The notes below the pieces were generated by a model, which was given only the letters and a program-made list of their open reading frames with translations, made no database searches and had not been told where the DNA came from. Below, one piece after another: positions 1 to 64,000 of a stretch of DNA of 64,000 nucleotides (position 1 is its first letter; each line of letters begins with the position of its first letter). This DNA comes from Microbacterium pumilum. GTDB lineage: Bacteria; Actinomycetota; Actinomycetes; Actinomycetales; Microbacteriaceae. Where the stretch lies: contig NZ_BAAAOH010000001.1 of NCBI RefSeq assembly GCF_039530225.1, forward strand, positions 3,286,001 to 3,350,000, in the 5' to 3' direction. The position numbers and the translations under genes were made by a program.

Positions 1-406
1 AGTCGAGTCCGATTCGCTTCAGCGGGATGCCGTGCCACAGCTGCACCACGAAGGCACCCGAGATGACGTAGCGATTGACGTCGCCGAACCCGTGCGTCAC
101 GACGACGACACGGGCGCGAGCGGTGTGCCACAGGCCCCGGAGCGACCACTTGGAGACGGTCGGGATGCCGCGAGCCGCAGCATCCGTCCGCTCGCGATCG
201 GAGTCGACCAGCCACCGAGCGCGGTGTCCTTCGGCTGCCACGACCTCCCACAGGGCGAGAGCGCCGTCGCCGATGCCGGCGCCGCAGCCGAAGACCCAAT
301 CATCGCGAGACCGCGGGACGACAAGGGTGACGAGACGACCGGCGGCGTAGAGCGGGATGGCCGCCAGCTTTCGCGCGTTCCCCGCACCGAACGAGAAGGA
401 CGCCAC
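1..406 (-). CDS. CDP-glycerol glycerophosphotransferase-like protein, N-terminal part (cut by left window edge)
   Basis: Reading leftwards from a GTG at 404-406, the frame stays open to the window edge for 135 codons. It encodes an N-terminal hydrophobic stretch, then DDWVFGCGAGIGDGALALWE, and near the edge VVQLWHGIPLKRIGLD. The QxWHGxPLK signature is typical of the TagB/TagF family (Glyphos_transf), which transfers glycerol- or ribitol-phosphate units from CDP carriers during synthesis of teichoic-acid-like wall polymers. The GTG start is supported by a TAGGCT -10 box at 413-418 lying 6 nt upstream, which predicts a leaderless transcript; there is no Shine-Dalgarno sequence. The C-terminal catalytic part lies outside the window, so the substrate cannot be judged. 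It follows htrA on the same strand but has its own promoter. Confidence 0.8.
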   Translation of the reverse strand, partial: MASFSFGAGNARKLAAIPLYAAGRLVTLVVPRSRDDWVFGCGAGIGDGALALWEVVAAEGHRARWLVDSDRERTDAAARGIPTVSKWSLRGLWHTARARVVVVTHGFGDVNRYVISGAFVVQLWHGIPLKRIGLD

Positions 407-435
407 CCCGCGAGCCTATCGCGGGGTGGCGTCCT
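397..435 (-). terminator. Perfect 17-bp hairpin after the HtrA gene, overlapping the promoter of the next gene
   Basis: Arms 397-413 and 419-435 are perfectly complementary (AGGACGCCACCCCGCGA and its complement) around a 5-nt loop. The hairpin lies about 20 nt past the htrA stop codon, the right place for a terminator on the minus strand, although no U-tract follows. The same DNA contains the TAGGCT -10 box (loop) and the GTG start (left arm) of the next gene. Confidence 0.75.
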
Positions 436-454
436 GTCCGGTCGGGAGATCCTG

Positions 455-2110
455 CTACTGGGTGAGCTCCCCGAGCGTCACGTCAACGGTCTTCGACTTG
501 TCGCCTCGCACGAAGGTGACCGTCGCGTCGCTGCCTGCGGCAGCGGCACGGACCTGGGCGGTGAGGTCGACCGAGTCGGTGATCGGCACGCCGTTGAAGG
601 CGGTGACGATGTCACCCTTCTCGAGGCCGGCCGCCGCGGCGGCGCCATCCGGCGTGACCTCGGCGATGTAGGCACCGGTGATGGTCGTGCCCTCGACGGC
701 CGCAGCCGACTGGACGCTCGCGCCGAGGAGACCATGGGTGGCAGCGCCGTCCGCGATGATCTCATCGGTCACGCGCTTGGCGATGTCGGACGGGATGGAG
801 AAGCCGACGCCGATGTTTCCGGATTGGCCGCTGGACGAACCACCCGCAGACGCGATGGCGACGTTGATGCCGATGAGCTTGCCGTCGGAGTCGACCAGTG
901 CACCGCCGGAGTTGCCCGGGTTGATCGCGGCATCGGTCTGGATGACGGCGATCTTGATGGACTCGGTCGTCGACTGCTGCTGGGAACCGCCGTCGCCGAA
1001 GTCGAACTGGAACGGCGACTGCTGGCCCTGGTCGCCTTCGGTGCCGCTGTCGCTCGAGTCGGGCGCGGCCGAAGACGCGATCTCGATGGACCGGTTGAGC
1101 GCGCTGACGATGCCGGTGGTGACGCTGTTCGACAGGCCGAGCGGCGCGCCGATGGCGACGGTCGAGTCGCCGACGTTGAGGTCGGACGAGTCGCCGAACT
1201 CGATCGGGGTGAGACCGGACGCGTCGACGAGCTTGATCACCGCGAGGTCGTAGGTGGGGTCGGTGCCGACGACCTTGGCGTCGAACACGCGGCCGTCCGA
1301 AGTCGTGACGCGGATCGCGGCGTCACCCGTGGCGCCGTCGAGCGTGACGACGTGAGTGTTGGTGACGATGTAGCCGTCTTCGGACAGGACGACTCCCGAG
1401 CCGGTGCCGGCTCCGGCGTCGCTCGTCGCCGAGATCGTCACGACGCTCGGCAGGACCTTCGCGGCGATCGCGGTGGTCTCGTTGACCGAGCCGGTGTCGT
1501 TGACGGTGACCGTCGTCGGTCCAGCCGCGGGAGAGTTGCCGTCGGTCGAGAAGAGGTTCACCCCGGCGTAGGCGCCGCCGAGGCCGGCTGCACCGCCGAC
1601 GATCGCGGCGGCCACGATGAGACCGACGACCTTGCCGGCGCCGGAGGACTTCTTCGGGGCCTTGGGAGCCTTCGCCTTCGTGGCGGCGCCCACGGGAACT
1701 GTCTGCTGCGCCGCGGTGCCGAAAGCGGCGCCCGTGGCCTGCTGACCGGCGTAGGCCTGGGGATACGCGCCCTGCTGGCCGGCGTAGCCGTAGGGCGGTG
1801 CGTACGCCTGCGGCGCCTGCGGGTGCTGGGGGTGCTGCGGAACCGAGTAGCCGGCCGGAGCGGTGGGCTGCTGCGGTGCTTGCCAAGCGGCCGGCGGCGG
1901 GGTCGGCGCCTGAGCGGGGGTCTGGGCAGGCGTCTGAGCCTGGGCCGGCGTCTGCGCCGGAGTCGCCGGCACTGTCGGTGCAGCGGGGGTTGCCGCCGCG
2001 GGGGCGGCCGCCTCGGGCGCCGGGGTCACCGTGGGCTGGGGTGCGGGCGCGGCGGGCGCGCTCGCGTCCGAGTTCTGGTCTGCCGGGCGATCGGCCTGGT
2101 TGTCGCTCAT
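455..2110 (-). CDS. htrA: Membrane-anchored HtrA/DegP-type serine protease with PDZ domain
   Basis: A 551-residue protein. Residues 1-140 are a cytoplasmic Pro/Ala/Gln-rich low-complexity segment, followed by a Lys-rich stretch and one membrane segment at about 161-183. The extracytoplasmic trypsin-like domain carries the catalytic triad His253 (NTHVV), Asp288 (TYDLAVIKL) and Ser401 (GNSGGALVD). A Gly/Ser/Gln-rich loop near 345-385 lies inside the protease domain. A PDZ domain for substrate recognition fills roughly 455-545. The likely role is proteolysis or chaperoning of damaged secreted and membrane proteins. The ATG at 2110 was chosen because AAGGAG lies 8 nt upstream; an in-frame start 9 codons earlier has no such site. 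Family assignment is firm; the exact physiological role is inferred. Confidence 0.95.
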   Translation of the reverse strand: MSDNQADRPADQNSDASAPAAPAPQPTVTPAPEAAAPAAATPAAPTVPATPAQTPAQAQTPAQTPAQAPTPPPAAWQAPQQPTAPAGYSVPQHPQHPQAPQAYAPPYGYAGQQGAYPQAYAGQQATGAAFGTAAQQTVPVGAATKAKAPKAPKKSSGAGKVVGLIVAAAIVGGAAGLGGAYAGVNLFSTDGNSPAAGPTTVTVNDTGSVNETTAIAAKVLPSVVTISATSDAGAGTGSGVVLSEDGYIVTNTHVVTLDGATGDAAIRVTTSDGRVFDAKVVGTDPTYDLAVIKLVDASGLTPIEFGDSSDLNVGDSTVAIGAPLGLSNSVTTGIVSALNRSIEIASSAAPDSSDSGTEGDQGQQSPFQFDFGDGGSQQQSTTESIKIAVIQTDAAINPGNSGGALVDSDGKLIGINVAIASAGGSSSGQSGNIGVGFSIPSDIAKRVTDEIIADGAATHGLLGASVQSAAAVEGTTITGAYIAEVTPDGAAAAAGLEKGDIVTAFNGVPITDSVDLTAQVRAAAAGSDATVTFVRGDKSKTVDVTLGELTQ

Positions 2111-2225
2111 TGAATGCTCCTTCGTAAGCTCCCTCAAGAGTGACGCGCGATTCTGTGCGTTTCTTATGACGCGAGTGGGACTCGACTATGCGTATCGAGT
2201 GAGCGGGTCGAGTACCGTGAAGCCG

Positions 2226-3425
2226 ATGCGAGAGATTCCTGGAGCGTGGCGCCGAACCGCGGCGGGCGCCGGCCTCGTCGGTTCCGACGGATCGGTCTAC
2301 CCCACCATCTTCGCCGAGATGTCCGCCCTTGCGGCGCGAACAGGCGCAATCAATCTCGGTCAGGGCTTCCCCGACGAAGACGGACCGGCTGAAGTGCTCG
2401 AGGCGGCACGCGCAGCCATCGCGAACGGCGTGAATCAGTATCCGCCGGGGCGCGGCATCCCGGATCTTCTCGAGGCGATCGCCGAGCATCAGGAGCGGTT
2501 CTACGGTGTGCTGCTCGATCCCGGGCGCGACGTGCTCGTGACCGCGGGCGCCACTGAAGGGCTCGCCGCCGCGCTGCTCGCGCTGATCGACGGGCCGGAT
2601 GACGAGATCGTCGTCTTCGAGCCGTACTACGACTCGTACGCCGCTGTCGTCGCGCTGGCGGGCGCGCGGCTCGTGACCGTGCCGCTGCGATGGCCCGACT
2701 TCCAGCCGGACCTCAGCGAGCTCCGAGGTGCCGTCACGGATCGCACCCGCGTGATCCTCGTCAACGACCCGCACAATCCCACCGGCGCCGTGTTCACGGC
2801 AGAGGTGCGTGCCGAGGTCGTGCGCCTCGCCGAGCAGCACGACGCCGTGATCGTGACGGACGAGGTCTACGAGCACCTCGTCTTCGACGAGCCCCATGTG
2901 CCGATCTCGACGATGCCGGGGGCGTGGGATCGCACGCTCTCGATCTCGTCGGGCGGCAAGACGTTCTCGGCGACGGGATGGAAGATCGGCTGGGTGACCG
3001 GCCCTGCGGATCTCGTCGACGCCGTGCTCGCCGTCAAGCAGTTCCTCACCTACGTCAACGGCAGCGCCTTTCAACCCGCCATCGCGACCGGACTGCGTCT
3101 GCCGGACGCGTTCTTCCGCAGCATCGGGCAGAGCCTCAAGGCGAAGCGCGACCTGCTGGGAGCGGGTCTGCTCGCGGCCGGATTCGACGTGTCCACCCCG
3201 GCGGGCTCTTACTTCACGGTGGCGGATGCCAGGCCCCTCGGTGCGACGGACGCCGGCGCATTCTGCCGGGAACTCCCCCACCGCGCCGGTGTCGTCGCGA
3301 TTCCGATGACCGCGTTCGCCACGCCCGCGCGCCGGGCGGAGTACGCCACGCTCGTACGTTTCGCAGCGTGCAAGCGCGTCGAAGTGCTCGAAGAGGCGGC
3401 ATCCCGCCTCGCGGCCGCACATTGA
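2226..3425 (+). CDS. PLP-dependent class I/II aminotransferase (methionine/DapC-like clade)
   Basis: A 399-residue fold-type I aminotransferase. Recognisable elements are INLGQGFPDEDGP near the N-terminus, NQYPPGRG, the substrate-binding NDPHNPTGAVF, the PLP-contacting ITDEVYEHLVFD and the Schiff-base lysine in SGGKTFSATGWKIGW. It resembles the mycobacterial enzyme annotated as succinyldiaminopimelate aminotransferase and also E. coli YbdL-type methionine aminotransferases. Because a better DapC candidate stands at 48646-49755 beside dapD/dapE, a broad-specificity transaminase such as the one regenerating methionine is as likely. The ATG at 2226 lies 7 nt after a TACCGT box (2213-2218), consistent with leaderless transcription; a GTG at 2217 is the alternative. 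It ends 15 nt from the convergent amidase gene. Confidence 0.9.
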   Translation: MREIPGAWRRTAAGAGLVGSDGSVYPTIFAEMSALAARTGAINLGQGFPDEDGPAEVLEAARAAIANGVNQYPPGRGIPDLLEAIAEHQERFYGVLLDPGRDVLVTAGATEGLAAALLALIDGPDDEIVVFEPYYDSYAAVVALAGARLVTVPLRWPDFQPDLSELRGAVTDRTRVILVNDPHNPTGAVFTAEVRAEVVRLAEQHDAVIVTDEVYEHLVFDEPHVPISTMPGAWDRTLSISSGGKTFSATGWKIGWVTGPADLVDAVLAVKQFLTYVNGSAFQPAIATGLRLPDAFFRSIGQSLKAKRDLLGAGLLAAGFDVSTPAGSYFTVADARPLGATDAGAFCRELPHRAGVVAIPMTAFATPARRAEYATLVRFAACKRVEVLEEAASRLAAAH

Positions 3426-3440
3426 CGCGCGGCGCGAGAC

Positions 3441-4253
3441 TCAGGTTCGCGGTGAGACGTCGAACCGTCGGAGCCGGAGAGCCGGGTTGACACGCCGCAC
3501 GCGTGCGACCGCCTCGCGATCGAGGTGGGCGACGGCCACATCGGTGGCTGTTCCGACGCACGCCAGTTCGACGCCCTGCGGATCGACGATCATGGAGTTG
3601 CCGACCCCGAGCGGCGGCGGGTGGTCTGCGGCCACGACGAACACGGTGTTCTCGATCGCGCGGGCATGGATGAGAGTGCGCCAGTGGTGCTCCTTCAGCG
3701 GCCCGCGCACCCACTCCGACGGGACGATGAACACGTCGGCGCCGGCATCGGCCAGCACGCGGCCGACCTCAGGGAACCGCAGGTCGTAGCACGTCATCAG
3801 CCCGAACCGCAGCCCGTCGACCTCGAAGGTCTCGGTGGCCCCGAGCTCCCCGGGTTCGACCCAATCCGACTCTCGCTGTCCGAACGCGTCGTAGAGGTGC
3901 AGCTTGCGATAGCGCGCGAGCACTCCGCCGCCGTCGACCGCGACGACCGCATTGCGCACGCGCCTGCCGTCGCCGGCGCGCTCGACGAGACCCGCCACGA
4001 GTACGACGTCTCGTGCCGCGGCGATGCTGATCAGACCTTCGACGAACGGGCCGTCGATGTCCTGCGCGTGCTCGGCGAGCGACTCGTCGAAGGGGTCGAC
4101 GAAGTAGCTCGAGTACTCCGGGAAGACGACGACGCGTGCGCCTCGATCGGATGCCGCGGCCACAAGCTCGGCGATGACCACCAGGTTGGCTGCAGCATCC
4201 GTCGTCGGGGCGAACTGTGCGACGGCGATCGGCAGCGTGTGCGACGCGGTCAT
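3441..4253 (-). CDS. Carbon-nitrogen hydrolase (nitrilase superfamily amidase)
   Basis: A 270-residue nitrilase-superfamily enzyme with the expected Glu-Lys-Cys triad: Glu46 (VVFPEYSSYF), Lys118 (YRKLHLYDAFG) and Cys155 (MTCYDLRFPEV). The pattern fits the Nit1/Nit2-like branch, which includes deaminated-glutathione and omega-amidases; the substrate cannot be fixed from sequence. The ATG at 4253 overlaps the stop of the upstream membrane-protein gene in a TGATG arrangement, so the two are translationally coupled, and GGAGAT precedes it. An in-frame upstream extension would run through the neighbouring coding region and was rejected. Confidence 0.92.
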   Translation of the reverse strand: MTASHTLPIAVAQFAPTTDAAANLVVIAELVAAASDRGARVVVFPEYSSYFVDPFDESLAEHAQDIDGPFVEGLISIAAARDVVLVAGLVERAGDGRRVRNAVVAVDGGGVLARYRKLHLYDAFGQRESDWVEPGELGATETFEVDGLRFGLMTCYDLRFPEVGRVLADAGADVFIVPSEWVRGPLKEHHWRTLIHARAIENTVFVVAADHPPPLGVGNSMIVDPQGVELACVGTATDVAVAHLDREAVARVRRVNPALRLRRFDVSPRT

Positions 4254-4765
4254 CAGATCTCCCCTGCGGTGTGACGTGCGCGCAGCACGAGCGGCGCGAC
4301 GATCCACAGTGCCACGACGACCGCCGAGAGCGCCACGAATGCGATCAAGGCCGCGGCGGGGCCGACGACGACGTCGAAGACGAACGCCACCACTCCGATG
4401 AGGAGGATCGACACGGTCACCAGAGCGGTGATGAGGGCCGCATGACCGTATTCCACCACGACCTGTTTAGCGCGTCGCTTGAAGAGGAGGCGATGCAAGG
4501 CCACGGGAGCCAGCGCCACGATCGAGCTGAGCGCCGAGAGCACGACGAGCACGAGGTAGAGCGTGCGCTGTCCCCCGCTGAGTTCGGCGAACGCCGGCTG
4601 GAACGCCAGCGCGAGAAGGAACCCCGTGAGAATCTGCGTGCCGGTCTGCATGACCCGCAGTTCCTGCAGCACTTCGATCCAGTTGCGGTCCGCGCGTTCG
4701 GAAGGGCTCTCATCGCGACCGTCGACCTGGTCGTCGTATGGTTCCGCGTCGCGGCGTGAGGGCAT
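4253..4765 (-). CDS. DUF6328-type integral membrane protein
   Basis: A 170-residue protein with a charged N-terminal 35 residues, then the conserved stretch ELRVMQTGTQILTGFLLALAF typical of DUF6328 proteins, and four predicted membrane segments (first TM, VLVVLSALSSIVALAPVAL, a pair around LITALVTVSILLIGVVAFVFDVVVGP, and a last long one before the charged tail). Function is unknown. The ATG at 4765 was preferred over an in-frame TTG at 4801 that would place the start closer to the tRNA promoter. Its stop overlaps the start of the amidase gene by one base, suggesting a two-gene operon. Confidence 0.82.
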   Translation of the reverse strand: MPSRRDAEPYDDQVDGRDESPSERADRNWIEVLQELRVMQTGTQILTGFLLALAFQPAFAELSGGQRTLYLVLVVLSALSSIVALAPVALHRLLFKRRAKQVVVEYGHAALITALVTVSILLIGVVAFVFDVVVGPAAALIAFVALSAVVVALWIVAPLVLRARHTAGEI

Positions 4766-4816
4766 TCCCACATACTCGCGTGCGCCTCGCTCGCGGGGCA
4801 AGCGACGCCCCGCGGT

Positions 4817-4844
4817 GTGACCCCTTTGGGATCCGTGCTAGGCT
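4817..4844 (+). promoter_or_regulatory. Promoter of the initiator tRNA gene
   Basis: A -35-like GTGACC (4817-4822) is separated by 16 bp from a -10 TAGGCT (4839-4844). The mature tRNA begins 12 nt further on, so only a very short 5' leader would be removed. Confidence 0.55.
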
Positions 4845-4856
4845 GACTTCTTGTGC

Positions 4857-4930
4857 CGCGGGGTGGAGCAGCTCGGTAGCTCGCTGGGCTCATAACCCAG
4901 AGGTCGCAGGTTCAAATCCTGTCCCCGCAA
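4857..4930 (+). tRNA. Initiator tRNA-Met (anticodon CAT)
   Basis: A complete cloverleaf can be folded. The acceptor stem pairs CGCGGGG with CCCCGCA, leaving the C1-A72 mismatch that marks initiator tRNA. The anticodon stem CTGGG/CCCAG with loop CTCATAA carries the three consecutive G-C pairs required for P-site entry. The T-stem is GCAGG/CCTGT with loop TTCAAAT. The discriminator base is A4930, and CCA is not encoded. This is therefore the formylmethionine initiator rather than an elongator. A strong terminator follows 9 nt downstream. Confidence 0.96.
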
Positions 4931-4975
4931 CGAAAAGGAGAAGGCGTCCCCGTCAGGGGGCGCCTTCTTCTTTGG
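4913..4975 (+). repeat. Direct repeat copy 1: tRNA 3' end plus terminator
   Basis: This 63-bp stretch covers the T-loop to 3' end of the initiator tRNA and the following terminator. It recurs at 5069-5131 with a single mismatch (62 of 63 identical), the copies being offset by 156 bp. Confidence 0.95.
4939..4973 (+). terminator. Rho-independent terminator of the tRNA gene
   Basis: AAGGCGTCCCC (4941-4951) pairs with GGGGGCGCCTT (4956-4966) around a 4-nt loop and is followed by a T-rich CTTCTTT. Confidence 0.85.
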
Positions 4976-5068
4976 GTTCGTGGACCCTTGTCTTGGACCT
5001 GCCCGCAGGCGGTCCCGCGCCGCAGAGGCTCCTCGAAGCGCGAAGCGATTCGTGGAGGGCGGCGCGGA

Positions 5069-5131
5069 CAAATCCTGTCCCCGCAACGAAAAGAAGAAGG
5101 CGTCCCCGTCAGGGGGCGCCTTCTTCTTTGG
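5069..5131 (+). repeat. Direct repeat copy 2: orphan tRNA 3' end plus terminator
   Basis: A second copy of the last part of the tRNA and its terminator. The upstream half of the tRNA is absent, so this is a fragment and not a gene. The 93 bp between the copies (4976-5068) show no recognisable gene. Confidence 0.95.
5094..5129. terminator. Bidirectional terminator in the duplicated segment, also serving the marR gene
   Basis: This hairpin has the same stem as the tRNA terminator. It is preceded by an A-rich and followed by a T-rich stretch, so it can act in both directions. It lies directly past the stop codon of the minus-strand MarR gene at 5134. Confidence 0.75.
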
Positions 5132-5133
5132 CT

Positions 5134-5604
5134 CTACTGAGGGTCGAGCACATCGCCCAGCTCGCCGAGGAACCTCGTGATGAGCGCGAGCTCGTCATCG
5201 TCGTAGCGATCGGCGACGACGCGCATCTTCTGCAGCCGCTCGCCGAAGTGGCGGAAGAACGCGCGCCGGGACCCGTCGGTGAGCACGATCACCTGCGCGC
5301 GGCCATCCCGAGGGTGCGGACGTCGCTCGACGTGCCCCGACCCCGACAGACGGTCGAGCAGCTTCGTGGTCGATGCTGTGGAGATGCGCAGGTGCCGGGC
5401 GAGGTCCTGCGGCCTGACAGCCTCTTCTCGCTGTTCGCGCATGATGAGCATGCGGAGTGCAGCCAGGTCGGTGGCGTTCATGTCCATGTCGCCCTTCATG
5501 CCGCCATGCATGCGATCCATGGCGTCACTCAGGGCGCGGATCGCCTGAAGCACCTGCATGACCGAGAGATCATGCGGGGTCTGCGGCGACCATCTTTCCG
5601 ACAT
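5134..5604 (-). CDS. MarR-family regulator, probable repressor of the carotenoid operon (CrtR-like)
   Basis: A 156-residue protein with a central winged helix-turn-helix (about 45-115): MNATDLAALRMLIM, then QDLARHLRISTASTTKLLDR (recognition helix) and the wing HVERRPHPRDGRAQVIVLT. This is the MarR pattern. The ATG at 5604 is preceded by GGAAGG. The gene is divergent from idi-crtE with only 64 bp between starts, and a palindrome over the idi -10 box fits a repressor site. In Corynebacterium glutamicum a MarR-type protein, CrtR, divergent from crtE controls C50 carotenoid synthesis in response to prenyl diphosphates. Equivalent function here is inference from position and family. Confidence 0.88.
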   Translation of the reverse strand: MSERWSPQTPHDLSVMQVLQAIRALSDAMDRMHGGMKGDMDMNATDLAALRMLIMREQREEAVRPQDLARHLRISTASTTKLLDRLSGSGHVERRPHPRDGRAQVIVLTDGSRRAFFRHFGERLQKMRVVADRYDDDELALITRFLGELGDVLDPQ

Positions 5605-5650
5605 GTGGACACCTTCCGTATCTCTCTTGTAGCATGGCGGCAGGATGATT

Positions 5651-5665
5651 GCTAGATAAACTAGC
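5651..5665 (+). promoter_or_regulatory. Palindromic operator over the -10 box of the carotenoid operon
   Basis: GCTAG-ATAAA-CTAGC is a perfect 5+5 inverted repeat spaced by 5 bp. The -10 box TAAACT (5657-5662) lies inside it and the idi ATG at 5669 follows after 6 nt, predicting a leaderless transcript whose polymerase site would be covered by a bound repressor. No good -35 box is visible. The likely binder is the adjacent MarR protein. Confidence 0.6.
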
Positions 5666-5668
5666 GAA

Positions 5669-6232
5669 ATGGGACGAGTGATGACCGATACCGACCACGT
5701 GGTCCTCCTCGACGATGCCGGCCGAGCAATCGGCACGGCACCGAAGAGCAGTGTCCACGGCACGCAGACGGCACTCCATCTCGCATTCTCGTGCCACGTC
5801 CTCAACGACGAGGGGCAAGTACTCGTGACACGCCGGGCTCTCGGCAAGAGCGCGTGGCCGGGCGTGTGGAGCAATTCGTTCTGCGGTCATCCCAAGCCCG
5901 CAGAACCCGTCATCGCCGCCGTCCACCGGCGCGCAGAGTACGAGCTCGGCCTCACCCTGACTCATCTCGAGCTTGCACTCCCCCTGTTCCGCTACCGGGC
6001 AACGGACGCCAACGGCATCGTCGAGCACGAGGTGTGCCCGGTCTATACGGCGCACACCACCGACGAGCCGGTGCTCAACCCCCTCGAGGTCGTCGACGCG
6101 AAGTGGGTCGACCCCGCAGATCTGGCCGTGTCACTCACCACTACGCCGTGGGCGTTCAGCCCATGGCTCGTCCTCCAGGCGGAGCAGCTGCACCTGTTCG
6201 ACGAGGTTCAACGCCACCGACGAGCATCATGA
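5669..6232 (+). CDS. idi: Isopentenyl-diphosphate delta-isomerase, type 1
   Basis: A 187-residue Nudix-fold isomerase that interconverts IPP and DMAPP. The catalytic cysteine is Cys72 in WSNSFCGHPKP, and the second catalytic region with its Glu is in VEHEVCPVYTAH (about 119-127); the metal-binding His residues of the family are also present. It supplies DMAPP both to GGPP synthesis and, as C5 donor, to the elongase encoded at the end of the operon. ATG 5669 fits leaderless initiation; an internal ATG at 5681 is the alternative. The stop overlaps the crtE start (ATGA). Confidence 0.95.
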   Translation: MGRVMTDTDHVVLLDDAGRAIGTAPKSSVHGTQTALHLAFSCHVLNDEGQVLVTRRALGKSAWPGVWSNSFCGHPKPAEPVIAAVHRRAEYELGLTLTHLELALPLFRYRATDANGIVEHEVCPVYTAHTTDEPVLNPLEVVDAKWVDPADLAVSLTTTPWAFSPWLVLQAEQLHLFDEVQRHRRAS

Positions 6233-7284
6233 TCGGCCTGGCCCCCCGCGCTGCGATCGACCTCGCGATCGGCGACGCGCTGGGTCGCGTGAGAAATCGA
6301 GCTGAGAGCCTCGGTGGCGGCTTTCCCGCCCTGGCGGGGGCCGTGTCGCGCGCGGCCGGCGGCGGAAAGCGATTCCGCCCGGCGCTCGTCACAGCGGCGT
6401 TCGAGTCGTTCGGCGGAGATCTCGACGAGTCACCGGCCCTGTATCCGGTCGCGGCGGCATTCGAACTCCTCCACACCGCATTCGTGATCCACGACGACGT
6501 GATCGATCACGACACGGTGCGCCGGGGCGTCCCGAACGTCTCCGGTGAGTTCCGCACACGCGCGCGCCGGAACGGAGCTGACCCTGCCGGCGCAGCTCTT
6601 CTGGGCGACGCAGCCGCGATCCTCGCCGGTGACCTCCTCCTGCACGAGGCGTTCCGCCTGGTGGCACTCGCCGACCTCGATGCCGCGACACGGGCTCACC
6701 TGTTCGATCTGTTCGACGATGCCGTGCTGGTCTCGGCCGCGGGCGAGCTGGCGGATGTCGAGCACAGCGTCGCGGCCGACCTCGCCGAGCCCGGCGCGAT
6801 CCTCGATGCGACATACAACAAGACGGCCATCTACTCCTTCAGCGCACCGCTCGAGGCCGGAGCCGTGCTCGCCGGTGCGCCACATGATGCCCAGATCGTG
6901 CTGCACGGCGCGGGTGGTCGGCTCGGCCTCGCATACCAGCTCGTGGACGACCTCATCGGCGCATTCGGGTCGCGTGAGCAGGCCGGGCGTGAGGCGGGCG
7001 TCGATCTCCGGGAGTCCAAGCGCACCCCGCTCGTCGCCCTCGCACGCGAAAGCGCGCTGTGGCCACGCGTCAGCGACGCGCTGGCCCTCGCACACACCGG
7101 CCCCATCGCAGTGCGCGAAGCCCAGCGCGTCCTCGAGGAGAGCGGGGCACGCCTGCGGCTGCGCGCCCTCATCGATGAGACGCTCGACGAAGTCCGGGCG
7201 GCGTCGCACGAAGAGGCCCTCACACCGGCCGCGGGCGTCCTGCTCCGGGAGCTCGCCGACGGCATCGAAGGACGCGTCCCGTGA
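6229..7284 (+). CDS. crtE: Geranylgeranyl diphosphate synthase
   Basis: A 351-residue trans-prenyltransferase. The first aspartate-rich motif is HDDVIDHD (Asp89-Asp93) and the second is YQLVDDLIGAFG (Asp240-Asp241); a GKRFRPALV block precedes the first, as in IdsA/CrtE proteins. It condenses IPP with allylic diphosphates to C20 GGPP. Its start overlaps the idi stop (ATGA) and its stop overlaps the crtB GTG (GTGA), so translation is coupled throughout. Chain length is inferred from the carotenoid context. Confidence 0.94.
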   Translation: MIGLAPRAAIDLAIGDALGRVRNRAESLGGGFPALAGAVSRAAGGGKRFRPALVTAAFESFGGDLDESPALYPVAAAFELLHTAFVIHDDVIDHDTVRRGVPNVSGEFRTRARRNGADPAGAALLGDAAAILAGDLLLHEAFRLVALADLDAATRAHLFDLFDDAVLVSAAGELADVEHSVAADLAEPGAILDATYNKTAIYSFSAPLEAGAVLAGAPHDAQIVLHGAGGRLGLAYQLVDDLIGAFGSREQAGREAGVDLRESKRTPLVALARESALWPRVSDALALAHTGPIAVREAQRVLEESGARLRLRALIDETLDEVRAASHEEALTPAAGVLLRELADGIEGRVP

Positions 7285-8168
7285 CGCGCCACCGACCCGC
7301 GGACGGCACACCTACCGGCCTCGCCCTCTACGACAAGACCGCGCAGGATGCCGCAGCCACCGTGATCGCCGCGTACTCGACATCGTTCAGCCTCGCCTGC
7401 CGGCTGCTGGGGGCGAGACCGCGTCCTCATGTGCGAAATGTCTACGCACTCGTGCGCGTGGCTGACGAAATCGTCGACGGTCCCGCTGCGGCAGCGGGCC
7501 TGTCGCCGGAGATGACGCAAGCGGTGCTCGACGAGCTCGAGGTCGAGACCCTGCGGGCCATCGACCGGGGCTTCAGCGCGAACCTGGTGGTGCACGCGTT
7601 CGCCCGCACGGCCCGGGAGTGCGGCATTGCGGAGGATCTCGTGCGCCCGTTCTTCGCATCCATGCGCACCGATCTCTCGACGACCCAGCACGATGACGCC
7701 TCGCACGACGCGTACGTGTACGGCTCGGCCGAGGTCGTCGGTCTCATGTGCCTCCAGGTCTTCGTGAACGCCGGAGCGCCGCATCCGATCGCCCCTCCGA
7801 GCGAACTCGTCGACGGTGCGCGGCGCCTCGGAGCCGCCTTCCAAGACGTGAACTTCCTGCGCGATCTCGACGATGACGAGTCGGCGCTCGGTCGCGACTA
7901 CCTGGGACTGCATTCAGCCGGGACGAGCAGGGAAGCAGTGCTCGACCGCATCGACGCCGACCTCGCCGCCGCCGCCGCCGCCATCCCGCACCTGCCCGCC
8001 GACTGTCGTCGTGCCGTCACGGCCGCCCACGACCTGTTCGCCGAGCTGTCGTCCCGCCTGCGCAGCGCACCGAGCGCTCGCGAGCGCGTGCGGGTGCCCG
8101 ACACCGTCAAAGCACGACTGGCAGCCCGGGCGTGGCTCGGCTTCTCACCCCGCGAGGTGCGCACATGA
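7281..8168 (+). CDS. crtB: Phytoene synthase
   Basis: A 295-residue squalene/phytoene-synthase-fold enzyme joining two GGPP molecules to phytoene. The two aspartate-rich motifs are RVADEIVDG (Asp62, Asp66) and FQDVNFLRDLDDDESALGRD (about 190-207); FSLACRLLG near residue 36 is also family-typical. A GTG start overlaps the crtE stop (GTGA), and the stop overlaps the crtI ATG (ATGA). Confidence 0.95.
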   Translation: MTRHRPADGTPTGLALYDKTAQDAAATVIAAYSTSFSLACRLLGARPRPHVRNVYALVRVADEIVDGPAAAAGLSPEMTQAVLDELEVETLRAIDRGFSANLVVHAFARTARECGIAEDLVRPFFASMRTDLSTTQHDDASHDAYVYGSAEVVGLMCLQVFVNAGAPHPIAPPSELVDGARRLGAAFQDVNFLRDLDDDESALGRDYLGLHSAGTSREAVLDRIDADLAAAAAAIPHLPADCRRAVTAAHDLFAELSSRLRSAPSARERVRVPDTVKARLAARAWLGFSPREVRT

Positions 8169-9757
8169 CGGGCCGCGATCCCGGCCGCGCCGTGGTCATC
8201 GGCGGGGGTATCGCCGGACTCGCGACCGCAGCCCTGCTCGGCGCTGAGGGCTGGTCGGTCACGGTCTTCGAGGCCCGAGGGGATGTCGGCGGCCGGGCCG
8301 GAACGTGGGAGCAGGGCGGGTTCCGCTTCGACACCGGTCCGAGCTGGTACCTCATGCCCGAGGTGTTCGACCACTTCTTCCGCCTGCTCGGCACGAGCGC
8401 CGAGCGCGAACTCGACCTGGTCGACCTCGACCCCGCCTACCGCACGTTCTCCGAACCGTCCACCGGCTACTCCCCTGTCGACATCCGGTCCGGTCGGGAA
8501 GAGGCGACCGCATTGTTCGAGGGCATCGAGCCGGGCGCCGGCGCCCGCCTCGACGCGTACCTCGACTCCGCGGCAGACGCCTACGAGCTCTCCGTCACGC
8601 GCTTCCTTTACGACACGTACGAGAGCGGGTCGGGTCTTCGCGATCCGGTGCTGCTGCGACGGCTTCCGCAGCTCGCACCGCTCCTCACCCGCACCCTCGC
8701 GTCGCACATCGAGCGCCGCTTCAGCGACCCTCGGCTGCAGCAGATCCTCGGCTACCCCGCGGTGTTCCTCGGCGGTTCGCCCTACCGCATGCCGAGTCTG
8801 TACCACCTCATGAGTCACCTCGATCTGGATGACGGTGTTCGCTACCCCCGAGGGGGCTTCACCGAGATCATCCGCGCGATCGAGCGGCTCGCCCTCGCGC
8901 GGGGCGTCGTCGTCGAGAAGAATGCGGAAGTGGTGCAGATCGAAACGGCGCCACCCGACGGTCCACGCGTGTCCGGCTCCACCGCGGTGGCCACCGGTGT
9001 CGTGCTGGCGGATGGACGCCGCATCGAGGCGGACCTCGTCGTGTCGGCAGCCGACCTGCACCACACCGAGACGGCGCTGCTTCCGCGCGAGCTGCAGACC
9101 TACCCCGAGAAGTGGTGGGCTTCCAAGCAGCCGAGCCCCGGCGCGCTCCTCATCATGCTCGGCGTCGAGGGCGAGCTCCCCCAGCTCGCCCACCACACCC
9201 TCTTGTTCACGGACGATTGGCGAGGCAACTTCGACGACATCTTCGGCCGGCACCCGCGGATTCCCCAGCCCGCGTCTGTGTACATCTGCCGCCCAAGCGC
9301 GACCGACCCCACCGTCGCGCCGGCGGGGCACGAGAATCTGTTCGTGCTCGTACCGGTGCCCGCCGATCCTTCCCTGGGCCGGGGCGGTCTCGACGGGGAC
9401 GGCGACGCCGCCGTCGAGACCGCCGCCGACCGGGTGATCGAGCAGCTCGCGTCGTGGTGCGGCATCCCCGACCTCGCCGATCGCGTCGTCGTGCGCCGCA
9501 CCGTCGCACCCGGCGACTTCGCGGCCGACCTGCACGCCTGGCGCGGCAATGCGCTCGGCCTCGCCCACACGCTGTCGCAGAGCGCGGTGTTCCGCCCGCG
9601 CAATGCGTCACGCAAGGTCGATGGGCTCGTCTACGCGGGCTCATCCGTGCTGCCCGGAATCGGACTGCCGATGTGTCTGATCTCGGCGGAACTCGTGCTC
9701 AAGCGCCTGCGTGGCGACCGCTCGCCCGGACCCCTCCCCGAGCCCGCGAGGGTCTGA
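8165..9757 (+). CDS. crtI: Phytoene desaturase (CrtI type)
   Basis: A 530-residue FAD-dependent desaturase. The N-terminal dinucleotide fold is VVIGGGIAGLATAALL (about 10-25), continuing with VGGRAGTWEQGGFRFDTGPSW. The C-terminal CrtI signature appears as GLVYAGSSVLPGIGLPMCLIS. It should convert phytoene to lycopene in four desaturations. It overlaps crtB by 4 bp and is followed after one base by crtYe. Confidence 0.95.
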   Translation: MTGRDPGRAVVIGGGIAGLATAALLGAEGWSVTVFEARGDVGGRAGTWEQGGFRFDTGPSWYLMPEVFDHFFRLLGTSAERELDLVDLDPAYRTFSEPSTGYSPVDIRSGREEATALFEGIEPGAGARLDAYLDSAADAYELSVTRFLYDTYESGSGLRDPVLLRRLPQLAPLLTRTLASHIERRFSDPRLQQILGYPAVFLGGSPYRMPSLYHLMSHLDLDDGVRYPRGGFTEIIRAIERLALARGVVVEKNAEVVQIETAPPDGPRVSGSTAVATGVVLADGRRIEADLVVSAADLHHTETALLPRELQTYPEKWWASKQPSPGALLIMLGVEGELPQLAHHTLLFTDDWRGNFDDIFGRHPRIPQPASVYICRPSATDPTVAPAGHENLFVLVPVPADPSLGRGGLDGDGDAAVETAADRVIEQLASWCGIPDLADRVVVRRTVAPGDFAADLHAWRGNALGLAHTLSQSAVFRPRNASRKVDGLVYAGSSVLPGIGLPMCLISAELVLKRLRGDRSPGPLPEPARV

Positions 9758-9758
9758 C

Positions 9759-10118
9759 GTGCCGGGTCTCTACCTCGGGGCGATCATCCTGAGCGGCCTC
9801 GGCGTCGCACTGCTCGACGCTCGGTGGCGCCTCGCCGCCTGGCGGTCGCCGGCCAGGACAGGCGTGGCCGTGGCGATCGGCACGCTGTTCTTCCTCACGT
9901 GGGACGCGGTCGGCATCGTTTCGGGTGTGTTCGTCAAGGGTGACAGCCCGCTGCTGCTGGGCGTCGATCTGGCGCCGCAGCTGCCGCTCGAAGAGCCCTT
10001 CTTCCTCGCGTTCCTCTGCTACGTTTCGCTCGTGTTGTGGGCCGCCGCCGAACGCATCCTCAGCCGTCGAGAAAGGGCGGATGCGGCATCCGCATCGCTC
10101 GGCGAAGGGAAGCGATGA
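9759..10118 (+). CDS. crtYe: C50 carotenoid cyclase subunit (CrtYe-like)
   Basis: A 119-residue membrane protein with three predicted helices and the lycopene-cyclase-domain motif PLEEPFFLAFLCYVSL. The GTG start lies one base after the crtI stop. In corynebacteria CrtYe and CrtYf form a heterodimeric cyclase that closes the end rings of flavuxanthin-type C50 intermediates. Whether the rings are epsilon (decaprenoxanthin), gamma (sarcinaxanthin) or beta cannot be read from sequence by eye. Confidence 0.88.
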   Translation: MPGLYLGAIILSGLGVALLDARWRLAAWRSPARTGVAVAIGTLFFLTWDAVGIVSGVFVKGDSPLLLGVDLAPQLPLEEPFFLAFLCYVSLVLWAAAERILSRRERADAASASLGEGKR

Positions 10119-10423
10119 TGTACGCGCTCATCGTGGTTCCCTTCGCGATCGCGACGGCGATCGTCGTGTTCGCGACCGCCCGCCGGCCGGGTTTCGGGCG
10201 TCGAATGGCGGCCTCGGGGATCGCCGCCGCCGTGCTCGGCGCTCTGACCGCGGTCTTCGACAGCTTGATGATCGCGGCGGGACTGTTCACCTATCCGCCC
10301 GAGCATCTCATCGGCGTGCGAATCGGGCTGGCGCCTATCGAGGACTTCTCGTACGCGGTGTGCGCCGCCTTCCTGGTGCCGGCGATCTTCACGCTGCTCA
10401 CCCCGATGCGGGAGCGTTCGTGA
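10115..10423 (+). CDS. crtYf: C50 carotenoid cyclase subunit (CrtYf-like)
   Basis: A 102-residue partner of CrtYe with three predicted helices and the family motif LAPIEDFSYAVCAAFLVPAIF. The first of two adjacent ATG codons (10115) overlaps the crtYe stop, and GAAGGG lies just upstream. Its stop overlaps the start of the elongase gene (GTGA). The Glu-containing motifs in both subunits are the proposed catalytic acids of this cyclase family. Confidence 0.88.
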   Translation: MMYALIVVPFAIATAIVVFATARRPGFGRRMAASGIAAAVLGALTAVFDSLMIAAGLFTYPPEHLIGVRIGLAPIEDFSYAVCAAFLVPAIFTLLTPMRERS

Positions 10424-11313
10424 CCGTGGCTCCGCCCATCCGCCCGTCGGTCGCGGTGCGCCAGCTGCTCGTGTCGTCACGACCGGTCAGCTGGATCAAC
10501 ACCGCGTACCCCTTCGCCGCGGCGTACCTCCTCGCGGCCCGTCAAGTGGACGCGACCTTGGTGATCGGAACGCTGTTCTTCCTCGTGCCGTACAACCTGG
10601 CGATGTACGGGATCAACGACGTGTTCGACTACGAGTCCGACCTTCGCAACCCGCGCAAGGGCGGTGCCCATGGCGCCGTGCTCGACATCCGGCTGCACCG
10701 TCTGATCCTGTGGGCGGCGGCCCTCTCGTGTCTGCCGTTCGTCGTGTACCTCGTCATCGTCGGCTCGCCCTGGTCGTGGCTCGTGCTCGCGGCGAGCCTG
10801 TTCTTCGTCGTCTTCTACAGCGCCCCTCCGCTTCGCCTGAAGGAGGTGCCGTTCGCCGATTCGATCACGAGCAGCATCCACTTCTTCTCCCCCGCCGTCT
10901 ACGCGCTCGTACTGGCGGGCGCCGCGTGGACGTGGCAGCTCGTCGCCGTGATCGTGGCGTTCGCGCTGTGGGGGGTGGCGTCGCACGCCTTCGGCGCGGT
11001 GCAGGATGTCGTCGCCGACCGCACGGCCGGCATCTCATCGATCGCGACGGCGCGCGGCGCACGCTGGACGGTGCGATTCTCCCTGGCCTGCTACGCCGGA
11101 GCAGCGCTCGTGATCCTTTTCACGGCGTGGCCGGGCCCGCTGGCCGCGGTTGCCGTCGTGCCCTACCTCGTGCTCGTGTGGCCATTCCGCAACATCACCG
11201 ACGAGACCGCGACAGAGGCGACGAGGGGCTGGCGCCGGTTCCTCTGGGTGAACCAGCTCGCCGGCTTCGTCGTGACTCTGCTGCTGATCTGGTACGCGCT
11301 GCTGACTGCCTGA
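10420..11313 (+). CDS. crtEb: Lycopene elongase, UbiA-family prenyltransferase
   Basis: A 297-residue integral membrane UbiA-type prenyltransferase with about eight hydrophobic segments. The first Asp-rich motif is NDVFDYESDLRNPRKGG, and the second region is AVQDVVADRTAGISS. In this operon the expected job is to add C5 units from DMAPP to both ends of lycopene, giving C45/C50 flavuxanthin-type products for CrtYe/CrtYf. The GTG start overlaps the crtYf stop, with GGGAG upstream. It ends only 3 bp from the convergent UPF0182 gene; no terminator hairpin is visible. Confidence 0.93.
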   Translation: MTVAPPIRPSVAVRQLLVSSRPVSWINTAYPFAAAYLLAARQVDATLVIGTLFFLVPYNLAMYGINDVFDYESDLRNPRKGGAHGAVLDIRLHRLILWAAALSCLPFVVYLVIVGSPWSWLVLAASLFFVVFYSAPPLRLKEVPFADSITSSIHFFSPAVYALVLAGAAWTWQLVAVIVAFALWGVASHAFGAVQDVVADRTAGISSIATARGARWTVRFSLACYAGAALVILFTAWPGPLAAVAVVPYLVLVWPFRNITDETATEATRGWRRFLWVNQLAGFVVTLLLIWYALLTA

Positions 11314-11316
11314 CCG

Positions 11317-14205
11317 CTACGGCTGCGTACCGAGGGCGAGGAGCTTCTCGACGGCTGCGGTGAGGCGGTCGTCGGCCTCGGCGAATGCCGTCAGGTCGCC
11401 ATCCTTGAGCGCCGCATCCCGATCCAGCATCGCCTGTCGTGCGTCCTCGAGGGCGGCCTGGTAGTCGTCGGTCGGCGTCTCGCCCGGAGTCGGCGTCGGG
11501 GTCGGTGTCGATCCCGGTGACGGCTCGACGCCGGTGTCGCCGGCAGACGCTCCGGAGTCGCCCTGGAACAACACGTCGAGCGCCTCGTCCAGGGTCGGCT
11601 CGAAGGCGATGTTGTCGCCGAACGCGACCAGCACCTTCTGCAGCGCAGGCAGCTGAGTGCCGCTGGAGGCCTGCACGAACACGGGCTGCACGTACAGCAG
11701 ACCGCCTCCGACCGGCAGCGTCAGCAGGTTGCCGTTGAGCACCTCGGACTGGCCCTGTTTCAGAATGTTGATCTGCGCCGAGATCACCGGATCCGAGTTG
11801 AAGGTGTTCTGCACCTGCCCAGGACCCGGGATCGTATCGTCCGCGGATATCTCGAGCATTCGGAGTTTGCCGTACTCCTTGCTCTTCACTCCCGCTTTGC
11901 CCCCGGCGTTCGAATCGACCGCCAGATACCCCATCAGAACGTTGCGGCTGTTGTTGCCTTCGGACGATGGGATGAAGGTCGTGAACATCGAGAATGCGGG
12001 CACCTTCTGCCCCGGCATCTGCATGGTCAGGTAGTACGGCGGCTGCAGACGCGCGTCGGTCTGCGGGTCGTTCGGGGTCGCCCACGCGTTGTCGCGCTGG
12101 TAGAACGACTGCGCGTTGTCGACGTGGTAGACGCCGAGCAGGGCCCGCTGCACCTTGAACAGGTCGGTGGGGTACCGCACGTGGCTCATGAGCTCGCCGG
12201 ACATCTCGGAGATCGGCTTGAGAGTCGACGGGTAGATCTTCTGCCATGCCTGCAGCATCGGATCCGTCTCATCCCACGCGTAGAGCGTCACCGAGCCGTC
12301 GTACGCGTCGACTGTCGCCTTCACCGAGTTGCGGATGTAGTTGATGTCGTCGAGAGCGAAGCGGGGCGCGGTGTTGTTCGCGTCGGTGATCGCGTCCTGC
12401 AGGCTCACCGTCGTCGAGTACGGGTAGTTCGCGCTCAGCGTGTAGCCGTCGATGATCCACACCACGCGACCGTTCACCACGCTGGGGTACGGGTCGCTGT
12501 CGAGCTCGAGGTAGGGCGCGGCCTTCTGCACGCGGACGCTCGGGTCGCGGTCGTAGAGGATCTGTGAGTCCTGGTTCAGGTAGTCCGAGAACAGGATCTG
12601 CTCGGACTGGAACTTCAGCGCGTAGATGAGGCGGTTGAAGACGCTGCCGATGTTCGGTCCGCCGTTGCCCTCGAACGTCGTTTTCGTCTCACCCGCGCCG
12701 TTCGCACCGGACGGGTAGTCGAGCTCGATCGGCTCCGCGTCCTTCGGCGCTCCGACGATCGAATACGGGGCGGAGTACTCACCGAAATACACGCGGGGCT
12801 CGAAGTCCTCGCTGTCGGAGAGGAAGCCCGCCGCGGGGATGCCGCGCTCCAGGAACACGGGGTTGCCGTCCGTCGTGCGCTTGTTGCCCGCCGCCGCGAC
12901 CAGGCCGTACCCGTGGGTGTACACGAGTGTGGAGTTCTGCCACGACGCGGCCGCGCCCAGCTGGTCGACGTTGAGCTCGCGCACCGACACCACCGTGTCC
13001 TGCGACTTGCCGTCGATCTCGTAGCGGTCGACATCGAGCGGATCCTTGAACTGGTAGTACGCGCGGTACTGCTCGAGCTGACGGACGGTGGGGCTGATGA
13101 TCGCCGGGTCCATGATGCGGATCTGCGCGGTGGTCGCCGCATCCTCACGCAACTGGCCGGCCTCGACATTGGTGGTGGCGTTGAACGGGATCTTGTCGAG
13201 CCCATCGATGCCGTACGCCTCTTTGGTCATGTCGATGTTGCGCTGGTAGAACTGCCCCTCGAGCGCCAGCTGGTTGGGCTTCACCTGGAAGGTGTTCACG
13301 ACCCAGGGATAGCCGACACCCAGCACGATGGCCGACACGATGAGCAGGCCCGTCGCGATGAGAGGGTAGCGCCAGCGCCCGATGATGGCGGTGACGAAGA
13401 ACAGGATCGCCACGACCACGGCGACGATCGCGAGGATCGTCTGACCGGGGATGATGGCGTTGACCCCGGTGTAGCCGGGGCCCGTGATGCGATCGCCGGG
13501 CTCGACGAGGGTCTTGTAGCGGTCGAGCCACAGGCTCGCCCCCTGCACCAGCAGATAGAGGCCGGCGAGCACGGCGACCTGGATGCGCGCGGCCTTCGAG
13601 ATGCGGAGTTCGCGCTGACCGATCCGCACCGATCCGTACAGGTACGACACGATCGCCGTCACCAGCAGGCACACCATCAGCACCGCCGAGGTGAAGCCGA
13701 GCAGCGCGCTGTAGAACGGCATCGCGAACAGGTAGAACCCCGTGTCCATCCCGAACTGCGGGTCGGTGAGCTTCGTCTGGACGCCGTTGAACCACAGCCA
13801 GGTGGTCTCCCACTGGGCGGATGTCGCGAAGCCGGCGAAGAAGCCGAAGAAGATCGGGATGCCCCACATCGCGAGCCGGCGGAGGGGTTCGACGACCTCC
13901 TGGTAGCGGTCGAGCTGGGAGCTCAGTCGCGCGTAAACCGGGCGGAGGCGATAGGCGAGCTGGATGGCGAGCCAAACCGGCACAGCCATGCCCAGGAACC
14001 CGACGACGAACATCACGACACGTGCGATCCACTGCGTGAGCAGCACGGAACTGAACGTCAACTGGTCGTACCAGAGCCAGTCCGCGTACAGGTTCGCGAA
14101 GATGAAGAAGGCCACGACGAGCGCGGCGATGATCGCGAGGGAGATCGCGACGATCCGTCGGGTGCGGGAGGGTGTGGCCGGAGTCGGCGCCGAGGTCGTG
14201 GTCAC
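11317..14205 (-). CDS. UPF0182 family large membrane protein
   Basis: A 962-residue protein. Residues 1-320 hold about seven membrane segments (from RRIVAISLAIIAALVVAFFIFANLY onwards, with the family motif YADWLWYDQL). A large extracytoplasmic domain follows, and the C-terminus has an acidic Pro/Thr-rich linker and a charged helix rich in Ala, Asp and Glu. This matches UPF0182, widespread in actinobacteria; function is unknown, with an envelope role assumed. The GTG at 14205 lies 6 nt after a TAGGAT box (14212-14217), indicating leaderless transcription. Confidence 0.93.
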   Translation of the reverse strand: MTTTSAPTPATPSRTRRIVAISLAIIAALVVAFFIFANLYADWLWYDQLTFSSVLLTQWIARVVMFVVGFLGMAVPVWLAIQLAYRLRPVYARLSSQLDRYQEVVEPLRRLAMWGIPIFFGFFAGFATSAQWETTWLWFNGVQTKLTDPQFGMDTGFYLFAMPFYSALLGFTSAVLMVCLLVTAIVSYLYGSVRIGQRELRISKAARIQVAVLAGLYLLVQGASLWLDRYKTLVEPGDRITGPGYTGVNAIIPGQTILAIVAVVVAILFFVTAIIGRWRYPLIATGLLIVSAIVLGVGYPWVVNTFQVKPNQLALEGQFYQRNIDMTKEAYGIDGLDKIPFNATTNVEAGQLREDAATTAQIRIMDPAIISPTVRQLEQYRAYYQFKDPLDVDRYEIDGKSQDTVVSVRELNVDQLGAAASWQNSTLVYTHGYGLVAAAGNKRTTDGNPVFLERGIPAAGFLSDSEDFEPRVYFGEYSAPYSIVGAPKDAEPIELDYPSGANGAGETKTTFEGNGGPNIGSVFNRLIYALKFQSEQILFSDYLNQDSQILYDRDPSVRVQKAAPYLELDSDPYPSVVNGRVVWIIDGYTLSANYPYSTTVSLQDAITDANNTAPRFALDDINYIRNSVKATVDAYDGSVTLYAWDETDPMLQAWQKIYPSTLKPISEMSGELMSHVRYPTDLFKVQRALLGVYHVDNAQSFYQRDNAWATPNDPQTDARLQPPYYLTMQMPGQKVPAFSMFTTFIPSSEGNNSRNVLMGYLAVDSNAGGKAGVKSKEYGKLRMLEISADDTIPGPGQVQNTFNSDPVISAQINILKQGQSEVLNGNLLTLPVGGGLLYVQPVFVQASSGTQLPALQKVLVAFGDNIAFEPTLDEALDVLFQGDSGASAGDTGVEPSPGSTPTPTPTPGETPTDDYQAALEDARQAMLDRDAALKDGDLTAFAEADDRLTAAVEKLLALGTQP

Positions 14206-14228
14206 CGTCCCATCCTAGGCGCGCGGTT

Positions 14229-14244
14229 CTGGGCGATCGCCCAG
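14229..14244. repeat. 16-bp perfect palindrome upstream of the UPF0182 gene
   Basis: CTGGGCGATCGCCCAG lies between the ylbL-like stop and the UPF0182 -10 box, at about the position of its -35 region (12-27 nt upstream of the -10). It could be a regulator site or the stem of a weak terminator; nothing distinguishes these. Confidence 0.4.
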
Positions 14245-14291
14245 TGCCCGCTGGGGGAACACATAGCGTTCTCCGCCGTCAGCGAACCGGG

Positions 14292-15416
14292 TCAGCCGGC
14301 GTCACAGGTCGGCAGCGCATCCATATCCCCGCCGTCGCTGATCGCCTCCAGCACCGCCAGCGAGTCATCGAGGTCAGCCACCGAGAACACGCGAAGGTCT
14401 CCCGGGATGTGACCGACCACTTCGTCGCAATTCGATGCCGGAGCGAGGAACCAGTCCGCACCGGCGTCCAGTGCACCCCAGAGTTTCTGACGGATGCCGC
14501 CGATCGGGCCGACGGTTCCGTCGGCCGTGATCGTCCCGGTGCCGGCCACGCTCTCGCCGCCGTTGAGCTCTCCCGGCGTCAGCACGTCCATGATCCCGAG
14601 GGCGAACATCATCCCCGCGCTCGGTCCGCCGACGTTGTTCAGCTGGATCGTCACGTCGAACGGAAAGTCGTAGTCGGTGGTGAGCGTCACGCCGATGAGC
14701 CACAGCGTCTCGCCGTCGACCTCGACCTGCTTGGGGGTGACCGACACGGTCTGCTCGACGCCATCCCGCTCGATGAGCATCTGGATGGGGGCGCCTTCGC
14801 CCCCGTTCACCACACCACGGAGGGACTCGGCGTCCGTCACCGGGGCGCCGTTCGCCTCGAGGATGACATCGCCCTCCTCGAGGATCCCCTTGGCCGCTGC
14901 GTCGTCGGTGAACGAATGGACGACGATCTGGGGGTCGACGTCGTAGCCGAGCTCGGTGAGCGCCGCGGCGGTCGCCTCGTTCTGCGAGTCGACCATCATG
15001 GCCGCGCTCTCCTGGTTTCGCTCCTCGCTGGTCTGGCCCTCGGGGAAGACCGAATCGATCGGCAGCACCGCATTGCTCGGGTTGAACCACGCCGTCGCAA
15101 GCTCGAACCAGGACGGAGTGCGCTCGCGGGAGCCGGCGAGCTGGACCGTCAGCAGGTCGAGCGCTCCGTCGGTCGGATACGTATCGGCACCTTCGACGGA
15201 GATGAGCGGCACCTGCGTGCCGTCGGCCGCTGCCGCGGTTCCCAGGGTGTTGTACACCGGTCCGGGCTGCTGGATCACGTACGGCGTGGGAATGAACGTC
15301 AGTGCGAGCAGGACCACCAGCGCGATGACCAGCGCCCAGATTCCCGCAAGCGTCCCGCGCGACATCCGTCGCCGCGGGGGCGGCGTGATGGTGACGTTCT
15401 CGTCGAACAGCGCCAC
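14292..15416 (-). CDS. YlbL-type membrane protease with PDZ and Lon-like (S16) domains
   Basis: A 374-residue protein with one N-terminal membrane anchor (about 23-43), a PDZ domain around 185-240 (GILEEGDVILEANGAPV) and a C-terminal Lon-type proteolytic fold. The Ser-Lys dyad is visible as GGPSAGMMFALG (Ser) and GGIRQKLWGALDAG (Lys). In Bacillus, YlbL contributes to DNA-damage checkpoint recovery by degrading a division inhibitor; the actinobacterial role is less defined. The GTG start is preceded by AGGAGAG. It is divergent from the Zincin_2 gene and upstream of UPF0182 on the same strand. Confidence 0.92.
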   Translation of the reverse strand: MALFDENVTITPPPRRRMSRGTLAGIWALVIALVVLLALTFIPTPYVIQQPGPVYNTLGTAAAADGTQVPLISVEGADTYPTDGALDLLTVQLAGSRERTPSWFELATAWFNPSNAVLPIDSVFPEGQTSEERNQESAAMMVDSQNEATAAALTELGYDVDPQIVVHSFTDDAAAKGILEEGDVILEANGAPVTDAESLRGVVNGGEGAPIQMLIERDGVEQTVSVTPKQVEVDGETLWLIGVTLTTDYDFPFDVTIQLNNVGGPSAGMMFALGIMDVLTPGELNGGESVAGTGTITADGTVGPIGGIRQKLWGALDAGADWFLAPASNCDEVVGHIPGDLRVFSVADLDDSLAVLEAISDGGDMDALPTCDAG

Positions 15417-15539
15417 GGGGGCTCTCCTGCCTGGTCGTTCGCGACCGGCGTAAGGGGAAGGCTCCCAGCCGGGGAGTGCGAGTAATGCGTGCGACTAGCG
15501 TAGAACGCACTTCGCAGACGTGTCTGAAAGGCGGCTGAA

Positions 15540-16985
15540 GTGGCAGACGAGGACCGCAGTCCCGAGGACGAGTTCCAGGAGCTGCTCAGGCAGCTGCTGG
15601 GCGGCGGCGGCGGCGAGCTCGACGCCGAGCAGCTGTCACGCCTCTCGGGCATGAACATCGATCCCGCGATGATGCAGACCATGATGCAGCACCTGCAGGG
15701 CGCCTTCGCAGGCGGCGCGGACGGGGCGATCTCGTGGGACCTCGCCAAGCGCCAGGCCCTGCACATCGCGAACCAGGACGGCCTCGGCGTGACCGCCGGG
15801 CAGCGCACCGACCTCGACCAGGCTTTCGCGCTGGCCACGCTGTGGCTGAGCGAGGCCACGACGATCGCAGAGCTCGCGAGCGCTCCGCAGTCGATGACCC
15901 GGGGCGGATGGGTCGAAGCCACGCTGCCGTTCTGGCAGGAGCTCGCCGAGCCGGTCGCCACCAGCATCTCCGACGCACTGACCGCCGCGCTCAGCGAGCA
16001 GGCGCCCGACGACATGCAGGGGCTCGTGGAGGGCGCCGGACGGCTGATGCGCACCGTCGGAGGGTCTCTCTTCGCGTCGCAGCTCGGGCAGGTCGTGGGT
16101 GACCTGTCCAAAGAGGTCGTGAGCGGCGGGGATGTCGGCATCCCGATAATGCCGGACGGCGTCGCGGCCATCCTGCCGCAGAACTTCGCCGATTTCGGCC
16201 GCGACCTGGAGATCCCGGACGATCAGCTCGCCCTCTACGCCGCGGTGCGCGAACTCGCGCATGCGCGACTCTTCCGCCACGCGCGATGGCTGCGACTGCA
16301 CGTCATCTCTCAGGTCACTGAATTCGCTCGTGGAGTGCACGTCGACACCGATGCCCTCGAGGAGCTCGCATCTCGTTTCGACCCGTCCGAGCCGGAAGAG
16401 CTGCGGCGGGCCCTCGAGAGCGGCGCGCTGCTGCCGGCTCGGTCCGACGCGCAGAACGCCGCCCTCACCCGCCTCGAGAATCTCCTCGCCACCATCGAGG
16501 GGTGGGTCGACGTCGTGACGGAGAACGCCGCGTCGCGCCTTCCCACCGCGGATCGCATCGCCGAGGCCGTGCGCCGCCGCCGCGCCGTGGGCGGCCCTGC
16601 CGAGCGGGCGCTCGCATCCCTCGTCGGCCTCGAGCTGCGACCCCGTCGCATGCGCGAGGCGGCCGCGATGTGGCGTGCCGTGACGGACGCCGTCGGCGTC
16701 GGCGCACGCGATTCGCTGTGGGACTACCCGGACCTCATGCCGACGGCGGACGACATCGACGATCCTGCCTCGCTGATCGCCCGGCTCGAGGCTCGTGTCC
16801 GCGGCGACGAACCGGTCACGGACGAGATGGACGACGCGCTCGCACAGCTGCTCGCCGACGAAAGCGCCCCCGGTGGAGATACCGGCCCCGGCGCGGGCGA
16901 GGGCGAGGCCGGGGAAGGCGACTCCGGCGATGGTGGGGGCGACGACTCCGGTGGCGCGGCGCCACACGACAACCGGCCGGTGTGA
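15540..16985 (+). CDS. Zincin_2-type putative zinc-dependent metalloprotease
   Basis: A 481-residue protein matching the actinobacterial Zincin_2 / putative hydrolase family: N-terminal Met/Gln-rich helix, ISWDLAKRQALHIAN, and the conserved core AVRELAHARLFRHARWLRLHV (about residues 234-254), which carries the putative metal ligands. No classical HExxH is present, as far as I can see. The C-terminal 40 residues are a Gly/Asp/Glu-rich tail. GTG start with GAAAGGCGG upstream. It is divergent from the YlbL-like gene; enzymatic activity is a family-based inference. Confidence 0.85.
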   Translation: MADEDRSPEDEFQELLRQLLGGGGGELDAEQLSRLSGMNIDPAMMQTMMQHLQGAFAGGADGAISWDLAKRQALHIANQDGLGVTAGQRTDLDQAFALATLWLSEATTIAELASAPQSMTRGGWVEATLPFWQELAEPVATSISDALTAALSEQAPDDMQGLVEGAGRLMRTVGGSLFASQLGQVVGDLSKEVVSGGDVGIPIMPDGVAAILPQNFADFGRDLEIPDDQLALYAAVRELAHARLFRHARWLRLHVISQVTEFARGVHVDTDALEELASRFDPSEPEELRRALESGALLPARSDAQNAALTRLENLLATIEGWVDVVTENAASRLPTADRIAEAVRRRRAVGGPAERALASLVGLELRPRRMREAAAMWRAVTDAVGVGARDSLWDYPDLMPTADDIDDPASLIARLEARVRGDEPVTDEMDDALAQLLADESAPGGDTGPGAGEGEAGEGDSGDGGGDDSGGAAPHDNRPV

Positions 16986-17223
16986 GGCCGACCGCACTGC
17001 TTCGATCGCGGCGAGCGACGCCCCTCGAAAAGAGAGAACGTCGAAAGTCAACGACCGGTTGGCCCGGCAATCCGTCGAAAGCCATCGCACCGACACCAAT
17101 CCCGACCACGCGCCGCAAGCAGCGTGGCTCGCGACTCCTCCCCAGGCAGCCCGCAGCGGTGTCCCCCGACGCCAAGGCTGTGGAAACCCGAATGGCACCC
17201 ACGGGGGCCGCCACAATCGGGGA

Positions 17224-18093
17224 ATGCTCCGACTCGACCCCGCCTATCCGCCGCTGTGGCGAAGCGCGACGACAATGCAGTTCGGCGCCGACCCTGTGGC
17301 GATCGTGGAAAATCCGTCCCGATGGCAGCAGCGCCTCGTACACGAACTCGCGCGAGGCATCCCCGACGACGCACTCGAGCCGGTCGCCACAGCGTTCGGC
17401 GCTCCCGACCGTGCTGCCCGCACCTTCCTACGGCAGATCCACCGGGCGCTCGCGCCGCCTCGCACCCTCGAACCACCCCGGCTGACGCTCCAGGTGCCGA
17501 CGGACTTTCCCGTCGACCGCGCCGACGCGGTCGCAGAAGCCCTCGCGTCGTCGGGCTTCGGCGTCACCCGGGCCACCTGGCACGACGCGCCCGACGAGGT
17601 GGTTCCGGATGCCGCGCCCCTCGTCGTCCTGGCGCACCATCTCGTCGAGCCCCGCCGCGCAGCGGCGCTCATGTCGCACGACATCCCGCACCTTCCGATC
17701 GTGTTCACCTGCACGGGTGCCGAGGTCGGACCTTACGTCAGGCCCGGTCTGACGCCGTGCCTGGCATGCGTTGCAGCCCACCGGCGGGATGCGGATCCGT
17801 CCTGGCCGCTGGTGGCCTCGCAGCTCATCGGCAGGCCGGTCGTCGGTCTCGAACCCTCGATCGCCTGCGAGGCGGGGATCGTGGCGGCCCGGCTGCTCAG
17901 CGAGGGCGAGCGCCGCGCGGCGCGGCAGACGACGAACTCCGTGACTTTGCGCGCTCGGTCGCTGCACCGCGCCTCGCGGGAGCACCGACCGCACGCAGAG
18001 TGCCGTTGCCGATCTCTCGCAGGAACCGGGAGGGTTGCCGATCTCGCTGTCCTCGCGCCCACGACAGCGACAGCGTTCGCGCGGCCCGCGTGA
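17224..18093 (+). CDS. Cyclodehydratase-like (TOMM leader-binding / E1-like) protein, orphan
   Basis: A 289-residue protein. The N-terminus (PPLWRSATTMQFGADP) resembles the peptide-binding module of thiazole/oxazole-modified microcin (TOMM) cyclodehydratases. The ThiF-like second half carries CLAC (about 179-182), AAHRRDADPSWPLVASQL and a C-terminal CRC (near 261-263), together a plausible zinc-binding cysteine set. TOMM partners present leader peptides to YcaO enzymes, but no YcaO, precursor peptide or dehydrogenase gene is in this window, so a different role is likely. ATG 17224 follows GGGG. The 3' end overlaps uvrD2 tail-to-tail by 197 bp. Confidence 0.72.
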   Translation: MLRLDPAYPPLWRSATTMQFGADPVAIVENPSRWQQRLVHELARGIPDDALEPVATAFGAPDRAARTFLRQIHRALAPPRTLEPPRLTLQVPTDFPVDRADAVAEALASSGFGVTRATWHDAPDEVVPDAAPLVVLAHHLVEPRRAAALMSHDIPHLPIVFTCTGAEVGPYVRPGLTPCLACVAAHRRDADPSWPLVASQLIGRPVVGLEPSIACEAGIVAARLLSEGERRAARQTTNSVTLRARSLHRASREHRPHAECRCRSLAGTGRVADLAVLAPTTATAFARPA

Positions 18094-19663
18094 TGCCGAC
18101 ATACGCCAGCCGCCGCTCTTCGTCGACCTGGTCGAACGTCGTGGCGTACGAGATGGGCAGCAGACCCTCCGAGACGCCGACGATGTGCACGTGGTCCCAC
18201 TCGAGTCCCTTTGCGGCGTGCAGGGTCGCGAGGGTCACGGTGCGCATGGCCGGCTCATCCTGGGCCTTCGCGCGCGCAGTCAGATCGTCGGTGAAGCCGC
18301 GCAGTGTCGTGCCTGGCGGCGCCTCGTCGGCGAGGCGCAGAATCGCCGCTCTTGCCTCCCACGCGTCGCGCAGGGCTCCGCCTGCCTCAGGCGGCTCATC
18401 GGTCAGTCCGAGCGAGCGCAGCACGTCGCGCACCGTGTCGGTGAAGCCGCTCTCGATCGGAGCGACCGAAGCGCCGCGCAGGGCCATCACTGCCTGACGC
18501 ACCTCGGGCAGATCGAAGAACCGGCGGCCACCGAGCACCGTCGCGGCGATCCCCGCGTCCGCCAGAGCCGCAACCAGTTCTGCCGACTGGGCATGCGCGC
18601 GGTAGAGCACCGCGATGCGCCGTGGATCGACGCCCGAGCCGATCTGCTGCGAGATCCGTGCTGCAACGCCGTGGGCCTCATCCTCGTCGTCGTCGTATGC
18701 CGTGACGATGGGGGTGTCGTTCGTCGTTGGCTGCTCGCCGGAGGCGACGAGGTTCAGCGCCCCCGGCCGGTCGCGCATCAGGTCGTTCGCTACGGCGAGG
18801 ACCGCGGGATCCGATCGGTGATTCGTCTCGAGACGCACGACGCGGGCGCCCTCGTGCCGACTCTCGAATCCGAGCAGGAATCGCGCATCGGCGCCGGCGA
18901 ACGAGTAGACGGTCTGGCTCGCATCACCGACGACGCACACATCGCGCCGATCGCCGAGCCACAGCTCGAGGAGGCGGTGCTGCAAGGGCGAGACATCCTG
19001 GAACTCGTCGACGGTGAAGTGTCGGTACTGCTCGTGCACCGCCCGAGCGACATGCGGCTCGGCCTCGAGCATGCCGGCGCACGCCAGGAGCACGTCTTCG
19101 AAATCGAGCTGGCGTCGCTCGTCCTTGAGCTTTTCGTAGGCGAGGTGCAACTGACCGACCCGATCGACGGGCAGCCGGCCGATGCCCTGCGGCCGGGCGG
19201 CGACGTATTCGTCGACGCTGCGCATCGTGACCTTGCGCCATTCGATCCCGCTCGCGACGTCGCGGAGCGTCGCGACATCCGGCCCGATCCCCATGCTGTC
19301 CGCCGCGTGCGCGAGCAGACGCACCTTGTTGTCGACGATGCCCGGCATGGCGTCGCCGGCGAGTGTCGGCCAGAAGTAGTTCAGCTGCGCGAGCGCTGCG
19401 GCATGGAAGGTCCGGGCCGCCACACCCACGACGCCGAGAGCGCGTAGGCGTCCGCGCATCTCGCCCGCAGCCTTGGCTGTGAAGGTCACAGCCATGACCC
19501 GACCCGGCGAGTACGCGCCGGTGTCGACGCCGTGAGCGATGCGGTGGGTGATCACGCGGGTCTTGCCGGTGCCCGCTCCGGCGAGCACGACGACCGGGCC
19601 TCGCAGGGTCGTGACGGCTTCGAGCTGCGCCTCATCCAGCCCGGCGAGCACGCCTTCGCTCAC
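17897..19663 (-). CDS. uvrD2: UvrD2-like superfamily 1 DNA helicase
   Basis: A 588-residue SF1A 3'-5' helicase. The Walker A is GAGTGKT (about 29-35), motif Ia VMAVTFTAKAAGEMRGR, Walker B VDEFQDVSP, motif III GDASQTVYSFAGAD, and the C-terminal ATP-binding motif VGITRAARTLSLSWA. The order UvrD2-NudC-AdnB-AdnA supports the UvrD2 assignment. Mycobacterial UvrD2 is about 700 residues with HRDC and tetracysteine C-terminal modules; this protein stops shortly after the helicase core with a basic Ser/Arg tail. The GTG start (AAGGGGG upstream) overlaps the nudC stop (GTGA). Confidence 0.92.
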   Translation of the reverse strand: MSEGVLAGLDEAQLEAVTTLRGPVVVLAGAGTGKTRVITHRIAHGVDTGAYSPGRVMAVTFTAKAAGEMRGRLRALGVVGVAARTFHAAALAQLNYFWPTLAGDAMPGIVDNKVRLLAHAADSMGIGPDVATLRDVASGIEWRKVTMRSVDEYVAARPQGIGRLPVDRVGQLHLAYEKLKDERRQLDFEDVLLACAGMLEAEPHVARAVHEQYRHFTVDEFQDVSPLQHRLLELWLGDRRDVCVVGDASQTVYSFAGADARFLLGFESRHEGARVVRLETNHRSDPAVLAVANDLMRDRPGALNLVASGEQPTTNDTPIVTAYDDDEDEAHGVAARISQQIGSGVDPRRIAVLYRAHAQSAELVAALADAGIAATVLGGRRFFDLPEVRQAVMALRGASVAPIESGFTDTVRDVLRSLGLTDEPPEAGGALRDAWEARAAILRLADEAPPGTTLRGFTDDLTARAKAQDEPAMRTVTLATLHAAKGLEWDHVHIVGVSEGLLPISYATTFDQVDEERRLAYVGITRAARTLSLSWARGQRDRQPSRFLREIGNGTLRAVGAPARRGAATERAKSRSSSSAAPRGARPR

Positions 19664-20574
19664 GCGTCCCCCTTGAACCAGCCGCTGACCAGGCGGTGCG
19701 CGATCGACGCGCGCCCCGGCAGAAGCAGGTCACTCTCGCCGGCGAGACCGGCGCCGATCTCGTCGCGCGTGAACCACCGGACGGCGATGATCTCCTCGCC
19801 GTCCGGTTCGGCCGCCGCGTCGTCGGCCGCGGTGGCGAGATATCCGACCATGAGCGAACGCGGGTACGGCCACGCCTGAGAACCGCGATACCGGATGTCG
19901 ACAGCATCCACACCTGCCTCCTCGAGCAGCTCGCGGCGCACTGCGGCCTCGAGCGATTCGCCCGCCTCGACGAAGCCCGCGAAGCACGAGAACCTGTTCG
20001 CGCCCCAGAGCGCGTTCGAACCGAGCAGCAGCCGATCGGGATCGTCCGCGCTCGTGATGGCGACGATGACGGCGGGATCGGTGCGGGGAAAATGCTGCCG
20101 GCCGCAGTGAGGACATCGCCGCGACCATCCAGCGTCCCCAAGGTCCGCAAGCGTTCCGCAGGCCGGGCAATAGGGTGAGTCCAGCAGCCACCGGCCGAGG
20201 CTGAGTGCCTCGACGAAGGCATCCGCATCGCTCTGCTCCAGCGACCCGCCGACCACACGCAGCCCCGCCCATCCGGCGGGTGCGGCGAACAACGGCTCTT
20301 CCCCCGTCGCGAAGACCGCTGTCAGCAGCGCGTTCCCTTCAGGGTCGCGGCCGAGAAAGGCCCAGACTCCCCCATCCGGTACGTCTTCCGCTCGAGACCA
20401 CATCAGCCGGCCGGGCTCGGCGAGTGGCGCGGCGTCGCCGGCGATCACGAGCACGCGGGATGCCGCATCCGCCCGCGCACTCTCGATGAGGTTCTCAGTC
20501 GCACGCTCTTCGGCCGCACGATCGATCGCGGATCCTGCGAGGGGTGGAAGCTGCGTACTCTCGGGCGCCGTCAT
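19660..20574 (-). CDS. nudC: NAD(+) diphosphatase / NADH pyrophosphatase
   Basis: A 304-residue NudC. A four-cysteine zinc ribbon (CPACG and CPHCG, about 142-163) precedes the Nudix box GFVEAGESLEAAVRRELLEEAGV and the NudC signature variant SQAWPYPRSLM. It hydrolyses NAD(H) to NMN(H) and AMP and can remove NAD caps from RNA. The ATG at 20574 is taken because CGGAG lies 9 nt upstream; an ATG three codons earlier is possible. It is coupled to uvrD2 and divergent from the kinase-fold gene. Confidence 0.93.
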   Translation of the reverse strand: MTAPESTQLPPLAGSAIDRAAEERATENLIESARADAASRVLVIAGDAAPLAEPGRLMWSRAEDVPDGGVWAFLGRDPEGNALLTAVFATGEEPLFAAPAGWAGLRVVGGSLEQSDADAFVEALSLGRWLLDSPYCPACGTLADLGDAGWSRRCPHCGRQHFPRTDPAVIVAITSADDPDRLLLGSNALWGANRFSCFAGFVEAGESLEAAVRRELLEEAGVDAVDIRYRGSQAWPYPRSLMVGYLATAADDAAAEPDGEEIIAVRWFTRDEIGAGLAGESDLLLPGRASIAHRLVSGWFKGDA

Positions 20575-20672
20575 CGGGGACATCTCCGCTTTCGTCGATC
20601 GTCCTGGGTGTTGCTGGATCAGCCAGGGCGTGGCGCGGGGGCGGACGGGAGTACCCGACCTACCCTGGGCAC

Positions 20673-22004
20673 ATGGCACGCTCACCCTTCACTCTAGCCG
20701 CGTCCGTGACGTCGGCTCTGCCCCGGGTAGGCGTCGTCGGAGTCGGCGCGCTCACCGAGGGCGCCGCCGGCCGATACGACGCCGCGATCGCCGATCTCGA
20801 CGACGGTCGCCGGGTGGTGGTGCGCGTCCCCGCCGACGACACCGCCGTTCCGGAACTCGCCGCCGAGGTGCGCGCACTGCGCGCCTTGACCCCCGGTGTG
20901 CGCGGGCTGCTGCCGTTCCGCGCGCCCGAACTTCTCGGCGAGGCCGGCATCGGCGACTCGCGCGCGATCGTCGTGGACTTCCTTCCCGGCTACCGGGTCG
21001 ACGCAGCGCACCTGCCCCCGGGCCGCGGTGCCGCGACGTCGCTCGGCGCATCGCTCGCCGCTCTGCACGCCCTCCCCCTGTCGATCGTCCGCACCGAGGG
21101 GCTGCCCGTTCGGACCCCGCAGCAGGTGCGCACCGACACCGCCCGGCTGATCGATCGTGCGGAGGCGACTCGGCGCACGCCGAAGGCGCTCCTCGGCCGC
21201 TGGCGTCGGGCGGTGGCCTCGGACGAGCTCTGGCGCTTCGAGTCGGCCGTCGTCCTGGGCGGCGCCGGCGCGGCATCCTTCCTCTTCGACGACGTCGACG
21301 GTGTGCCACGCGTCACGGGGCTGCTCGAGTGGCACGGCCTGTCGGTGGGCGACCCCGCGGCCGATCTGCAATGGCTGGCGTCCGCGCCGGCAGCAGCTGA
21401 CGACGTCTACGCCGCCTACGTCGCCCACAGCGGGCGCGCCCCCGACGCCCGCGCCCGCGAGCGCGGGCGCCTCTACGCCGAGCTCGAGTTCGCCAAATGG
21501 CTGATCCACGGCCACGAGTCGGGCCGCAAGGACGTGATCGACGACGCTGTCGGCCTCCTCGAGTCGCTCGCTGCGGGAGTCCAGGGCGACGACATCGTGA
21601 CGGATGCCGCACTGGACGTCGAAGACGCGATCGCGCTGCTCGAACGCATGCCGGGCGCGGCGCCTGTCGCCGTCGACACCTCGATGCAGACGGACGCGTA
21701 CGACCCCGAGGAGCTCTCGCTCTGGGTCGCCAGCGACGACGATTCCCCAGGAGACGACGACGCGGATGACGCGGGCGCCGTCACCGAAGATCTATCCGCC
21801 ATCCGGCAGGCGAGGCTCGCGGCCGCAGCAGCCGATTCCGGTGAGATGGGGGCCGGACCACGGCATGTGGACGACCTCTCGACAGCGCCGATCGAGCTGC
21901 CGACTCTGCTCGACGTTCAGCCCCGGGATGTCGACGAGGAACGCGAGGCAGAGCGCGCTTCGCGCGCCGCGTTCCAGCGCTGGACCAGGTCTGACTCCGA
22001 GTAG
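20673..22004 (+). CDS. Aminoglycoside/macrolide phosphotransferase-fold protein lacking the catalytic HGD
   Basis: A 443-residue protein. Residues 1-300 resemble the APH/macrolide-kinase fold: N-lobe with RRVVVRVPADD and VRALRALTPG, then VDFLPGYRVD, and the Mg-binding region GLLEWHGLSVGDPAADLQWL. Where active enzymes have HGD in the catalytic loop this one reads VVLGGAGAASFLFDD, so the catalytic Asp is missing and phosphotransfer is doubtful. Residues 330-443 are an acidic, disordered-looking extension. ATG 20673 lies 6 nt after TACCCT (20661-20666), i.e. leaderless. It is divergent from nudC and overlaps adnB tail-to-tail by 88 bp. Confidence 0.75.
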   Translation: MARSPFTLAASVTSALPRVGVVGVGALTEGAAGRYDAAIADLDDGRRVVVRVPADDTAVPELAAEVRALRALTPGVRGLLPFRAPELLGEAGIGDSRAIVVDFLPGYRVDAAHLPPGRGAATSLGASLAALHALPLSIVRTEGLPVRTPQQVRTDTARLIDRAEATRRTPKALLGRWRRAVASDELWRFESAVVLGGAGAASFLFDDVDGVPRVTGLLEWHGLSVGDPAADLQWLASAPAAADDVYAAYVAHSGRAPDARARERGRLYAELEFAKWLIHGHESGRKDVIDDAVGLLESLAAGVQGDDIVTDAALDVEDAIALLERMPGAAPVAVDTSMQTDAYDPEELSLWVASDDDSPGDDDADDAGAVTEDLSAIRQARLAAAAADSGEMGAGPRHVDDLSTAPIELPTLLDVQPRDVDEEREAERASRAAFQRWTRSDSE

Positions 22005-25000
22005 ACGCGGTCCGAGCGGATGACGAGGTCGTCCGACACGTAATACAGCACGACGTCGATGTCCTCCAGCGGGACACCGTGGCGCTTGTGGTACGCCACC
22101 CGATACAGCGCGAGCTGCAGCATCCGCTCATCGCGCTGTGCGGCGGATGTCGGCGGGCGACCCGTCTTCCAGTCCACGATCTCGATGCGGTCGCCGCGCC
22201 GATACACCGCGTCGAGCTTGCAGACCACGGTGCCGAGACCGTCGGCTCCCGCCAGAGTGACGTCGATCTCGGTCTCGACCTCGATCGGGCGAAGGTCTGC
22301 CCATTCCGACGCGAGAAAGGTCGCGATCAGCCGGTCGAGCTCGACGGCATCGGCGCGTGAAGCCTCGGTCTCGGCGGGTTGCTCGTCGTCGATCTCCCAC
22401 AGGCCGTCATCCAGTGAGGTGCCGCGGCCGGCGAGTCCCGATCGCTGCTCGACCCACGCGTGGAAGAGCGTGCCGCGACGCGTCTGGTCGTAGGGGCGCT
22501 CGGGCACGGGCCGCGCGATCGAGCCGACGGTCGCGGCGAAGTCGTCCACGAAGTCTTTGAACCGGGATGCCGCGACCCGCGACGGCGCATCGTGCACCGG
22601 CGGCCGCCCCCGAGCCGCCCGCTCCAGGAGCAGGCGCTGCAGCTGTTCCGACGGCTCCGACCGCCGGTCCTCGTCGATCGCGTCGTCCACCGCTGCAGCC
22701 GCGGCGCGAACGCGCTCACCGCGCGCACCAAGGGGGTCGAGCGGCCATCGCAGCGTCGCCCCGAGCCTGCCCTCGTAGGGATTCTCGCCCGAGTCGTCGA
22801 CGTCGATCGGGTCCAGGCCCAGCGCGGCGACGATCTCTTCGAGATAGGCACTCGGGCGCCTGGGCTCCTTCTGCCCACCCCATTGCGACCCGGTGAGCAG
22901 CAGGTCGCCGCGTGCCCGCGTGACGGCGACATACGCGAGACGACGTTCCTCCCGCTCCTGATACGCCTTGTTGGAGGCCTTGAACGACGTGATCGCCTTC
23001 TGCAGCCCGCCGCGGTCGGTGGCCGCATCGGGACTCCATTCGAGTGATGGAATCGCGGCGCGGTCGCCTCGGAACGGATACGGCAGCACGCCGAAACCGA
23101 GCCACCCCAGCGTGCTGCGGGGCCGCTTCGGCAGCTCATCCTGCACGAGTCGCACAACGGCGACGGCATCCCACTCGAGACCCTTCGACCCGTGGATCGT
23201 GAGGAGCTGCACCACGCCTGGCTCGGGAGGCTCGGGACGGGGCATCAGCTCGTCGGTCTCTTCGGCATGGTCGAGCCAGGCGAGCAGACTGCCGATCGAG
23301 CCGCGCTCGTCGGCGGCGAGGAAGGTGCGGATCTCATCGACGAATGAGCGCAGCTGCGTTCCCGCGAGGCGCGCCGGACCGCGGCTCTCGTTCGAGGCGA
23401 GCTCGATGTCGAGGCCGAGCTCCAGCTCGATCGCGCGGATGAGCTCGGGAATCGGCTGCCCGACGGCGCTGCGCAGCCGCTCGAACACCCCACCCGCGTC
23501 CTTGACACGGCGGATCCCCTCGCTCGTGAGGTGCGCGAGCAGCCCGTAGTCGGCCGGCAGCGCGCGGACGACGTCGACGGCATCCACGATCGACACCTGC
23601 TCGTCGATGCCGACCGAGCCTCGCAATCGCTGCAAGAGGTGGTCTGGCAGTCGGGTGAACGACTCGTCGCGCTGCGCGAGCGTCGTCGCGAGCTCGTGAA
23701 GGGCAGCCATGTCGGCCACCCCCACCCCGAAGCGGGGTCCGACGAGCAGGCGGATCAGCGAGGAGCCCTGCGATGGGTCGCTCAGCACGCGAAGCGCGGC
23801 CACGACGTCCACGACCTCGGGAGTCGAGAGCAGGCCACCGAGCCCCAGAATGCGGTGCGGGATGCCGCGCTCGGCGAGCGCATCGGCGAAGACCGACATA
23901 TGGCGTTTGGCCCGGAACAGGATTGCGCCCGAGTGAGGCTCGGTGTGCGTGCCCGCGTGGCGGGAGCGAACCGCGCTGAACCACTCCGCGACCGCTTCGG
24001 CCTCTTCTTCGATCGTCGACTCGAATCGTCGTGCGACACGGCCCTGGCCGGCCAGGGGGCGGGACACGAGCGGCGGCACGTCGACGCCCATCGGCGCCGC
24101 GCCGGCGATCAGGGTGTTGGCGGCATCCAGGATCGAACGGTCGTTCCGCCAGCTCACCATGAGCGCGAACCGCTCGCATCGCGAGTCCCGTGCGAACACC
24201 CGCGGAAAGGCGCCGAGATTGTCGGCGCTCGCGCCGCGCCAGCCGTAGATCGACTGATGCGGGTCGCCGACGGCCATCACCGGTGTGTCGTGGAAGATGG
24301 CACCGAGCAGCTCGGTCTGGATCACCGAGGTGTCCTGGTACTCGTCGAGGAGCACGACGCGATACTGTTCGCGCAGCTCGTCGATCACCTCGGGTGCCCG
24401 CGAGACGATCTCGAGCGCGCCGGCGACCTGGTCGGCGAAGTCGAGGGCGTTGTTCGCCTCCTTCGACCGCGCATAGTCGCTGACGAGCCCTGCGAGGATC
24501 GGAAGACCCCCCATCGTGGTGTGGAGCTTCTCGACGTCGCCGGGATTCGCGAGACTCGGGTTCACGAGCGGCGCGACGGCGGCCGCGAAGCGCTCGCCGA
24601 ACGCCGCCACCTCTGCCACGTCGGCGCGGTTGTCGAGGATCTCACCCGCGAGCTTCTGCACGGCATCCACGACGGTGCCGAAGCGATCCTCACGGTGTGC
24701 GAGCCGGTCATCGAGCGAATCGATTACCACACGACGGGCCGTCAGCCACGACCCGGACTGGCTGAGCAGAGCAGCTTCGGCATCCCGCCCGATTCGAGCC
24801 GCGTGCTCGCGCACGATCGCATCGGCGAAGGCGTTGTACGTCGACACACGGGCACGCAGCAGTGCGTCCTCGGCGAGGCGGCGTGCGACATCGACAGCAG
24901 ACGCGCCGGTCTCGAGCCGCAGCGCGAGTCGATCGAGCTCTTCGCCCAGCTGCGTCCGGCGGCGTCGATCGGGCACAGCGGTGAGCCGCGCCCAGACTTC

Positions 25001-25369
25001 TTCGAGGGCGCCCGATGCCGCGAGCGCCCCGAGATGCGGAAGCAGCCCGCGGTGCGAGTACTCGTCCATGCGGGCGAGACGCGACTCGATCCGCTCGGCC
25101 AGTTCGCCGGCGGCCTTGCGGGTGAAGGTGAGTCCGAGCACCTCGTCGCGGCGCACGTGACCATTCGCCACGAGCCACACGACCCGCCCGGCCATGGTCT
25201 CGGTCTTGCCGCTGCCGGCGCCGGCGATGACGAGAGCCGGCGACGGTGGTGCCTCGATGACGGCGCGCTGGTCGGCCGTGGGTTCGGGCAGCCCGAGCGC
25301 CGTCGCGATGACGGACGCGCCGAGCCCGAGGTCGCCCGTCCATGCGGCGACCGGGAGGACGGCTGTCAC
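21917..25369 (-). CDS. adnB: AdnB-like helicase-nuclease subunit
   Basis: A 1150-residue protein with an N-terminal UvrD-type motor and C-terminal RecB-like nuclease. Motor motifs: Walker A GAGSGKTETMAGRV (about 47-60), EVLGLTFTRKAAGELAERI, Walker B LLDEYQDTSVIQ, GDPHQSIYGWRGA, LLTIHGSKGLEWD and VAVTRARGDLLL. Nuclease motifs near the C-terminus: CKLDAVYRRGDRIEIVDWKTGRP followed by QLALYRVAY. AdnAB is the mycobacterial and actinobacterial end-resection machine for double-strand-break repair; this subunit has the canonical motor. The GTG start overlaps the adnA stop (GTGA). Confidence 0.9.
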   Translation of the reverse strand: MTAVLPVAAWTGDLGLGASVIATALGLPEPTADQRAVIEAPPSPALVIAGAGSGKTETMAGRVVWLVANGHVRRDEVLGLTFTRKAAGELAERIESRLARMDEYSHRGLLPHLGALAASGALEEVWARLTAVPDRRRRTQLGEELDRLALRLETGASAVDVARRLAEDALLRARVSTYNAFADAIVREHAARIGRDAEAALLSQSGSWLTARRVVIDSLDDRLAHREDRFGTVVDAVQKLAGEILDNRADVAEVAAFGERFAAAVAPLVNPSLANPGDVEKLHTTMGGLPILAGLVSDYARSKEANNALDFADQVAGALEIVSRAPEVIDELREQYRVVLLDEYQDTSVIQTELLGAIFHDTPVMAVGDPHQSIYGWRGASADNLGAFPRVFARDSRCERFALMVSWRNDRSILDAANTLIAGAAPMGVDVPPLVSRPLAGQGRVARRFESTIEEEAEAVAEWFSAVRSRHAGTHTEPHSGAILFRAKRHMSVFADALAERGIPHRILGLGGLLSTPEVVDVVAALRVLSDPSQGSSLIRLLVGPRFGVGVADMAALHELATTLAQRDESFTRLPDHLLQRLRGSVGIDEQVSIVDAVDVVRALPADYGLLAHLTSEGIRRVKDAGGVFERLRSAVGQPIPELIRAIELELGLDIELASNESRGPARLAGTQLRSFVDEIRTFLAADERGSIGSLLAWLDHAEETDELMPRPEPPEPGVVQLLTIHGSKGLEWDAVAVVRLVQDELPKRPRSTLGWLGFGVLPYPFRGDRAAIPSLEWSPDAATDRGGLQKAITSFKASNKAYQEREERRLAYVAVTRARGDLLLTGSQWGGQKEPRRPSAYLEEIVAALGLDPIDVDDSGENPYEGRLGATLRWPLDPLGARGERVRAAAAAVDDAIDEDRRSEPSEQLQRLLLERAARGRPPVHDAPSRVAASRFKDFVDDFAATVGSIARPVPERPYDQTRRGTLFHAWVEQRSGLAGRGTSLDDGLWEIDDEQPAETEASRADAVELDRLIATFLASEWADLRPIEVETEIDVTLAGADGLGTVVCKLDAVYRRGDRIEIVDWKTGRPPTSAAQRDERMLQLALYRVAYHKRHGVPLEDIDVVLYYVSDDLVIRSDRVYSESDLVQRWNAAREARSASRSSSTSRG

Positions 25370-28300
25370 GAGGCACTCACCGCCTTGACGGTATGAAGCC
25401 GGCACACCGCGAAGCGGTCGTCGGTGCAGTGCGCGTCGATGTTCGCGATGAAGGATGCCGACGCCATCCCGCGCGCGTCGGCAGCGATCCGCAGCAGGAA
25501 GGCCGTGCGGTCATCGGGCGCCATGGCGGACTGATGCGCGATGCGGTAGTGCGTGTTCTTCAGGGTCTTCGACAGCACGAGGAGCCGGGCGCCGGCGTTG
25601 GTGTGGTCGTGGACCCCCTCGACGAGGCCGGACGTGACCGCCAGCTGATATGCGGCGAGCTGGGCGTCGTGGTGAACCTTCTCGTCCGAGACCCGAGCCT
25701 CGGATCGGCCGGTCTTGAGATCCATCACGACGACTCTCGGCCCGGAGGCGCCGCTGAGCGGCACCGCCTCGCCACGATCGGGTGGATACACCTCGACGCG
25801 GTCGATCGATCCGCTGAGCACCGCCGCGGGCCCCGCGGGCGGCGTCTCATCGTCGCGGACGGCCCACACCCGCGGCTCGACATCCAGGCTCTCGGGCAGT
25901 TCGACGCCGAGCCGGAACCGAGCCTCGGAGCCGATCGCCTCGCCGCCCTCATCCTGGAACCGGCGCAGATAGGAGTGCAGCCTTTCGACGAGCGTGCCCG
26001 CCCACGCGCGCTCTTGACGTTCGAGCCACGGCGCCTCGAACTCGAGCTCGCCCCATCGCTCGTCGACGACGGCCTGGAGCGCGGCGAGATCGCCATCTGG
26101 AGCCGTTTCCATCGCGGCGTGCAGAATCGTGCCCAGACCGGACGAGAACGAGCGCGTGTCGCCGCCGAGGGTGCGCACAGCCCAGTCGAGCCCGCACTTC
26201 TCGAACCCCTCCAGTCGCGAGGGCGATACCCGCACCGGGCCGCGGGCAAGGTCGTGCAGCGGCTCGTCGGACGACGGCGGGCTGATGCCGTACCACTGCT
26301 GAGGGCGGGCGCCTGACACGCCGGCATCGGCGAGCAGTGCGAGCTGTCGGGCGGCGTAGGTCCGGTCCGCGGCATCCGCTGATGTCGTGAGCGTGCGCCG
26401 GTGCGCACTGACGAGACCTCTCAGGGTGAGCGGATGCTCGACCGCGGCGTCGGCGCCGTCATCCGGATCGGGCAGATACGCGAAGAGCGCACTCGGACCC
26501 ATGTCGTCGTCTGATGTGGCTGTCACGACGAGCTGTGACCGGGCCCGCGAGACCGCCCTCACGAAGAGCCGCAGCTCCTCGTGGAGCACTGAACGGCGTC
26601 GGTCGATGACCGCGGGCGCGGGCAGGTCGCGCCCTTCACGCCACGCCATGGCGGCATCCGCGAGCCGCCATCCGTCGAGCAGTCCGCCGCGCAGGCGGGT
26701 GTTGGGCCAGATGCCTTCTTGCACGCCGGCGACCACGACCGCCTCGAACTGCGTGCCCAGGGCCGCCGCCGGTGTCAGCAGCGACACCGCGCCGCTTCGC
26801 TCGGGCGCGGTGAGGAGGTCTTCGGGGACTTCACTGTCGAGGATCTCGCGGATGAACCGGGCCGGCCCCTCATCCGGAGCGCGTTCGACCGCGCGCTTGG
26901 CCGCGCCGAACAGCGCCACGAGCGCATCCAGAGCGCGCGTCGCCTCTTCCGCGAGGGCGCCCGTTCCGCCGGCCTGACGAACCCATCTGCGTTCGAGGCC
27001 GGAGCGCTCCCACACGATCCAGAGAAGCTCGTGGACGGTCGCCCCTCGTGCTGCCTCAGCGTGCACCCGACCCAGGGTCAGAGCGAGCGCTTCGGCCCGG
27101 CGAGCCTCCGGAGCGTCGATCAGGGCGAGCTGCGCAGGCTCGGCGAGCGCCTCGGCCAGAAGGTCGCGCGCTGATCGCGAGCCGCCATCCGCCAGTTCGG
27201 CGACCCGCAAGCGCGCGCGGACGCGCCGGAGCCCGACGGCGTCGAGGCCGCCGTAGGGAGTCACGAGCGCATCTGCGAGCACGTCGGGGTCGCGCGCGAG
27301 GGGCGGCGTCATGCCGATGCGCACGATGCCGACCAGGTCGCGCACCACCGCCTCGCTGCCCAGCGGCCGGGGGACGCTCGCGGCGCGTGTCGGCACCTCA
27401 CGGGCGGCGAGCTCGACTTCGAGCTGAGCGATCTGGCGGGTGTCGTGGGCGATCACCGCGAGCGATTCCCACGGCAGCCTGTGCATCACGTGCCATTCGC
27501 GCAGGGTGCGGGCGATGCGATCGACCTCTTCGAACGGCGACGCCGCGATGATGGTCGAGACGGACGCGTCGTCGTCGATCGGCGGACCCGGCGCGCGGCG
27601 ATGCTCGACGCGGCTGCCGGCACCGATCGACGCCGTGACCGTACGGGTCAGGCGGGTGAGCGAATGCGACGCCCGGTGGGGGATGTCGAGCACGTGCACG
27701 TCGCCGAGCAGTCCGATCAGCTCGTCGAAGAGCTCGGGGCCCGCGCCGCGGAAGGCGCCGGAGCCGATGTCCGGGTCACCGAAGGCCAGGACCGCCAGCC
27801 CGCGCTGCCGGGCCGCTGCCAGCAGGGCGATGCCGCCCCGCGTGAGCTCTTGCGCGTCATCGACCAGCACGACCCGCAGCGTGGCCGCCGGACCGATCGT
27901 CTCGACGTCGCCGGTTGCCAGCAGGCCGGCGGCTTCACGCACGAGTTCGGCGGGATCGCGATGGGAGGGCCGCATGCGGGCGAGCGTGTAGCGGTACTCG
28001 TCGAAGAAGGATGCGGCCGATGACCACGCCGGTCGCTCGTGCTGCGCACCCAGCCGCGCCAAGTCGGCCGGTGCGATGCCGAGCTCGGAGCACTGCGCGG
28101 AGAGAGCGCGCAGTTCGGCGCGGAAGGCGCGCGAGCGGCGGACGTGGTCGCCGAGCCCCTCGGGCCATCGCCCGGCGCCGGTCGCGGCATCCTCCTCATC
28201 ACCGGCGAGGAGGTCGGCGATGATGCGGTCCTGATCGCTCGCGGTGAGCAGCTGCGGGAGTGCGACCTTCGCCGCCACGGCGGCGGACCGCACGAGCTGG

Positions 28301-28596
28301 AAGGCGAACGACGCCGTCGAGCGCGCGAGCGGGCCGGGAGTCGCGAGGTCCAGTCCGGCGCCGAGGCGATCGCGCAGCACAGTCGCGGTCTGGCGCGTGG
28401 GCGTGAGCACGATCAGCTGGTCGGGAGTGAGCAGTCGCTCGTCGAGAAGGCGCTCGACCCGGGCGACGAGCGCCGAGGTCTTGCCGGTTCCGGGGGCGCC
28501 GACCACGACGCCCGATGCGCCGACCGGCAGGTCGACGAGCACGCGCTGCCGCGCGTCCAGCGTGATCGCCGCGCCGGATCCTGCCCTCGACACCAT
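25366..28596 (-). CDS. adnA: AdnA-like helicase-nuclease subunit
   Basis: A 1076-residue partner of AdnB. The N-terminal motor has Walker A GAPGTGKTSALV, but motif II reads VLVDDAQELTRG (DDAQ rather than DExQ) and motif III FGDPDIGSGAFRGA lacks the usual Gln, suggesting a weakened motor. The RecB-like nuclease has the DLKTGR core (VVVMDLKTGRSEARV) followed by DAQLAAYQLAV, preceded by GFEKCGLDWAVRTLGG. The start at 28596 is favoured because TAGCGT (28604-28609) lies 7 nt upstream (leaderless); an ATG at 28617 is possible. Longer in-frame extensions run antisense through DUF3107 and were rejected. Confidence 0.88.
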   Translation of the reverse strand: MVSRAGSGAAITLDARQRVLVDLPVGASGVVVGAPGTGKTSALVARVERLLDERLLTPDQLIVLTPTRQTATVLRDRLGAGLDLATPGPLARSTASFAFQLVRSAAVAAKVALPQLLTASDQDRIIADLLAGDEEDAATGAGRWPEGLGDHVRRSRAFRAELRALSAQCSELGIAPADLARLGAQHERPAWSSAASFFDEYRYTLARMRPSHRDPAELVREAAGLLATGDVETIGPAATLRVVLVDDAQELTRGGIALLAAARQRGLAVLAFGDPDIGSGAFRGAGPELFDELIGLLGDVHVLDIPHRASHSLTRLTRTVTASIGAGSRVEHRRAPGPPIDDDASVSTIIAASPFEEVDRIARTLREWHVMHRLPWESLAVIAHDTRQIAQLEVELAAREVPTRAASVPRPLGSEAVVRDLVGIVRIGMTPPLARDPDVLADALVTPYGGLDAVGLRRVRARLRVAELADGGSRSARDLLAEALAEPAQLALIDAPEARRAEALALTLGRVHAEAARGATVHELLWIVWERSGLERRWVRQAGGTGALAEEATRALDALVALFGAAKRAVERAPDEGPARFIREILDSEVPEDLLTAPERSGAVSLLTPAAALGTQFEAVVVAGVQEGIWPNTRLRGGLLDGWRLADAAMAWREGRDLPAPAVIDRRRSVLHEELRLFVRAVSRARSQLVVTATSDDDMGPSALFAYLPDPDDGADAAVEHPLTLRGLVSAHRRTLTTSADAADRTYAARQLALLADAGVSGARPQQWYGISPPSSDEPLHDLARGPVRVSPSRLEGFEKCGLDWAVRTLGGDTRSFSSGLGTILHAAMETAPDGDLAALQAVVDERWGELEFEAPWLERQERAWAGTLVERLHSYLRRFQDEGGEAIGSEARFRLGVELPESLDVEPRVWAVRDDETPPAGPAAVLSGSIDRVEVYPPDRGEAVPLSGASGPRVVVMDLKTGRSEARVSDEKVHHDAQLAAYQLAVTSGLVEGVHDHTNAGARLLVLSKTLKNTHYRIAHQSAMAPDDRTAFLLRIAADARGMASASFIANIDAHCTDDRFAVCRLHTVKAVSAS

Positions 28597-28679
28597 GACC
28601 TCGACGCTATCGCGCATGGCCGACAGCGCCGTTCGCCGACAGCGTGCATCACGCGGCCGGACGCCCCTCACGCGTGTCG

Positions 28680-28685
28680 TAGAGT
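28680..28685 (+). promoter_or_regulatory. -10 box of the DUF3107 gene
   Basis: TAGAGT lies 74 nt upstream of the GTG start in the gap divergent from adnA. It would give a leader of about 65 nt containing AGGAAGG. No clear -35 was identified. Confidence 0.4.
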
Positions 28686-28759
28686 TGCCATGCGCACCCG
28701 CCATGGGCGGATCGACGCACCGCAGGGGAAAGCCCGCACAGCATGAGGAAGGCACTGAC

Positions 28760-28984
28760 GTGGAGATCCGCATCGGCATCGCGAACACCGGTCGCGAGCT
28801 CAGCTTCGAGACCAACGAGGCCGCTGCGGCCGTGAAGAAGACGATCTCGAGCGCTCTCGACGCAGGGGCGACCCACATCAGCCTCTCCGACAGCAAGGGC
28901 AACGCGTACATCGTCCCCACTGCGGGTCTCGCCTACGTCGAGCTGGGCAGCGAAGAGTCCCGCCGCGTCGGCTTCGTCGCCTGA
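28760..28984 (+). CDS. DUF3107 family small protein
   Basis: A 74-residue protein beginning with GTG (VEIRIGIANTGRELSFETN) and AGGAAGG 7 nt upstream. It matches DUF3107, the family of the mycobacterial 9.4-kDa protein TB9.4. It looks like a compact mixed alpha/beta protein (IRIGIAN, IVPTAGLAYVELG) with no cysteines or membrane segment. Function is unknown. It is followed after 10 bp by a small membrane protein gene and is probably cotranscribed with it. Confidence 0.88.
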   Translation: MEIRIGIANTGRELSFETNEAAAAVKKTISSALDAGATHISLSDSKGNAYIVPTAGLAYVELGSEESRRVGFVA

Positions 28985-28994
28985 GCACCGAGTC

Positions 28995-29285
28995 ATGCAG
29001 ATCCTCATCGCCCTGATCGTCGGCGCGGTCATCGGAATCGGCGTGCACTTCCAGCTGGGCGAGCGGGTCACGCGAGGCGTGGTCCTGGGTCCCATCGTCG
29101 GCGCGCTGTCGGCCGGACTCGCCTGGATGCTCCTCACCTGGGCCGGAGTCGGGATCGACACGCCGTGGCCGTGGCTTGCGGCGCTCATCGTCCCGATCGT
29201 CGTGACCTACCCGGTCCTGATCCTCCTCACCCGCGCACGCGTCGCCCACGACAAGCGCGAGCGCGTCCGGCTCAAGATCGGCTGA
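28995..29285 (+). CDS. Small membrane protein, unknown function
   Basis: A 96-residue protein with three predicted membrane helices (residues 1-18, about 28-50 and 59-78) and a short basic C-terminal tail. No conserved catalytic motif is visible. It starts 10 bp after DUF3107, giving a likely two-gene unit. Confidence 0.75.
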   Translation: MQILIALIVGAVIGIGVHFQLGERVTRGVVLGPIVGALSAGLAWMLLTWAGVGIDTPWPWLAALIVPIVVTYPVLILLTRARVAHDKRERVRLKIG

Positions 29286-29312
29286 CGCCGAGACAGAGGC
29301 GGATGCCGCGGC

Positions 29313-30029
29313 TCAGGCCGCGAGCCCCATCCGGTCCATCCGTCGCGAGTGGGCCGCCATGAGCTCTGTGAACACGGGCTCGACCTTCTCCTCATCCTCG
29401 ACGAGGAGCGTCGTCGGCCGCAGCGCGGCTCGCGCGATCAGGAGGGTGTCGCCGACCAGGCGCCGCCCCCACAGCGCGAGCAGGGCCTTCCACTCCGGAT
29501 CGCTGGCGATGGTCGCCGCGATGATGTCGACGATCGCCTCGCGATCATCGTCACCGCGCAGGATCCGCGCGACGCGGCGACCGGTCTCGCCGTAGCTCGC
29601 CGACAGCGCGAGGTAGAAGTCGTCGAGCATCCCGGCCGTGATGTGCACCGACAGCATGGTCTCCTGCGGGCGCACGCCGTGGGTGGCACGCCGGAATGCG
29701 TCCAGCGGCTCGCGGAACGGAAGCATCAGTTCGGTCGGATCGTCACCGCGGTCGCGGATGAGGGCGACGAGCGCCTCGTGCTTGGTCAGGGCCGCGCCGG
29801 CCGCACGCGACAGGGAGTCCTTCTGCGCGAGTTCGGGCGTCGAAGCGATCAGCTCGCTCAAGGTCTCGAAGTACCCGAGCTGCAGGTAGGCCGCCTGGCC
29901 GAGGAACGTGTCGATTTCGGGTGCGAGCTCTTCGAAGTCGACCCTGGTCGCGTCGCCGAGGTCGCCGCGGGAACGCAAAGACAATGCGCGCTCGCCCTTG
30001 CGCGGACGCTGCCAGAACCACGTGACCAC
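29313..30029 (-). CDS. Ferritin-like-fold protein (MiaE_2 / tRNA hydroxylase-like)
   Basis: A 238-residue mostly helical protein. Acidic and His residues placed as in ferritin-like di-iron proteins occur in LGYFETLSELIA, ALTKHEALVALI, HITAGMLDDFYLALSASYGETGR and the C-terminal MAAHSRRMDRMG. It fits the MiaE_2 family of ferritin-like proteins annotated by similarity to tRNA-(ms2io6A) hydroxylase; activity on tRNA is unproven. GTG 30029 lies 7 nt after TAGGCT (30037-30042), supporting a leaderless transcript. It is convergent with the DUF3107 unit. Confidence 0.82.
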   Translation of the reverse strand: MVTWFWQRPRKGERALSLRSRGDLGDATRVDFEELAPEIDTFLGQAAYLQLGYFETLSELIASTPELAQKDSLSRAAGAALTKHEALVALIRDRGDDPTELMLPFREPLDAFRRATHGVRPQETMLSVHITAGMLDDFYLALSASYGETGRRVARILRGDDDREAIVDIIAATIASDPEWKALLALWGRRLVGDTLLIARAALRPTTLLVEDEEKVEPVFTELMAAHSRRMDRMGLAA

Positions 30030-30209
30030 GGCCACCAGCCTAGGCCCACACCCCGTCACCACCCCCGGAGAGGCAAGCAGACGGCGCGCCCGGTATCCTT
30101 AGGGAGTCCCCGGCGTCGGATCGGGGCCCCCGCGCCTGTGGCTGAGTGAATGGCGTGGATCCATCCCCACCTCCCGGGCGACATCTCACCGCCCAGACAG
30201 GCATTCATC

Positions 30210-31703
30210 GTGACGACCTTCGCCGAACTCGGCGTGGACCAGGACATCGTCGAGACTCTCGCCGCAAAGGGCATCGTCGACGCATTCCCGATCCAAGAGC
30301 AGACCATTCCCCTCGGCCTCCCCGGTCAGGACATCATCGGCCAGGCGAAGACGGGCACCGGCAAGACCTTCGGGTTCGGCATCCCGGTCGTCCAGAGACT
30401 CGGGCTCAACCCTGAGCACGGCGTCAAGGCACTGATCGTGGTGCCGACCCGCGAACTGTGCGTGCAGGTCTACGAAGACATCGACATGCTCACCTCCGGC
30501 CGCAGCACGAGCGTCGTCGCGATCTACGGCGGCAAGGCCTACGAAGGCCAGATCGAGCAGCTCCAGGCCGGCGCTCAGATCGTCGTCGGCACCCCGGGCC
30601 GGCTGATCGACCTGAACAACCAGCGCCTCCTCGACCTGTCGCACGCGACCGAGGTCGTGCTGGACGAGGCCGACAAGATGCTCGACCTCGGGTTCCTCCC
30701 CGACATCGAGAAGATCTTCCAGAAGGTTCCGGCGATCCGCCACACGCAGCTGTTCTCCGCGACCATGCCGGGGCCGATCGTCGCGCTGGCACGCCGGTTC
30801 ATGTCGAACCCGATCCACATCCGCGCGACCGACCCCGACGAGGGACTCACGCAGGCCAACATCCGTCACCTCGTGTACCGCGCGCACTCGCTCGACAAGG
30901 ACGAGGTCATCGCCCGCATCCTGCAGGCCGACGGCCGTGGCAAGACCGTCGTCTTCACGCGCACCAAGCGCGCCGCCCAGCGCCTGTCCGACGAGCTCGG
31001 CGATCGCGGCTTCAACACGGCATCCGTCCACGGCGACATGAGCCAGGAGGCGCGGGAGCGCTCGATGGCCGCGTTCAAGGCCGGCAAGAAGGATGTCCTC
31101 ATCGCGACCGACGTCGCAGCCCGCGGCATCGACGTGGACGACGTGACGCACGTGATCAACCACACGATCCCCGACGACGAGAAGACCTACCTGCACCGCG
31201 CCGGCCGCACGGGCCGCGCCGGCAAGACCGGCATCGCCGTCACGTTCGTCGACTGGGACGACCTGCACAAGTGGGCTCTGATCAACCGCGCCCTCGAGTT
31301 CGGTCAGCCCGAGCCGACCGAGACCTACTCGTCGAGCCCGCACCTGTTCGACGACCTCGACATCCCTGCAGGCACCAAGGGACGCATCGCGACCGCGCCG
31401 AAGACGCAGACCGTGAAGACTCAGGATGCCGCTCCGGCCAAGGACGGCTCCGGCGCGCCCCGCGCACGCCGTCGCCGTCGCACCGACGGCGCCGCGGGTG
31501 GCTCCGGATCGGGTTCGACCGGACCCGCTGCCCGCAGCGCTGCTCCCGACGTCCCCGCCGACCACGGCTCGAACGACGCGGCCGAGGGCGAAGGCACGCA
31601 CGACGGAGGCGGCAGCGAGCATCACGACGGAAATGCCGCCCCGCGTCGCCGTCGCCGTCGTCGCGGCGGCTCGCGCGGGGGCGCACCCGTCGCCGGGGCC
31701 TGA
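30210..31703 (+). CDS. DEAD-box RNA helicase
   Basis: A 497-residue helicase. Motifs in order: Q motif FPIQEQ (26-31), Walker A AKTGTGKT (46-53), PTREL (79-83), TPGR (128-131), DEAD (152-155), SAT (183-185) and HRAGRTGR (329-336). The tail from about 400 is rich in Arg, Gly, Pro and Ala (clusters such as RARRRRR and PRRRRRRRG) and probably binds RNA. Expected roles are ribosome assembly, RNA decay or cold adaptation. The GTG at 30210 begins the conserved TTFAELGV; the 20 in-frame codons upstream look non-coding. A long inverted repeat follows the stop. Confidence 0.93.
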   Translation: MTTFAELGVDQDIVETLAAKGIVDAFPIQEQTIPLGLPGQDIIGQAKTGTGKTFGFGIPVVQRLGLNPEHGVKALIVVPTRELCVQVYEDIDMLTSGRSTSVVAIYGGKAYEGQIEQLQAGAQIVVGTPGRLIDLNNQRLLDLSHATEVVLDEADKMLDLGFLPDIEKIFQKVPAIRHTQLFSATMPGPIVALARRFMSNPIHIRATDPDEGLTQANIRHLVYRAHSLDKDEVIARILQADGRGKTVVFTRTKRAAQRLSDELGDRGFNTASVHGDMSQEARERSMAAFKAGKKDVLIATDVAARGIDVDDVTHVINHTIPDDEKTYLHRAGRTGRAGKTGIAVTFVDWDDLHKWALINRALEFGQPEPTETYSSSPHLFDDLDIPAGTKGRIATAPKTQTVKTQDAAPAKDGSGAPRARRRRRTDGAAGGSGSGSTGPAARSAAPDVPADHGSNDAAEGEGTHDGGGSEHHDGNAAPRRRRRRRGGSRGGAPVAGA

Positions 31704-31726
31704 GCCGCGGCATCCGCTCGACGGCT

Positions 31727-31792
31727 TCAGGTGAATCGACCGATTCAGGACGATTCGGCGTCGGAACCTCCTGAATTCGCCGAATCACCTGA
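31727..31792. terminator. Two-tier inverted repeat between convergent helicase and PHP genes
   Basis: Outer 8-bp arms TCAGGTGA (31727-31734) and TCACCTGA (31785-31792) are perfect. After 8-nt half-matching segments, inner arms ATTCAGGA (31743-31750) and TCCTGAAT (31769-31776) are again perfect. It sits between two convergent stops, the position of a bidirectional terminator, but there is no clear T-tract. Confidence 0.55.
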
Positions 31793-31822
31793 TCTGGATG
31801 ACACGGCCACCGCGCGGAAACG

Positions 31823-32686
31823 TCAGGGGTAGACCGGTGCGGTCCCGGTCGACTGGTCGATGATGCGCGCGACCATGTCGTCGTCGGTCGTGTTCTCCGC
31901 CGGCTGGTTCGGCTTGCCGAGCCCGTGGTAATCACTCGAGCCGGTGATGATGAGGTCTCGCTCGCTCGCCAGGCGGCGGAGGGTGCGGATGCCGCTCTCG
32001 AGGTTCTCGCGGTGGCCGAGCTCGAATCCGCCGAGGCCGGCGGCCAGCATGCGGTCGAGCAGGGGCTTCGGCAGCACCCCCGCCCTGCCTGCGGGATGCG
32101 CGATGATCGCGACGCCGCCTGCTCCCACGACAAGCTCCACCGCCGTGACCGGATCGGGTGCGTAGAGCGCGACGTAGTAGTCGCCGCGGGGGCTCAGGAT
32201 GCTCGAGAACGCCTCGGCGCGGTCGCGCACCAGGCCACGCGCGACGAGCGCATCGGCGATGTGCGGACGCCCGACCGTCGCGCCGTCGGAGGTCTGCGCG
32301 ACGATGTCGTCCCATTCCAGGTCGTAGTCGCGCCCGATGCGGTCGGCCATGATCCGCGCACGATCCAGGCGTGACGAGCGGATGCGGTCGGTCATGGCTC
32401 GCAGCGACACATCGTCGGGATCGACGAGATAGGCGAGCACGTGGACGCTCCGCCACTCATGCCGAGCCGACAGCTCCATACCCGGGATGAGCGTCATGCC
32501 GAGGGATGCCGCCGCCTCGGCCGCCTCGGCCCAGCCCGATGTCGTGTCATGGTCGGTGAGTGCCGCCGTTCGCACGCCATGCCGGTGCGCAGCCGCCATC
32601 ACTTGCGAGGGAGACTCCGTGCCATCGGAGTGGACGGAGTGCAGATGAAGGTCGCTCGGCCCTACGAAGCGTCGCGTCCCCTGCAC
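31823..32686 (-). CDS. PHP-domain phosphoesterase (RNase AM/TrpH-like)
   Basis: A 287-residue protein with the four PHP metal-binding motifs: DLHLHSVHSDG (about 14-24), LTDHDT, the Glu in IPGMELSA, IIAHPA and GSSDYHG near the C-terminus. Members of this group (E. coli YciV/TrpH) are 5'-3' exoribonucleases or 3',5'-nucleoside bisphosphate phosphatases; both are plausible. GTG 32686 is supported by TACGCT (32693-32698) 6 nt upstream. Confidence 0.9.
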   Translation of the reverse strand: MQGTRRFVGPSDLHLHSVHSDGTESPSQVMAAAHRHGVRTAALTDHDTTSGWAEAAEAAASLGMTLIPGMELSARHEWRSVHVLAYLVDPDDVSLRAMTDRIRSSRLDRARIMADRIGRDYDLEWDDIVAQTSDGATVGRPHIADALVARGLVRDRAEAFSSILSPRGDYYVALYAPDPVTAVELVVGAGGVAIIAHPAGRAGVLPKPLLDRMLAAGLGGFELGHRENLESGIRTLRRLASERDLIITGSSDYHGLGKPNQPAENTTDDDMVARIIDQSTGTAPVYP

Positions 32687-32809
32687 GTTCCGAGCGTAGC
32701 GCGCGGCGCAGACGCACCGACTCCGCGCCGGCAGCGATCGCCTGCGCGACACCGTGACACGGTGTGTGCGCTGACGGATCTCTCAGCCTGCTGACATAGA
32801 GTCGCGGTC

Positions 32810-33829
32810 GTGCTGCGCCTCGTGGGGATCCTGGTGACCGTGCTGTTCGCGGTCGGCGCGGCGGTCCTCACATGGCCGTCCTTCTTCCGCGTCGAGCGGC
32901 ACTATCCGATCGCGCAGATCATCTCCTTCCGCGGCGTCGTTGTGCTCGGCTTCGCGGTGCTGATGGTCATCGCGCTGCTCCTGGCGATCGCGCGCCCGAT
33001 CCGCGGGCTCGCCCTTTCGATCGCCCTCGTCGCAGGTCTCGCGGCCGTCGCCGGCGGCATCACGATGTGGTCGCGGGGACTCGGCACCGACACGCTTCCG
33101 GCAAAGACCGAGAGCAGCATCCGCGTCATGACGTGGAACACCGCCGGCTCGGCCACATCGGCCGAAACCGTGGCGCGGATCGCCGTCGCGATGGATGCCG
33201 ACATCGTGACGCTGCCCGAGACGACGATCGAGACCGGCGAGCAGGTCGCCATCGCGATGGGCGAGCTCGGACACCCGATGTGGGCGCACCACGCCGAATA
33301 CGGCACGGACGGGTGGGATGCCCGTTCGACGACGCTGCTCATCTCTCCGGATCTCGGCGACTACGCCGTCATCGAGTCGTCGCAGGACGGGTCGAGCAAC
33401 ACCTCGACGCTGCCGAGCGCCGTCGCGATGCCGACCTCGGGCGACGGCCCGATCGTCGTGGCGGCGCACGCCGTCGCCCCGCGGCCGAGCTACATGCAGC
33501 ACTGGCGAGACGACCTGCAGTGGCTGGCCGACCAGTGCTCCACCGCCAACGTCATCATGGCCGGCGATTTCAACGCCACCGTCGATCACATGGGCCAGCT
33601 CGGGGTCGACGGCGGCGCACTCGGGCTGTGCCACGACACCGCGAGCGACACGGGCAACGGTGCGATCGGCACCTGGTCCACCGACATGCCGGCTCTGCTC
33701 GGCGCGCCGATCGACCACGTGATGGCCTCGTCGGGATGGAAGGCGACAGGCTCGCTCGTGCTCCGGTCGCTCGGCGACTCGACGAGCGACCACCGGCCGC
33801 TCATCGTGCAGCTCGAGCCCGCCGGCTGA
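32810..33829 (+). CDS. Membrane-anchored endonuclease/exonuclease/phosphatase-fold protein
   Basis: A 339-residue protein. Three N-terminal membrane helices (about 3-22, 42-61, 66-86) anchor an extracytoplasmic EEP domain: RVMTWNTAG (Asn ligand), DIVTLPETT (catalytic Glu), MAGDFNAT (Asp/Asn pair), and the C-terminal IDHVM plus TSDHRPLIV. The EEP family includes nucleases, sphingomyelinases and inositol phosphatases; the outward location suggests an extracellular phosphodiester substrate. GTG 32810 lies 7 nt after TAGAGT (32797-32802). Confidence 0.88.
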   Translation: MLRLVGILVTVLFAVGAAVLTWPSFFRVERHYPIAQIISFRGVVVLGFAVLMVIALLLAIARPIRGLALSIALVAGLAAVAGGITMWSRGLGTDTLPAKTESSIRVMTWNTAGSATSAETVARIAVAMDADIVTLPETTIETGEQVAIAMGELGHPMWAHHAEYGTDGWDARSTTLLISPDLGDYAVIESSQDGSSNTSTLPSAVAMPTSGDGPIVVAAHAVAPRPSYMQHWRDDLQWLADQCSTANVIMAGDFNATVDHMGQLGVDGGALGLCHDTASDTGNGAIGTWSTDMPALLGAPIDHVMASSGWKATGSLVLRSLGDSTSDHRPLIVQLEPAG

Positions 33830-33868
33830 GCCCGGGCGGCGATTTCGCCGGCGTGCGAGACTTGATGC

Positions 33869-35290
33869 ATGAGCACGACAGGCGACAGCGATACGATCGC
33901 ACAGACCGACTCCGAGTCCCCCTCCACCACCGTCAACCGGCGCCAGCCGTTCGGCCAGGGTTTCCTCGACACCATCTCGACCGGATGGGCGGATCGGCCG
34001 GCATCGGCACCCCCGCAGCGCGAGCAGGCTGTGTTCGCCAGCGCGCGACGCAGCGCGGTGTCTGCGGCGTTCCCCGGTAGGCGCATCGTGGTGCCGGCCG
34101 GTGAACTCAAGCAGCGCAGCAATGACACCGACTATCCGTTCCGGGCGCACTCGGCCTTCTCGCACCTCACGGGCTGGGCGGCCGACTCCGAGCCCGACTC
34201 CACTCTCGTCCTCGATCCCCGACCCGATGGCGGCCACGAGGCGACGCTGTACTTCCGCGAGCGCGCCGACCGCACGACGCCCGAGTTCTACTCCAACGCG
34301 TCGATCGGCGAGTTCTGGATCGGGCCGCGCCCGTCGCTCGGCGGCGTGGCGACGGACCTGGGACTCCCGACGAAGCACATCGACGCATTCGAAGCCGGCG
34401 ACGACGACCTGGTGGTGGACGTCGACGACGAGCTCACCCGGTTCGTCTCGGAACTGCGGCTCACGAAGGACGCGTACGAGATCGCGCAGATGCGGCTCGC
34501 GGTCGAGGTGACGGCGCGCGGGTTCGACGACATCGTCGCGAACCTTCCTGCGATCATCGAGCACCCGCACGGCGAGCGCATCGTCGAGGGCGTCTTCCAT
34601 CAGCGGGCGCGCTCCGACGGCAACACCGTCGGCTATGACACGATCGCGGCGGCCGGCTCGCACGCGTGCTACCTGCACTGGACCCGCAATGACGGCGCCG
34701 TCGTGCCGGGCGACCTCATCCTGGTGGATGCCGGCGTCGAGGTGGACAGTCTCTACACCGCCGACATCACCCGGACGCTGCCGGTCAGCGGCCACTTCAC
34801 CGAAGTGCAGCGTCGCGTCTACGAGACCGTGCGCGAGGCTGCGGATGCCGGATTCGCAGCCGCCCGCCTCGGCGTGAAGTTCCGCGACGTACACGAGGCG
34901 GCGATGCAGGTCATCGCGCGACGCGTCGCCGAGTGGGGGCTGCTTCCCGTGACCGCCGAGGAGGCGCTCGATGCCGACAAGGGCGGACACCACCGTCGCT
35001 ACATGGTGCACGGCACGAGCCACCACCTCGGCATCGACGTTCACGACTGCGCGCAGGCCCGTCGCGAGATGTACTACGACGGCATCCTCGAACCCGGCAT
35101 GGTCTTCACGATCGAGCCGGGGCTGTACTTCCAGATCGACGACCTCACCGTGCCCCAGGAGTACCGGGGCATCGGCGTGCGCATCGAGGACGACATCGTC
35201 ATGACCGCCGAGGGACCCGTCAACCTCTCGGCCGCCATCCCCCGCACCGCGGACGAGGTCGAGGCCTGGATCGCCCGACTGAACCCCTGA
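33869..35290 (+). CDS. pepP: Xaa-Pro aminopeptidase (M24B, aminopeptidase P)
   Basis: A 473-residue enzyme with an N-terminal creatinase-like domain (about 50-200, including SHLTGW and DSTLVLDP) and a C-terminal pita-bread domain. The five metal ligands are in LVDAGVEVD (Asp about 287), YTADITRTLP (Asp about 299), HGTSHHLGIDVHD (His about 385), IEPGLYF (Glu) and VRIEDDIVM (Glu). It removes N-terminal residues preceding proline. ATG 33869 is 6 nt after a GAGACT box. The gamma-glutamyltransferase gene follows after 5 bp, suggesting a peptide-salvage operon. Confidence 0.94.
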   Translation: MSTTGDSDTIAQTDSESPSTTVNRRQPFGQGFLDTISTGWADRPASAPPQREQAVFASARRSAVSAAFPGRRIVVPAGELKQRSNDTDYPFRAHSAFSHLTGWAADSEPDSTLVLDPRPDGGHEATLYFRERADRTTPEFYSNASIGEFWIGPRPSLGGVATDLGLPTKHIDAFEAGDDDLVVDVDDELTRFVSELRLTKDAYEIAQMRLAVEVTARGFDDIVANLPAIIEHPHGERIVEGVFHQRARSDGNTVGYDTIAAAGSHACYLHWTRNDGAVVPGDLILVDAGVEVDSLYTADITRTLPVSGHFTEVQRRVYETVREAADAGFAAARLGVKFRDVHEAAMQVIARRVAEWGLLPVTAEEALDADKGGHHRRYMVHGTSHHLGIDVHDCAQARREMYYDGILEPGMVFTIEPGLYFQIDDLTVPQEYRGIGVRIEDDIVMTAEGPVNLSAAIPRTADEVEAWIARLNP

Positions 35291-35295
35291 CCCGC

Positions 35296-37098
35296 GTGGC
35301 CTACACCGCTCCCCCGTCGTTCACGACGCGTCCGACCCTGTCGGGAACGTTCGGGATGGCGGCATCCACGCACTGGCTGGCGACGGCGAGCGCGCAGAGT
35401 GTGCTCGAGCGCGGCGGCAACGCGTTCGACGCCGTGGTCGCCGGTGCGTTCGTGCTCCACATCGTCGAACCGCACCTCAACGGCCCCGGCGGTGACCTCG
35501 TCGGTATCTTCGCGACCGCGGATGACGCGACGCCCACGGTGCTGATGGGCCAGGGTCCCGCTCCCGCCGGCGCCACGATCGAGCGATTCCGGGCCGAGGG
35601 GCTCGACCTCGTCCCCGGCGCGGGCGGCCTCGCGGCGGCGATCCCGGGCGCGGTGGACGCGTGGCTCCTGCTGCTGCGCGACCACGGCACGTGGGAGCTC
35701 ACGGACGTCCTCGCCTACGCCATCGGCTACGCCCGAGACGGACACGCGCTCGGACCGGCCGCAGCCGCCACGATCGGCCGCGTCGCGAGCCTGTTCATGC
35801 GGGACTGGACCACCTCGGCCGACCTGTGGATGCCGGGAGGCGCACCGCCGGCCGCCGGCACCGTGGTGCGCAACCCCGCGTATGCCGCGGTGCTGGACGG
35901 TCTCGTGCACGCGTCGTGCACGGTGCGCGACGACGGACCGATCGGCCGCGCCGCGCGGATCGACGCCGCGCGCAGCGAATGGAAATCAGGCCTCGTCGCG
36001 CAGGAGGCGGCCGCGTTCGTCGCCGCTCCGCACCGGCACTCCAGCGGCGGGCTCCACGCCGGAGTGATCGGCGTCGACGACTTCGCGTCGTTCGACGCCG
36101 GCTACGAGCCCGCAGTGACCGGCGAATTCCGCGGACGCACGATCGCGAAGGCGGGGCCCTGGACCCAGGGGCCTGCGATCCTGCAGACGCTCGGGATGCT
36201 CGAGCCACTGGCGGACGACCTTCTCGATCCGTCGCAGGAGGAGGGTGCCCACACCATCCTCGAGGCACAGAAGCTCGCGTTCGCCGACCGCGACGCGTGG
36301 TTCGGCGACGACGACGTCGACCTCGACGCGCTCCTTTCCGCCGACTACCTGGACGAGCGCCGGTCGCTGATCGACGGCGAGGCATCGACCGCGTTTCGCC
36401 CTGGCGCCCTGCGAGGTCGCGCCGCATCCCACCCACCGCTGCGCACGACGCCGGCATCGGCCACGGCTCTCGGCGTCGGTGAGCCGACCGTTGCGAAGTC
36501 CGGTGAGACGCGCGGGGACACGTGCCACATCGACGTGATCGACCGGTGGGGAAACATCATCTCGGTCACCCCGTCGGGCGGGTGGCTGCAGTCCTCGCCG
36601 ACGATCCCCGCGCTCGGCTTCTGCCTCGGCACCCGCCTTCAGATGACGTGGCTGGAGCCGGGACTCACGTCGACGCTGCGACCCGGCAGACGGCCTCGTA
36701 CGACGCTCACGCCCACGCTGGTGCTTCATGACGGGCTGCCGGAGTTCGCCATCGGCTCCCCCGGCGGCGATCAGCAGGACCAGTGGCAGCTGCTGGTGCT
36801 GCTGCGCATGATCGTGGGCGGGTACTCACCGCAGCAGGCGATCGACGCTCCAGCCCTGCACACGACCGCTCTCGTGGACTCGTTCTGGCCTCGCACGTGG
36901 GACCCGGCGGGCGCCGTGGTGGAGGACCGCCTGGGCGACGACGTCATCGCCGGGCTCGAGCGTCGGGGCCACGTCGTGACCCGTGCGGGCGACTGGTCGC
37001 TCGGCCGGGTCTCGGCGGTCGGACGCGATGCGTCCACGGGCCTCGTCTGGGGCGCCGCCAATCCGCGAGGCATGCAGGGCTACGCCGCCGGTCGCTGA
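35296..37098 (+). CDS. ggt: Gamma-glutamyltransferase family protein
   Basis: A 600-residue Ntn-hydrolase proenzyme. The N-terminal part has GGNAFDAVVAGAFVLHIVEPHLNGPGGD, a GGT hallmark. The nucleophile that would be freed by autocleavage is Thr409 in RGDTCHIDVIDRWGN, followed by SVTPSGG and a C-terminal FAIGSPGGDQQDQWQ. No signal peptide is seen, so it may be cytoplasmic. GGTs cleave glutathione-type gamma-glutamyl bonds; some relatives act on other amides. GTG 35296 lies 5 bp after the pepP stop. Confidence 0.9.
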   Translation: MAYTAPPSFTTRPTLSGTFGMAASTHWLATASAQSVLERGGNAFDAVVAGAFVLHIVEPHLNGPGGDLVGIFATADDATPTVLMGQGPAPAGATIERFRAEGLDLVPGAGGLAAAIPGAVDAWLLLLRDHGTWELTDVLAYAIGYARDGHALGPAAAATIGRVASLFMRDWTTSADLWMPGGAPPAAGTVVRNPAYAAVLDGLVHASCTVRDDGPIGRAARIDAARSEWKSGLVAQEAAAFVAAPHRHSSGGLHAGVIGVDDFASFDAGYEPAVTGEFRGRTIAKAGPWTQGPAILQTLGMLEPLADDLLDPSQEEGAHTILEAQKLAFADRDAWFGDDDVDLDALLSADYLDERRSLIDGEASTAFRPGALRGRAASHPPLRTTPASATALGVGEPTVAKSGETRGDTCHIDVIDRWGNIISVTPSGGWLQSSPTIPALGFCLGTRLQMTWLEPGLTSTLRPGRRPRTTLTPTLVLHDGLPEFAIGSPGGDQQDQWQLLVLLRMIVGGYSPQQAIDAPALHTTALVDSFWPRTWDPAGAVVEDRLGDDVIAGLERRGHVVTRAGDWSLGRVSAVGRDASTGLVWGAANPRGMQGYAAGR

Positions 37099-37106
37099 GC
37101 TCGCCG

Positions 37107-37790
37107 TCAGGCGCGTTCCCGCATCCACGTCGCAACGAGGCCGGCCAGCTCCTCGCCGATCGCGTCCGCGGACCGCTTGGCACCCTTCACCTCGAAGGAG
37201 TGGCCGCCGCCCTTGATCCACGCGATGGCAGCGTCCTGACAGCTTGCGACGGCTTCCTCGAGCTGCGCATGAGGGTCGATGAACGGGTCAGTCGTCCCCT
37301 CCACGAACAGCTGGGGCTGCACGACATCCGGCAGGTGAGCGACGCGCGCCTTGGACGGATCGCCGGGCGGATGCAGCGGATAGCCGAGGTAGATGAGCCC
37401 GGAGGGGTCGATCACGCCCTCGGCAGCCGCCATCGACGCCATGCGCCCGCCGTACGACTTGCCCGCCGCCCACACCGGCACCCCGCCACCCACGTGAGAT
37501 GCGAACGCGCCGATCGCCGCCCAGGTCGCGACGGCGTGCGCAGCCGGGCCGGGCATCCGTCGCCCCGCCTCGACGTAGGGGAAGTTGAAGCGCACGGTGG
37601 CGACGCCCAGCTCGTTCATGCCGCGTGCGAAGCCGAGCAGGAACGGATGCCGGTACCCCGTGCCGGCTCCGTGGGCGAGGGCGATGGTCGCCCAGGCATC
37701 CACAGGCACGGTGCTGTCGGCCGACACCTCGACCGCACCGGCGGGCAGCGACACCGTGACACGGTGTCCTGCAGGCGCAATGTCGGCCAT
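37107..37790 (-). CDS. Small alpha/beta hydrolase (KANL3/Tex30-like)
   Basis: A 227-residue alpha/beta hydrolase. The triad is Ser112 in AAGKSYGGRM, Asp168 in VEGTTDPF and His197 in GGGHSFEVK, with an early ALAHGAG oxyanion region. The GKSYGGR nucleophile elbow is characteristic of the Tex30/KANL3-like dienelactone-hydrolase relatives. Substrate unknown. The ATG overlaps the stop of the upstream gene (TGATG) and GGAG lies 5 nt before it. Confidence 0.88.
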   Translation of the reverse strand: MADIAPAGHRVTVSLPAGAVEVSADSTVPVDAWATIALAHGAGTGYRHPFLLGFARGMNELGVATVRFNFPYVEAGRRMPGPAAHAVATWAAIGAFASHVGGGVPVWAAGKSYGGRMASMAAAEGVIDPSGLIYLGYPLHPPGDPSKARVAHLPDVVQPQLFVEGTTDPFIDPHAQLEEAVASCQDAAIAWIKGGGHSFEVKGAKRSADAIGEELAGLVATWMRERA

Positions 37791-38479
37791 CAGGACTCCG
37801 GCCGGGCTCGCGGGATCTCTTCGTCCCCCGCCAGTGGTACAGCCGCTCCCTCGACTCCTCCGCCTTCGACGGCCCCGGGCTCGCCGTCGGGGATGTCAGG
37901 CGTGGGATCGGAGTCGGCGGTGCTGACCCGCTCGCCATAGCGCGGCGGATCGGCCGGAGGTGCGTCGGGCGTCTCCACCCGCTCGGGCTCACGCGGCGGC
38001 GCGGCCGCTGCCTGGGTGCCGAGCACCTGCCGCGCGCGCTGGATGCTCGTCGCACTCACGGTCACCTCGTAACTGTCCGCGACGACCTGCATCACAGATG
38101 CGAAATCCCGCCGGCGCCGGACGAACGAGTAGGTCACGATGCTCAGCAGCATGCCGATCGCGATACCCACGAACAGCACGCCGACGAACGCCTGGATCGG
38201 CACCGAGGGCGACCCGATCACGAGGATCGCCGAGAAGAGAAGTCCGAGCAGCAGACCGTTGATGGCGCCGGAACGGGCCGCCGCTGCATATCCCAGTCGA
38301 CCCGTCACGCGCTCCACCGACCGCAGGTCCTTGCCCACGATCGCGATGTCGCGCGCGGGGATGTCGGCGGCGATGAGCGTCGAGACGGCCTTCTGCGCGG
38401 CCTCGTAAGTCGGGAAGTTCGCAACGGTCTGGCCGACCTCATCGCGCCCCTGCGGCATCCGCCCGCCCATCATGCTCAT
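37790..38479 (-). CDS. General stress protein 17M-like (YflT domain) membrane protein
   Basis: A 229-residue protein. The N-terminal domain (VANFPTYEAAQKAVSTLIAADIPARDIAIVGKDL) matches the heat-induced YflT/GSP17M domain. Two membrane helices (about 76-97 and 103-124) follow, and the last 70 residues are acidic and Pro-rich, probably disordered. The first ATG (38479) has GGATGGAG upstream. Its stop overlaps the hydrolase start. A stress role is inferred from the domain name only. Confidence 0.85.
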   Translation of the reverse strand: MSMMGGRMPQGRDEVGQTVANFPTYEAAQKAVSTLIAADIPARDIAIVGKDLRSVERVTGRLGYAAAARSGAINGLLLGLLFSAILVIGSPSVPIQAFVGVLFVGIAIGMLLSIVTYSFVRRRRDFASVMQVVADSYEVTVSATSIQRARQVLGTQAAAAPPREPERVETPDAPPADPPRYGERVSTADSDPTPDIPDGEPGAVEGGGVEGAAVPLAGDEEIPRARPES

Positions 38480-38519
38480 CTCTCCATCCTTCCACGGTCT
38501 CCGGGCTACGCTGGGACGC

Positions 38520-39809
38520 GTGAGCACGCAGAGGGTATTCGTCGCGCGCCTGTCCGGGTGCTCCGTCTTCGACCCCGTGGGCGACCGTCTCGGCAAGGTC
38601 CGCGACGCCGTCGTCATCTATCGCAAGGACGATCCGCCGCGCGTCGTGGGCCTCGTCGTCGAGATCCCCGGCCGCCGCCACGTGTTCGTGTCCATCGGCC
38701 GGGTCACGTCCATAGCGACCGGCCAGGTGATCACGACGGGGCTCATCAACGTCCGCCGGTTCCAGCAGCGCGGGGGCGAGGTACGGGTCCTGTCCGAGCT
38801 CGTCGGACGCCGAGTCCACCTCGTGGACGGCAGTGGCACCGCCGTCATCGAAGACGTCGCGATCGAGCGGAACCGGCTGGGCGAATGGGATGTCGGTCAG
38901 CTGTTCCTGCGTCGCCCGCGCACCAGCGCATCTCCCTTCGCGAAAGGCCCCACGACGTTCGCCGTGTGGAAGGACGTGCGCGAAGACCAGATCCCCGGGG
39001 AGGCGCAGTCCGCCGAGCAGCTCGTCGCCACATACGCAGATCTGCGTCCCGCCGACCTGGCGAACACCCTGCTCGATCTCTCTGACGCGCGCATGATCGA
39101 AGTCGCCGAAGAGCTCTCCGACGAGCGACTCGCCGACGCACTTGAGGAGATGCCCGAGGAAGAGCAGGTCCACATCCTCGAGCAGCTCGGCGACGAGCGC
39201 GCTGCCGACATCCTCGACGCCATGGAGCCGGATGACGCCGCCGACCTGCTCGGACAGCTGCCCGAGCAGCGCTCCGAGGAGCTCCTCGACCTGATGGAAC
39301 CGGAAGAGGCCGAGGACGTGCGCGCCCTTCTGCAGTACGGCCCCGACACCGCCGGCGGTCTCATGACGAGCGAGCCGATCGTGCTGTCGGCAGATGCCAC
39401 GGTCGCCGAGGCGCTCGCCCTCATCCGCCGCCACGAGCTGCACCCTGCCCTCGCCGCGGCGGTGTTCATCACGCTGCCGCCGTTCGAGACGCCGACCGGC
39501 CGGCTGCTGGGCACCGTGCACTTCCAGCGGATGCTGCGCTATCCCCCACACGAGCGTCTGGGCGCGATCATCGACGACACGCTCGACCCGGTCCCCGCCA
39601 CGGCGACGGCCGCCGAGGTGGCACGCATGCTGGCGAGCTACAACCTCGTCTCGCTCCCCGTCGTCGACCAGGCTCGGCGGCTCGTGGGTGCGGTGAGCGT
39701 GGACGACGTGCTCGACTACCTGCTGCCCGATGACTGGCGTTCCCACGACGATGACGGGCCCGCCGCGTCGGTCTCGACGTCGACTGCGAGCATTCCGAGG
39801 AGGCGTTGA
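38520..39809 (+). CDS. MgtE N-terminal/CBS-domain protein without membrane part
   Basis: A 429-residue protein with an N-terminal PRC-barrel-like part (FVARLSGCSVFDPVGDRLGKVRDAVV, about 5-150), an MgtE N domain with helical repeats (EVAEELSDERLADALEEMPE, VHILEQLGDERAADILDAM) and two CBS motifs (TAGGLMTSEPIVLSADATV and SLPVVDQARRLVGAVSVDDV). MgtE channels have five C-terminal membrane helices, which are absent, so this is probably a soluble nucleotide- or Mg-sensing protein working with the next gene product. GTG 38520 is 7 nt after TACGCT (38507-38512). The stop overlaps the DUF1003 start (TGATG). Confidence 0.9.
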   Translation: MSTQRVFVARLSGCSVFDPVGDRLGKVRDAVVIYRKDDPPRVVGLVVEIPGRRHVFVSIGRVTSIATGQVITTGLINVRRFQQRGGEVRVLSELVGRRVHLVDGSGTAVIEDVAIERNRLGEWDVGQLFLRRPRTSASPFAKGPTTFAVWKDVREDQIPGEAQSAEQLVATYADLRPADLANTLLDLSDARMIEVAEELSDERLADALEEMPEEEQVHILEQLGDERAADILDAMEPDDAADLLGQLPEQRSEELLDLMEPEEAEDVRALLQYGPDTAGGLMTSEPIVLSADATVAEALALIRRHELHPALAAAVFITLPPFETPTGRLLGTVHFQRMLRYPPHERLGAIIDDTLDPVPATATAAEVARMLASYNLVSLPVVDQARRLVGAVSVDDVLDYLLPDDWRSHDDDGPAASVSTSTASIPRRR

Positions 39810-40339
39810 TGGCGCGACAGTCACGCCTGCCGTCGCTGGATGCGCCGCTCGGACGCACCGGCATGCTCCAGCGCGCGCCGCAGCCCTCGCAGGACCGTTT
39901 CGGGCGCTTCTCCGAGGCGTTCGCGCGCGGGATGGGCACCTCGGGCTTCCTCATCGGGATGACGATCTTCGTCGTCTTGTGGCTCGCATGGAACACCTTC
40001 GCCCCGCGGGAGCTGCAGTTCGACCCGCGCGAATACAACTACACGCTGCTGACCCTCATCCTGTCGCTGCAGGCGTCGTATGCCGCGCCGCTCATCCTGC
40101 TCGCGCAGAACCGGCAGGATGACCGCGACCGCGTGCAGATCGAGCAGGACCGCCAGCGCGCCGAGCGCAATCTCGCCGACACCGAGTACCTCGCCCGCGA
40201 GATCGTGGCGCTGCGGATGGCGCTCACCGACGTCTCGGATGAGGTCGTCACGAGAGACGTGCTGCGCACCGAGCTGCGGGCCGCGCTCGAGCGTTTCGAT
40301 GTGCGCGCCGAACGGGCCGAGGACGGCGCCGGCCGATGA
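39809..40339 (+). CDS. DUF1003 membrane protein
   Basis: A 176-residue protein with two membrane helices (about 48-66 and 78-98) around the DUF1003 signature FIGMTIFVVLWLAWN... and DPREYNYTLLTLILSLQASYAAPLIL, then a charged coiled-coil-like segment (NRQDDRDRVQIEQDRQRAE). Function unknown; the pairing with the MgtE-like protein is common in actinobacteria. GAGGAGG precedes the ATG, and both ends overlap neighbours by 1 and 4 bp. Confidence 0.9.
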   Translation: MARQSRLPSLDAPLGRTGMLQRAPQPSQDRFGRFSEAFARGMGTSGFLIGMTIFVVLWLAWNTFAPRELQFDPREYNYTLLTLILSLQASYAAPLILLAQNRQDDRDRVQIEQDRQRAERNLADTEYLAREIVALRMALTDVSDEVVTRDVLRTELRAALERFDVRAERAEDGAGR

Positions 40340-41490
40340 CGGTCGCCGACGCCGACGCCGTCCGGCGTGCCGTCGAAGCGGTCGTCGATCCGGAGCTGCG
40401 CCGCCCCATCGGCGAACTCGACATGGTGCGCGACATCTCGGTGGACGCCGAGGTCGCCCATGTCGGGATCGTCCTCACGATCGTCGGGTGTCCCGCCTCG
40501 GATCGCATCTCACGCGAGGTCACAGCGGCCGCGGCATCCGTCGCCGGCATCTCGGATGTCGCACTGGAAGTCGGCGTGATGTCGCCCGACGAGCGCCGGG
40601 CGCTGACCGATCGCCTCCGCGGCGGACGCGCGGCGCGCGAGATGCCCTTCGGCCCCGGAACGCTGACGCGAGTCATCGCCGTCACGAGCGGCAAGGGCGG
40701 CGTGGGCAAGTCCACGGTCACCGCCAACCTCGCGGTCGCCCTCGCGGCTCGCGGACTGTCGGTCGGCCTGATCGATGCGGACGTCCACGGGTTCTCGATC
40801 CCCGGCCTGCTGGGGCTCGTCGGCGCCGACGGCAGTGCACCCCAGCCCACCCGCATCGACGACCTCATGCTGCCGCCGGTGGCCCACGGGGTGAAGGTGA
40901 TCTCGATCGGCATGTTCCTGCGCCGCACCGGCGGCGATGCACCCCTGGGGGCCGTGGCGTGGCGCGGGCCCATGCTGCACCGCACCGTGCAGCAGTTCCT
41001 GACGGACGTCTACTTCGGCGATCTCGACGTGCTGCTGATCGACATGCCGCCGGGCACCGGCGACGTGGCGATCTCGGTCGGGCAGCTCCTTCCCAACGCC
41101 GACGTCGTCGTCGTGACGACCCCGCAGGTCGCCGCGTCCGATATCGCGGTGCGCAGCGGGCTCGTCGCACGCCAGACCGGTCAGCGGATCGCCGGGGTCG
41201 TCGAGAACATGGCTGCCATGACACTGCCCGACGGCTCGCAGCTCGCACTGTTCGGCGCAGGCGGGGGCGCCGCTGTCGCGGCCGCGCTCTCGGAGCCGCC
41301 GGACCAGGTGCCTCTGCTGGCCTCCATTCCTCTCAGCGCTGCCCTGCGCGAAGACGCGGATGCCGGCATCCCCAGCGTCCTTGCACACCCCGACGACGTG
41401 GCATCCACAGCCATCGAGGGGCTCGCCACCGCGCTCACCGCCACACCGCGAGGCCTCTCCGGCCGGCCGCTGCCCTTCCGCCCGCGCTGA
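40336..41490 (+). CDS. mrp: Mrp/NBP35-type P-loop ATPase (iron-sulfur carrier family)
   Basis: A 384-residue protein with an N-terminal MIP18/DUF59 domain (1-85) and the deviant Walker A TSGKGGVGKSTVTANL (about 117-132), then LIDADVHGFSIPG and LIDMPPGTGD. Mrp proteins deliver Fe-S clusters, but the CPxC that normally follows VVENM is replaced here by AAMTLPDGSQLALFG, so cluster binding must differ. The ATG overlaps the DUF1003 stop (ATGA). A strong hairpin follows. Confidence 0.92.
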   Translation: MTVADADAVRRAVEAVVDPELRRPIGELDMVRDISVDAEVAHVGIVLTIVGCPASDRISREVTAAAASVAGISDVALEVGVMSPDERRALTDRLRGGRAAREMPFGPGTLTRVIAVTSGKGGVGKSTVTANLAVALAARGLSVGLIDADVHGFSIPGLLGLVGADGSAPQPTRIDDLMLPPVAHGVKVISIGMFLRRTGGDAPLGAVAWRGPMLHRTVQQFLTDVYFGDLDVLLIDMPPGTGDVAISVGQLLPNADVVVVTTPQVAASDIAVRSGLVARQTGQRIAGVVENMAAMTLPDGSQLALFGAGGGAAVAAALSEPPDQVPLLASIPLSAALREDADAGIPSVLAHPDDVASTAIEGLATALTATPRGLSGRPLPFRPR

Positions 41491-41503
41491 ATCCGGCCCG
41501 GAA

Positions 41504-41551
41504 GTCCGGGTTCCGCAGTTTCTGCGGCTCCGAAACCTGCGGAACCCGGAC
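41504..41551. terminator. Bidirectional terminator between mrp and tatB
   Basis: Perfect 15-bp arms GTCCGGGTTCCGCAG (41504-41518) and CTGCGGAACCCGGAC (41537-41551) lie between the two convergent stop codons. Confidence 0.8.
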
Positions 41552-41557
41552 CTCGCG

Positions 41558-41932
41558 TCAGGTCGCTTCGGCGTCGAACGGCGGAATCTCTCCCGGGACG
41601 AACGGCGTGCGGCGATTCTCATCGGGGGCGGCGGAGGACGCCAGCGTGGCCGTGGCGGCTCGGGGCGGGACGGGAGCATCGTCGAGCAGGGCCTCGCGGA
41701 TGATGCGTCGCGGGTCGTACTGCCGCGGATCGAGCGTTCGCCAGTCGAGGTCTTCGAAGTCGTCGCCCATCTCGTCCTTCACCCGGGTTCGGGCGGTCGA
41801 CAGCCACTCGCGGGCGCGCTTGGTGGCGGCAGCGAGAGCCTCGGCGTAGCGGGGCAGACGCTCGGGACCCACGACGAAGGCTGCGACGACACCGATCAGC
41901 AGCAGCTTCTCGATCGTGAGCCCGAAGAACAT
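41558..41932 (-). CDS. tatB: Twin-arginine translocase subunit TatB
   Basis: A 124-residue protein with one N-terminal membrane helix (LTIEKLLLIGVVAAFVVG, about 5-22), the TatA/B hinge motif GPERLPRYAE and a basic amphipathic helix (AATKRAREWLSTARTRVKDEMG). The acidic tail and length favour TatB over TatA. ATG 41932 is 6 nt after TAACCT (41939-41944), a leaderless start. TatB recognises twin-arginine signal peptides together with TatC, which is not in this window. Confidence 0.9.
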   Translation of the reverse strand: MFFGLTIEKLLLIGVVAAFVVGPERLPRYAEALAAATKRAREWLSTARTRVKDEMGDDFEDLDWRTLDPRQYDPRRIIREALLDDAPVPPRAATATLASSAAPDENRRTPFVPGEIPPFDAEAT

Positions 41933-42004
41933 GAGTTCAGGTTACCGCCGCGCCTCGGAGGCGGGCGCCCGCGGGACGCGTAGGCTGGCGCCCGGAGGGT
42001 GCAT

Positions 42005-42640
42005 ATGGGCGAGCAGGACGCGAACTACCGGTTCGCCGCGGAAGCGACGATCGAACCGGACCACATCGCCCGGGCCCGGGCACACGCCCTCGAGCTCGGA
42101 GCGGATCCCATCAGCCCCGGCGTCGGTGCGCAGTGCGCCGTCATCGCGGCCGCCTCCCAGGCCCTCAACATCGTCGAGATCGGCACCGGCGCGGGCGTGT
42201 CCGGTCTCTGGCTGCTCCACGGTTCGCCCCGGGCGACGCTCACCACGATCGACAACGAGCCCGAGCATCTGGCCGCTGCCCGACGGGTGTTCGCCGATGC
42301 CAAGGTGCCGCCCGCGCGCGCGCGGTTCATCACGGGCCGCGCCGCCGAGGTTCTCCCCCGCATGAACGAGGCGTCGTACGACATCGTGCTGGTCGACGCC
42401 GATCCCGAAGGCGTCATCGAATACGTGGAACATGGCCTGCGACTGGTGCGCGCCGGCGGAACCGTGCTCGTGCCGAGAGTGCTGGCCCGCGGCGCGGTGG
42501 CGGACCCGGTGCGCCGCGACCCCATCACGGTCGCCTATCGCTCCTTGATCCAAGAGACCCAGGCCTCGCCCGCGGTGATCGGTGCGCTCTCGATCGTCGG
42601 AGAAGGCCTGCTGCAGCTGACGACGATCGCCGCGGAGTGA
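42005..42640 (+). CDS. O-methyltransferase (COMT-like, SAM-dependent)
   Basis: A 211-residue class I methyltransferase with the SAM motif VEIGTGAGVSGLWLL (about 58-72), the acidic loop TIDNEPEHL, and YDIVLVDADPEGVIEYVEHGLRLVRAGG, including the metal-binding Asp of caffeoyl-CoA-type enzymes. Substrate unknown. The ATG at 42005 has GGAGG 6 nt upstream. It is divergent from tatB; in many actinobacteria sigE and an anti-sigma gene lie between such genes, but not here. Confidence 0.88.
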   Translation: MGEQDANYRFAAEATIEPDHIARARAHALELGADPISPGVGAQCAVIAAASQALNIVEIGTGAGVSGLWLLHGSPRATLTTIDNEPEHLAAARRVFADAKVPPARARFITGRAAEVLPRMNEASYDIVLVDADPEGVIEYVEHGLRLVRAGGTVLVPRVLARGAVADPVRRDPITVAYRSLIQETQASPAVIGALSIVGEGLLQLTTIAAE

Positions 42641-42666
42641 CAACCGCCTACCCGCCGCAGAACGCG

Positions 42667-42700
42667 AAGAACGGCCGACCTTGAGAGGTCGACCGCTCTT
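42667..42700. terminator. Bidirectional terminator after the O-methyltransferase gene
   Basis: Fifteen-base arms (42667-42681 and 42686-42700; core CGACCT/AGGTCG) pair at 13 positions around the loop TGAG, with A-rich and T-rich outer ends, between two convergent genes. Confidence 0.7.
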
Positions 42701-42714
42701 CGGGATGCTGGGGC

Positions 42715-42888
42715 TCAGACGGGCTGAACTACTCCGCCCAGCACATCGTAGAGTTCCCGTGCCTCAGCGTCGTTGACGGAGACGACGAGTCGACCGCCAC
42801 CCTCGAGCGGCACGCGCACGATGATGAGTCGACCCTCTTTCACGGCCTCCATCGGCCCGTCTCCGGTTCTCGGCTTCATGGCTGCCAT
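42715..42888 (-). CDS. DUF3117 small protein
   Basis: A 57-residue protein. It begins MAAMKPRTGDGPMEAVKEGR and continues with the conserved IIVRVPLEGGGRLVVSVNDAEARELYDVL, the hallmark of DUF3117, a family almost universal in actinobacteria. AAAAGGAG lies 5 nt before the ATG. A TAAACT box at 42922-42927 (minus strand) could be the -10, giving a short leader. Function unknown; it lies between the O-methyltransferase and mannosyltransferase genes. Confidence 0.92.
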   Translation of the reverse strand: MAAMKPRTGDGPMEAVKEGRLIIVRVPLEGGGRLVVSVNDAEARELYDVLGGVVQPV

Positions 42889-43004
42889 TGCGGCTCCTTT
42901 TCATGGGGGGTCTGTCAGTGAAGTTTATCGTGCGGTCAGGACGGGGGATAAATCGCGGCGAAATCCTGTGGACGCGCGCTGGTTCGGGATGCGTTCGTCC
43001 CGCG

Positions 43005-44237
43005 TCACGGGACCTGCAGATTCGTATTCCCCAGCGCGTACATGTTGTAGATCCACCACCACTGGCCGACGAGTCCGGCAACCAGCACCCCTACGCGCCA
43101 GAGCCTGGAGCGGGGCAGCGCGACAGCGCCCCACAGCGGTGAAAGCGGGACCAGCAGCCGGAAGATGCTCGACTGCGGGAAGAACACGAGCAGGAGGTAG
43201 ACGAGGTAGCTCGCGCTCCACAGCCGCAGCTCGACGCCGAGGCGCCGGACGTGCGGCTCGAAGAGCAGCACGGCGGTCAGTGCGACGAGAGATGCTCCCA
43301 CCACCACGTATCCGATCGGCGGGGTCAGACTCCACACGGTCCCGAACCAGTATTCGATGCCTGCCAGGAATCCCTCGAAGGGCGCGAAGGCCGCATCGCC
43401 GGGGATCCAGTTTCGCCGCCAGGCCAGTTCGGTCGAGAGGTAGGCGCCCGAATCCCCCGTCACCCACCCGGCGAGCAGCTGCCATGAGAACCCCATGAGC
43501 ACGGCGAGCAGTCCGAGCGCGACGATCTGGACGATCTCCGGCCCGGCCAGCTGCTCACGTCGCCGCGAGATCCACCGCCAGATCCCGAACAGACCGAGGA
43601 ACAGGGCGAACGCCAGCACCCCAGGACGAGTGAAGGCCATCAGCGGGATGAGCAGATACAGCCACGCATATCGCCGGCGCATCACGCACCAGAGAGCGAG
43701 GAACAGCCAGAGGAGGTAGAGCGACTCGGCGTACCCCACCTGGAACAGCCCGGCGAGCGGCCCTGCAGCGAAGAACGCCACAGCCCACATCGAGGAGCCC
43801 GCATCGATCCTGTCGCGGAGCATCCGATACAGGACGAGTGAGGCGCCGAACCCCGCAGCAACCGACACCAGGAAAGCACCGACGACCCACTGACCGCCGA
43901 ACGGGAGGGAGACGTACTTGGCGAGGTAAGGATAGATCGGCATGAACGCCCACTGGTTCTCAGCCACCACGCCCGAGTCGGTCAGCGGGAGCTGCGACGG
44001 ATACCCGACCTCGGCGATGATCCAGTACCACCGCGAGTCCCACCCGAGGACGAGATCGCCCAGCCCGGCTTCCGGACCGAACCGCGATTCGAAGCCCGAC
44101 AGGTTCGCGGCCATGAGGAAGAAGACAGTCGTGACGATTCGCGCGAGAAGGTAGACGACGCCGACCCGCGCCGCCGCCGGCAGCCGCGCCCATGCGCTGT
44201 GCTCCGTATCGGCGTCCGTCAGCGGTTCGTCAGCCAC
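43005..44237 (-). CDS. PIG-V-like GT-C mannosyltransferase, integral membrane
   Basis: A 410-residue protein with about ten membrane helices and an extracytoplasmic first loop containing LGWDSRWYWIIAEVGYP, the GT-C type acidic catalytic site seen in PIG-V-like mannosyltransferases (WDxxWY). Such enzymes use polyprenyl-phosphate sugars to modify glycolipids or proteins on the outer face. The GTG at 44237 overlaps the end of dapE by 19 bp, so the pair is probably cotranscribed; a later start cannot be excluded. Confidence 0.82.
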   Translation of the reverse strand: MADEPLTDADTEHSAWARLPAAARVGVVYLLARIVTTVFFLMAANLSGFESRFGPEAGLGDLVLGWDSRWYWIIAEVGYPSQLPLTDSGVVAENQWAFMPIYPYLAKYVSLPFGGQWVVGAFLVSVAAGFGASLVLYRMLRDRIDAGSSMWAVAFFAAGPLAGLFQVGYAESLYLLWLFLALWCVMRRRYAWLYLLIPLMAFTRPGVLAFALFLGLFGIWRWISRRREQLAGPEIVQIVALGLLAVLMGFSWQLLAGWVTGDSGAYLSTELAWRRNWIPGDAAFAPFEGFLAGIEYWFGTVWSLTPPIGYVVVGASLVALTAVLLFEPHVRRLGVELRLWSASYLVYLLLVFFPQSSIFRLLVPLSPLWGAVALPRSRLWRVGVLVAGLVGQWWWIYNMYALGNTNLQVP

Positions 44238-45295
44238 GCCCGCAGGCCCCGCTCGACGGAGTCGATCTGTGCGAGCGGCACGCGCTCCTCATCATGGTGC
44301 GCGAGCATGGGGTCACCCGGCCCGTAGTTGACGGCCGGCACCCCGAAGGCGCTGAACCGCGCCACATCCGTCCAGCCGTACTTCGGACGCGGCTCGGCGC
44401 CGACGGCAGCGAGGAACTCCTGCGCAAGGGGCGCGTCGAGCCCCGGCCGGGCCCCTACTGCGAGATCCACGACTTCGACCTCGAACCCGTCGAAGACGTC
44501 GTGCACGTGCTGTGCGGCCTCCGCCGCGCCGCGGCTCGGCGCGAAGCGGTAGTTGACCTCGACCTCGCAGAGATCGGGGATGACGTTGCTCGCGATCCCT
44601 CCCCCGATGCGCACGGCGTTCAGCCCCTCGCGGTACACGAGTCCGTCGACGTCGATCGAGGCCGGCTCATAGGCGGCGAGACGGGCGAGCACGGGAGCCG
44701 CCTTGTGGATGGCGTTCTCGCCCACCCACGCGCGTGCGCTGTGCGCGCGAACGCCGCGGGTGCGCACGATGGCGCGCAGCGTGCCGTTGCAGCCGCCTTC
44801 GACCTGTCCGTTCGAGGGCTCACCGAGGATCGCGAAGTCCGCGACGAAGAGGTCGGGGCGCGTACGCGAGAGCCGGGTGAGTCCGTTGAGGTCGGAATCC
44901 ACCTCTTCGTGGTCGTACCACATCCAGGTGATGTCGACCCGCGGGTCGGCAAGCTCGGCGGCGAGCTTCAGCTGCACGGCGACGCCCGCCTTCATGTCGA
45001 CCGTGCCGCGGCCCCACAGGTGCGGCTCGCCCTCCATCTCGATGTCGCGCGTCGGCACGTTGCCGTTGATCGGCACGGTGTCGATATGGCCGGCGATCGC
45101 GACGCGCTGTGCGCGTCCGAGGTCGGTCCGCGCCACGATCGTGTCTCCGTCGCGGAAGACATCGAGGTGGGCCAGCGCTCCGACCGCGGCGTGGATCGCG
45201 TCGGCGAGCGTGGTCTCGTCTCCCGAGACGCTCGGCATGTCGCAGATGGTCCGGGTGAGATCGACGGATGTGGCGGACAGGTCGAGCGCAGGCAT
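44219..45295 (-). CDS. dapE: Succinyl-diaminopimelate desuccinylase
   Basis: A 358-residue M20 metallopeptidase-family enzyme that hydrolyses N-succinyl-LL-DAP. Dinuclear zinc motifs: AGHIDTVP (His, Asp), [10 protein letters not shown] (bridging Asp), WYDHEEVDS (Glu-Glu), [16 protein letters not shown], and the final His in [11 protein letters not shown] 45295 lies 6 nt after TAGACT (45302-45307). It is divergent from dapD, the enzyme two steps earlier in the same pathway. Confidence 0.95.
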
Positions 45296-45301
45296 CCACC
45301 G

Positions 45302-45344
45302 AGTCTAGCCACGCACCCTTTGCCGGCCCGCCCTTCGGTACGGT
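45302..45344. promoter_or_regulatory. Divergent leaderless promoters of dapE and dapD
   Basis: TAGACT (45302-45307, minus strand) lies 6 nt before the dapE ATG, and TACGGT (45339-45344, plus strand) lies 7 nt before the dapD ATG. The two starts are only 56 bp apart, so the promoters must share upstream DNA. Confidence 0.6.
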
Positions 45345-45351
45345 GGAGTCC

Positions 45352-46308
45352 ATGAGCGACGAGCGATGGGTGTGGGGCGTCGGACTCGCGACGACGGCGG
45401 CGGACGGCACCGTCCTCGATACGTGGTACCCCGCTCCCGGCGTGGGCCGGATCCCACTCGGGTTCGATCCCGCCATCCCGCCCGATGACCTCGATCGGTT
45501 CGCGGTGCCCGACGCCCGCCGCGCGGTCACCGTGGATGTGGTGACGGTCGAGGTGGACCTCGACGCGGCGCCGAGCTCGACATCCGACGCGTATCTGCGC
45601 CTGCAGGCGCTCTCCCACCGGCTGGTGCGCCCCAACGAGGTCAACCTCGACGGCATCTTCGGGCATCTGCCGAATGTGGCATGGACGAACGCCGGGCCGA
45701 TGCATCCCGACGACGCGACACGCTTGCGGCCGGTTCTCGCGCGCGACGGAATCCAGGTGCAGGGGCTCGACAAGTTCCCCCGCCTGCTCGACTACGTGAC
45801 CCCGCCGGGTGTGCGCATCGCGGACGCGAGCCGCGTGCGCCTCGGCGCCTACCTCTCCCCCGGCACGACGGTCATGCACGAGGGGTTCGTGAACTTCAAC
45901 GCCGGCACCCTCGGCACATCGATGGTGGAAGGCCGCATCTCGCAAGGAGTCGTCGTGGGCGATGGCAGCGATGTCGGCGGCGGCTCGTCGATCATGGGGA
46001 CACTGTCCGGCGGCGGAGCGCACAAGGTGTCGATCGGCGCGCGCACGCTCCTCGGCGCGAACGCCGGCATCGGCATCTCGCTGGGCGACGACTGCGTCGT
46101 CGAGGCGGGGCTCTACGTGACGGCGGGCTCGAAGATCGTGCTCGCTGATGAGGCGCCGACCGCCGACGGGGCGCGACCCGTCGTCAAGGGTGCAGAGCTC
46201 TCGGGGCGCGACGGCATCCTGTTCCGCCGCAACTCGCTCACCGGGGCCATCGAAGCCGTCCGACGCGCCGGCGTCGGCGTGACGCTGAACGAAGCGCTGC
46301 ACGCCTAG
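45352..46308 (+). CDS. dapD: Tetrahydrodipicolinate N-succinyltransferase
   Basis: A 318-residue enzyme of the actinobacterial DapD type. The C-terminal half has left-handed beta-helix hexapeptide repeats ([56 protein letters not shown]), with [20 protein letters not shown] forming the acyl-transfer region. It makes N-succinyl-2-amino-6-ketopimelate from succinyl-CoA. Length and motifs fit the mycobacterial enzyme. Confidence 0.95.
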
Positions 46309-46336
46309 ACGCTGGGCGGGATCACAGGAGGTCACG

Positions 46337-47149
46337 GTGGGCAAGCGGATGAAGAAGGCGCTCTACGAACAGGAGCTCAAGGAACTCCAGGCGAAGCTCG
46401 TCGACATGCAGGCCTGGGTGCAGGCGAGCGGTGCCCGCATCGTGGTCATCTTCGAGGGCAGGGATGCCGCGGGCAAGGGCTCCACGATCAAGCGCGTCTC
46501 GGAGTACCTGAACCCCCGCGTGACGCGTATCGCCGCACTTCCCGCGCCGACCGAGCGTGAGCGCACCCAGTGGTATTTCCAGCGCTACATCTCGCACCTT
46601 CCCGCCGCCGGCGAGATCCTGCTCATGGACCGGTCCTGGTACAACAGAGCCGGGGTCGAGCACGTCATGGGCTACTGCACCAATGTGGAATACCACCGGT
46701 TCCTGCATCAGGCGCCGATCTTCGAGCGGATGCTGGTCGAAGACGGCGTCATCCTTCTGAAGTACTGGTTCAGCGTGTCGGACATCGAGCAGGAGAGGCG
46801 GTTCCGCTCGCGGGCCGAGGATCCGATGCGACGGTGGAAGCTGTCTCCGAACGACGTGAAGTCGATCACCAAGTGGGAGGACTACTCACGGGCGAAAGAC
46901 ACCATGTTCGTCCACACCGACATTCCGGAAGCGCCCTGGTTCGAAGTCCGATCCGACGACAAGCGCGCGAGTCGCATCAACATGATCGCTCACCTGCTCT
47001 CACGCGTCCCGTACCGGATGGTGGAGCGTGAAGAGGTCGCGATCCCGCCGCGTCCCCAGCCGGGCGGCTACGAGCGCCCGCCGCGCAACGTCGAGAACTA
47101 CATCCCGGATGTCGCGTCCGACCTCGAGCGCAGGGCGGCGGAGGCCTAG
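46337..47149 (+). CDS. ppk2: Polyphosphate kinase 2
   Basis: A 270-residue PPK2 domain. The Walker A is FEGRDAAGKGST (about 39-50) and the Walker B/lid region is LLMDRSWYNRAGVEHVMGYC (Asp98), followed by the PPK2-typical RRWKLSPNDVKSITKWEDYSRAKD. PPK2 enzymes interconvert nucleoside di- and triphosphates using polyphosphate; the single-domain length suggests class I (NDP to NTP). GTG 46337 has AGGAGG upstream. It starts 28 bp after dapD and ends 13 bp before the convergent gltA. Confidence 0.95.
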   Translation: MGKRMKKALYEQELKELQAKLVDMQAWVQASGARIVVIFEGRDAAGKGSTIKRVSEYLNPRVTRIAALPAPTERERTQWYFQRYISHLPAAGEILLMDRSWYNRAGVEHVMGYCTNVEYHRFLHQAPIFERMLVEDGVILLKYWFSVSDIEQERRFRSRAEDPMRRWKLSPNDVKSITKWEDYSRAKDTMFVHTDIPEAPWFEVRSDDKRASRINMIAHLLSRVPYRMVEREEVAIPPRPQPGGYERPPRNVENYIPDVASDLERRAAEA

Positions 47150-47162
47150 CTGCCGAGGACGC

Positions 47163-48461
47163 TCAGGCGACGCCCGGGTAATCGCGGCGCTGGGCGCCCA
47201 CGTACAGCTGCTGCGGGCGGCCGATCTTGGTCTGCGGGTCGGCCTGCATCTCACGCCAGTGCGCGAGCCAGCCCGGCAGACGGCCGATGGCGAACAGCAC
47301 GGTGAACATCCGCGTCGGGAAGCCCATCGCCTTGTAGATCACGCCGGTGTAGAAGTCGACGTTCGGGTAGAGCCTGCGCTCGCGGAAGTAGTCGTCGGCG
47401 AGCGCGATCTCCTCCAGCTCCTTCGCGAGATCCAGCAGTGGGTCGCTGACCCCGAGGGCGGTGAGCACCTCGTCGGCGGACTCCTTCACGAGCTTGGCGC
47501 GCGGGTCGTAGTTCTTGTAGACGCGGTGCCCGAAGCCCATGAGCTTCACACCGTCTTCCTTGTTCTTGACGCGCTCGACGAACCGCTGGACGCTCTCCCC
47601 CGACTCGCGGATGCGCGCCAGCATGTCGAGGACGGCTTCGTTCGCGCCGCCGTGGAGGGGTCCGTAGAGGGCGTTGATGCCGGCAGAGATCGATGAGAAC
47701 TGGTTGGCGCCCGTCGAGCCGACGAGGCGGACCGTCGACGTCGAGGCGTTCTGCTCATGGTCCTCGTGCAGGATCAGCAGGCGCTCGAGCGCGCGCGACA
47801 TGACCGGGTTCATCTCGTACAGCTCGGACAGCACGCCGAAGTTCAGCTTCAGGAAGTTGTCGACGAAGCTCAGCGAGTTGTCGGGGTAGAGAAACGCCTG
47901 ACCGATGCTCTTCTTGTGCGCGTAGGCCGCGATGACCGGCAGCTTCGCGAGCATCCGGATCGTGTTGAGCTCGACGTGCTCGGGGTTGTTCGGGTCGGAC
48001 TCGTTCTCGTAATAGGTCGAGAGCGCGGCGGTGGCCGAAGACAGCACCGACATCGGGTGCGCGGTGGACGGCAGCGACGAGAAGAAGCGCTTCAGGTCTT
48101 CGTGCAGCAGCGTGTGGTGACGGATGCGCTCATCGAACTCGGACAGCTCGGACGCGGACGGGAGGTTGCCGTAGATGAGCAGCCACGCGACCTCGAGGTA
48201 GGTGCTGTTCTGCGCCAGCTGCTCGATCGGGTAGCCGCGGTAGCGCAGGATGCCATGATCACCGTCGATGAAGGTGATTGCCGACTTGGTCGCCGATGTG
48301 TTGACGAAACCGTAGTCCAGTGTGGTGTGGCCGGTCTGGCGGGTGAACGTCGAGATGTCCACACTCGGCACCCCATCGGTGCCGTTCAGCACCGGGAATT
48401 CGGCGGTCCGACCTCCGATCGTGAGGGTGGCCTTCTCCTGCTGGGTGCCCGCGTCGCTCAC
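47163..48461 (-). CDS. gltA: Citrate synthase (type II)
   Basis: A 432-residue citrate synthase with the N-terminal beta-rich domain of the NADH-sensitive hexameric type (ATLTIGGRTAEFPVLNG). Catalytic residues lie in GPLHGGANE (His), MGFGHRVYKNYDPRA (His) and PNVDFYTG (Asp). It condenses acetyl-CoA and oxaloacetate at the entry of the TCA cycle. The GTG start is preceded by GAGGAGG. A TAGGCT at 48579-48584 (minus strand) may be its -10 box, implying a leader of about 110 nt. Confidence 0.96.
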   Translation of the reverse strand: MSDAGTQQEKATLTIGGRTAEFPVLNGTDGVPSVDISTFTRQTGHTTLDYGFVNTSATKSAITFIDGDHGILRYRGYPIEQLAQNSTYLEVAWLLIYGNLPSASELSEFDERIRHHTLLHEDLKRFFSSLPSTAHPMSVLSSATAALSTYYENESDPNNPEHVELNTIRMLAKLPVIAAYAHKKSIGQAFLYPDNSLSFVDNFLKLNFGVLSELYEMNPVMSRALERLLILHEDHEQNASTSTVRLVGSTGANQFSSISAGINALYGPLHGGANEAVLDMLARIRESGESVQRFVERVKNKEDGVKLMGFGHRVYKNYDPRAKLVKESADEVLTALGVSDPLLDLAKELEEIALADDYFRERRLYPNVDFYTGVIYKAMGFPTRMFTVLFAIGRLPGWLAHWREMQADPQTKIGRPQQLYVGAQRRDYPGVA

Positions 48462-48645
48462 GGCGCCTCCTCGCGATTTCTGGTCGTGCCGGGGGTGTCG
48501 CCCGCCTCCGAGGTGCGCTGTGGGGCGTCATCCGGGAGCCGGCGCGGGACGGGGGATGCCGCGCCGCCGCGTCCTTAGAGCCTAGTGCTCCCGCGCGCCT
48601 ACTGCCGACAGCGCCAAAGGCTCGCGACATCCGATGGAGGAAACC

Positions 48646-49755
48646 TCACGATTCGGCGCGTAACCTTCGCGCGGCGGCGGCGATGCGCTCGTCCGTAGCC
48701 GTCAGCGAGAGGCGCACGTGCCGGGGGTAGTGCGTGCCGTAGAAGTGGCCCGGACCTGCGAGGATTCCGAGATCCGCCAGACGCCCGATGCTCTCCCAGG
48801 CGTCGCGGCCCTCGGTCGCCCAGAGGTACAGCCCGGCCTCACTCGCATCGATGCGGAATCCGGCGCCGACGAGGGCGGGCTTCAGGAGCGCCCGGCGCCC
48901 CCGATAGCGCTCCTTCTGCCCGGCGACGTGCGCGTCATCCCCGAGTGCGGCGATCATGGCGGACTGCACCGGTGCCGGGAGCATGAGCCCGAGGTGCTTG
49001 CGCGCCGTGACGAGCCGCGAGACGAGTGCGGGATCACCCGCGACGAACGCCGCACGGTAGCCTGCGAGGTTCGACTGCTTGCTGAGCGAATAGACCGACA
49101 GGATGCCGGCCACGTCGCCGTGCGTCACTCTCGGATCGAGCGCAGAAGGAATCGGGTCGGAGTCCCACGGGGCGTCCCAGCCGAGCTCGGCGTAGCACTC
49201 GTCCGACGCCAGGACGGCGCCGAGTTCTCGGCAGCGTGCCACCGCCGCACGGAGGGCCGCGGCATCCAGCACACGTCCGTCGGGGTTGCCCGGCGAGTTC
49301 ACCCACACCAGCCGTGTGCCGACGGGCCACTCCGCAGGGTCGTCGGCCGCGACAGGGGTGGCGCCGACGAGGCGCGCACCGACCTCGTAGGTCGGGTAGG
49401 CGGCACGCGGGTGCACCACGACGTCCTCCGGACCGAGTCCGAGCAGGAGCGGCAGCAGCGCGACCAGCTCCTTCGAACCGACGGTGGGCAGCACATTCGC
49501 CGCGGTCAGACCTGGAACGCCGCGACGGCGCGCGTACCAGGCGGCGATCGCCGCGCGCAGGGGTGCGGTGCCCACTGTCTGGGGGTAGGAGTGGGCGTCT
49601 GTCGCGGCTGCGAGCGCGTCCGCGATGATCCGCGGCGTCTCGTCGACGGGCGACCCGATCGACAGGTCCACGATGCCGTCGGGATGCTCGGCGGCACGTG
49701 CGGCGTAGGGTGCCACCGAATCCCATGGATAGTCGGCGAGGTCGGCGACTCCCAC
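48646..49755 (-). CDS. dapC: Succinyldiaminopimelate transaminase
   Basis: A 369-residue fold-type I aminotransferase starting with WDSVAPYAARAAEHPDGIVDLSIGSPVDETP. The PLP-binding region includes SPGNPDGRV, LASDECYAELGWD and the lysine in VYSLSKQSNLAGYRAAF. The pairing with a 7Fe ferredoxin gene 18 bp upstream is the usual actinobacterial dapC context, and dapD/dapE lie 3-5 kb away, so this is the better DapC candidate of the two aminotransferases in the window. The GTG start at 49755 has only a weak ribosome site. Confidence 0.9.
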   Translation of the reverse strand: MGVADLADYPWDSVAPYAARAAEHPDGIVDLSIGSPVDETPRIIADALAAATDAHSYPQTVGTAPLRAAIAAWYARRRGVPGLTAANVLPTVGSKELVALLPLLLGLGPEDVVVHPRAAYPTYEVGARLVGATPVAADDPAEWPVGTRLVWVNSPGNPDGRVLDAAALRAAVARCRELGAVLASDECYAELGWDAPWDSDPIPSALDPRVTHGDVAGILSVYSLSKQSNLAGYRAAFVAGDPALVSRLVTARKHLGLMLPAPVQSAMIAALGDDAHVAGQKERYRGRRALLKPALVGAGFRIDASEAGLYLWATEGRDAWESIGRLADLGILAGPGHFYGTHYPRHVRLSLTATDERIAAAARRLRAES

Positions 49756-49773
49756 GTCAGCGTCCGCGGTCGG

Positions 49774-50094
49774 TCACGTCGCCTGGGGCGGAAGCGCGTC
49801 GATGATCGGGTGGTCCTTGTGGATGACGCCCACCTTGGCGGCACCACCGGGGGAACCCACGTCGTCGAACCACTCGACGTTCGCCTTGTAGTAGTCCTGC
49901 CATTCGTCGGGCAGGTCGTCTTCGTAGTAGATCGCCTCCACGGGGCACACCGGCTCGCACGCACCGCAGTCCACGCACTCGTCGGGGTGGATGTACAGCA
50001 TCCGATCGCCCTCGTAGATGCAGTCCACGGGACACTCGTCGATGCATGCGCGATCTTTCAGATCAACACACGGCAGGGCGATCACATACGTCAC
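49774..50094 (-). CDS. fdxA: 7Fe ferredoxin ([3Fe-4S][4Fe-4S])
   Basis: A 106-residue ferredoxin. Cysteines 9, 17 and 50 match the 3Fe-4S ligands, and 21, 40, 43 and 46 the 4Fe-4S ligands of Azotobacter-type FdI; Cys25 is the extra free cysteine. The tail contains [16 protein letters not shown], common to actinobacterial FdxA/FdxC. It carries electrons for reductases or P450s. GTG 50094 lies 6 nt after TAGACT (50101-50106), i.e. leaderless. Confidence 0.95.
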
Positions 50095-50103
50095 GAGTTC
50101 AGT

Positions 50104-50475
50104 CTAGTTGCCCCTCAGCGCCCCGACGCGGTCAGGCCACACCACGACGATCAGCACCAGGATCGGCAACGCGAGCGTCCACACCGTGGCGAGCGCCGTC
50201 TCGGGAACGATCACCGAACCGCCGGGGCCCTTGCCCGAGAAGAAGAGCGTTGCCGCGACCATCCCGAGCCCCGTCGCGAGCGCCGCCCACCGATCGCCGG
50301 TCAGCAGTCGCACGGCCGCCAGCAGCGCCCCGCACCCGATGACGGCGAGCACCAGCCCGAGCGGAAACCAGCCGAGCGTGTACGAGTGCGCGATGGTGCC
50401 GGCGAGGCCGTAGACACCGCCGACGACGAATGCGACGATCCATGTTGCGAGCCGTACCAGGAGCGAACCGCGCAT
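50104..50475 (-). CDS. DUF6113-like small membrane protein
   Basis: A 123-residue protein with four predicted membrane helices (about 6-26, 37-57, 64-80 and 95-113) and short loops. It resembles the actinobacterial DUF6113 group; function unknown. Of two adjacent ATG codons, the second (50475) is 6 nt from TAGAGT (50482-50487) and fits the leaderless rule seen in neighbours; the first would be only 3 nt away. Confidence 0.75.
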   Translation of the reverse strand: MRGSLLVRLATWIVAFVVGGVYGLAGTIAHSYTLGWFPLGLVLAVIGCGALLAAVRLLTGDRWAALATGLGMVAATLFFSGKGPGGSVIVPETALATVWTLALPILVLIVVVWPDRVGALRGN

Positions 50476-50506
50476 CATCCGACTCTAGCGGCGCACCGCG
50501 GGCTGC

Positions 50507-50821
50507 TCAGTCCGCCCAACCCCACAGCCTGAGGAGGGCCGCGACGAGTGCGGCCGCGGCGACCACGACGAGGAACGGCGCGCGCAGCAGCAGCAGGCCC
50601 GCGGCGACCAGCACAGCCGGCAGCCGGGCGTCGACGACGATGGCCTGCCCGAGCCCGAACGTCTGAACGGCCACCAGCGCCGCGAGCAGCGCCACGGTCA
50701 GCAGGTCGGCGATGCGAGCCGGGCGGGGTGCTTCGAGCCAGCGCGGCGGGATGAGGTAGCCCAGGGTCTTGAGCACGACGCACACGATCGAGGCGATGAG
50801 GATCGCCGTCCACATGGTCAC
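50507..50821 (-). CDS. azlD: AzlD-family branched-chain amino-acid exporter subunit
   Basis: A 104-residue membrane protein with about four helices and the AzlD pattern (VVLKTLGYLIPPRWLEAPRPARIADLLTVALLAAL). AzlC/AzlD pairs export branched-chain amino acids and analogues, like BrnFE of corynebacteria. The GTG start overlaps the azlC stop (GTGA), so the subunits are made together. Confidence 0.88.
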   Translation of the reverse strand: MTMWTAILIASIVCVVLKTLGYLIPPRWLEAPRPARIADLLTVALLAALVAVQTFGLGQAIVVDARLPAVLVAAGLLLLRAPFLVVVAAAALVAALLRLWGWAD

Positions 50822-51579
50822 GGCAGCCCCTCCCGCTCGGCCACGTCGTCGGGCTCGGCATCCTTCTCACCGGGCGAGCCCAGCCAGTTCGTCCAGCCGA
50901 CGACGATCGCGACCACCGCGGCGATGATCACCGGGAGGCCCGGCATCAGCACCGGGGTGAGGAGCGTCGCCAACACCGCCGCGGCGATGCCGACGGCGAT
51001 CGGCTGGCGGTGACGCAGCCGCGGCCAGAGCAGGGCGAGGAATGCGGCGGCGGCCGCGGCATCCAGCCCGTAGGCACGAGGGTCCCCGAGCACATCACCC
51101 AGGAGCGCGCCGGCCAGGGTGGACAGGTTCCAGCCGACGTAGATGCCAATGCCGGTCACCCAGAAGCCGACGGTGCGCGCACGCTGCGTGCGCTGGGCGA
51201 GCGAAACGGCCGTCGACTCATCGATGGTGAACTGCGCGGCGGCCGCGCGGCGCCAGAATCCGCGGCCGATGACGGGCGACATCCGCATGCCGTAGGCGAC
51301 GTTGCGCACCCCGAGCAGCGACGCCGACGCGATCGCCGCCGGCGCCGCGACAAGGCCGCCCGCCCCGACGACGCCGGCGAAAGCGAACTGCGAGCCGCCG
51401 GTGAACATGAACAGGCTCATGAAGCACGTCTGCCACACGTCGAGCCCCGCCGCCACGGCGAGCGCACCGAACGAGATGCCGTACGCGCTGGTCGCGAATG
51501 CGACACCCAGCCCCTGACGCATCGCGCGGCGCGCTTCGCCCGCGCTGTGCGCGTCGTCGAAGTGCGGTTCGAGGGTCAC
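50818..51579 (-). CDS. azlC: AzlC-family branched-chain amino-acid exporter subunit
   Basis: A 253-residue membrane protein with about seven helices and the AzlC signature SLFMFTGGSQFAFAGVVGAGG, followed by SLLGVRNVAYGMRMSPVI and TIDESTAVSLAQ. GTG 51579 is 7 nt after TAGCAT (51587-51592). The acidic C-terminal tail (EKDAEPDDVAEREGLP) runs into the azlD start. A longer in-frame extension upstream crosses a hairpin and was rejected. Confidence 0.9.
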   Translation of the reverse strand: MTLEPHFDDAHSAGEARRAMRQGLGVAFATSAYGISFGALAVAAGLDVWQTCFMSLFMFTGGSQFAFAGVVGAGGLVAAPAAIASASLLGVRNVAYGMRMSPVIGRGFWRRAAAAQFTIDESTAVSLAQRTQRARTVGFWVTGIGIYVGWNLSTLAGALLGDVLGDPRAYGLDAAAAAAFLALLWPRLRHRQPIAVGIAAAVLATLLTPVLMPGLPVIIAAVVAIVVGWTNWLGSPGEKDAEPDDVAEREGLP

Positions 51580-51652
51580 CCGCCCGATGCTACCCACCGT
51601 GGTGCGGGCGGCGCAGACGCCACCCTCGGGTCTGTGGCCCGCTCCCCTACAG

Positions 51653-51716
51653 CCGGTTACGGACGCGAAACGCCGCCCGGCTCGGGGCCGGGGCGGGGGG
51701 TTGCGTCCGTAACCGG
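51653..51716 (-). terminator. Terminator of typA
   Basis: Perfect 14-bp arms CCGGTTACGGACGC (51653-51666) and GCGTCCGTAACCGG (51703-51716) flank a GC-rich loop that can itself fold. It begins 16 nt past the typA stop and lies before the azlC promoter. Confidence 0.75.
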
Positions 51717-51731
51717 GTGTTGGAGCGGGGG

Positions 51732-53645
51732 TCAGGCGTTGGCGTCCTGGCGCTTCACACGCGCGGTGTTGCGGGCGCGGAGCGTCTGGTCGAGCTCGAC
51801 CTTGCGGATGCGGACCATGTCGGGCGTGACCTCGACGCACTCGTCGTCGCGCGCGAACTCGAGGCTCTCCTCGAGCGAGAGCCTGCGCGGCGGCGTCATC
51901 GCCTCGAACGTGTCGGAGGTCGACTGACGCATGTTGGTCAGCTTCTTCTCCTTGGTGATGTTCACGTCCATGTCGTCGTTGCGCGAGTTCTCACCGATCA
52001 CCATGCCCTCGTACACCTCCTGCGTCGGCTGCACGAAGAACGACATCCGCTCCTGCAGCGCGATGATCGCGAAGGGCGTGACGACACCGGAGCGGTCGGC
52101 CACGATCGAGCCGTTCTGACGCGTCACGATGTGACCGGCCCAGGGCTCATAGCCGTGCGAGATGGCATTCGCGATGCCGGTGCCGCGGGTCGTCGTGAGG
52201 AACTCGGTGCGGAAGCCGATGAGCCCGCGGGACGGCACGACGAACTCCATGCGCACCCAGCCCGTGCCGTGGTTGGTCATGCCCTCCATGCGGCCCTTGC
52301 GGGTCGCGAGCAGCTGCGTGATCGCGCCGAGGTACTCCTCCGGAGCGTCGATTGTGAGGTGCTCGAACGGCTCGTAGGTCTTTCCGTCGACCTTCTTGGT
52401 GACGACCTGCGGCTTGCCGACGGTGAGCTCGAAGCCCTCTCGCCGCATGTTCTCCACGAGGATCGCCAGGGCCAGCTCGCCACGGCCCTGCACCTCCCAC
52501 GCGTCGGGCCGGCCGATGTCGACGACCTTGAGCGACACGTTGCCGACGAGCTCGCGGTCGAGACGGTCCTTCACCATGCGCGCGGTCAGCTTGTGCCCCT
52601 TGACCTTGCCGACGAGCGGCGACGTGTTCGTGCCGATCGTCATCGAGATCGCCGGGTCGTCGACGTGGATCTGCGGCAGCGGGCGGATGTCGTCGGGGTC
52701 GGCGATCGTCTCGCCGATCGTGATGTCTTCGAAGCCCGCGATGGCGACGATGTCGCCGGGGCCGGCGCTCTCTGCGGAGTAACGCTCCAGGGCGCGGGTC
52801 TTCAGCAGCTCGGTGATGCGGGCGTTGCTGGTCGTGCCGTCGGCGCGCACCCAGGCCACGGTCTGGCCCTTCTTGAGCGTGCCGTTGAAGACCCGCAACA
52901 GCGCGAGGCGGCCGAGGAAGGGGCTGGAGTCGAGGTTCGTGACCCAGGCCTGCAGCGGCGCCTCGTCGTCGTATGACGGAGCCGGAACGTGCTCGAGGAT
53001 CGCCTCGAACAGCGGTTCGAGATCGTCGTTGTCGGGAAGGGTGCCGTTCTCAGGGCGGTTGCGGGATGCCGCGCCGGCGCGACCGCTCGCGTACACGACT
53101 GGCACGTCGAGGAGTGCATCGACATCGAGGTCGGGCACATCGTCGATGAGGTCGCTGGCGAGGCCGAGCAGCAGATCGTGCGCCTCTTCCTCGACCTCGG
53201 CGATCCGCGCATCGGGACGGTCGGTCTTGTTGACGAGCAGGATGACGGGAAGCTTCGCCTCGAGCGCCTTGCGCAGCACGAAACGGGTCTGCGGCAAGGG
53301 GCCCTCACTCGCGTCGACGAGCAGGACGACGCCGTCCACCATCGACAGGCCCCGCTCCACCTCGCCGCCGAAGTCGGCGTGGCCGGGCGTGTCGATGACG
53401 TTGATCGTCACTGGACCGTCGGTGGCGTGCTCGCCGCGGTAGGTGATCGCCGTGTTCTTGGCGAGGATGGTGATGCCCTTCTCGCGCTCGAGGTCATTCG
53501 AGTCCATGGCCCGCTCTTCCATGTGCTCGTGCGAGCCGAAAGAGCCGGTCTGACGCAGCATGGCGTCGACGAGGGTCGTCTTGCCGTGGTCGACGTGGGC
53601 AACGATCGCGACGTTACGGAGGTCCGGACGGAGGGCGCGCGCCAT
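51732..53645 (-). CDS. typA: Translational GTPase TypA/BipA
   Basis: A 637-residue EF-G-like GTPase. G motifs: [11 protein letters not shown] (about 12-22), REKGIT (switch I region), [12 protein letters not shown] and NKTDRPDA. Domains II, III and V and the BipA-specific C-terminal domain follow ([46 protein letters not shown]). BipA assists ribosome biogenesis, mainly at low temperature or under stress. The start ATG 53645 has AAGGA upstream and a TAGACT -10 box at 53693-53698. Confidence 0.96.
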
Positions 53646-53692
53646 GAGAGGATCCTTGCAAGTGTGGGGGCAACCCGGAATCGGGCCCCCCA

Positions 53693-53698
53693 AGTCTA
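53693..53698 (-). promoter_or_regulatory. -10 box of typA
   Basis: On the minus strand TAGACT precedes a leader of about 40-45 nt ending in AAGGATCCTCTC before the ATG. This typA start therefore uses a ribosome site rather than leaderless initiation. Confidence 0.5.
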
Positions 53699-53720
53699 CC
53701 GCCCGGAGCCTGAGCGAACG

Positions 53721-53760
53721 CCGCCACGAGCCCGTCGCGCGTGGCGCGGGCTCGTGGCGG
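53721..53760 (-). terminator. Terminator of the peptide ABC transporter ATPase gene
   Basis: Perfect 14-bp arms CCGCCACGAGCCCG (53721-53734) and CGGGCTCGTGGCGG (53747-53760) with a 12-nt loop, 24 nt past the stop codon at 53785. Confidence 0.8.
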
Positions 53761-53784
53761 TGTTCGTGCGGAGCGCGCGAGCGC

Positions 53785-55491
53785 CTACTCGAGCCCGCTC
53801 GCGAGGAGCGCCGCACGCGCCTCGCGGCGGATGCGCTGCTCGCCGGGATCCGGCACCGGGACGGCCGCGAGGAGCCGCTGCGTGTACGGGTCCTTCGGGT
53901 TGCGGAGGATCTGCTCTTTCGTGCCCTGCTCGACGATCCGGCCGTGCTGCATCACGGCGATGCGGTCGGCGAGGAGGTCGACGACCGCCAGGTCGTGCGT
54001 CACGAAGAGGGTCGCGAACTGCTTCTCCTTCTGGATGTTCTGCAGCAGCTCGAGTACCCGTGCCTGCACAGAGACATCCAGAGCGCTCGTCGGCTCGTCG
54101 GCGACGAGCACCGTCGGGTCGAGGGCGAGTGCGCGTGCGATGCCGACACGCTGGCGCTGACCGCCCGACAGCTCGTGGGGATAGCGGTTGCGGAAGTCCC
54201 GAGGCAGTTCGACGAGGTCGAGCAGCTCGACGATGCGCCGATCGATCTCTTTGTCGTCCCGGCCGGCGAGCTCCAGCGGCTCGCCGATGCTCTCGCCGAC
54301 GGGCCAGCGCGGGTTCAGCGACGAACCGGGGTCCTGGAAGACGATGCCGATCTTCCGGCGGACGGCGCGCAGCTGCTTCGCGTCGACCCCGACCATCTCC
54401 TGACCGGCGACCCGCAGCGTTCCTTCGGCTATCGGAACCAGGCCGACGATCGCGCGGGCGATCGTCGTCTTGCCCGAACCCGACTCGCCGACGAGCCCGA
54501 GCACCTCGCCGGGCTGGATCGTGAGGGATGCCTCGGCGACCGCTCGGAACGCGGGCACGCGCCCCCGCTTCGGATAGTCGATGGAGGCGTTCTCGAGCAC
54601 CAGCGCCGCGGTCGTGTTGTCGCGGCCGTCGTGCACGTCGGCGCTCGCCTCACCCAGGCCGAGGTGCGGCACGGCCGCCATCAGGGCACGGGTGTACGGG
54701 TGGGTCGGCGCATTGAAGATCTTGTCCGCACTGGCTTGCTCGACGACGTCGCCGTCCTTCATCACCATGACGTCGTCAGCCATATCGGCCACGACACCCA
54801 TGTCGTGCGTGATCAGGATGATCGCGGAGTCGAGCTTCTGGTGCAGATGCCGCAGCAGATCGAGGATCTCCGCCTGCACCGTCACATCGAGCGCTGTGGT
54901 GGGCTCGTCGGCGACGAGCACACGCGGGTCGAGCGAGATCGACTGAGCGATCATCGCACGCTGCCGCTGGCCGCCGGAGAGCTGGTGCGGGTACGAGTTG
55001 TAGGCCTTGAGCGGATCCGGCATCTCGACGAGGCCCAGGAGCTCGAGAGAGCGGTCCTTCGCCTCTTTGCGGGTCATGCCCGCACGGTGCGTGAGCAGCG
55101 ACTCCGAGATCTGGAACCCGATCGTGTAGACCGGGTTCAGTGCGGTCATGGGCTCCTGGAAGATCGCCGCGATGCCCTCACCGCGCACTCGTCGCAGGTC
55201 GACCTCGCGAGCGCCGATGAGCTCGCGGCCGGCGAGCTTCGCGCTCCCCGTGACACGGGAGTTCTTCGGGAGGAGTCCCATGAGGGCCATGGAGCTCGTG
55301 CTCTTGCCGGAGCCGGACTCGCCCACGATGGCGAGCACCTTGCCCGGCATGAGGTCGTAGTTGATGTGCTTGGCAGCCGCGTTCCACTGACCGCCGACCC
55401 AGAACTCGACGCCCAGGTCCTTCACCGACAGGGCTGGACCGCCCTCCTGGTGGACGTGGCCCTTGCCGCGTGGTCGATCTCTCATACTCAT
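53785..55491 (-). CDS. Peptide ABC transporter, fused double ATP-binding protein (DppD-DppF type)
   Basis: A 568-residue protein with two ABC domains. Each has a Walker A (GESGSGKST and GESGSGKTT), a Q-loop (FQEPMTALNP, FQDPGSSLNP), an LSGGQRQR signature and a Walker B (VLVADEPTTALD, VLVADEPTSALD). C-terminal oligopeptide-transporter extensions (HPYTRALMAAVPH, DPYTQRLLAAVPV) follow each. It energises the permeases encoded upstream on the same strand. ATG 55491 was chosen; a second ATG two codons later is possible. A plus-strand PH-domain gene separates it from the permease genes. Confidence 0.94.
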   Translation of the reverse strand: MSMRDRPRGKGHVHQEGGPALSVKDLGVEFWVGGQWNAAAKHINYDLMPGKVLAIVGESGSGKSTSSMALMGLLPKNSRVTGSAKLAGRELIGAREVDLRRVRGEGIAAIFQEPMTALNPVYTIGFQISESLLTHRAGMTRKEAKDRSLELLGLVEMPDPLKAYNSYPHQLSGGQRQRAMIAQSISLDPRVLVADEPTTALDVTVQAEILDLLRHLHQKLDSAIILITHDMGVVADMADDVMVMKDGDVVEQASADKIFNAPTHPYTRALMAAVPHLGLGEASADVHDGRDNTTAALVLENASIDYPKRGRVPAFRAVAEASLTIQPGEVLGLVGESGSGKTTIARAIVGLVPIAEGTLRVAGQEMVGVDAKQLRAVRRKIGIVFQDPGSSLNPRWPVGESIGEPLELAGRDDKEIDRRIVELLDLVELPRDFRNRYPHELSGGQRQRVGIARALALDPTVLVADEPTSALDVSVQARVLELLQNIQKEKQFATLFVTHDLAVVDLLADRIAVMQHGRIVEQGTKEQILRNPKDPYTQRLLAAVPVPDPGEQRIRREARAALLASGLE

Positions 55492-55523
55492 AGAACCGTC
55501 GTCTCCCGTGTCAAGATGGGCGA

Positions 55524-56123
55524 ATGGCGCCACCGGTCACCTTCAGACCCCGCGGCGGCGCAATCCTCGCCGCCATCGCGATCGCGATCTGTGCGATCGG
55601 ACTCGCCTACGTGGCAGTGACGGAGGGAGTGGTCTCTCTCGTCACGTGGGCGTGGCCGATCGTCGCCGTGGCGTGGGGCGCGTGGCTTCTCTACATCCGG
55701 CCGAGCGTCCGCGTCACGGATGGCTTCGTCGAGGTGCGCAACATCGTGCGCACCTACCGTGTGCCATGGGGCGATGTCGAAGACATCGACTCCCGTTACG
55801 CGCTGACCATCCAGACGGTGGACGGCCGCCGCATCCGCGCGTGGGCCGCGCCGGCACCCGGTGCCCGTCAGGCGATGACCACGCGTCGCGAGGAGGTCAC
55901 CCGCACTCCCGGCGAAGGAGATACGCGTCGTCCGTCCGATGCGAGGGGCACCTCGTCCGGCGACGCCGCGGAGGTCGTGCGTCGCGCGTTCGAGACCTAC
56001 CAGCGCGAGGGCGGCACTGTCCTGCCGGGCGGAACCGTGACCACGTGGGACATACCGGTGATCGTCGTCACGATTCTTCTGGTGGCGGGCGCGATTCTGA
56101 CTCTCGTGCTGCCTCACGGCTGA
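55524..56123 (+). CDS. PH-domain membrane protein
   Basis: A 199-residue protein: two N-terminal membrane helices (about 13-32 and 37-57), a bacterial PH-like domain (RPSVRVTDGFVEVRNIVRTYRVPWGDVEDID... about 60-105), a disordered Thr/Arg-rich linker, and a C-terminal helix (about 174-195). Function unknown. The ATG lies 6 nt after a CAAGAT box. It is on the opposite strand inside the peptide ABC operon: its start is 32 bp from the ATPase gene start and its end overlaps the dppC-like gene by 10 bp. Confidence 0.82.
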   Translation: MAPPVTFRPRGGAILAAIAIAICAIGLAYVAVTEGVVSLVTWAWPIVAVAWGAWLLYIRPSVRVTDGFVEVRNIVRTYRVPWGDVEDIDSRYALTIQTVDGRRIRAWAAPAPGARQAMTTRREEVTRTPGEGDTRRPSDARGTSSGDAAEVVRRAFETYQREGGTVLPGGTVTTWDIPVIVVTILLVAGAILTLVLPHG

Positions 56124-57349
56124 CCGTCTTTGTCACCGCGCGGGCCCGACCCGCCATCGGAGTCGTTCAGCGGGTGCTCGCTGTACGTGGGCGCCTGCGG
56201 CGGTCCCGAGAACGAGTCGGTCTCGCGCTCCTCGTCGTACCCGGATGTCGGAACGTCGACCATCTGGACGCCCTGAATCGAAGGGATCGCGGCGACCGCA
56301 CGGTTCGCCCGCCGCTGGCTGACCTTCGACTGCTGACGCGGATCGAACGCATCGCGCAGTCCGTCGCCGATGAAGTTGATGCACAGCGCCAGCGTGACGA
56401 TGAACAGACCCGGCCACCAGAACAGCCACGGCCTCGTGCGGAACGCCTCGCGGTACTCGCTGATGATCTGGCCGAGCGAGACATCCGGTGGTGTGATCCC
56501 GAACCCGAGGAAGCTCAGCGCCGCCTCTGTCAGGACCGCGGCGCTCATCAGCAGCGTCGTGTTGACGATGATGACACCCACAGCGTTCGGCAGGATGTGG
56601 CGGAAGATGATGCGCGAGTCGCTGGCACCCGCCACACGGGCGGCGTCGACGAACTCCCGTTCTCGAAGGGACAGGAAGTCGCCGCGCACGAGTCTCGCGA
56701 GACCCGTCCAGCTCAGGATTCCGAGGAAGATGCCGAAGACGAAGGCGTTGCCTCCGAAGATGCGACCGAAGATCGAGCCGATGACGATGATCGGGATGAT
56801 GATGATCACGTCGGTGAACCGCATGATCAGCGCGTCCGACCAGCCGCGGAAGTAACCCGAGACCGCACCGAGCAGCACCCCGAGGATCAGGGACGTGATG
56901 CCCACGAGGAACATGACGGTGATCGACTGCTGCGTTCCGCGCATCACCTGTGCGAAGACGTCCTTGCCGAGGGTGTCCTGACCGAAGGGGTGCTCCCCCA
57001 GGCTGAACGGCCACAGCGTGATCGTGGGCATTCCGTTGTTGACGATCGGGTAGGCGGACCACCAGTTCAGCGGCCACCAGCCGGGGATGCGCCAGCCGTT
57101 GACCTCGAGGCCGCCGTCGGGTGCCGCCTGGAGCTTGCCGGTGCCGCCGACTACGGTGCCGACCGAGGTGAACGCGAGCAGAATGACGAGGATGAGCACG
57201 ACGAGCGCGATCATCGCGAAACGGTGCCTGACGAAGCGGCGACGGACGAGAGCGCCCTGGCTGAGGCCGGCGACGGCCTTCTGCTCGATCGACTGCTCGC
57301 TCCCGCGATCCTGCGGGGCGTCGGCGTCGGTGGGGATCGTTGCAGTCAT
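56114..57349 (-). CDS. Peptide ABC transporter permease (DppC type)
   Basis: A 411-residue permease. The first membrane helix (RFAMIALVVLILVILLAF) is followed by a 90-residue extracytoplasmic loop ending EHPFGQDTLGKDVFAQVMRG, then five more helices. The EAA loop that docks on the ATPase is DAARVAGASDSRIIFRHILPNA. A 70-residue disordered acidic C-terminal tail exceeds the usual family length. It starts 2 bp after the DppB-like stop. Confidence 0.93.
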   Translation of the reverse strand: MTATIPTDADAPQDRGSEQSIEQKAVAGLSQGALVRRRFVRHRFAMIALVVLILVILLAFTSVGTVVGGTGKLQAAPDGGLEVNGWRIPGWWPLNWWSAYPIVNNGMPTITLWPFSLGEHPFGQDTLGKDVFAQVMRGTQQSITVMFLVGITSLILGVLLGAVSGYFRGWSDALIMRFTDVIIIIPIIVIGSIFGRIFGGNAFVFGIFLGILSWTGLARLVRGDFLSLREREFVDAARVAGASDSRIIFRHILPNAVGVIIVNTTLLMSAAVLTEAALSFLGFGITPPDVSLGQIISEYREAFRTRPWLFWWPGLFIVTLALCINFIGDGLRDAFDPRQQSKVSQRRANRAVAAIPSIQGVQMVDVPTSGYDEERETDSFSGPPQAPTYSEHPLNDSDGGSGPRGDKDGQP

Positions 57350-57351
57350 GG

Positions 57352-58896
57352 TCAGCTCACCCGGATTCTCGGGTCAAGTCCCGAATACAAGAGGTCGGCG
57401 ACGAGGTTGAAGATGACCGCGAGCAGACCGGTGACGAGGAAGAATCCCATCACGAGGTTCACGTCTCCGGCTCTCAGCCCGTCGGTGAAGAGTGCGCCCA
57501 TGCCCTTCCAGGCGAAGATCGTCTCGGTGATGACCGCGCCGCCGATGAGGGCGCCGATGTCGAACGCGATGATCGTCGCGATGGGGATCAGCGCGTTGCG
57601 CATGGCGTGGCGGATGACGACGGTGCGCTCGGTGAGGCCCTTCGCACGTGCGGTTCGCACGTAGTCCTGGTTCATCACTTCGAGCAGGCTGGAGCGGGAG
57701 TAGCGGGTGTATGCCGCGAGCGACACGACCGCGAGCGCGATGGTGGGCAGGATCAGGTGGGCGAACCCGTCGAGGATCTGGAACCACATGTCGCCCTGGA
57801 GCCCCGGCGTCTCGGAGCCGATCGTCGCGATGACGCCGCTCTGCGGGATGCGCTCCAGGTAGTCGGGGTACACCAGCATGACGCGGTCGATGACGATCAC
57901 GAAGAACGTGATGAAGCTCACGATCGCCGCGGTGCGGGCGACCTCCTTCTTGCCGTCACCGCCCATCAGCAGGCCCACGCCGATGCCGAGGCCGATGGCC
58001 ACGATGAACATGATCCACAGCATCCAGCCCGTCGGCACGTAGAAGAACAGATACTGCAGCGGGTACCAGAGGGCGGCCCAGATCGCGACGACGATGAGCG
58101 ACGCGTAGAGCGCCCGCCTGTTGGCCAGTCCCGTCGAGATGGCCGTCACACCGACAGCGGCGCCGACGCCGGTGATGATGATCCCGATGAGTCCGACGGA
58201 CGGGTGCTCGAACCAGCCTGTGACACCAAGGAGGAAGAGGAGTCCGCCGCTCGCGACAGCTGCCGCTCCGAAGGTGATGAGCCGTCGTCGCCAACTGCCG
58301 CCGAGTATCGCGGCGAAGATGAACCCGGTTATGAGGCCGGTGAGCAGGACCGCCCACCACGTTATGACGGGGTCGTTGAGGAAGGCGTTGAAGCGGATCG
58401 CTCCGAACTCCTTGAGGAGCACCGCGAACCAGAAGATGGGGAGCGAGTAGACGATGAACGTCAGGAACGTGACCGAGTAGTCGAAGCCGCTGTACTGGCG
58501 CAGGGCCGTCAGGATGCCGATCGTGACGCCGAAGATGATGGCGATGATCGTCGCCGCGGTGACGAGCTGGATCGTGGATACGGCTGCCGCACTCACGGCT
58601 TCGGTGACCGGCTGATCACTGCGGCTGAAGGCGATGCCGAGGTCGCACGGCATGAAGAACGGGACCAGGCACTTCGCGGCGCCTGCCAGCCATGTGAAGT
58701 AGCGCAGAATCGGCGGAACGTCGAGGTGGAGCTTCTCGATGCGGTTGTCGATGAGCTCCTGGCGATTGGAGGCCGTGCTCCCCTTCAGGTCCTGGAGCGG
58801 ATCCACTCCGATCGCCGTCAAGGTGTAGACGATGAAGGAGGCGACCAGCAGCACGAGGACTGTCGCGCCGAGTCTCCGCAGGATGAAGGTCAGCAC
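57352..58896 (-). CDS. Peptide ABC transporter permease (DppB type) with large membrane insertion
   Basis: A 514-residue permease. The usual DppB architecture is present: the N-terminal LTFILRRLGATVLVLLVASF, a loop with CDLGIAFSRSDQPV, and a C-terminal EAA loop (YVRTARAKGLTERTVVIRHAMRNALIP). Typical members are 305-340 residues; the excess is a block at about 180-345 with some six additional hydrophobic helices between the third helix region and PQSGVIATI. GTG start with GAGGG upstream. It is the first gene after the tandem hairpins. Confidence 0.92.
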   Translation of the reverse strand: MLTFILRRLGATVLVLLVASFIVYTLTAIGVDPLQDLKGSTASNRQELIDNRIEKLHLDVPPILRYFTWLAGAAKCLVPFFMPCDLGIAFSRSDQPVTEAVSAAAVSTIQLVTAATIIAIIFGVTIGILTALRQYSGFDYSVTFLTFIVYSLPIFWFAVLLKEFGAIRFNAFLNDPVITWWAVLLTGLITGFIFAAILGGSWRRRLITFGAAAVASGGLLFLLGVTGWFEHPSVGLIGIIITGVGAAVGVTAISTGLANRRALYASLIVVAIWAALWYPLQYLFFYVPTGWMLWIMFIVAIGLGIGVGLLMGGDGKKEVARTAAIVSFITFFVIVIDRVMLVYPDYLERIPQSGVIATIGSETPGLQGDMWFQILDGFAHLILPTIALAVVSLAAYTRYSRSSLLEVMNQDYVRTARAKGLTERTVVIRHAMRNALIPIATIIAFDIGALIGGAVITETIFAWKGMGALFTDGLRAGDVNLVMGFFLVTGLLAVIFNLVADLLYSGLDPRIRVS

Positions 58897-59012
58897 TGAT
58901 GCCCTCGCGGTGATCGTGGAACACGGTTCATGTTGGTTCGTCCGTTCGGGAGCCCGTGAGCCCCAAGGTACTCCTAAGGCGCCGCCGGATCACGGACCGC
59001 CTGTTTCTGACA

Positions 59013-59050
59013 CGAATGTGGGTGCCGAGGGCACTCGGCACCCACATTCG
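59013..59050 (-). terminator. Hairpin 2 in the gap between binding-protein and permease genes
   Basis: Perfect 17-bp arms starting CGAATGTGGGTGCCGAG (59013-59029) pair with 59034-59050 around a 4-nt loop. There is no U-tract, so partial termination or mRNA end protection is likely rather than a full stop. Confidence 0.7.
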
Positions 59051-59063
59051 ATTCGGTGTGTCG

Positions 59064-59098
59064 ATCCGGGAGGAGCGGCGGTGCCACTCCTCCCGGAT
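59064..59098 (-). terminator. Hairpin 1 immediately after the binding-protein gene
   Basis: Arms ATCCGGGAGGAG (59064-59075) and CTCCTCCCGGAT (59087-59098) are perfect with an 11-nt loop. It begins 8 nt past the stop codon at 59106. Confidence 0.7.
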
Positions 59099-59105
59099 GG
59101 GTCGA

Positions 59106-60977
59106 CTACTCCGCGGCAGCGTCCGCCGGTGCCCACTCCCAGAAGTTCCAGAAGTAGTCCGGGCTCAGCGCCATGGCCTTGACCCCGGTGACTTCTTCGC
59201 TCGAGACCGTGAGGCCCGGGAACTGGAAGATCGGGATCGTGACATTGTCAGCCCAGATTGCGGCCTCGGCCTGCTTCAGGAGCTCGGTCTGCTTGTCGGC
59301 GTCAGCCGTCACGTTCAGCTCGAGCAGCAGGTCGGTGACCTCCTGGTTGCAGTAGCCGTTGTAGTTTCCGCCCTTGAGGCTCGGGTCGTCGTAGCACGCG
59401 TAGATCTGGTCGGATCCACCCACGGCGAGGCTCGTCTGCGACCACGCGAAGATCGTGGCGTCGTGCGAGTTGATCGGCTCCTGCGACGGGTCGGTGAACA
59501 CCCAGTTCGGCTCGCTCTCGTCGACCAGCTGGAAGCCGGCCTTGGCAGCGGATGCCGCGATCAGCTCGTACTCCTGGCCACGACGGACGTTGCCCTCGGG
59601 GTACCAGAAGCCGACCTCGATCGGACCGGTGACGCCGGCGTCGGCGAGGAGCGCCTTGGCGCCCTCGATGTCGACCTCAGCGAAGTCCGCCGAGCCGTTG
59701 GAGTCGGCGAGGATCGGGTAGCGCACCGGGTCTTCGGCGCTGACGAGGTCGGTGTTGCGAACCTCGGCGTCGGCCTGGAGCGGAACGATGATCTTGTCGA
59801 CGATCTCCTGGCGGGGGATGGTCTTCAGGAAGGCGAGACGAACGTTGCTGGCCTTCTCCTCGTCGCCGCCGTACGTGGCGGGGTCGAACGGGCCGCCGTT
59901 GTTGACGGTCAGGTCGACGTGCTCGTGCGAAGCCTGGACACCCTGCTGAACCTCAGCGGTGTCGATGCCCTGCGCGAGCTGGAGGATGTCGGCCGTGGGC
60001 TGACCCGACCAGATGTCGAGCTCACCCGACTGGAGCGCCTGCAGTGCCGTGGTCGAGTCGCCGATGGCGCGCACCGTGATGCGCTCGTACTTCGGCGAGG
60101 GGCCCCACGTGAAGAGCGGGTTCGCGACGATCGTCGTGTACTCGTCTTCCTTGGTCTCCTCGAGGTTGTACTGACCGGCGGTCAGGAACGCGGCCGGGCT
60201 GTCGGGCATCGTGGTGTAGACGTACGCGTCGTTCCAGGCGGTCGCGAGAGCGGTGAGCACCTCTTCGTCGCCGTCCTGGATGGCCTTGACGACCTTCTCC
60301 TTGGCGCCCGTCGCGAACTTCTTCGCGGCGTCGGAGTACTTGGTGAAGTCACCCTCGTCGCCCGAGTCCTTGTAGGTGTCCCATGCGGCCTGCACATCGG
60401 CGTACTCGTCCGGGTAGGCGAGCGCGTACGTGCCGTGAGCCGAGACGCCGAGCGGCGACTGCAGCTCCCAGTCGACGAAGGGCTTGTCGTAGACGAGCGT
60501 GATCTCCTTGTCGTCGACCTCGGGGGTCTTGGTGATCAGGTTCCAGCCGGCGGTCGAGGCCGGGGCCCAGCCACCAGCGACGTTGCTCGACATGGCTGCC
60601 CAGTGCATGAGCATGTCGGCCTCGTCGATCGGCACGCCGTCGGACCAGACCGCGTCGGCCGTGATCTTGTAGTCCACCGTCAGCGGATCGTCGCTGGTCT
60701 TCTCGTAGCTGCCGAAGTCGGTGTTCTTCACCCACTCAGGAGTGTTGTTGTAGTAGCCCCACGACGACGCAGAGTCGGTGAGGTACTTGATGTTCGAGTT
60801 CGCGGTGTTGTTGCCGGCGCTGCTGCTCGAGTTGAACGCCATGAAGCCTTCGTTGTAGGCGACGTTGATTTCGGTGCCTTCAACGATTTCTGACTGGTAG
60901 GGGTTACCGCAGCCAGAGAGCACGAGAGCGCCCACCGCCACGACGCCCACGCCTGCCAATAGACGTGAGATCTTCAC
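59106..60977 (-). CDS. Peptide ABC transporter substrate-binding lipoprotein
   Basis: A 623-residue SBP_bac_5-family protein. A signal peptide ends in the lipobox LVLSGCGN with lipidated Cys23. The mature protein has family features: FNSSSS, VDYKITADAVWSDGVPIDEADML near 130-150, TADILQLAQGIDTAEVQ, and the hinge region VRLAFLKTIPRQEIVDKI. It should bind oligopeptides outside the membrane for the DppBC-like permeases. The GTG start (60977) has AGGAGG 4-5 nt upstream. A promoter with an internal palindrome lies at 61039-61067. Confidence 0.95.
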   Translation of the reverse strand: MKISRLLAGVGVVAVGALVLSGCGNPYQSEIVEGTEINVAYNEGFMAFNSSSSAGNNTANSNIKYLTDSASSWGYYNNTPEWVKNTDFGSYEKTSDDPLTVDYKITADAVWSDGVPIDEADMLMHWAAMSSNVAGGWAPASTAGWNLITKTPEVDDKEITLVYDKPFVDWELQSPLGVSAHGTYALAYPDEYADVQAAWDTYKDSGDEGDFTKYSDAAKKFATGAKEKVVKAIQDGDEEVLTALATAWNDAYVYTTMPDSPAAFLTAGQYNLEETKEDEYTTIVANPLFTWGPSPKYERITVRAIGDSTTALQALQSGELDIWSGQPTADILQLAQGIDTAEVQQGVQASHEHVDLTVNNGGPFDPATYGGDEEKASNVRLAFLKTIPRQEIVDKIIVPLQADAEVRNTDLVSAEDPVRYPILADSNGSADFAEVDIEGAKALLADAGVTGPIEVGFWYPEGNVRRGQEYELIAASAAKAGFQLVDESEPNWVFTDPSQEPINSHDATIFAWSQTSLAVGGSDQIYACYDDPSLKGGNYNGYCNQEVTDLLLELNVTADADKQTELLKQAEAAIWADNVTIPIFQFPGLTVSSEEVTGVKAMALSPDYFWNFWEWAPADAAAE

Positions 60978-61038
60978 ATTTCCTCCTGTGCAAGGGTTAT
61001 GTGCCCAGCCTGTGACAGCACTGGACACGGACATCGCC

Positions 61039-61067
61039 ACCCTAAGCAGACCGTGCGGTCTTAGCAA
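61039..61067 (-). promoter_or_regulatory. Promoter of the peptide transporter with palindrome in the spacer
   Basis: On the minus strand -35 TTGCTA (61062-61067) and -10 TAGGGT (61039-61044) are 17 bp apart. The spacer holds AGACCG-CA-CGGTCT (61048-61061), a perfect 14-bp inverted repeat, ideally placed for a repressor. The leader to the GTG is about 55 nt. Confidence 0.6.
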
Positions 61068-61131
61068 AACGGATTGGAAAACCGTTACATATCCTTAACT
61101 CAATCCTGCGGGAGTGTGGCAATCTGGCAAC

Positions 61132-61986
61132 GTGAGCGCAGGTCTGGCTGAGAACGAGCCGTATGTTCCCCTCAGCCGCGCTGAGCGCATCCGCACCTGG
61201 TGGGAGATCAGCATCGTGCTGCTCCTCTCGGTCGGGCGCTCGGCGATCTACTCCGTCCTCTCACTGATCCAGGCGTTGCAGCGCGATGTGTCGCTCGGCG
61301 ACCAGACGTCGTCGCTCAATCCGTCGGCGGATGCCGAGGCGTTCTGGGACGTGCTCTACCAGTTCCTCGGTCAAGCGTTCGGGCTCGTGCCCGTGGCGCT
61401 GGCGATCTTCCTGCTGTGGGACCCGGGGATGTCTGCCTTCCGCCGCATCGGACTCGACTTCCGCCGCTTCGGCGGAGATCTCGGACGCGGCGCCGCGCTC
61501 GTGGCCGTCATCGGCATCCCGGGCCTCGCCCTCTATGCGGCGGGCCGCGCACTGGGAGCCACCGTCCAGGTCGACGCCTCGCCTCTCGACCCGTCGCTGT
61601 GGACCATCCCCCTCCTCCTGCTGGCCGCACTGCGCGCCGGCCTCACCGAAGAGGTGATCTTCATCGGCTACCTCTTCGACCGGCTGCGCCGGCTCGGCTG
61701 GGGGTGGTGGGCGATCATCCTCTCGACGGCCGCGCTGCGAGGGGCCTATCACGCCTACCAGGGCCTGCCCGCGGTGCTGGGGAACTTCGCGATGGGCGTC
61801 GTCTTCGGCTGGTGCTACCGCCGCTGGGGGCGCGTCATGCCGCTCGTGATCGCGCACACCCTCATCGACATCGTCGCCTTCGTCGGCTATCCGCTGGCGG
61901 TGGCGCTGTGGCCCGGTCTGTTCGGTCCGGCGCCGTCGCCGAGCCCGACCCCCTCACTCTCGCCCAGCCCGACTCCATCGGCCTGA
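61132..61986 (+). CDS. CPBP-family intramembrane metalloprotease (CAAX-protease-like)
   Basis: A 284-residue membrane protein with about seven helices. CPBP motifs: LTEEVIFIGYLFDRL (motif 1; the Arg usually found five residues after the first Glu is Ile), GAYHAYQGL with FAMGVVFGW (motif 2), and VIAHTLIDIVAF (motif 3). The C-terminus is a Ser/Pro/Thr-rich tail. Such proteins are implicated in bacteriocin self-immunity or processing; function here unknown. GTG 61132 is 6 nt after CAATCT. The repeat array begins at its stop codon. Confidence 0.85.
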   Translation: MSAGLAENEPYVPLSRAERIRTWWEISIVLLLSVGRSAIYSVLSLIQALQRDVSLGDQTSSLNPSADAEAFWDVLYQFLGQAFGLVPVALAIFLLWDPGMSAFRRIGLDFRRFGGDLGRGAALVAVIGIPGLALYAAGRALGATVQVDASPLDPSLWTIPLLLLAALRAGLTEEVIFIGYLFDRLRRLGWGWWAIILSTAALRGAYHAYQGLPAVLGNFAMGVVFGWCYRRWGRVMPLVIAHTLIDIVAFVGYPLAVALWPGLFGPAPSPSPTPSLSPSPTPSA

Positions 61987-62242
61987 CCCAACCGTGTTGC
62001 CCTGACTCTCCATAGCGGCTGCTGACACCCCGGAAGCGGTCCGAGACCCCGGACCCCCGCCGACACCGGGTCGTGTAACACCGGGTCTCGGCGACGAAGC
62101 CGGGTCTCGGCGCCGAGACCCGGCCCCGGTCGCAGATCCCTGGATCCGGTGCACAGACCCCGCAGCTACGCCGAGACCTGGGAATTACGCCGACACCGAG
62201 CGGCACATCACCGGGTCTCGGCGTCGAGAGCGGGTCTGGAGC
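61983..62242. repeat. Left array of 19-bp-period inverted repeats (no gene from 61987 to 62396)
   Basis: Eight-base motifs CCGAGACC and their complement GGTCTCGG recur at about 19-bp steps. Reverse type: 62022, 62041, 62060, 62113, 62152 (degenerate), 62171, 62190. Forward type: 62084, 62103, 62214, 62233. Two opposed pairs (62060/62084 and 62190/62214) are separated by exactly 16 nt. GGTCTCGGCGCCGAGACC at 62103-62120 is a perfect palindrome. The rest of the gap to 62396 shows no further copies and no convincing ORF. Confidence 0.85.
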
Positions 62243-62396
62243 GCCGGGAAGGGGCGGATGCCCGGCAGTCGCGGCCGTCGGGGCCGTCGAGATTCCCGCT
62301 GGTCCCCGTTCCTCCCCGCGCAGCGTCGGCGGTGACCTGTCCACAGTCAGAGGCGGGGGCGGCGCGGGGACGGACATTTCGCATCACAGTGGCGGG

Positions 62397-63395
62397 ATGC
62401 CGCCATCCGCCAAGCCCGAACCGACCCTGTATCTCAGCAGAGACGAAGCCCTTGTCTCGGGACGACTTCACCGCGACCCGGGATTGATCCGCATTCGTCG
62501 CGGCGTCTACGCGGAGGAGGCCGGGTGGCGGGAACTTGCTCCCTGGAACCGCTACCGCGCGAGAGTGCGCGCCGTATCGATGACGTGGAAGGATCCGGTG
62601 TTCTGCCTCGAGTCGGCAGCCGTGCTGCTCGGTCTGCCCATCTTCGGCGAGCCGCGCGACATCCACCTTCTCGATGTCGGCGGCAAGTCTCGACGCTACG
62701 GGGACATCGTCGTACACGGGAGCACGGAGGCGCTCGAGCTGACCACTCGCGATGGCTTCGTGACAACGTCTGTCGTCGACACCACGCTCGAACTCTGTCG
62801 TGCGCTGCCGCCGGCCTTCGCACTCGCCACGGCGGATGCGGCCCACCGCCTCCACGCGCCGCAGTCCGTCGACCTCAGTGCGCTCGGACGGGAGCGGCCC
62901 AACCGACGAGGGCGCCGACAGCTCGATTGGGTCCAGGAGAGGGCGACCCCGGATGCGGAGTCGCCAGGCGAGTCGGTCAGCCGCGCCGTCATCGAGTGGC
63001 TGGGATTCGATCCGCCGGAGCTCCAGGTCTCGTTCCGTCATGAAGACGTCGAGGACCGTACCGACTTCTTCTGGCGAAGCCGACGCGTCATCGGCGAGTC
63101 GGACGGCTATGGCAAGTACGACGCATCGGATGCGGAGGGGTCGAAGGCTGTCTTCCTCGCCGAGAAGGTGCGCGAGGACCGACTCCGACGCCACGTGAAC
63201 GGATTCGCACGGTGGGACTGGTCGGACGCGATGCGGGCGACCCCTCTCGGCGAGAAGCTCAGCGCCGCGGGGGTGAGCCAAACCCGACCCGCCCAAAAGG
63301 GGCTTCTCGCCACCCTTCGCCACAACCCGCGGTCGATAAAACCCAAGGCGAAGACCGCCGGCGGCGCTCCCCCAGCCGAGGGGTCGGGTACTTGA
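62397..63395 (+). CDS. AbiEi-like wHTH plus nuclease-like domain protein
   Basis: A 332-residue protein. The N-terminus (LYLSRDEALVSGRLHRDPGLIRIRRGVY) resembles the AbiEi-type antitoxin winged-helix domain. The C-terminal part carries RTDFFWRSRRVIGESDGYGKYD and LAEKVREDRLRRHVNGFARWDW, the Asp, ExDG...K and EK.RED.LR pattern of PD-(D/E)XK/DUF559-like nuclease folds common in actinobacteria. No AbiEii-type toxin gene adjoins it, so a classical toxin-antitoxin pair is not supported. It stands alone between the two 19-bp repeat arrays. The ATG at 62397 has a weak GGCGGG upstream. Confidence 0.72.
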   Translation: MPPSAKPEPTLYLSRDEALVSGRLHRDPGLIRIRRGVYAEEAGWRELAPWNRYRARVRAVSMTWKDPVFCLESAAVLLGLPIFGEPRDIHLLDVGGKSRRYGDIVVHGSTEALELTTRDGFVTTSVVDTTLELCRALPPAFALATADAAHRLHAPQSVDLSALGRERPNRRGRRQLDWVQERATPDAESPGESVSRAVIEWLGFDPPELQVSFRHEDVEDRTDFFWRSRRVIGESDGYGKYDASDAEGSKAVFLAEKVREDRLRRHVNGFARWDWSDAMRATPLGEKLSAAGVSQTRPAQKGLLATLRHNPRSIKPKAKTAGGAPPAEGSGT

Positions 63396-63400
63396 CCCGA

Positions 63401-63665
63401 CTGAGACCCGTGCGCTGCGCGACTCACCGGCGCCCGGGCCGGGCCCCGAGACCCGGCACTGACGCGGAGACCCGGCCCGGGGGCCGAGACCCTGCTGCAC
63501 ACCACCAGGTCTCGGCGCGAACGCGGGGTCTCGGCGCGGCCACCAGGCGTCGGCGCCAACACTGGGTCTCGACACGAACTCCGCGATCGCCGCCGAGACC
63601 TCCCCGCACACCAGCAGGTCTCGGCGCAAACGCCAGGTCTCGCCGCACACCGCAGGGCCTCGGCG
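63401..63665. repeat. Right array of 19-bp-period inverted repeats (no gene from 63396 to 63737)
   Basis: Same motif family as the left array. Reverse type: 63401 (CTGAGACC), 63446, 63465, 63484, 63593. Forward type: 63508, 63527, 63546, 63565, 63617, 63636, 63656. Steps are 19 bp within runs (one of 20). Opposed pairs 63484/63508 and 63593/63617 again enclose exactly 16 nt, with similar loops ending GCACACCACCA and GCACACCAGCA. Beyond 63665 only the gcvP terminator is seen. Confidence 0.87.
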
Positions 63666-63697
63666 CAAACACCGCGACGGATGCCGCATGCTGCGGC

Positions 63698-63726
63698 GAC
63701 GGATGCCGGTGGCACCGGCATCCGTC
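63698..63726 (-). terminator. Terminator of gcvP
   Basis: Perfect 12-bp arms GACGGATGCCGG (63698-63709) and CCGGCATCCGTC (63715-63726) with a 5-nt loop, 11 nt past the gcvP stop. Confidence 0.8.
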
Positions 63727-63737
63727 ACGCACGGCCG

Positions 63738-64000
63738 CTACGCGAAGGCCTCGATCGGCGGGCAGGCGCACACCAGGTTTCGGTCGCCGTACGCCTGGTC
63801 GATGCGGCGCACGGGCGGCCAGTACTTGGTGCGGACGAGCGTGCGCACCGGATACACCGCGATCTCGCGCGAGTAGGGATGCGTCCACTCGCCGGTGACG
63901 ACCGCTTCGGCCGTGTGCGGGGCGTTCACGAGCGGGTTGTCATCCGCCGGCCACTCTCCCGCTGCCACCATGTCGGCTTCGACCTTGATCGCGATCATGG
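63738..64000 (-). CDS. gcvP: Glycine dehydrogenase (decarboxylating), C-terminal end only
   Basis: The last 87 codons of a gene entering from beyond the right edge. The encoded [39 protein letters not shown] and [18 protein letters not shown] are the characteristic C-terminus of the P-protein of the glycine cleavage system, which decarboxylates glycine with PLP and passes the aminomethyl group to GcvH. The catalytic core is outside the window. An internal ATG at 63998 is not the true start. Confidence 0.92.

Follow-up and report, generated by a model that had tools for sequence, protein, structure and literature searches.

This study concerns a 64,000-nt stretch of Microbacterium pumilum DNA (the window), in which short inverted boxes form arrays on both flanks of one gene. 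The question raised by this locus is whether the arrays are an orphan repeat or the partner of the protein that is encoded between them.

Arrays on both flanks of one gene

The window scan located four elements of the form 8-11-8-16-8-11-8 on the two flanks of the gene at 62397-63395 (Table 1). The box and loop coordinates of the initial annotation were confirmed in the sequence, including its loop of exactly 16 nt at all four switches of orientation. The 19-bp steps that it had claimed were also found, but box 63656 lay 20 bp from its neighbor, the sole 20-bp step, and boxes 62113 and 63401 were out of register. A template of the form > 11 > 16 < 11 < (70 bp, at most 9 mismatches in 32) gave eight matches in the window, all within the two arrays (the four elements and their shifted registers), compared with none in each of 10 dinucleotide shuffles, in agreement with the earlier view that the arrangement is not due to chance. 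Single boxes with one mismatch were scarcely enriched (179 in the window compared with 154.8 ± 12.6 after shuffling, with 4 of 100 shuffles equally high), and the non-randomness therefore lies in the arrangement of the boxes. No intrinsic terminator (GC hairpin and T-run) was called inside the arrays, as the initial annotation had also maintained; the one call, at 63347-63359, was inside the gene.

Table 1. Features of the array locus in window coordinates (>, rightward box; <, leftward box).
Feature	Position	Strand	Remarks
Upstream neighbor, CPBP/Rce1-like intramembrane protease	61132..61986	+	first box (two mismatches) 35 nt past its stop codon
Element 1a, prolonging > box	62022		two mismatches; prolongs the period
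Element 1a	62041..62110	.	62041>, 62060>, loop 16 nt 62068-62083, 62084<, 62103<
Extra exact CCGAGACC box	62113..62120	+	between elements 1a and 1b, outside the 19-bp register
Element 1b, prolonging > box	62152		two mismatches; prolongs the period
Element 1b	62171..62240	.	62171>, 62190>, loop 16 nt 62198-62213, 62214<, 62233< (two mismatches)
332-aa gene between the arrays	62397..63395	+	AbiEi-like, residues 7-184; Vsr/I-Bth0305I-like endonuclease, residues 187-295
Single > box CTGAGACC	63401..63408	+	immediately 3' of the stop codon of the 332-aa gene
Element 2a	63446..63572	.	63446>, 63465>, 63484>, loop 16 nt 63492-63507, 63508<, 63527<, 63546< (two mismatches), 63565<
Element 2b	63574..63663	.	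63593>, loop 16 nt 63601-63616, 63617<, 63636<, 63656<
Element 2b, > remnant	63574		four mismatches
Separate hairpin GACGGATGCCGG..CCGGCATCCGTC	63698..63726	.	between array 2 and gcvP
Downstream neighbor, gcvP 3' end (glycine dehydrogenase)	63738..64000	-	convergent
Rightward boxes, at most one mismatch	62041, 62060, 62113, 62171, 62190, 63401, 63446, 63465, 63484, 63593
Leftward boxes, at most one mismatch	62084, 62103, 62214, 63508, 63527, 63565, 63617, 63636, 63656
Boxes with one mismatch	62060, 62190, 63401, 63465, 63565, 63636, 63656
Boxes with two mismatches, still on 19-bp steps	62022, 62152, 62233, 63546

Recurrence, position and pairing of the elements

The same geometry, for which the initial annotation had advised a search, was found at other loci of the genome and of the genus. 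In the 4.45-Mb source genome, the first further copies were traced through exact inner pairs and tandem pairs, and a covariance model built from 12 copies in this genome detected 16 elements at nine sites (E ≤ 1e-3; the window arrays count as one site, and 12 of the 16 are the model's own sequences). In the genus sample, at least 49 of 149 genomes, the source genome among them, had matches at E ≤ 1e-5; the number is a minimum, since only 30 candidates were scored per genome. In named genomes, the exact three-box pattern occurred in at least 120 stretches, mostly from Microbacterium (these organism counts are not rates); the matches outside this genus came from Frigoribacterium, Brevibacterium, Rothia, Phycicoccus, Subtercola and a few others, including two MAGs of other phyla. 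One match was from Phycisphaerae (L236). The match from Rhodocyclaceae (L186), with a 10-21-10 geometry and inside an ORF, was taken as chance. A phage or plasmid origin found no support, as viral contigs gave no match to the three-box pattern and plasmids none in tblastn with the window gene.

The geometry was compared in a pool of 281 distinct elements, for which the finder permitted loop lengths from 8 to 35 and spacer lengths of 10 or 11; elements from the named-genome scan were tabulated for L120-L199. The (spacer, loop, spacer) values were (11,26,11) in 161, (11,16,11) in 61, (11,15,11) in 20, (10,16,10) in 15, (11,35,11) in 8 and others in 16. The fixed 16-nt loop therefore holds for the window but not for the wider family, where loops of 26 and 15 also occur with 11-nt spacers. 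A loop of 35 equals 16 plus 19, which implies one extra box. In one genome (G441), the loop was 26 in 31 of the 32 elements found and 25 in one, and in another (G405) 15 of 18 elements had an 18-bp step. The main loop classes are 10 bp apart, which is about one DNA turn. Within an element, the three letters on the inner side of its four boxes were concordant at 0.36 compared with 0.07 after shuffling for loop 16, and at 0.65 compared with 0.37 for loop 26. The letters adjacent to the boxes can shift genome-wide: G337 had CA after 26 of 28 boxes, and six other genomes had CC after 20/20, 24/24, 28/28, 32/32, 35/36 and 122/124 boxes.

The elements were convergent in 140 cases, tandem in 116, divergent in 11, inside called ORFs in 6 and unplaced in 8, while the remaining intergenic regions at the same loci that measured 90 bp or more were convergent in 33, tandem in 118 and divergent in 94, which sets elements against regions. 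Counted as regions against regions, 43 of 80 element-bearing regions at the named loci were convergent, compared with 17 of 136 others (at least 90 bp). A stop codon lay within 30 bp of 198 of the 256 convergent or tandem elements, and in 101 of the 116 tandem ones the upstream stop was the nearer. With 16 elements at nine sites of the source genome and 6 of 281 inside ORFs, the palindrome is dispersed and extragenic. This dispersal at gene 3' ends, together with the distinct spacing, agrees with the earlier description of the arrays as BIME/REP-like with a geometry of their own.

The 3'-end position and the convergent share speak for the main rival explanation, in which the AbiEi-like protein would be a resident regulator, the flanking arrays would serve autoregulation, and the dispersed arrays would be fixed 3'-end sites that halt or insulate converging RNA polymerases, with no mobility. 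The difference of about one DNA turn between the main loop classes also fits it, as does the sharing of many element sites by several species; orthologous sites were often retained, with an element in both members of 506 of 911 redundant pairs. At L161 and L202, one species had an element in the orthologous intergenic region where a second species had a palindrome of a different kind. Further, AbiEi proteins bind inverted repeats and autoregulate, according to two reports (PMC7319586, PMC3985639). The patchy element numbers within the genus are left unexplained by fixed regulatory sites.

The initial annotation had read each array as a ladder of stems and had proposed arm covariation as a check. 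The arms do covary across loci. In 14 loop-26 elements, 93.4% of the cells paired, and both-side changes were found in 44 cells, compared with 16.0 after shuffling and 5-9 in slid controls; the pooled per-position counts concurred with the covariation of the loop arms. In 193 overlapping orthologous pairs, the loops had 293 double changes that kept pairing, 208 that did not and 343 single changes that made or broke a pair; the respective numbers for the outer spacers were 198, 369 and 442, so the outer spacers are less constrained than the loops. In the source genome alone, 0 of 13 pairs among 12 elements were compensatory. In the spacers and loops of tandem elements, G-U and A-C stood at 165:134, which was no excess over the slid controls taken together (1.02 to 1.60 to one), and this test lent an RNA-only reading no support. 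The pairing of the arms is not RNA-specific, and the ladder as an RNA structure therefore found no specific support.

These counts bear on a second rival, in which the palindromes would act as RNA at gene ends, either as intrinsic bidirectional terminators or as mRNA-protecting hairpins. The 3'-end position, the covarying arms and the double changes that keep pairing in the loops speak for it, but G-U does not exceed A-C beyond composition, and the arrays contain no terminator-like call while a separate hairpin adjoins array 2. In the loop-26 class, moreover, pairing at the center of the outer spacers is little above expectation. Rfam gave nine matches, all under the gathering score. As it also leaves no role for the 19-bp step or for boxes that differ between loci, we consider this explanation improbable.

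A gene family bracketed by arrays with differing boxes

The window gene had no match in Pfam or NCBIfam. Its AbiEi assignment came from the PADLOC AbiEi profiles, which match it, and the first 184 residues of the protein align with the AbiEi fold. The second domain matched the catalytic-domain fold of EDxHD/Vsr-type endonucleases, in a fold comparison that covered the solved-structure families of the VIA list. Among 30 family members, Pfam found AbiEi_4 in five, Abhydrolase_8 in two and nothing else, and E192, D223, E234, D236 and K240 of the predicted endonuclease core, the acidic ones among them candidate catalytic residues, were invariant. The family protein probably carries a lysine in place of the histidine of EDxHD/Vsr enzymes. 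No AbiEii toxin gene follows the window gene; the next gene is gcvP, on the opposite strand and about 340 bp away. The genes of this family are now annotated as hypothetical or "AbiEi antitoxin"; in the class sample, 102 of 148 genomes had a homologue at E ≤ 1e-20. Genes were called with a home-made codon-score caller, which recovered what was expected between 56 and 64 kb of the window and missed some genes, such as the family gene in L388.

Among the 1381 distinct proteins encoded in the element loci, 14 were BLASTP homologues of the window gene; all 14 touched elements, 11 of them on both sides, compared with 11 of the 1367 non-homologues with elements on both sides, three of which were one hydrolase from related strains. 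Homologues were present in all 12 element-bearing genomes searched through loci. CCGAGACC elements flanked a homologue on both sides in Rothia kristinae (L438), one Frigoribacterium (L426) and, within the genus, M. fluvii (L412), and in Brevibacterium W7.2 (L154) elements at 5021-5090 and 6103-6172 lay about a homologue called at 5034-6035. Other homologues from these organisms had elements on a single side or on neither, and the count in the both-flank test was 12 of 26 compared with 3 of 23.

Homologues that were selected by protein mostly lacked CCGAGACC elements, and many had other inverted words on both flanks. A both-flank 8-mer test gave p ≤ 0.01 in 45 of 75 family genes compared with 2 of 76 neighbors (some loci overlap); this test catches GC-rich words at some loci, and a letter-blind period scan was cleaner. 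In the letter-blind four-box scan of 98 family genes, a period of 19 was found in 57, on both sides in 25, while each other period from 12 to 30 was found in 0-2 and never on both sides. Among 311 neighboring genes, none had arrays on both sides; arrays on any side, at three mismatches, were counted in 79, a number inflated by the intergenic regions common to neighbors and family genes, so that the comparison is restricted to both-side counts. Across the class, a sample of 49 loci (two from the source genome, with L473 and L474 duplicating genes of the genus set) gave 19 bp in 11 (5 on both sides), 20 bp in 6 (3 on both sides) and each other period from 14 to 26 in 0-1.

The box is common to both flanks of one gene and differs between family members. 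The classes included GAGAAACC with (11,11,11), ATAAACGC with (11,9,11), GCATAAAC with (11,13,11), GTTGAGAA and GACGAGAC with (11,17,11) and CGACACCC with (11,24,11). Box similarity tracked protein similarity, an effect weak in size (0.214 compared with 0.150 for the largest of 1000 permutations, 71 genes). Some homologues were flanked by palindromes of a different shape. The gene between the window arrays, a point missed by the initial annotation, thus belongs to a family often bracketed by 19-bp arrays with differing boxes, so that the repeat is no longer read as an orphan but as one half of a protein-repeat pair. That the AbiEi-endonuclease fusion and the 19-bp-step array form such a pair is well supported, and we consider this coupling highly likely.

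The same results weigh on a third rival, in which replication errors alone, by template switching at quasi-palindromes, would keep or perfect the palindromes with no protein partner. Templated correction could explain why arms are perfect although their letters change and why the letters next to all four boxes agree, and it could add to the covariation described above. It cannot account for a box shared by the two flanks of a 1-kb gene, for the tie to a single gene family or for a step that is almost always 19 bp, and as a sole cause it is very improbable.

The GAGAAACC class was also dispersed, with seven sites in G365, four in G302, three in G106 and two each in G296 and G361; five other genomes searched, the source genome included, had none, and the reversed GAGAAACC pattern gave no site in the same genome search. 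Its loop was 11 in every site, with 7-25 permitted. The 16 sites examined for gene context were convergent in 4 cases, tandem in 9, divergent in 2 and without a called left gene in 1, and a 3'-end bias is less clear in this class. G365 carried the GAGAAACC class, the 26-loop class and two family genes. Dispersed copies in genomes are known here for at least two box families, CCGAGACC and GAGAAACC, and those of CCGAGACC lie mostly at gene 3' ends.

The locus between the CPBP gene and gcvP was compared across species. Of 30 CPBP loci, 18 had a family gene downstream, with gcvP visible beyond in 14. A 19-bp array with at most four mismatches, a threshold at which no control was run, was found in 15 of these 18, and the boxes varied (CGAGAGAA, CGAGACAC, GACGAGAC, CGAGACCG and others). 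In nine loci the gene was missing and CPBP and gcvP were less than 200 nt apart, three of them with a solo array; three loci were assigned to neither group. At three gene-less junctions of other species (L326, L327, L333), GGATGCCGG hairpins resembled the separate hairpin next to array 2. The rival of a resident regulator with fixed sites leaves unexplained this presence or absence of gene and array as a cassette at one locus, as well as the conserved endonuclease core and the occurrence of arrays downstream of the gene, and we regard it as unlikely.

Comparison with known systems and proposed mechanism

REP/REPIN-RAYT systems are described in PMC3116915 and PMC3733652 as short palindromes that are dispersed outside genes, with copies in inverted pairs, together with a nuclease gene that has palindromes of its own type on its flanks. 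The elements here are likewise dispersed, extragenic and arranged in inverted pairs, and a predicted nuclease gene is likewise flanked by its own palindrome type, but they consist of four boxes at a 19-bp step. The GTAG tag of REPs was found within 10 nt outside the elements in only 4 of 281, and CGTC in 39 of 281 compared with 40 of 281 for its complement GACG, judged by that equality, without a background rate. A Y1/HUH tyrosine transposase match was absent from the window gene and the 30 family members in Pfam. TIRtrons/TIRYT, in the part of PMC3733652 that treats them, are tyrosine transposase genes flanked by inverted repeats that are unrelated to REPs, differ from gene to gene and are in some cases dispersed. 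The present loci resemble them in having inverted repeats around nuclease-type genes, varying by gene and in part dispersed, and differ in the nuclease superfamily and the array geometry.

The AbiEi fold of the first 184 residues is shared with Type IV toxin-antitoxin AbiE systems, whose antitoxins bind inverted repeats, four copies in the case of Rv2827c, as described in PMC7319586 and PMC3985639. In contrast, no AbiEii toxin gene follows here, the protein has an extra endonuclease-like domain, and the repeats are also downstream and dispersed. Compared with the EDxHD homing endonuclease I-Bth0305I and with Vsr, the gene here stands alone and is bracketed by arrays. Among the papers found in searches of an open-access library, AbiEi-nuclease genes with palindromic arrays were not described in titles or abstract openings.

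We infer a nuclease-palindrome system that would work like REP/RAYT in binding, cutting and movement, with neither component in common as far as tested. The protein of the enclosed gene probably has the arrays as its DNA partner, through a mechanism of binding, cutting and copying. The AbiEi-like domain would bind the boxes, both tandem and inverted, in double-stranded form, with one protein per 19-bp unit, and this binding may regulate the protein's own gene. The Vsr/homing-type endonuclease domain would then nick or cut such palindromes or their target sites, and repair would copy the palindrome, and sometimes the entire gene cassette, to new places, where insertions right behind a stop codon may be tolerated. 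Copying of the palindrome by the nuclease is the less certain step, and our judgment on it is evenly divided. The broader proposal, to which we give an even chance, is that this is a second, independently evolved counterpart of REP-RAYT that is widespread in Actinomycetes, in which AbiEi-Vsr fusion nucleases would carry palindromes with a 19-bp step, and occasionally the cassette of their own gene, to the 3' ends of genes.

REP palindromes and RAYTs are the standard nuclease-repeat pair of bacteria, and a second architecture, if true, would show that such pairs have arisen repeatedly. It would likewise account for a class of palindromes at gene 3' ends and point to a function for the many genes that now go under hypothetical or antitoxin names. 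In this view, the recognition code would have been rewritten many times with the geometry nearly fixed, and the proteins and their boxes would be a natural library for the AbiEi recognition code, with dozens of natural protein-box pairs in which DNA recognition and dispersal could be tested.

Family members and their flanks

The M. pumilum genome holds five matches to the family protein in all. Two of these, L502 and L503, are located in the table, and neither is accompanied by a 19-bp array; L502 has a weak four-box array with a 20-bp period on one side. Reading of the flanks of four other family genes (L386, L408, L376, and L351) showed that clear four-box arrays were not the flanking form there. 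Palindromes of other shape, such as TTCCTGCGAGTGCG..CGCACTCGCAGGAA, were seen on both flanks of these genes.

Coordinates of the loci (genome:contig:positions)
Locus	Feature	Coordinates
L502	Family member	G000:C1:1734689-1735630
L503	Family member	G000:C1:3899352-3899918
L309	Element triplet	G342:C1:875067-877500

Palindromes at orthologous intergenic sites

Orthologous intergenic regions were compared between species. In another species, the convergent site L202, orthologous to the sites of L143, L240, and L207, carried a long inverted repeat, GTCTCGCTGCGCTCGCTCAACGACC..GGTCGTTGAGCGAG..GCGACGAGAC, which differs from the elements and possibly represents another dispersed palindrome family. The intergenic region of L161, orthologous to those of L138, L141, and L280, contained the palindrome CGAAGGAGAACTCACGG..CCGTGAGAACTCCTTCG where related species carry the CCGAGACC element.

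Geometry and centre of the elements

Among the genomes seen, G405 (L107-L119) was the only one with a set of elements off the 19-bp step: 15 of its 18 CCGAGACC elements had boxes stepped at 18 bp and spacers of 10 nt. The three element matches of L309 were spaced exactly 205 bp apart and two of them had the same score, and the triplet looks like a tandem duplication of the element unit. In loop-26 elements the arms were variable and the CG dinucleotide at the palindrome centre was strongly conserved (about 1.67 bits). This central CG may mark a site of cleavage or crossover.
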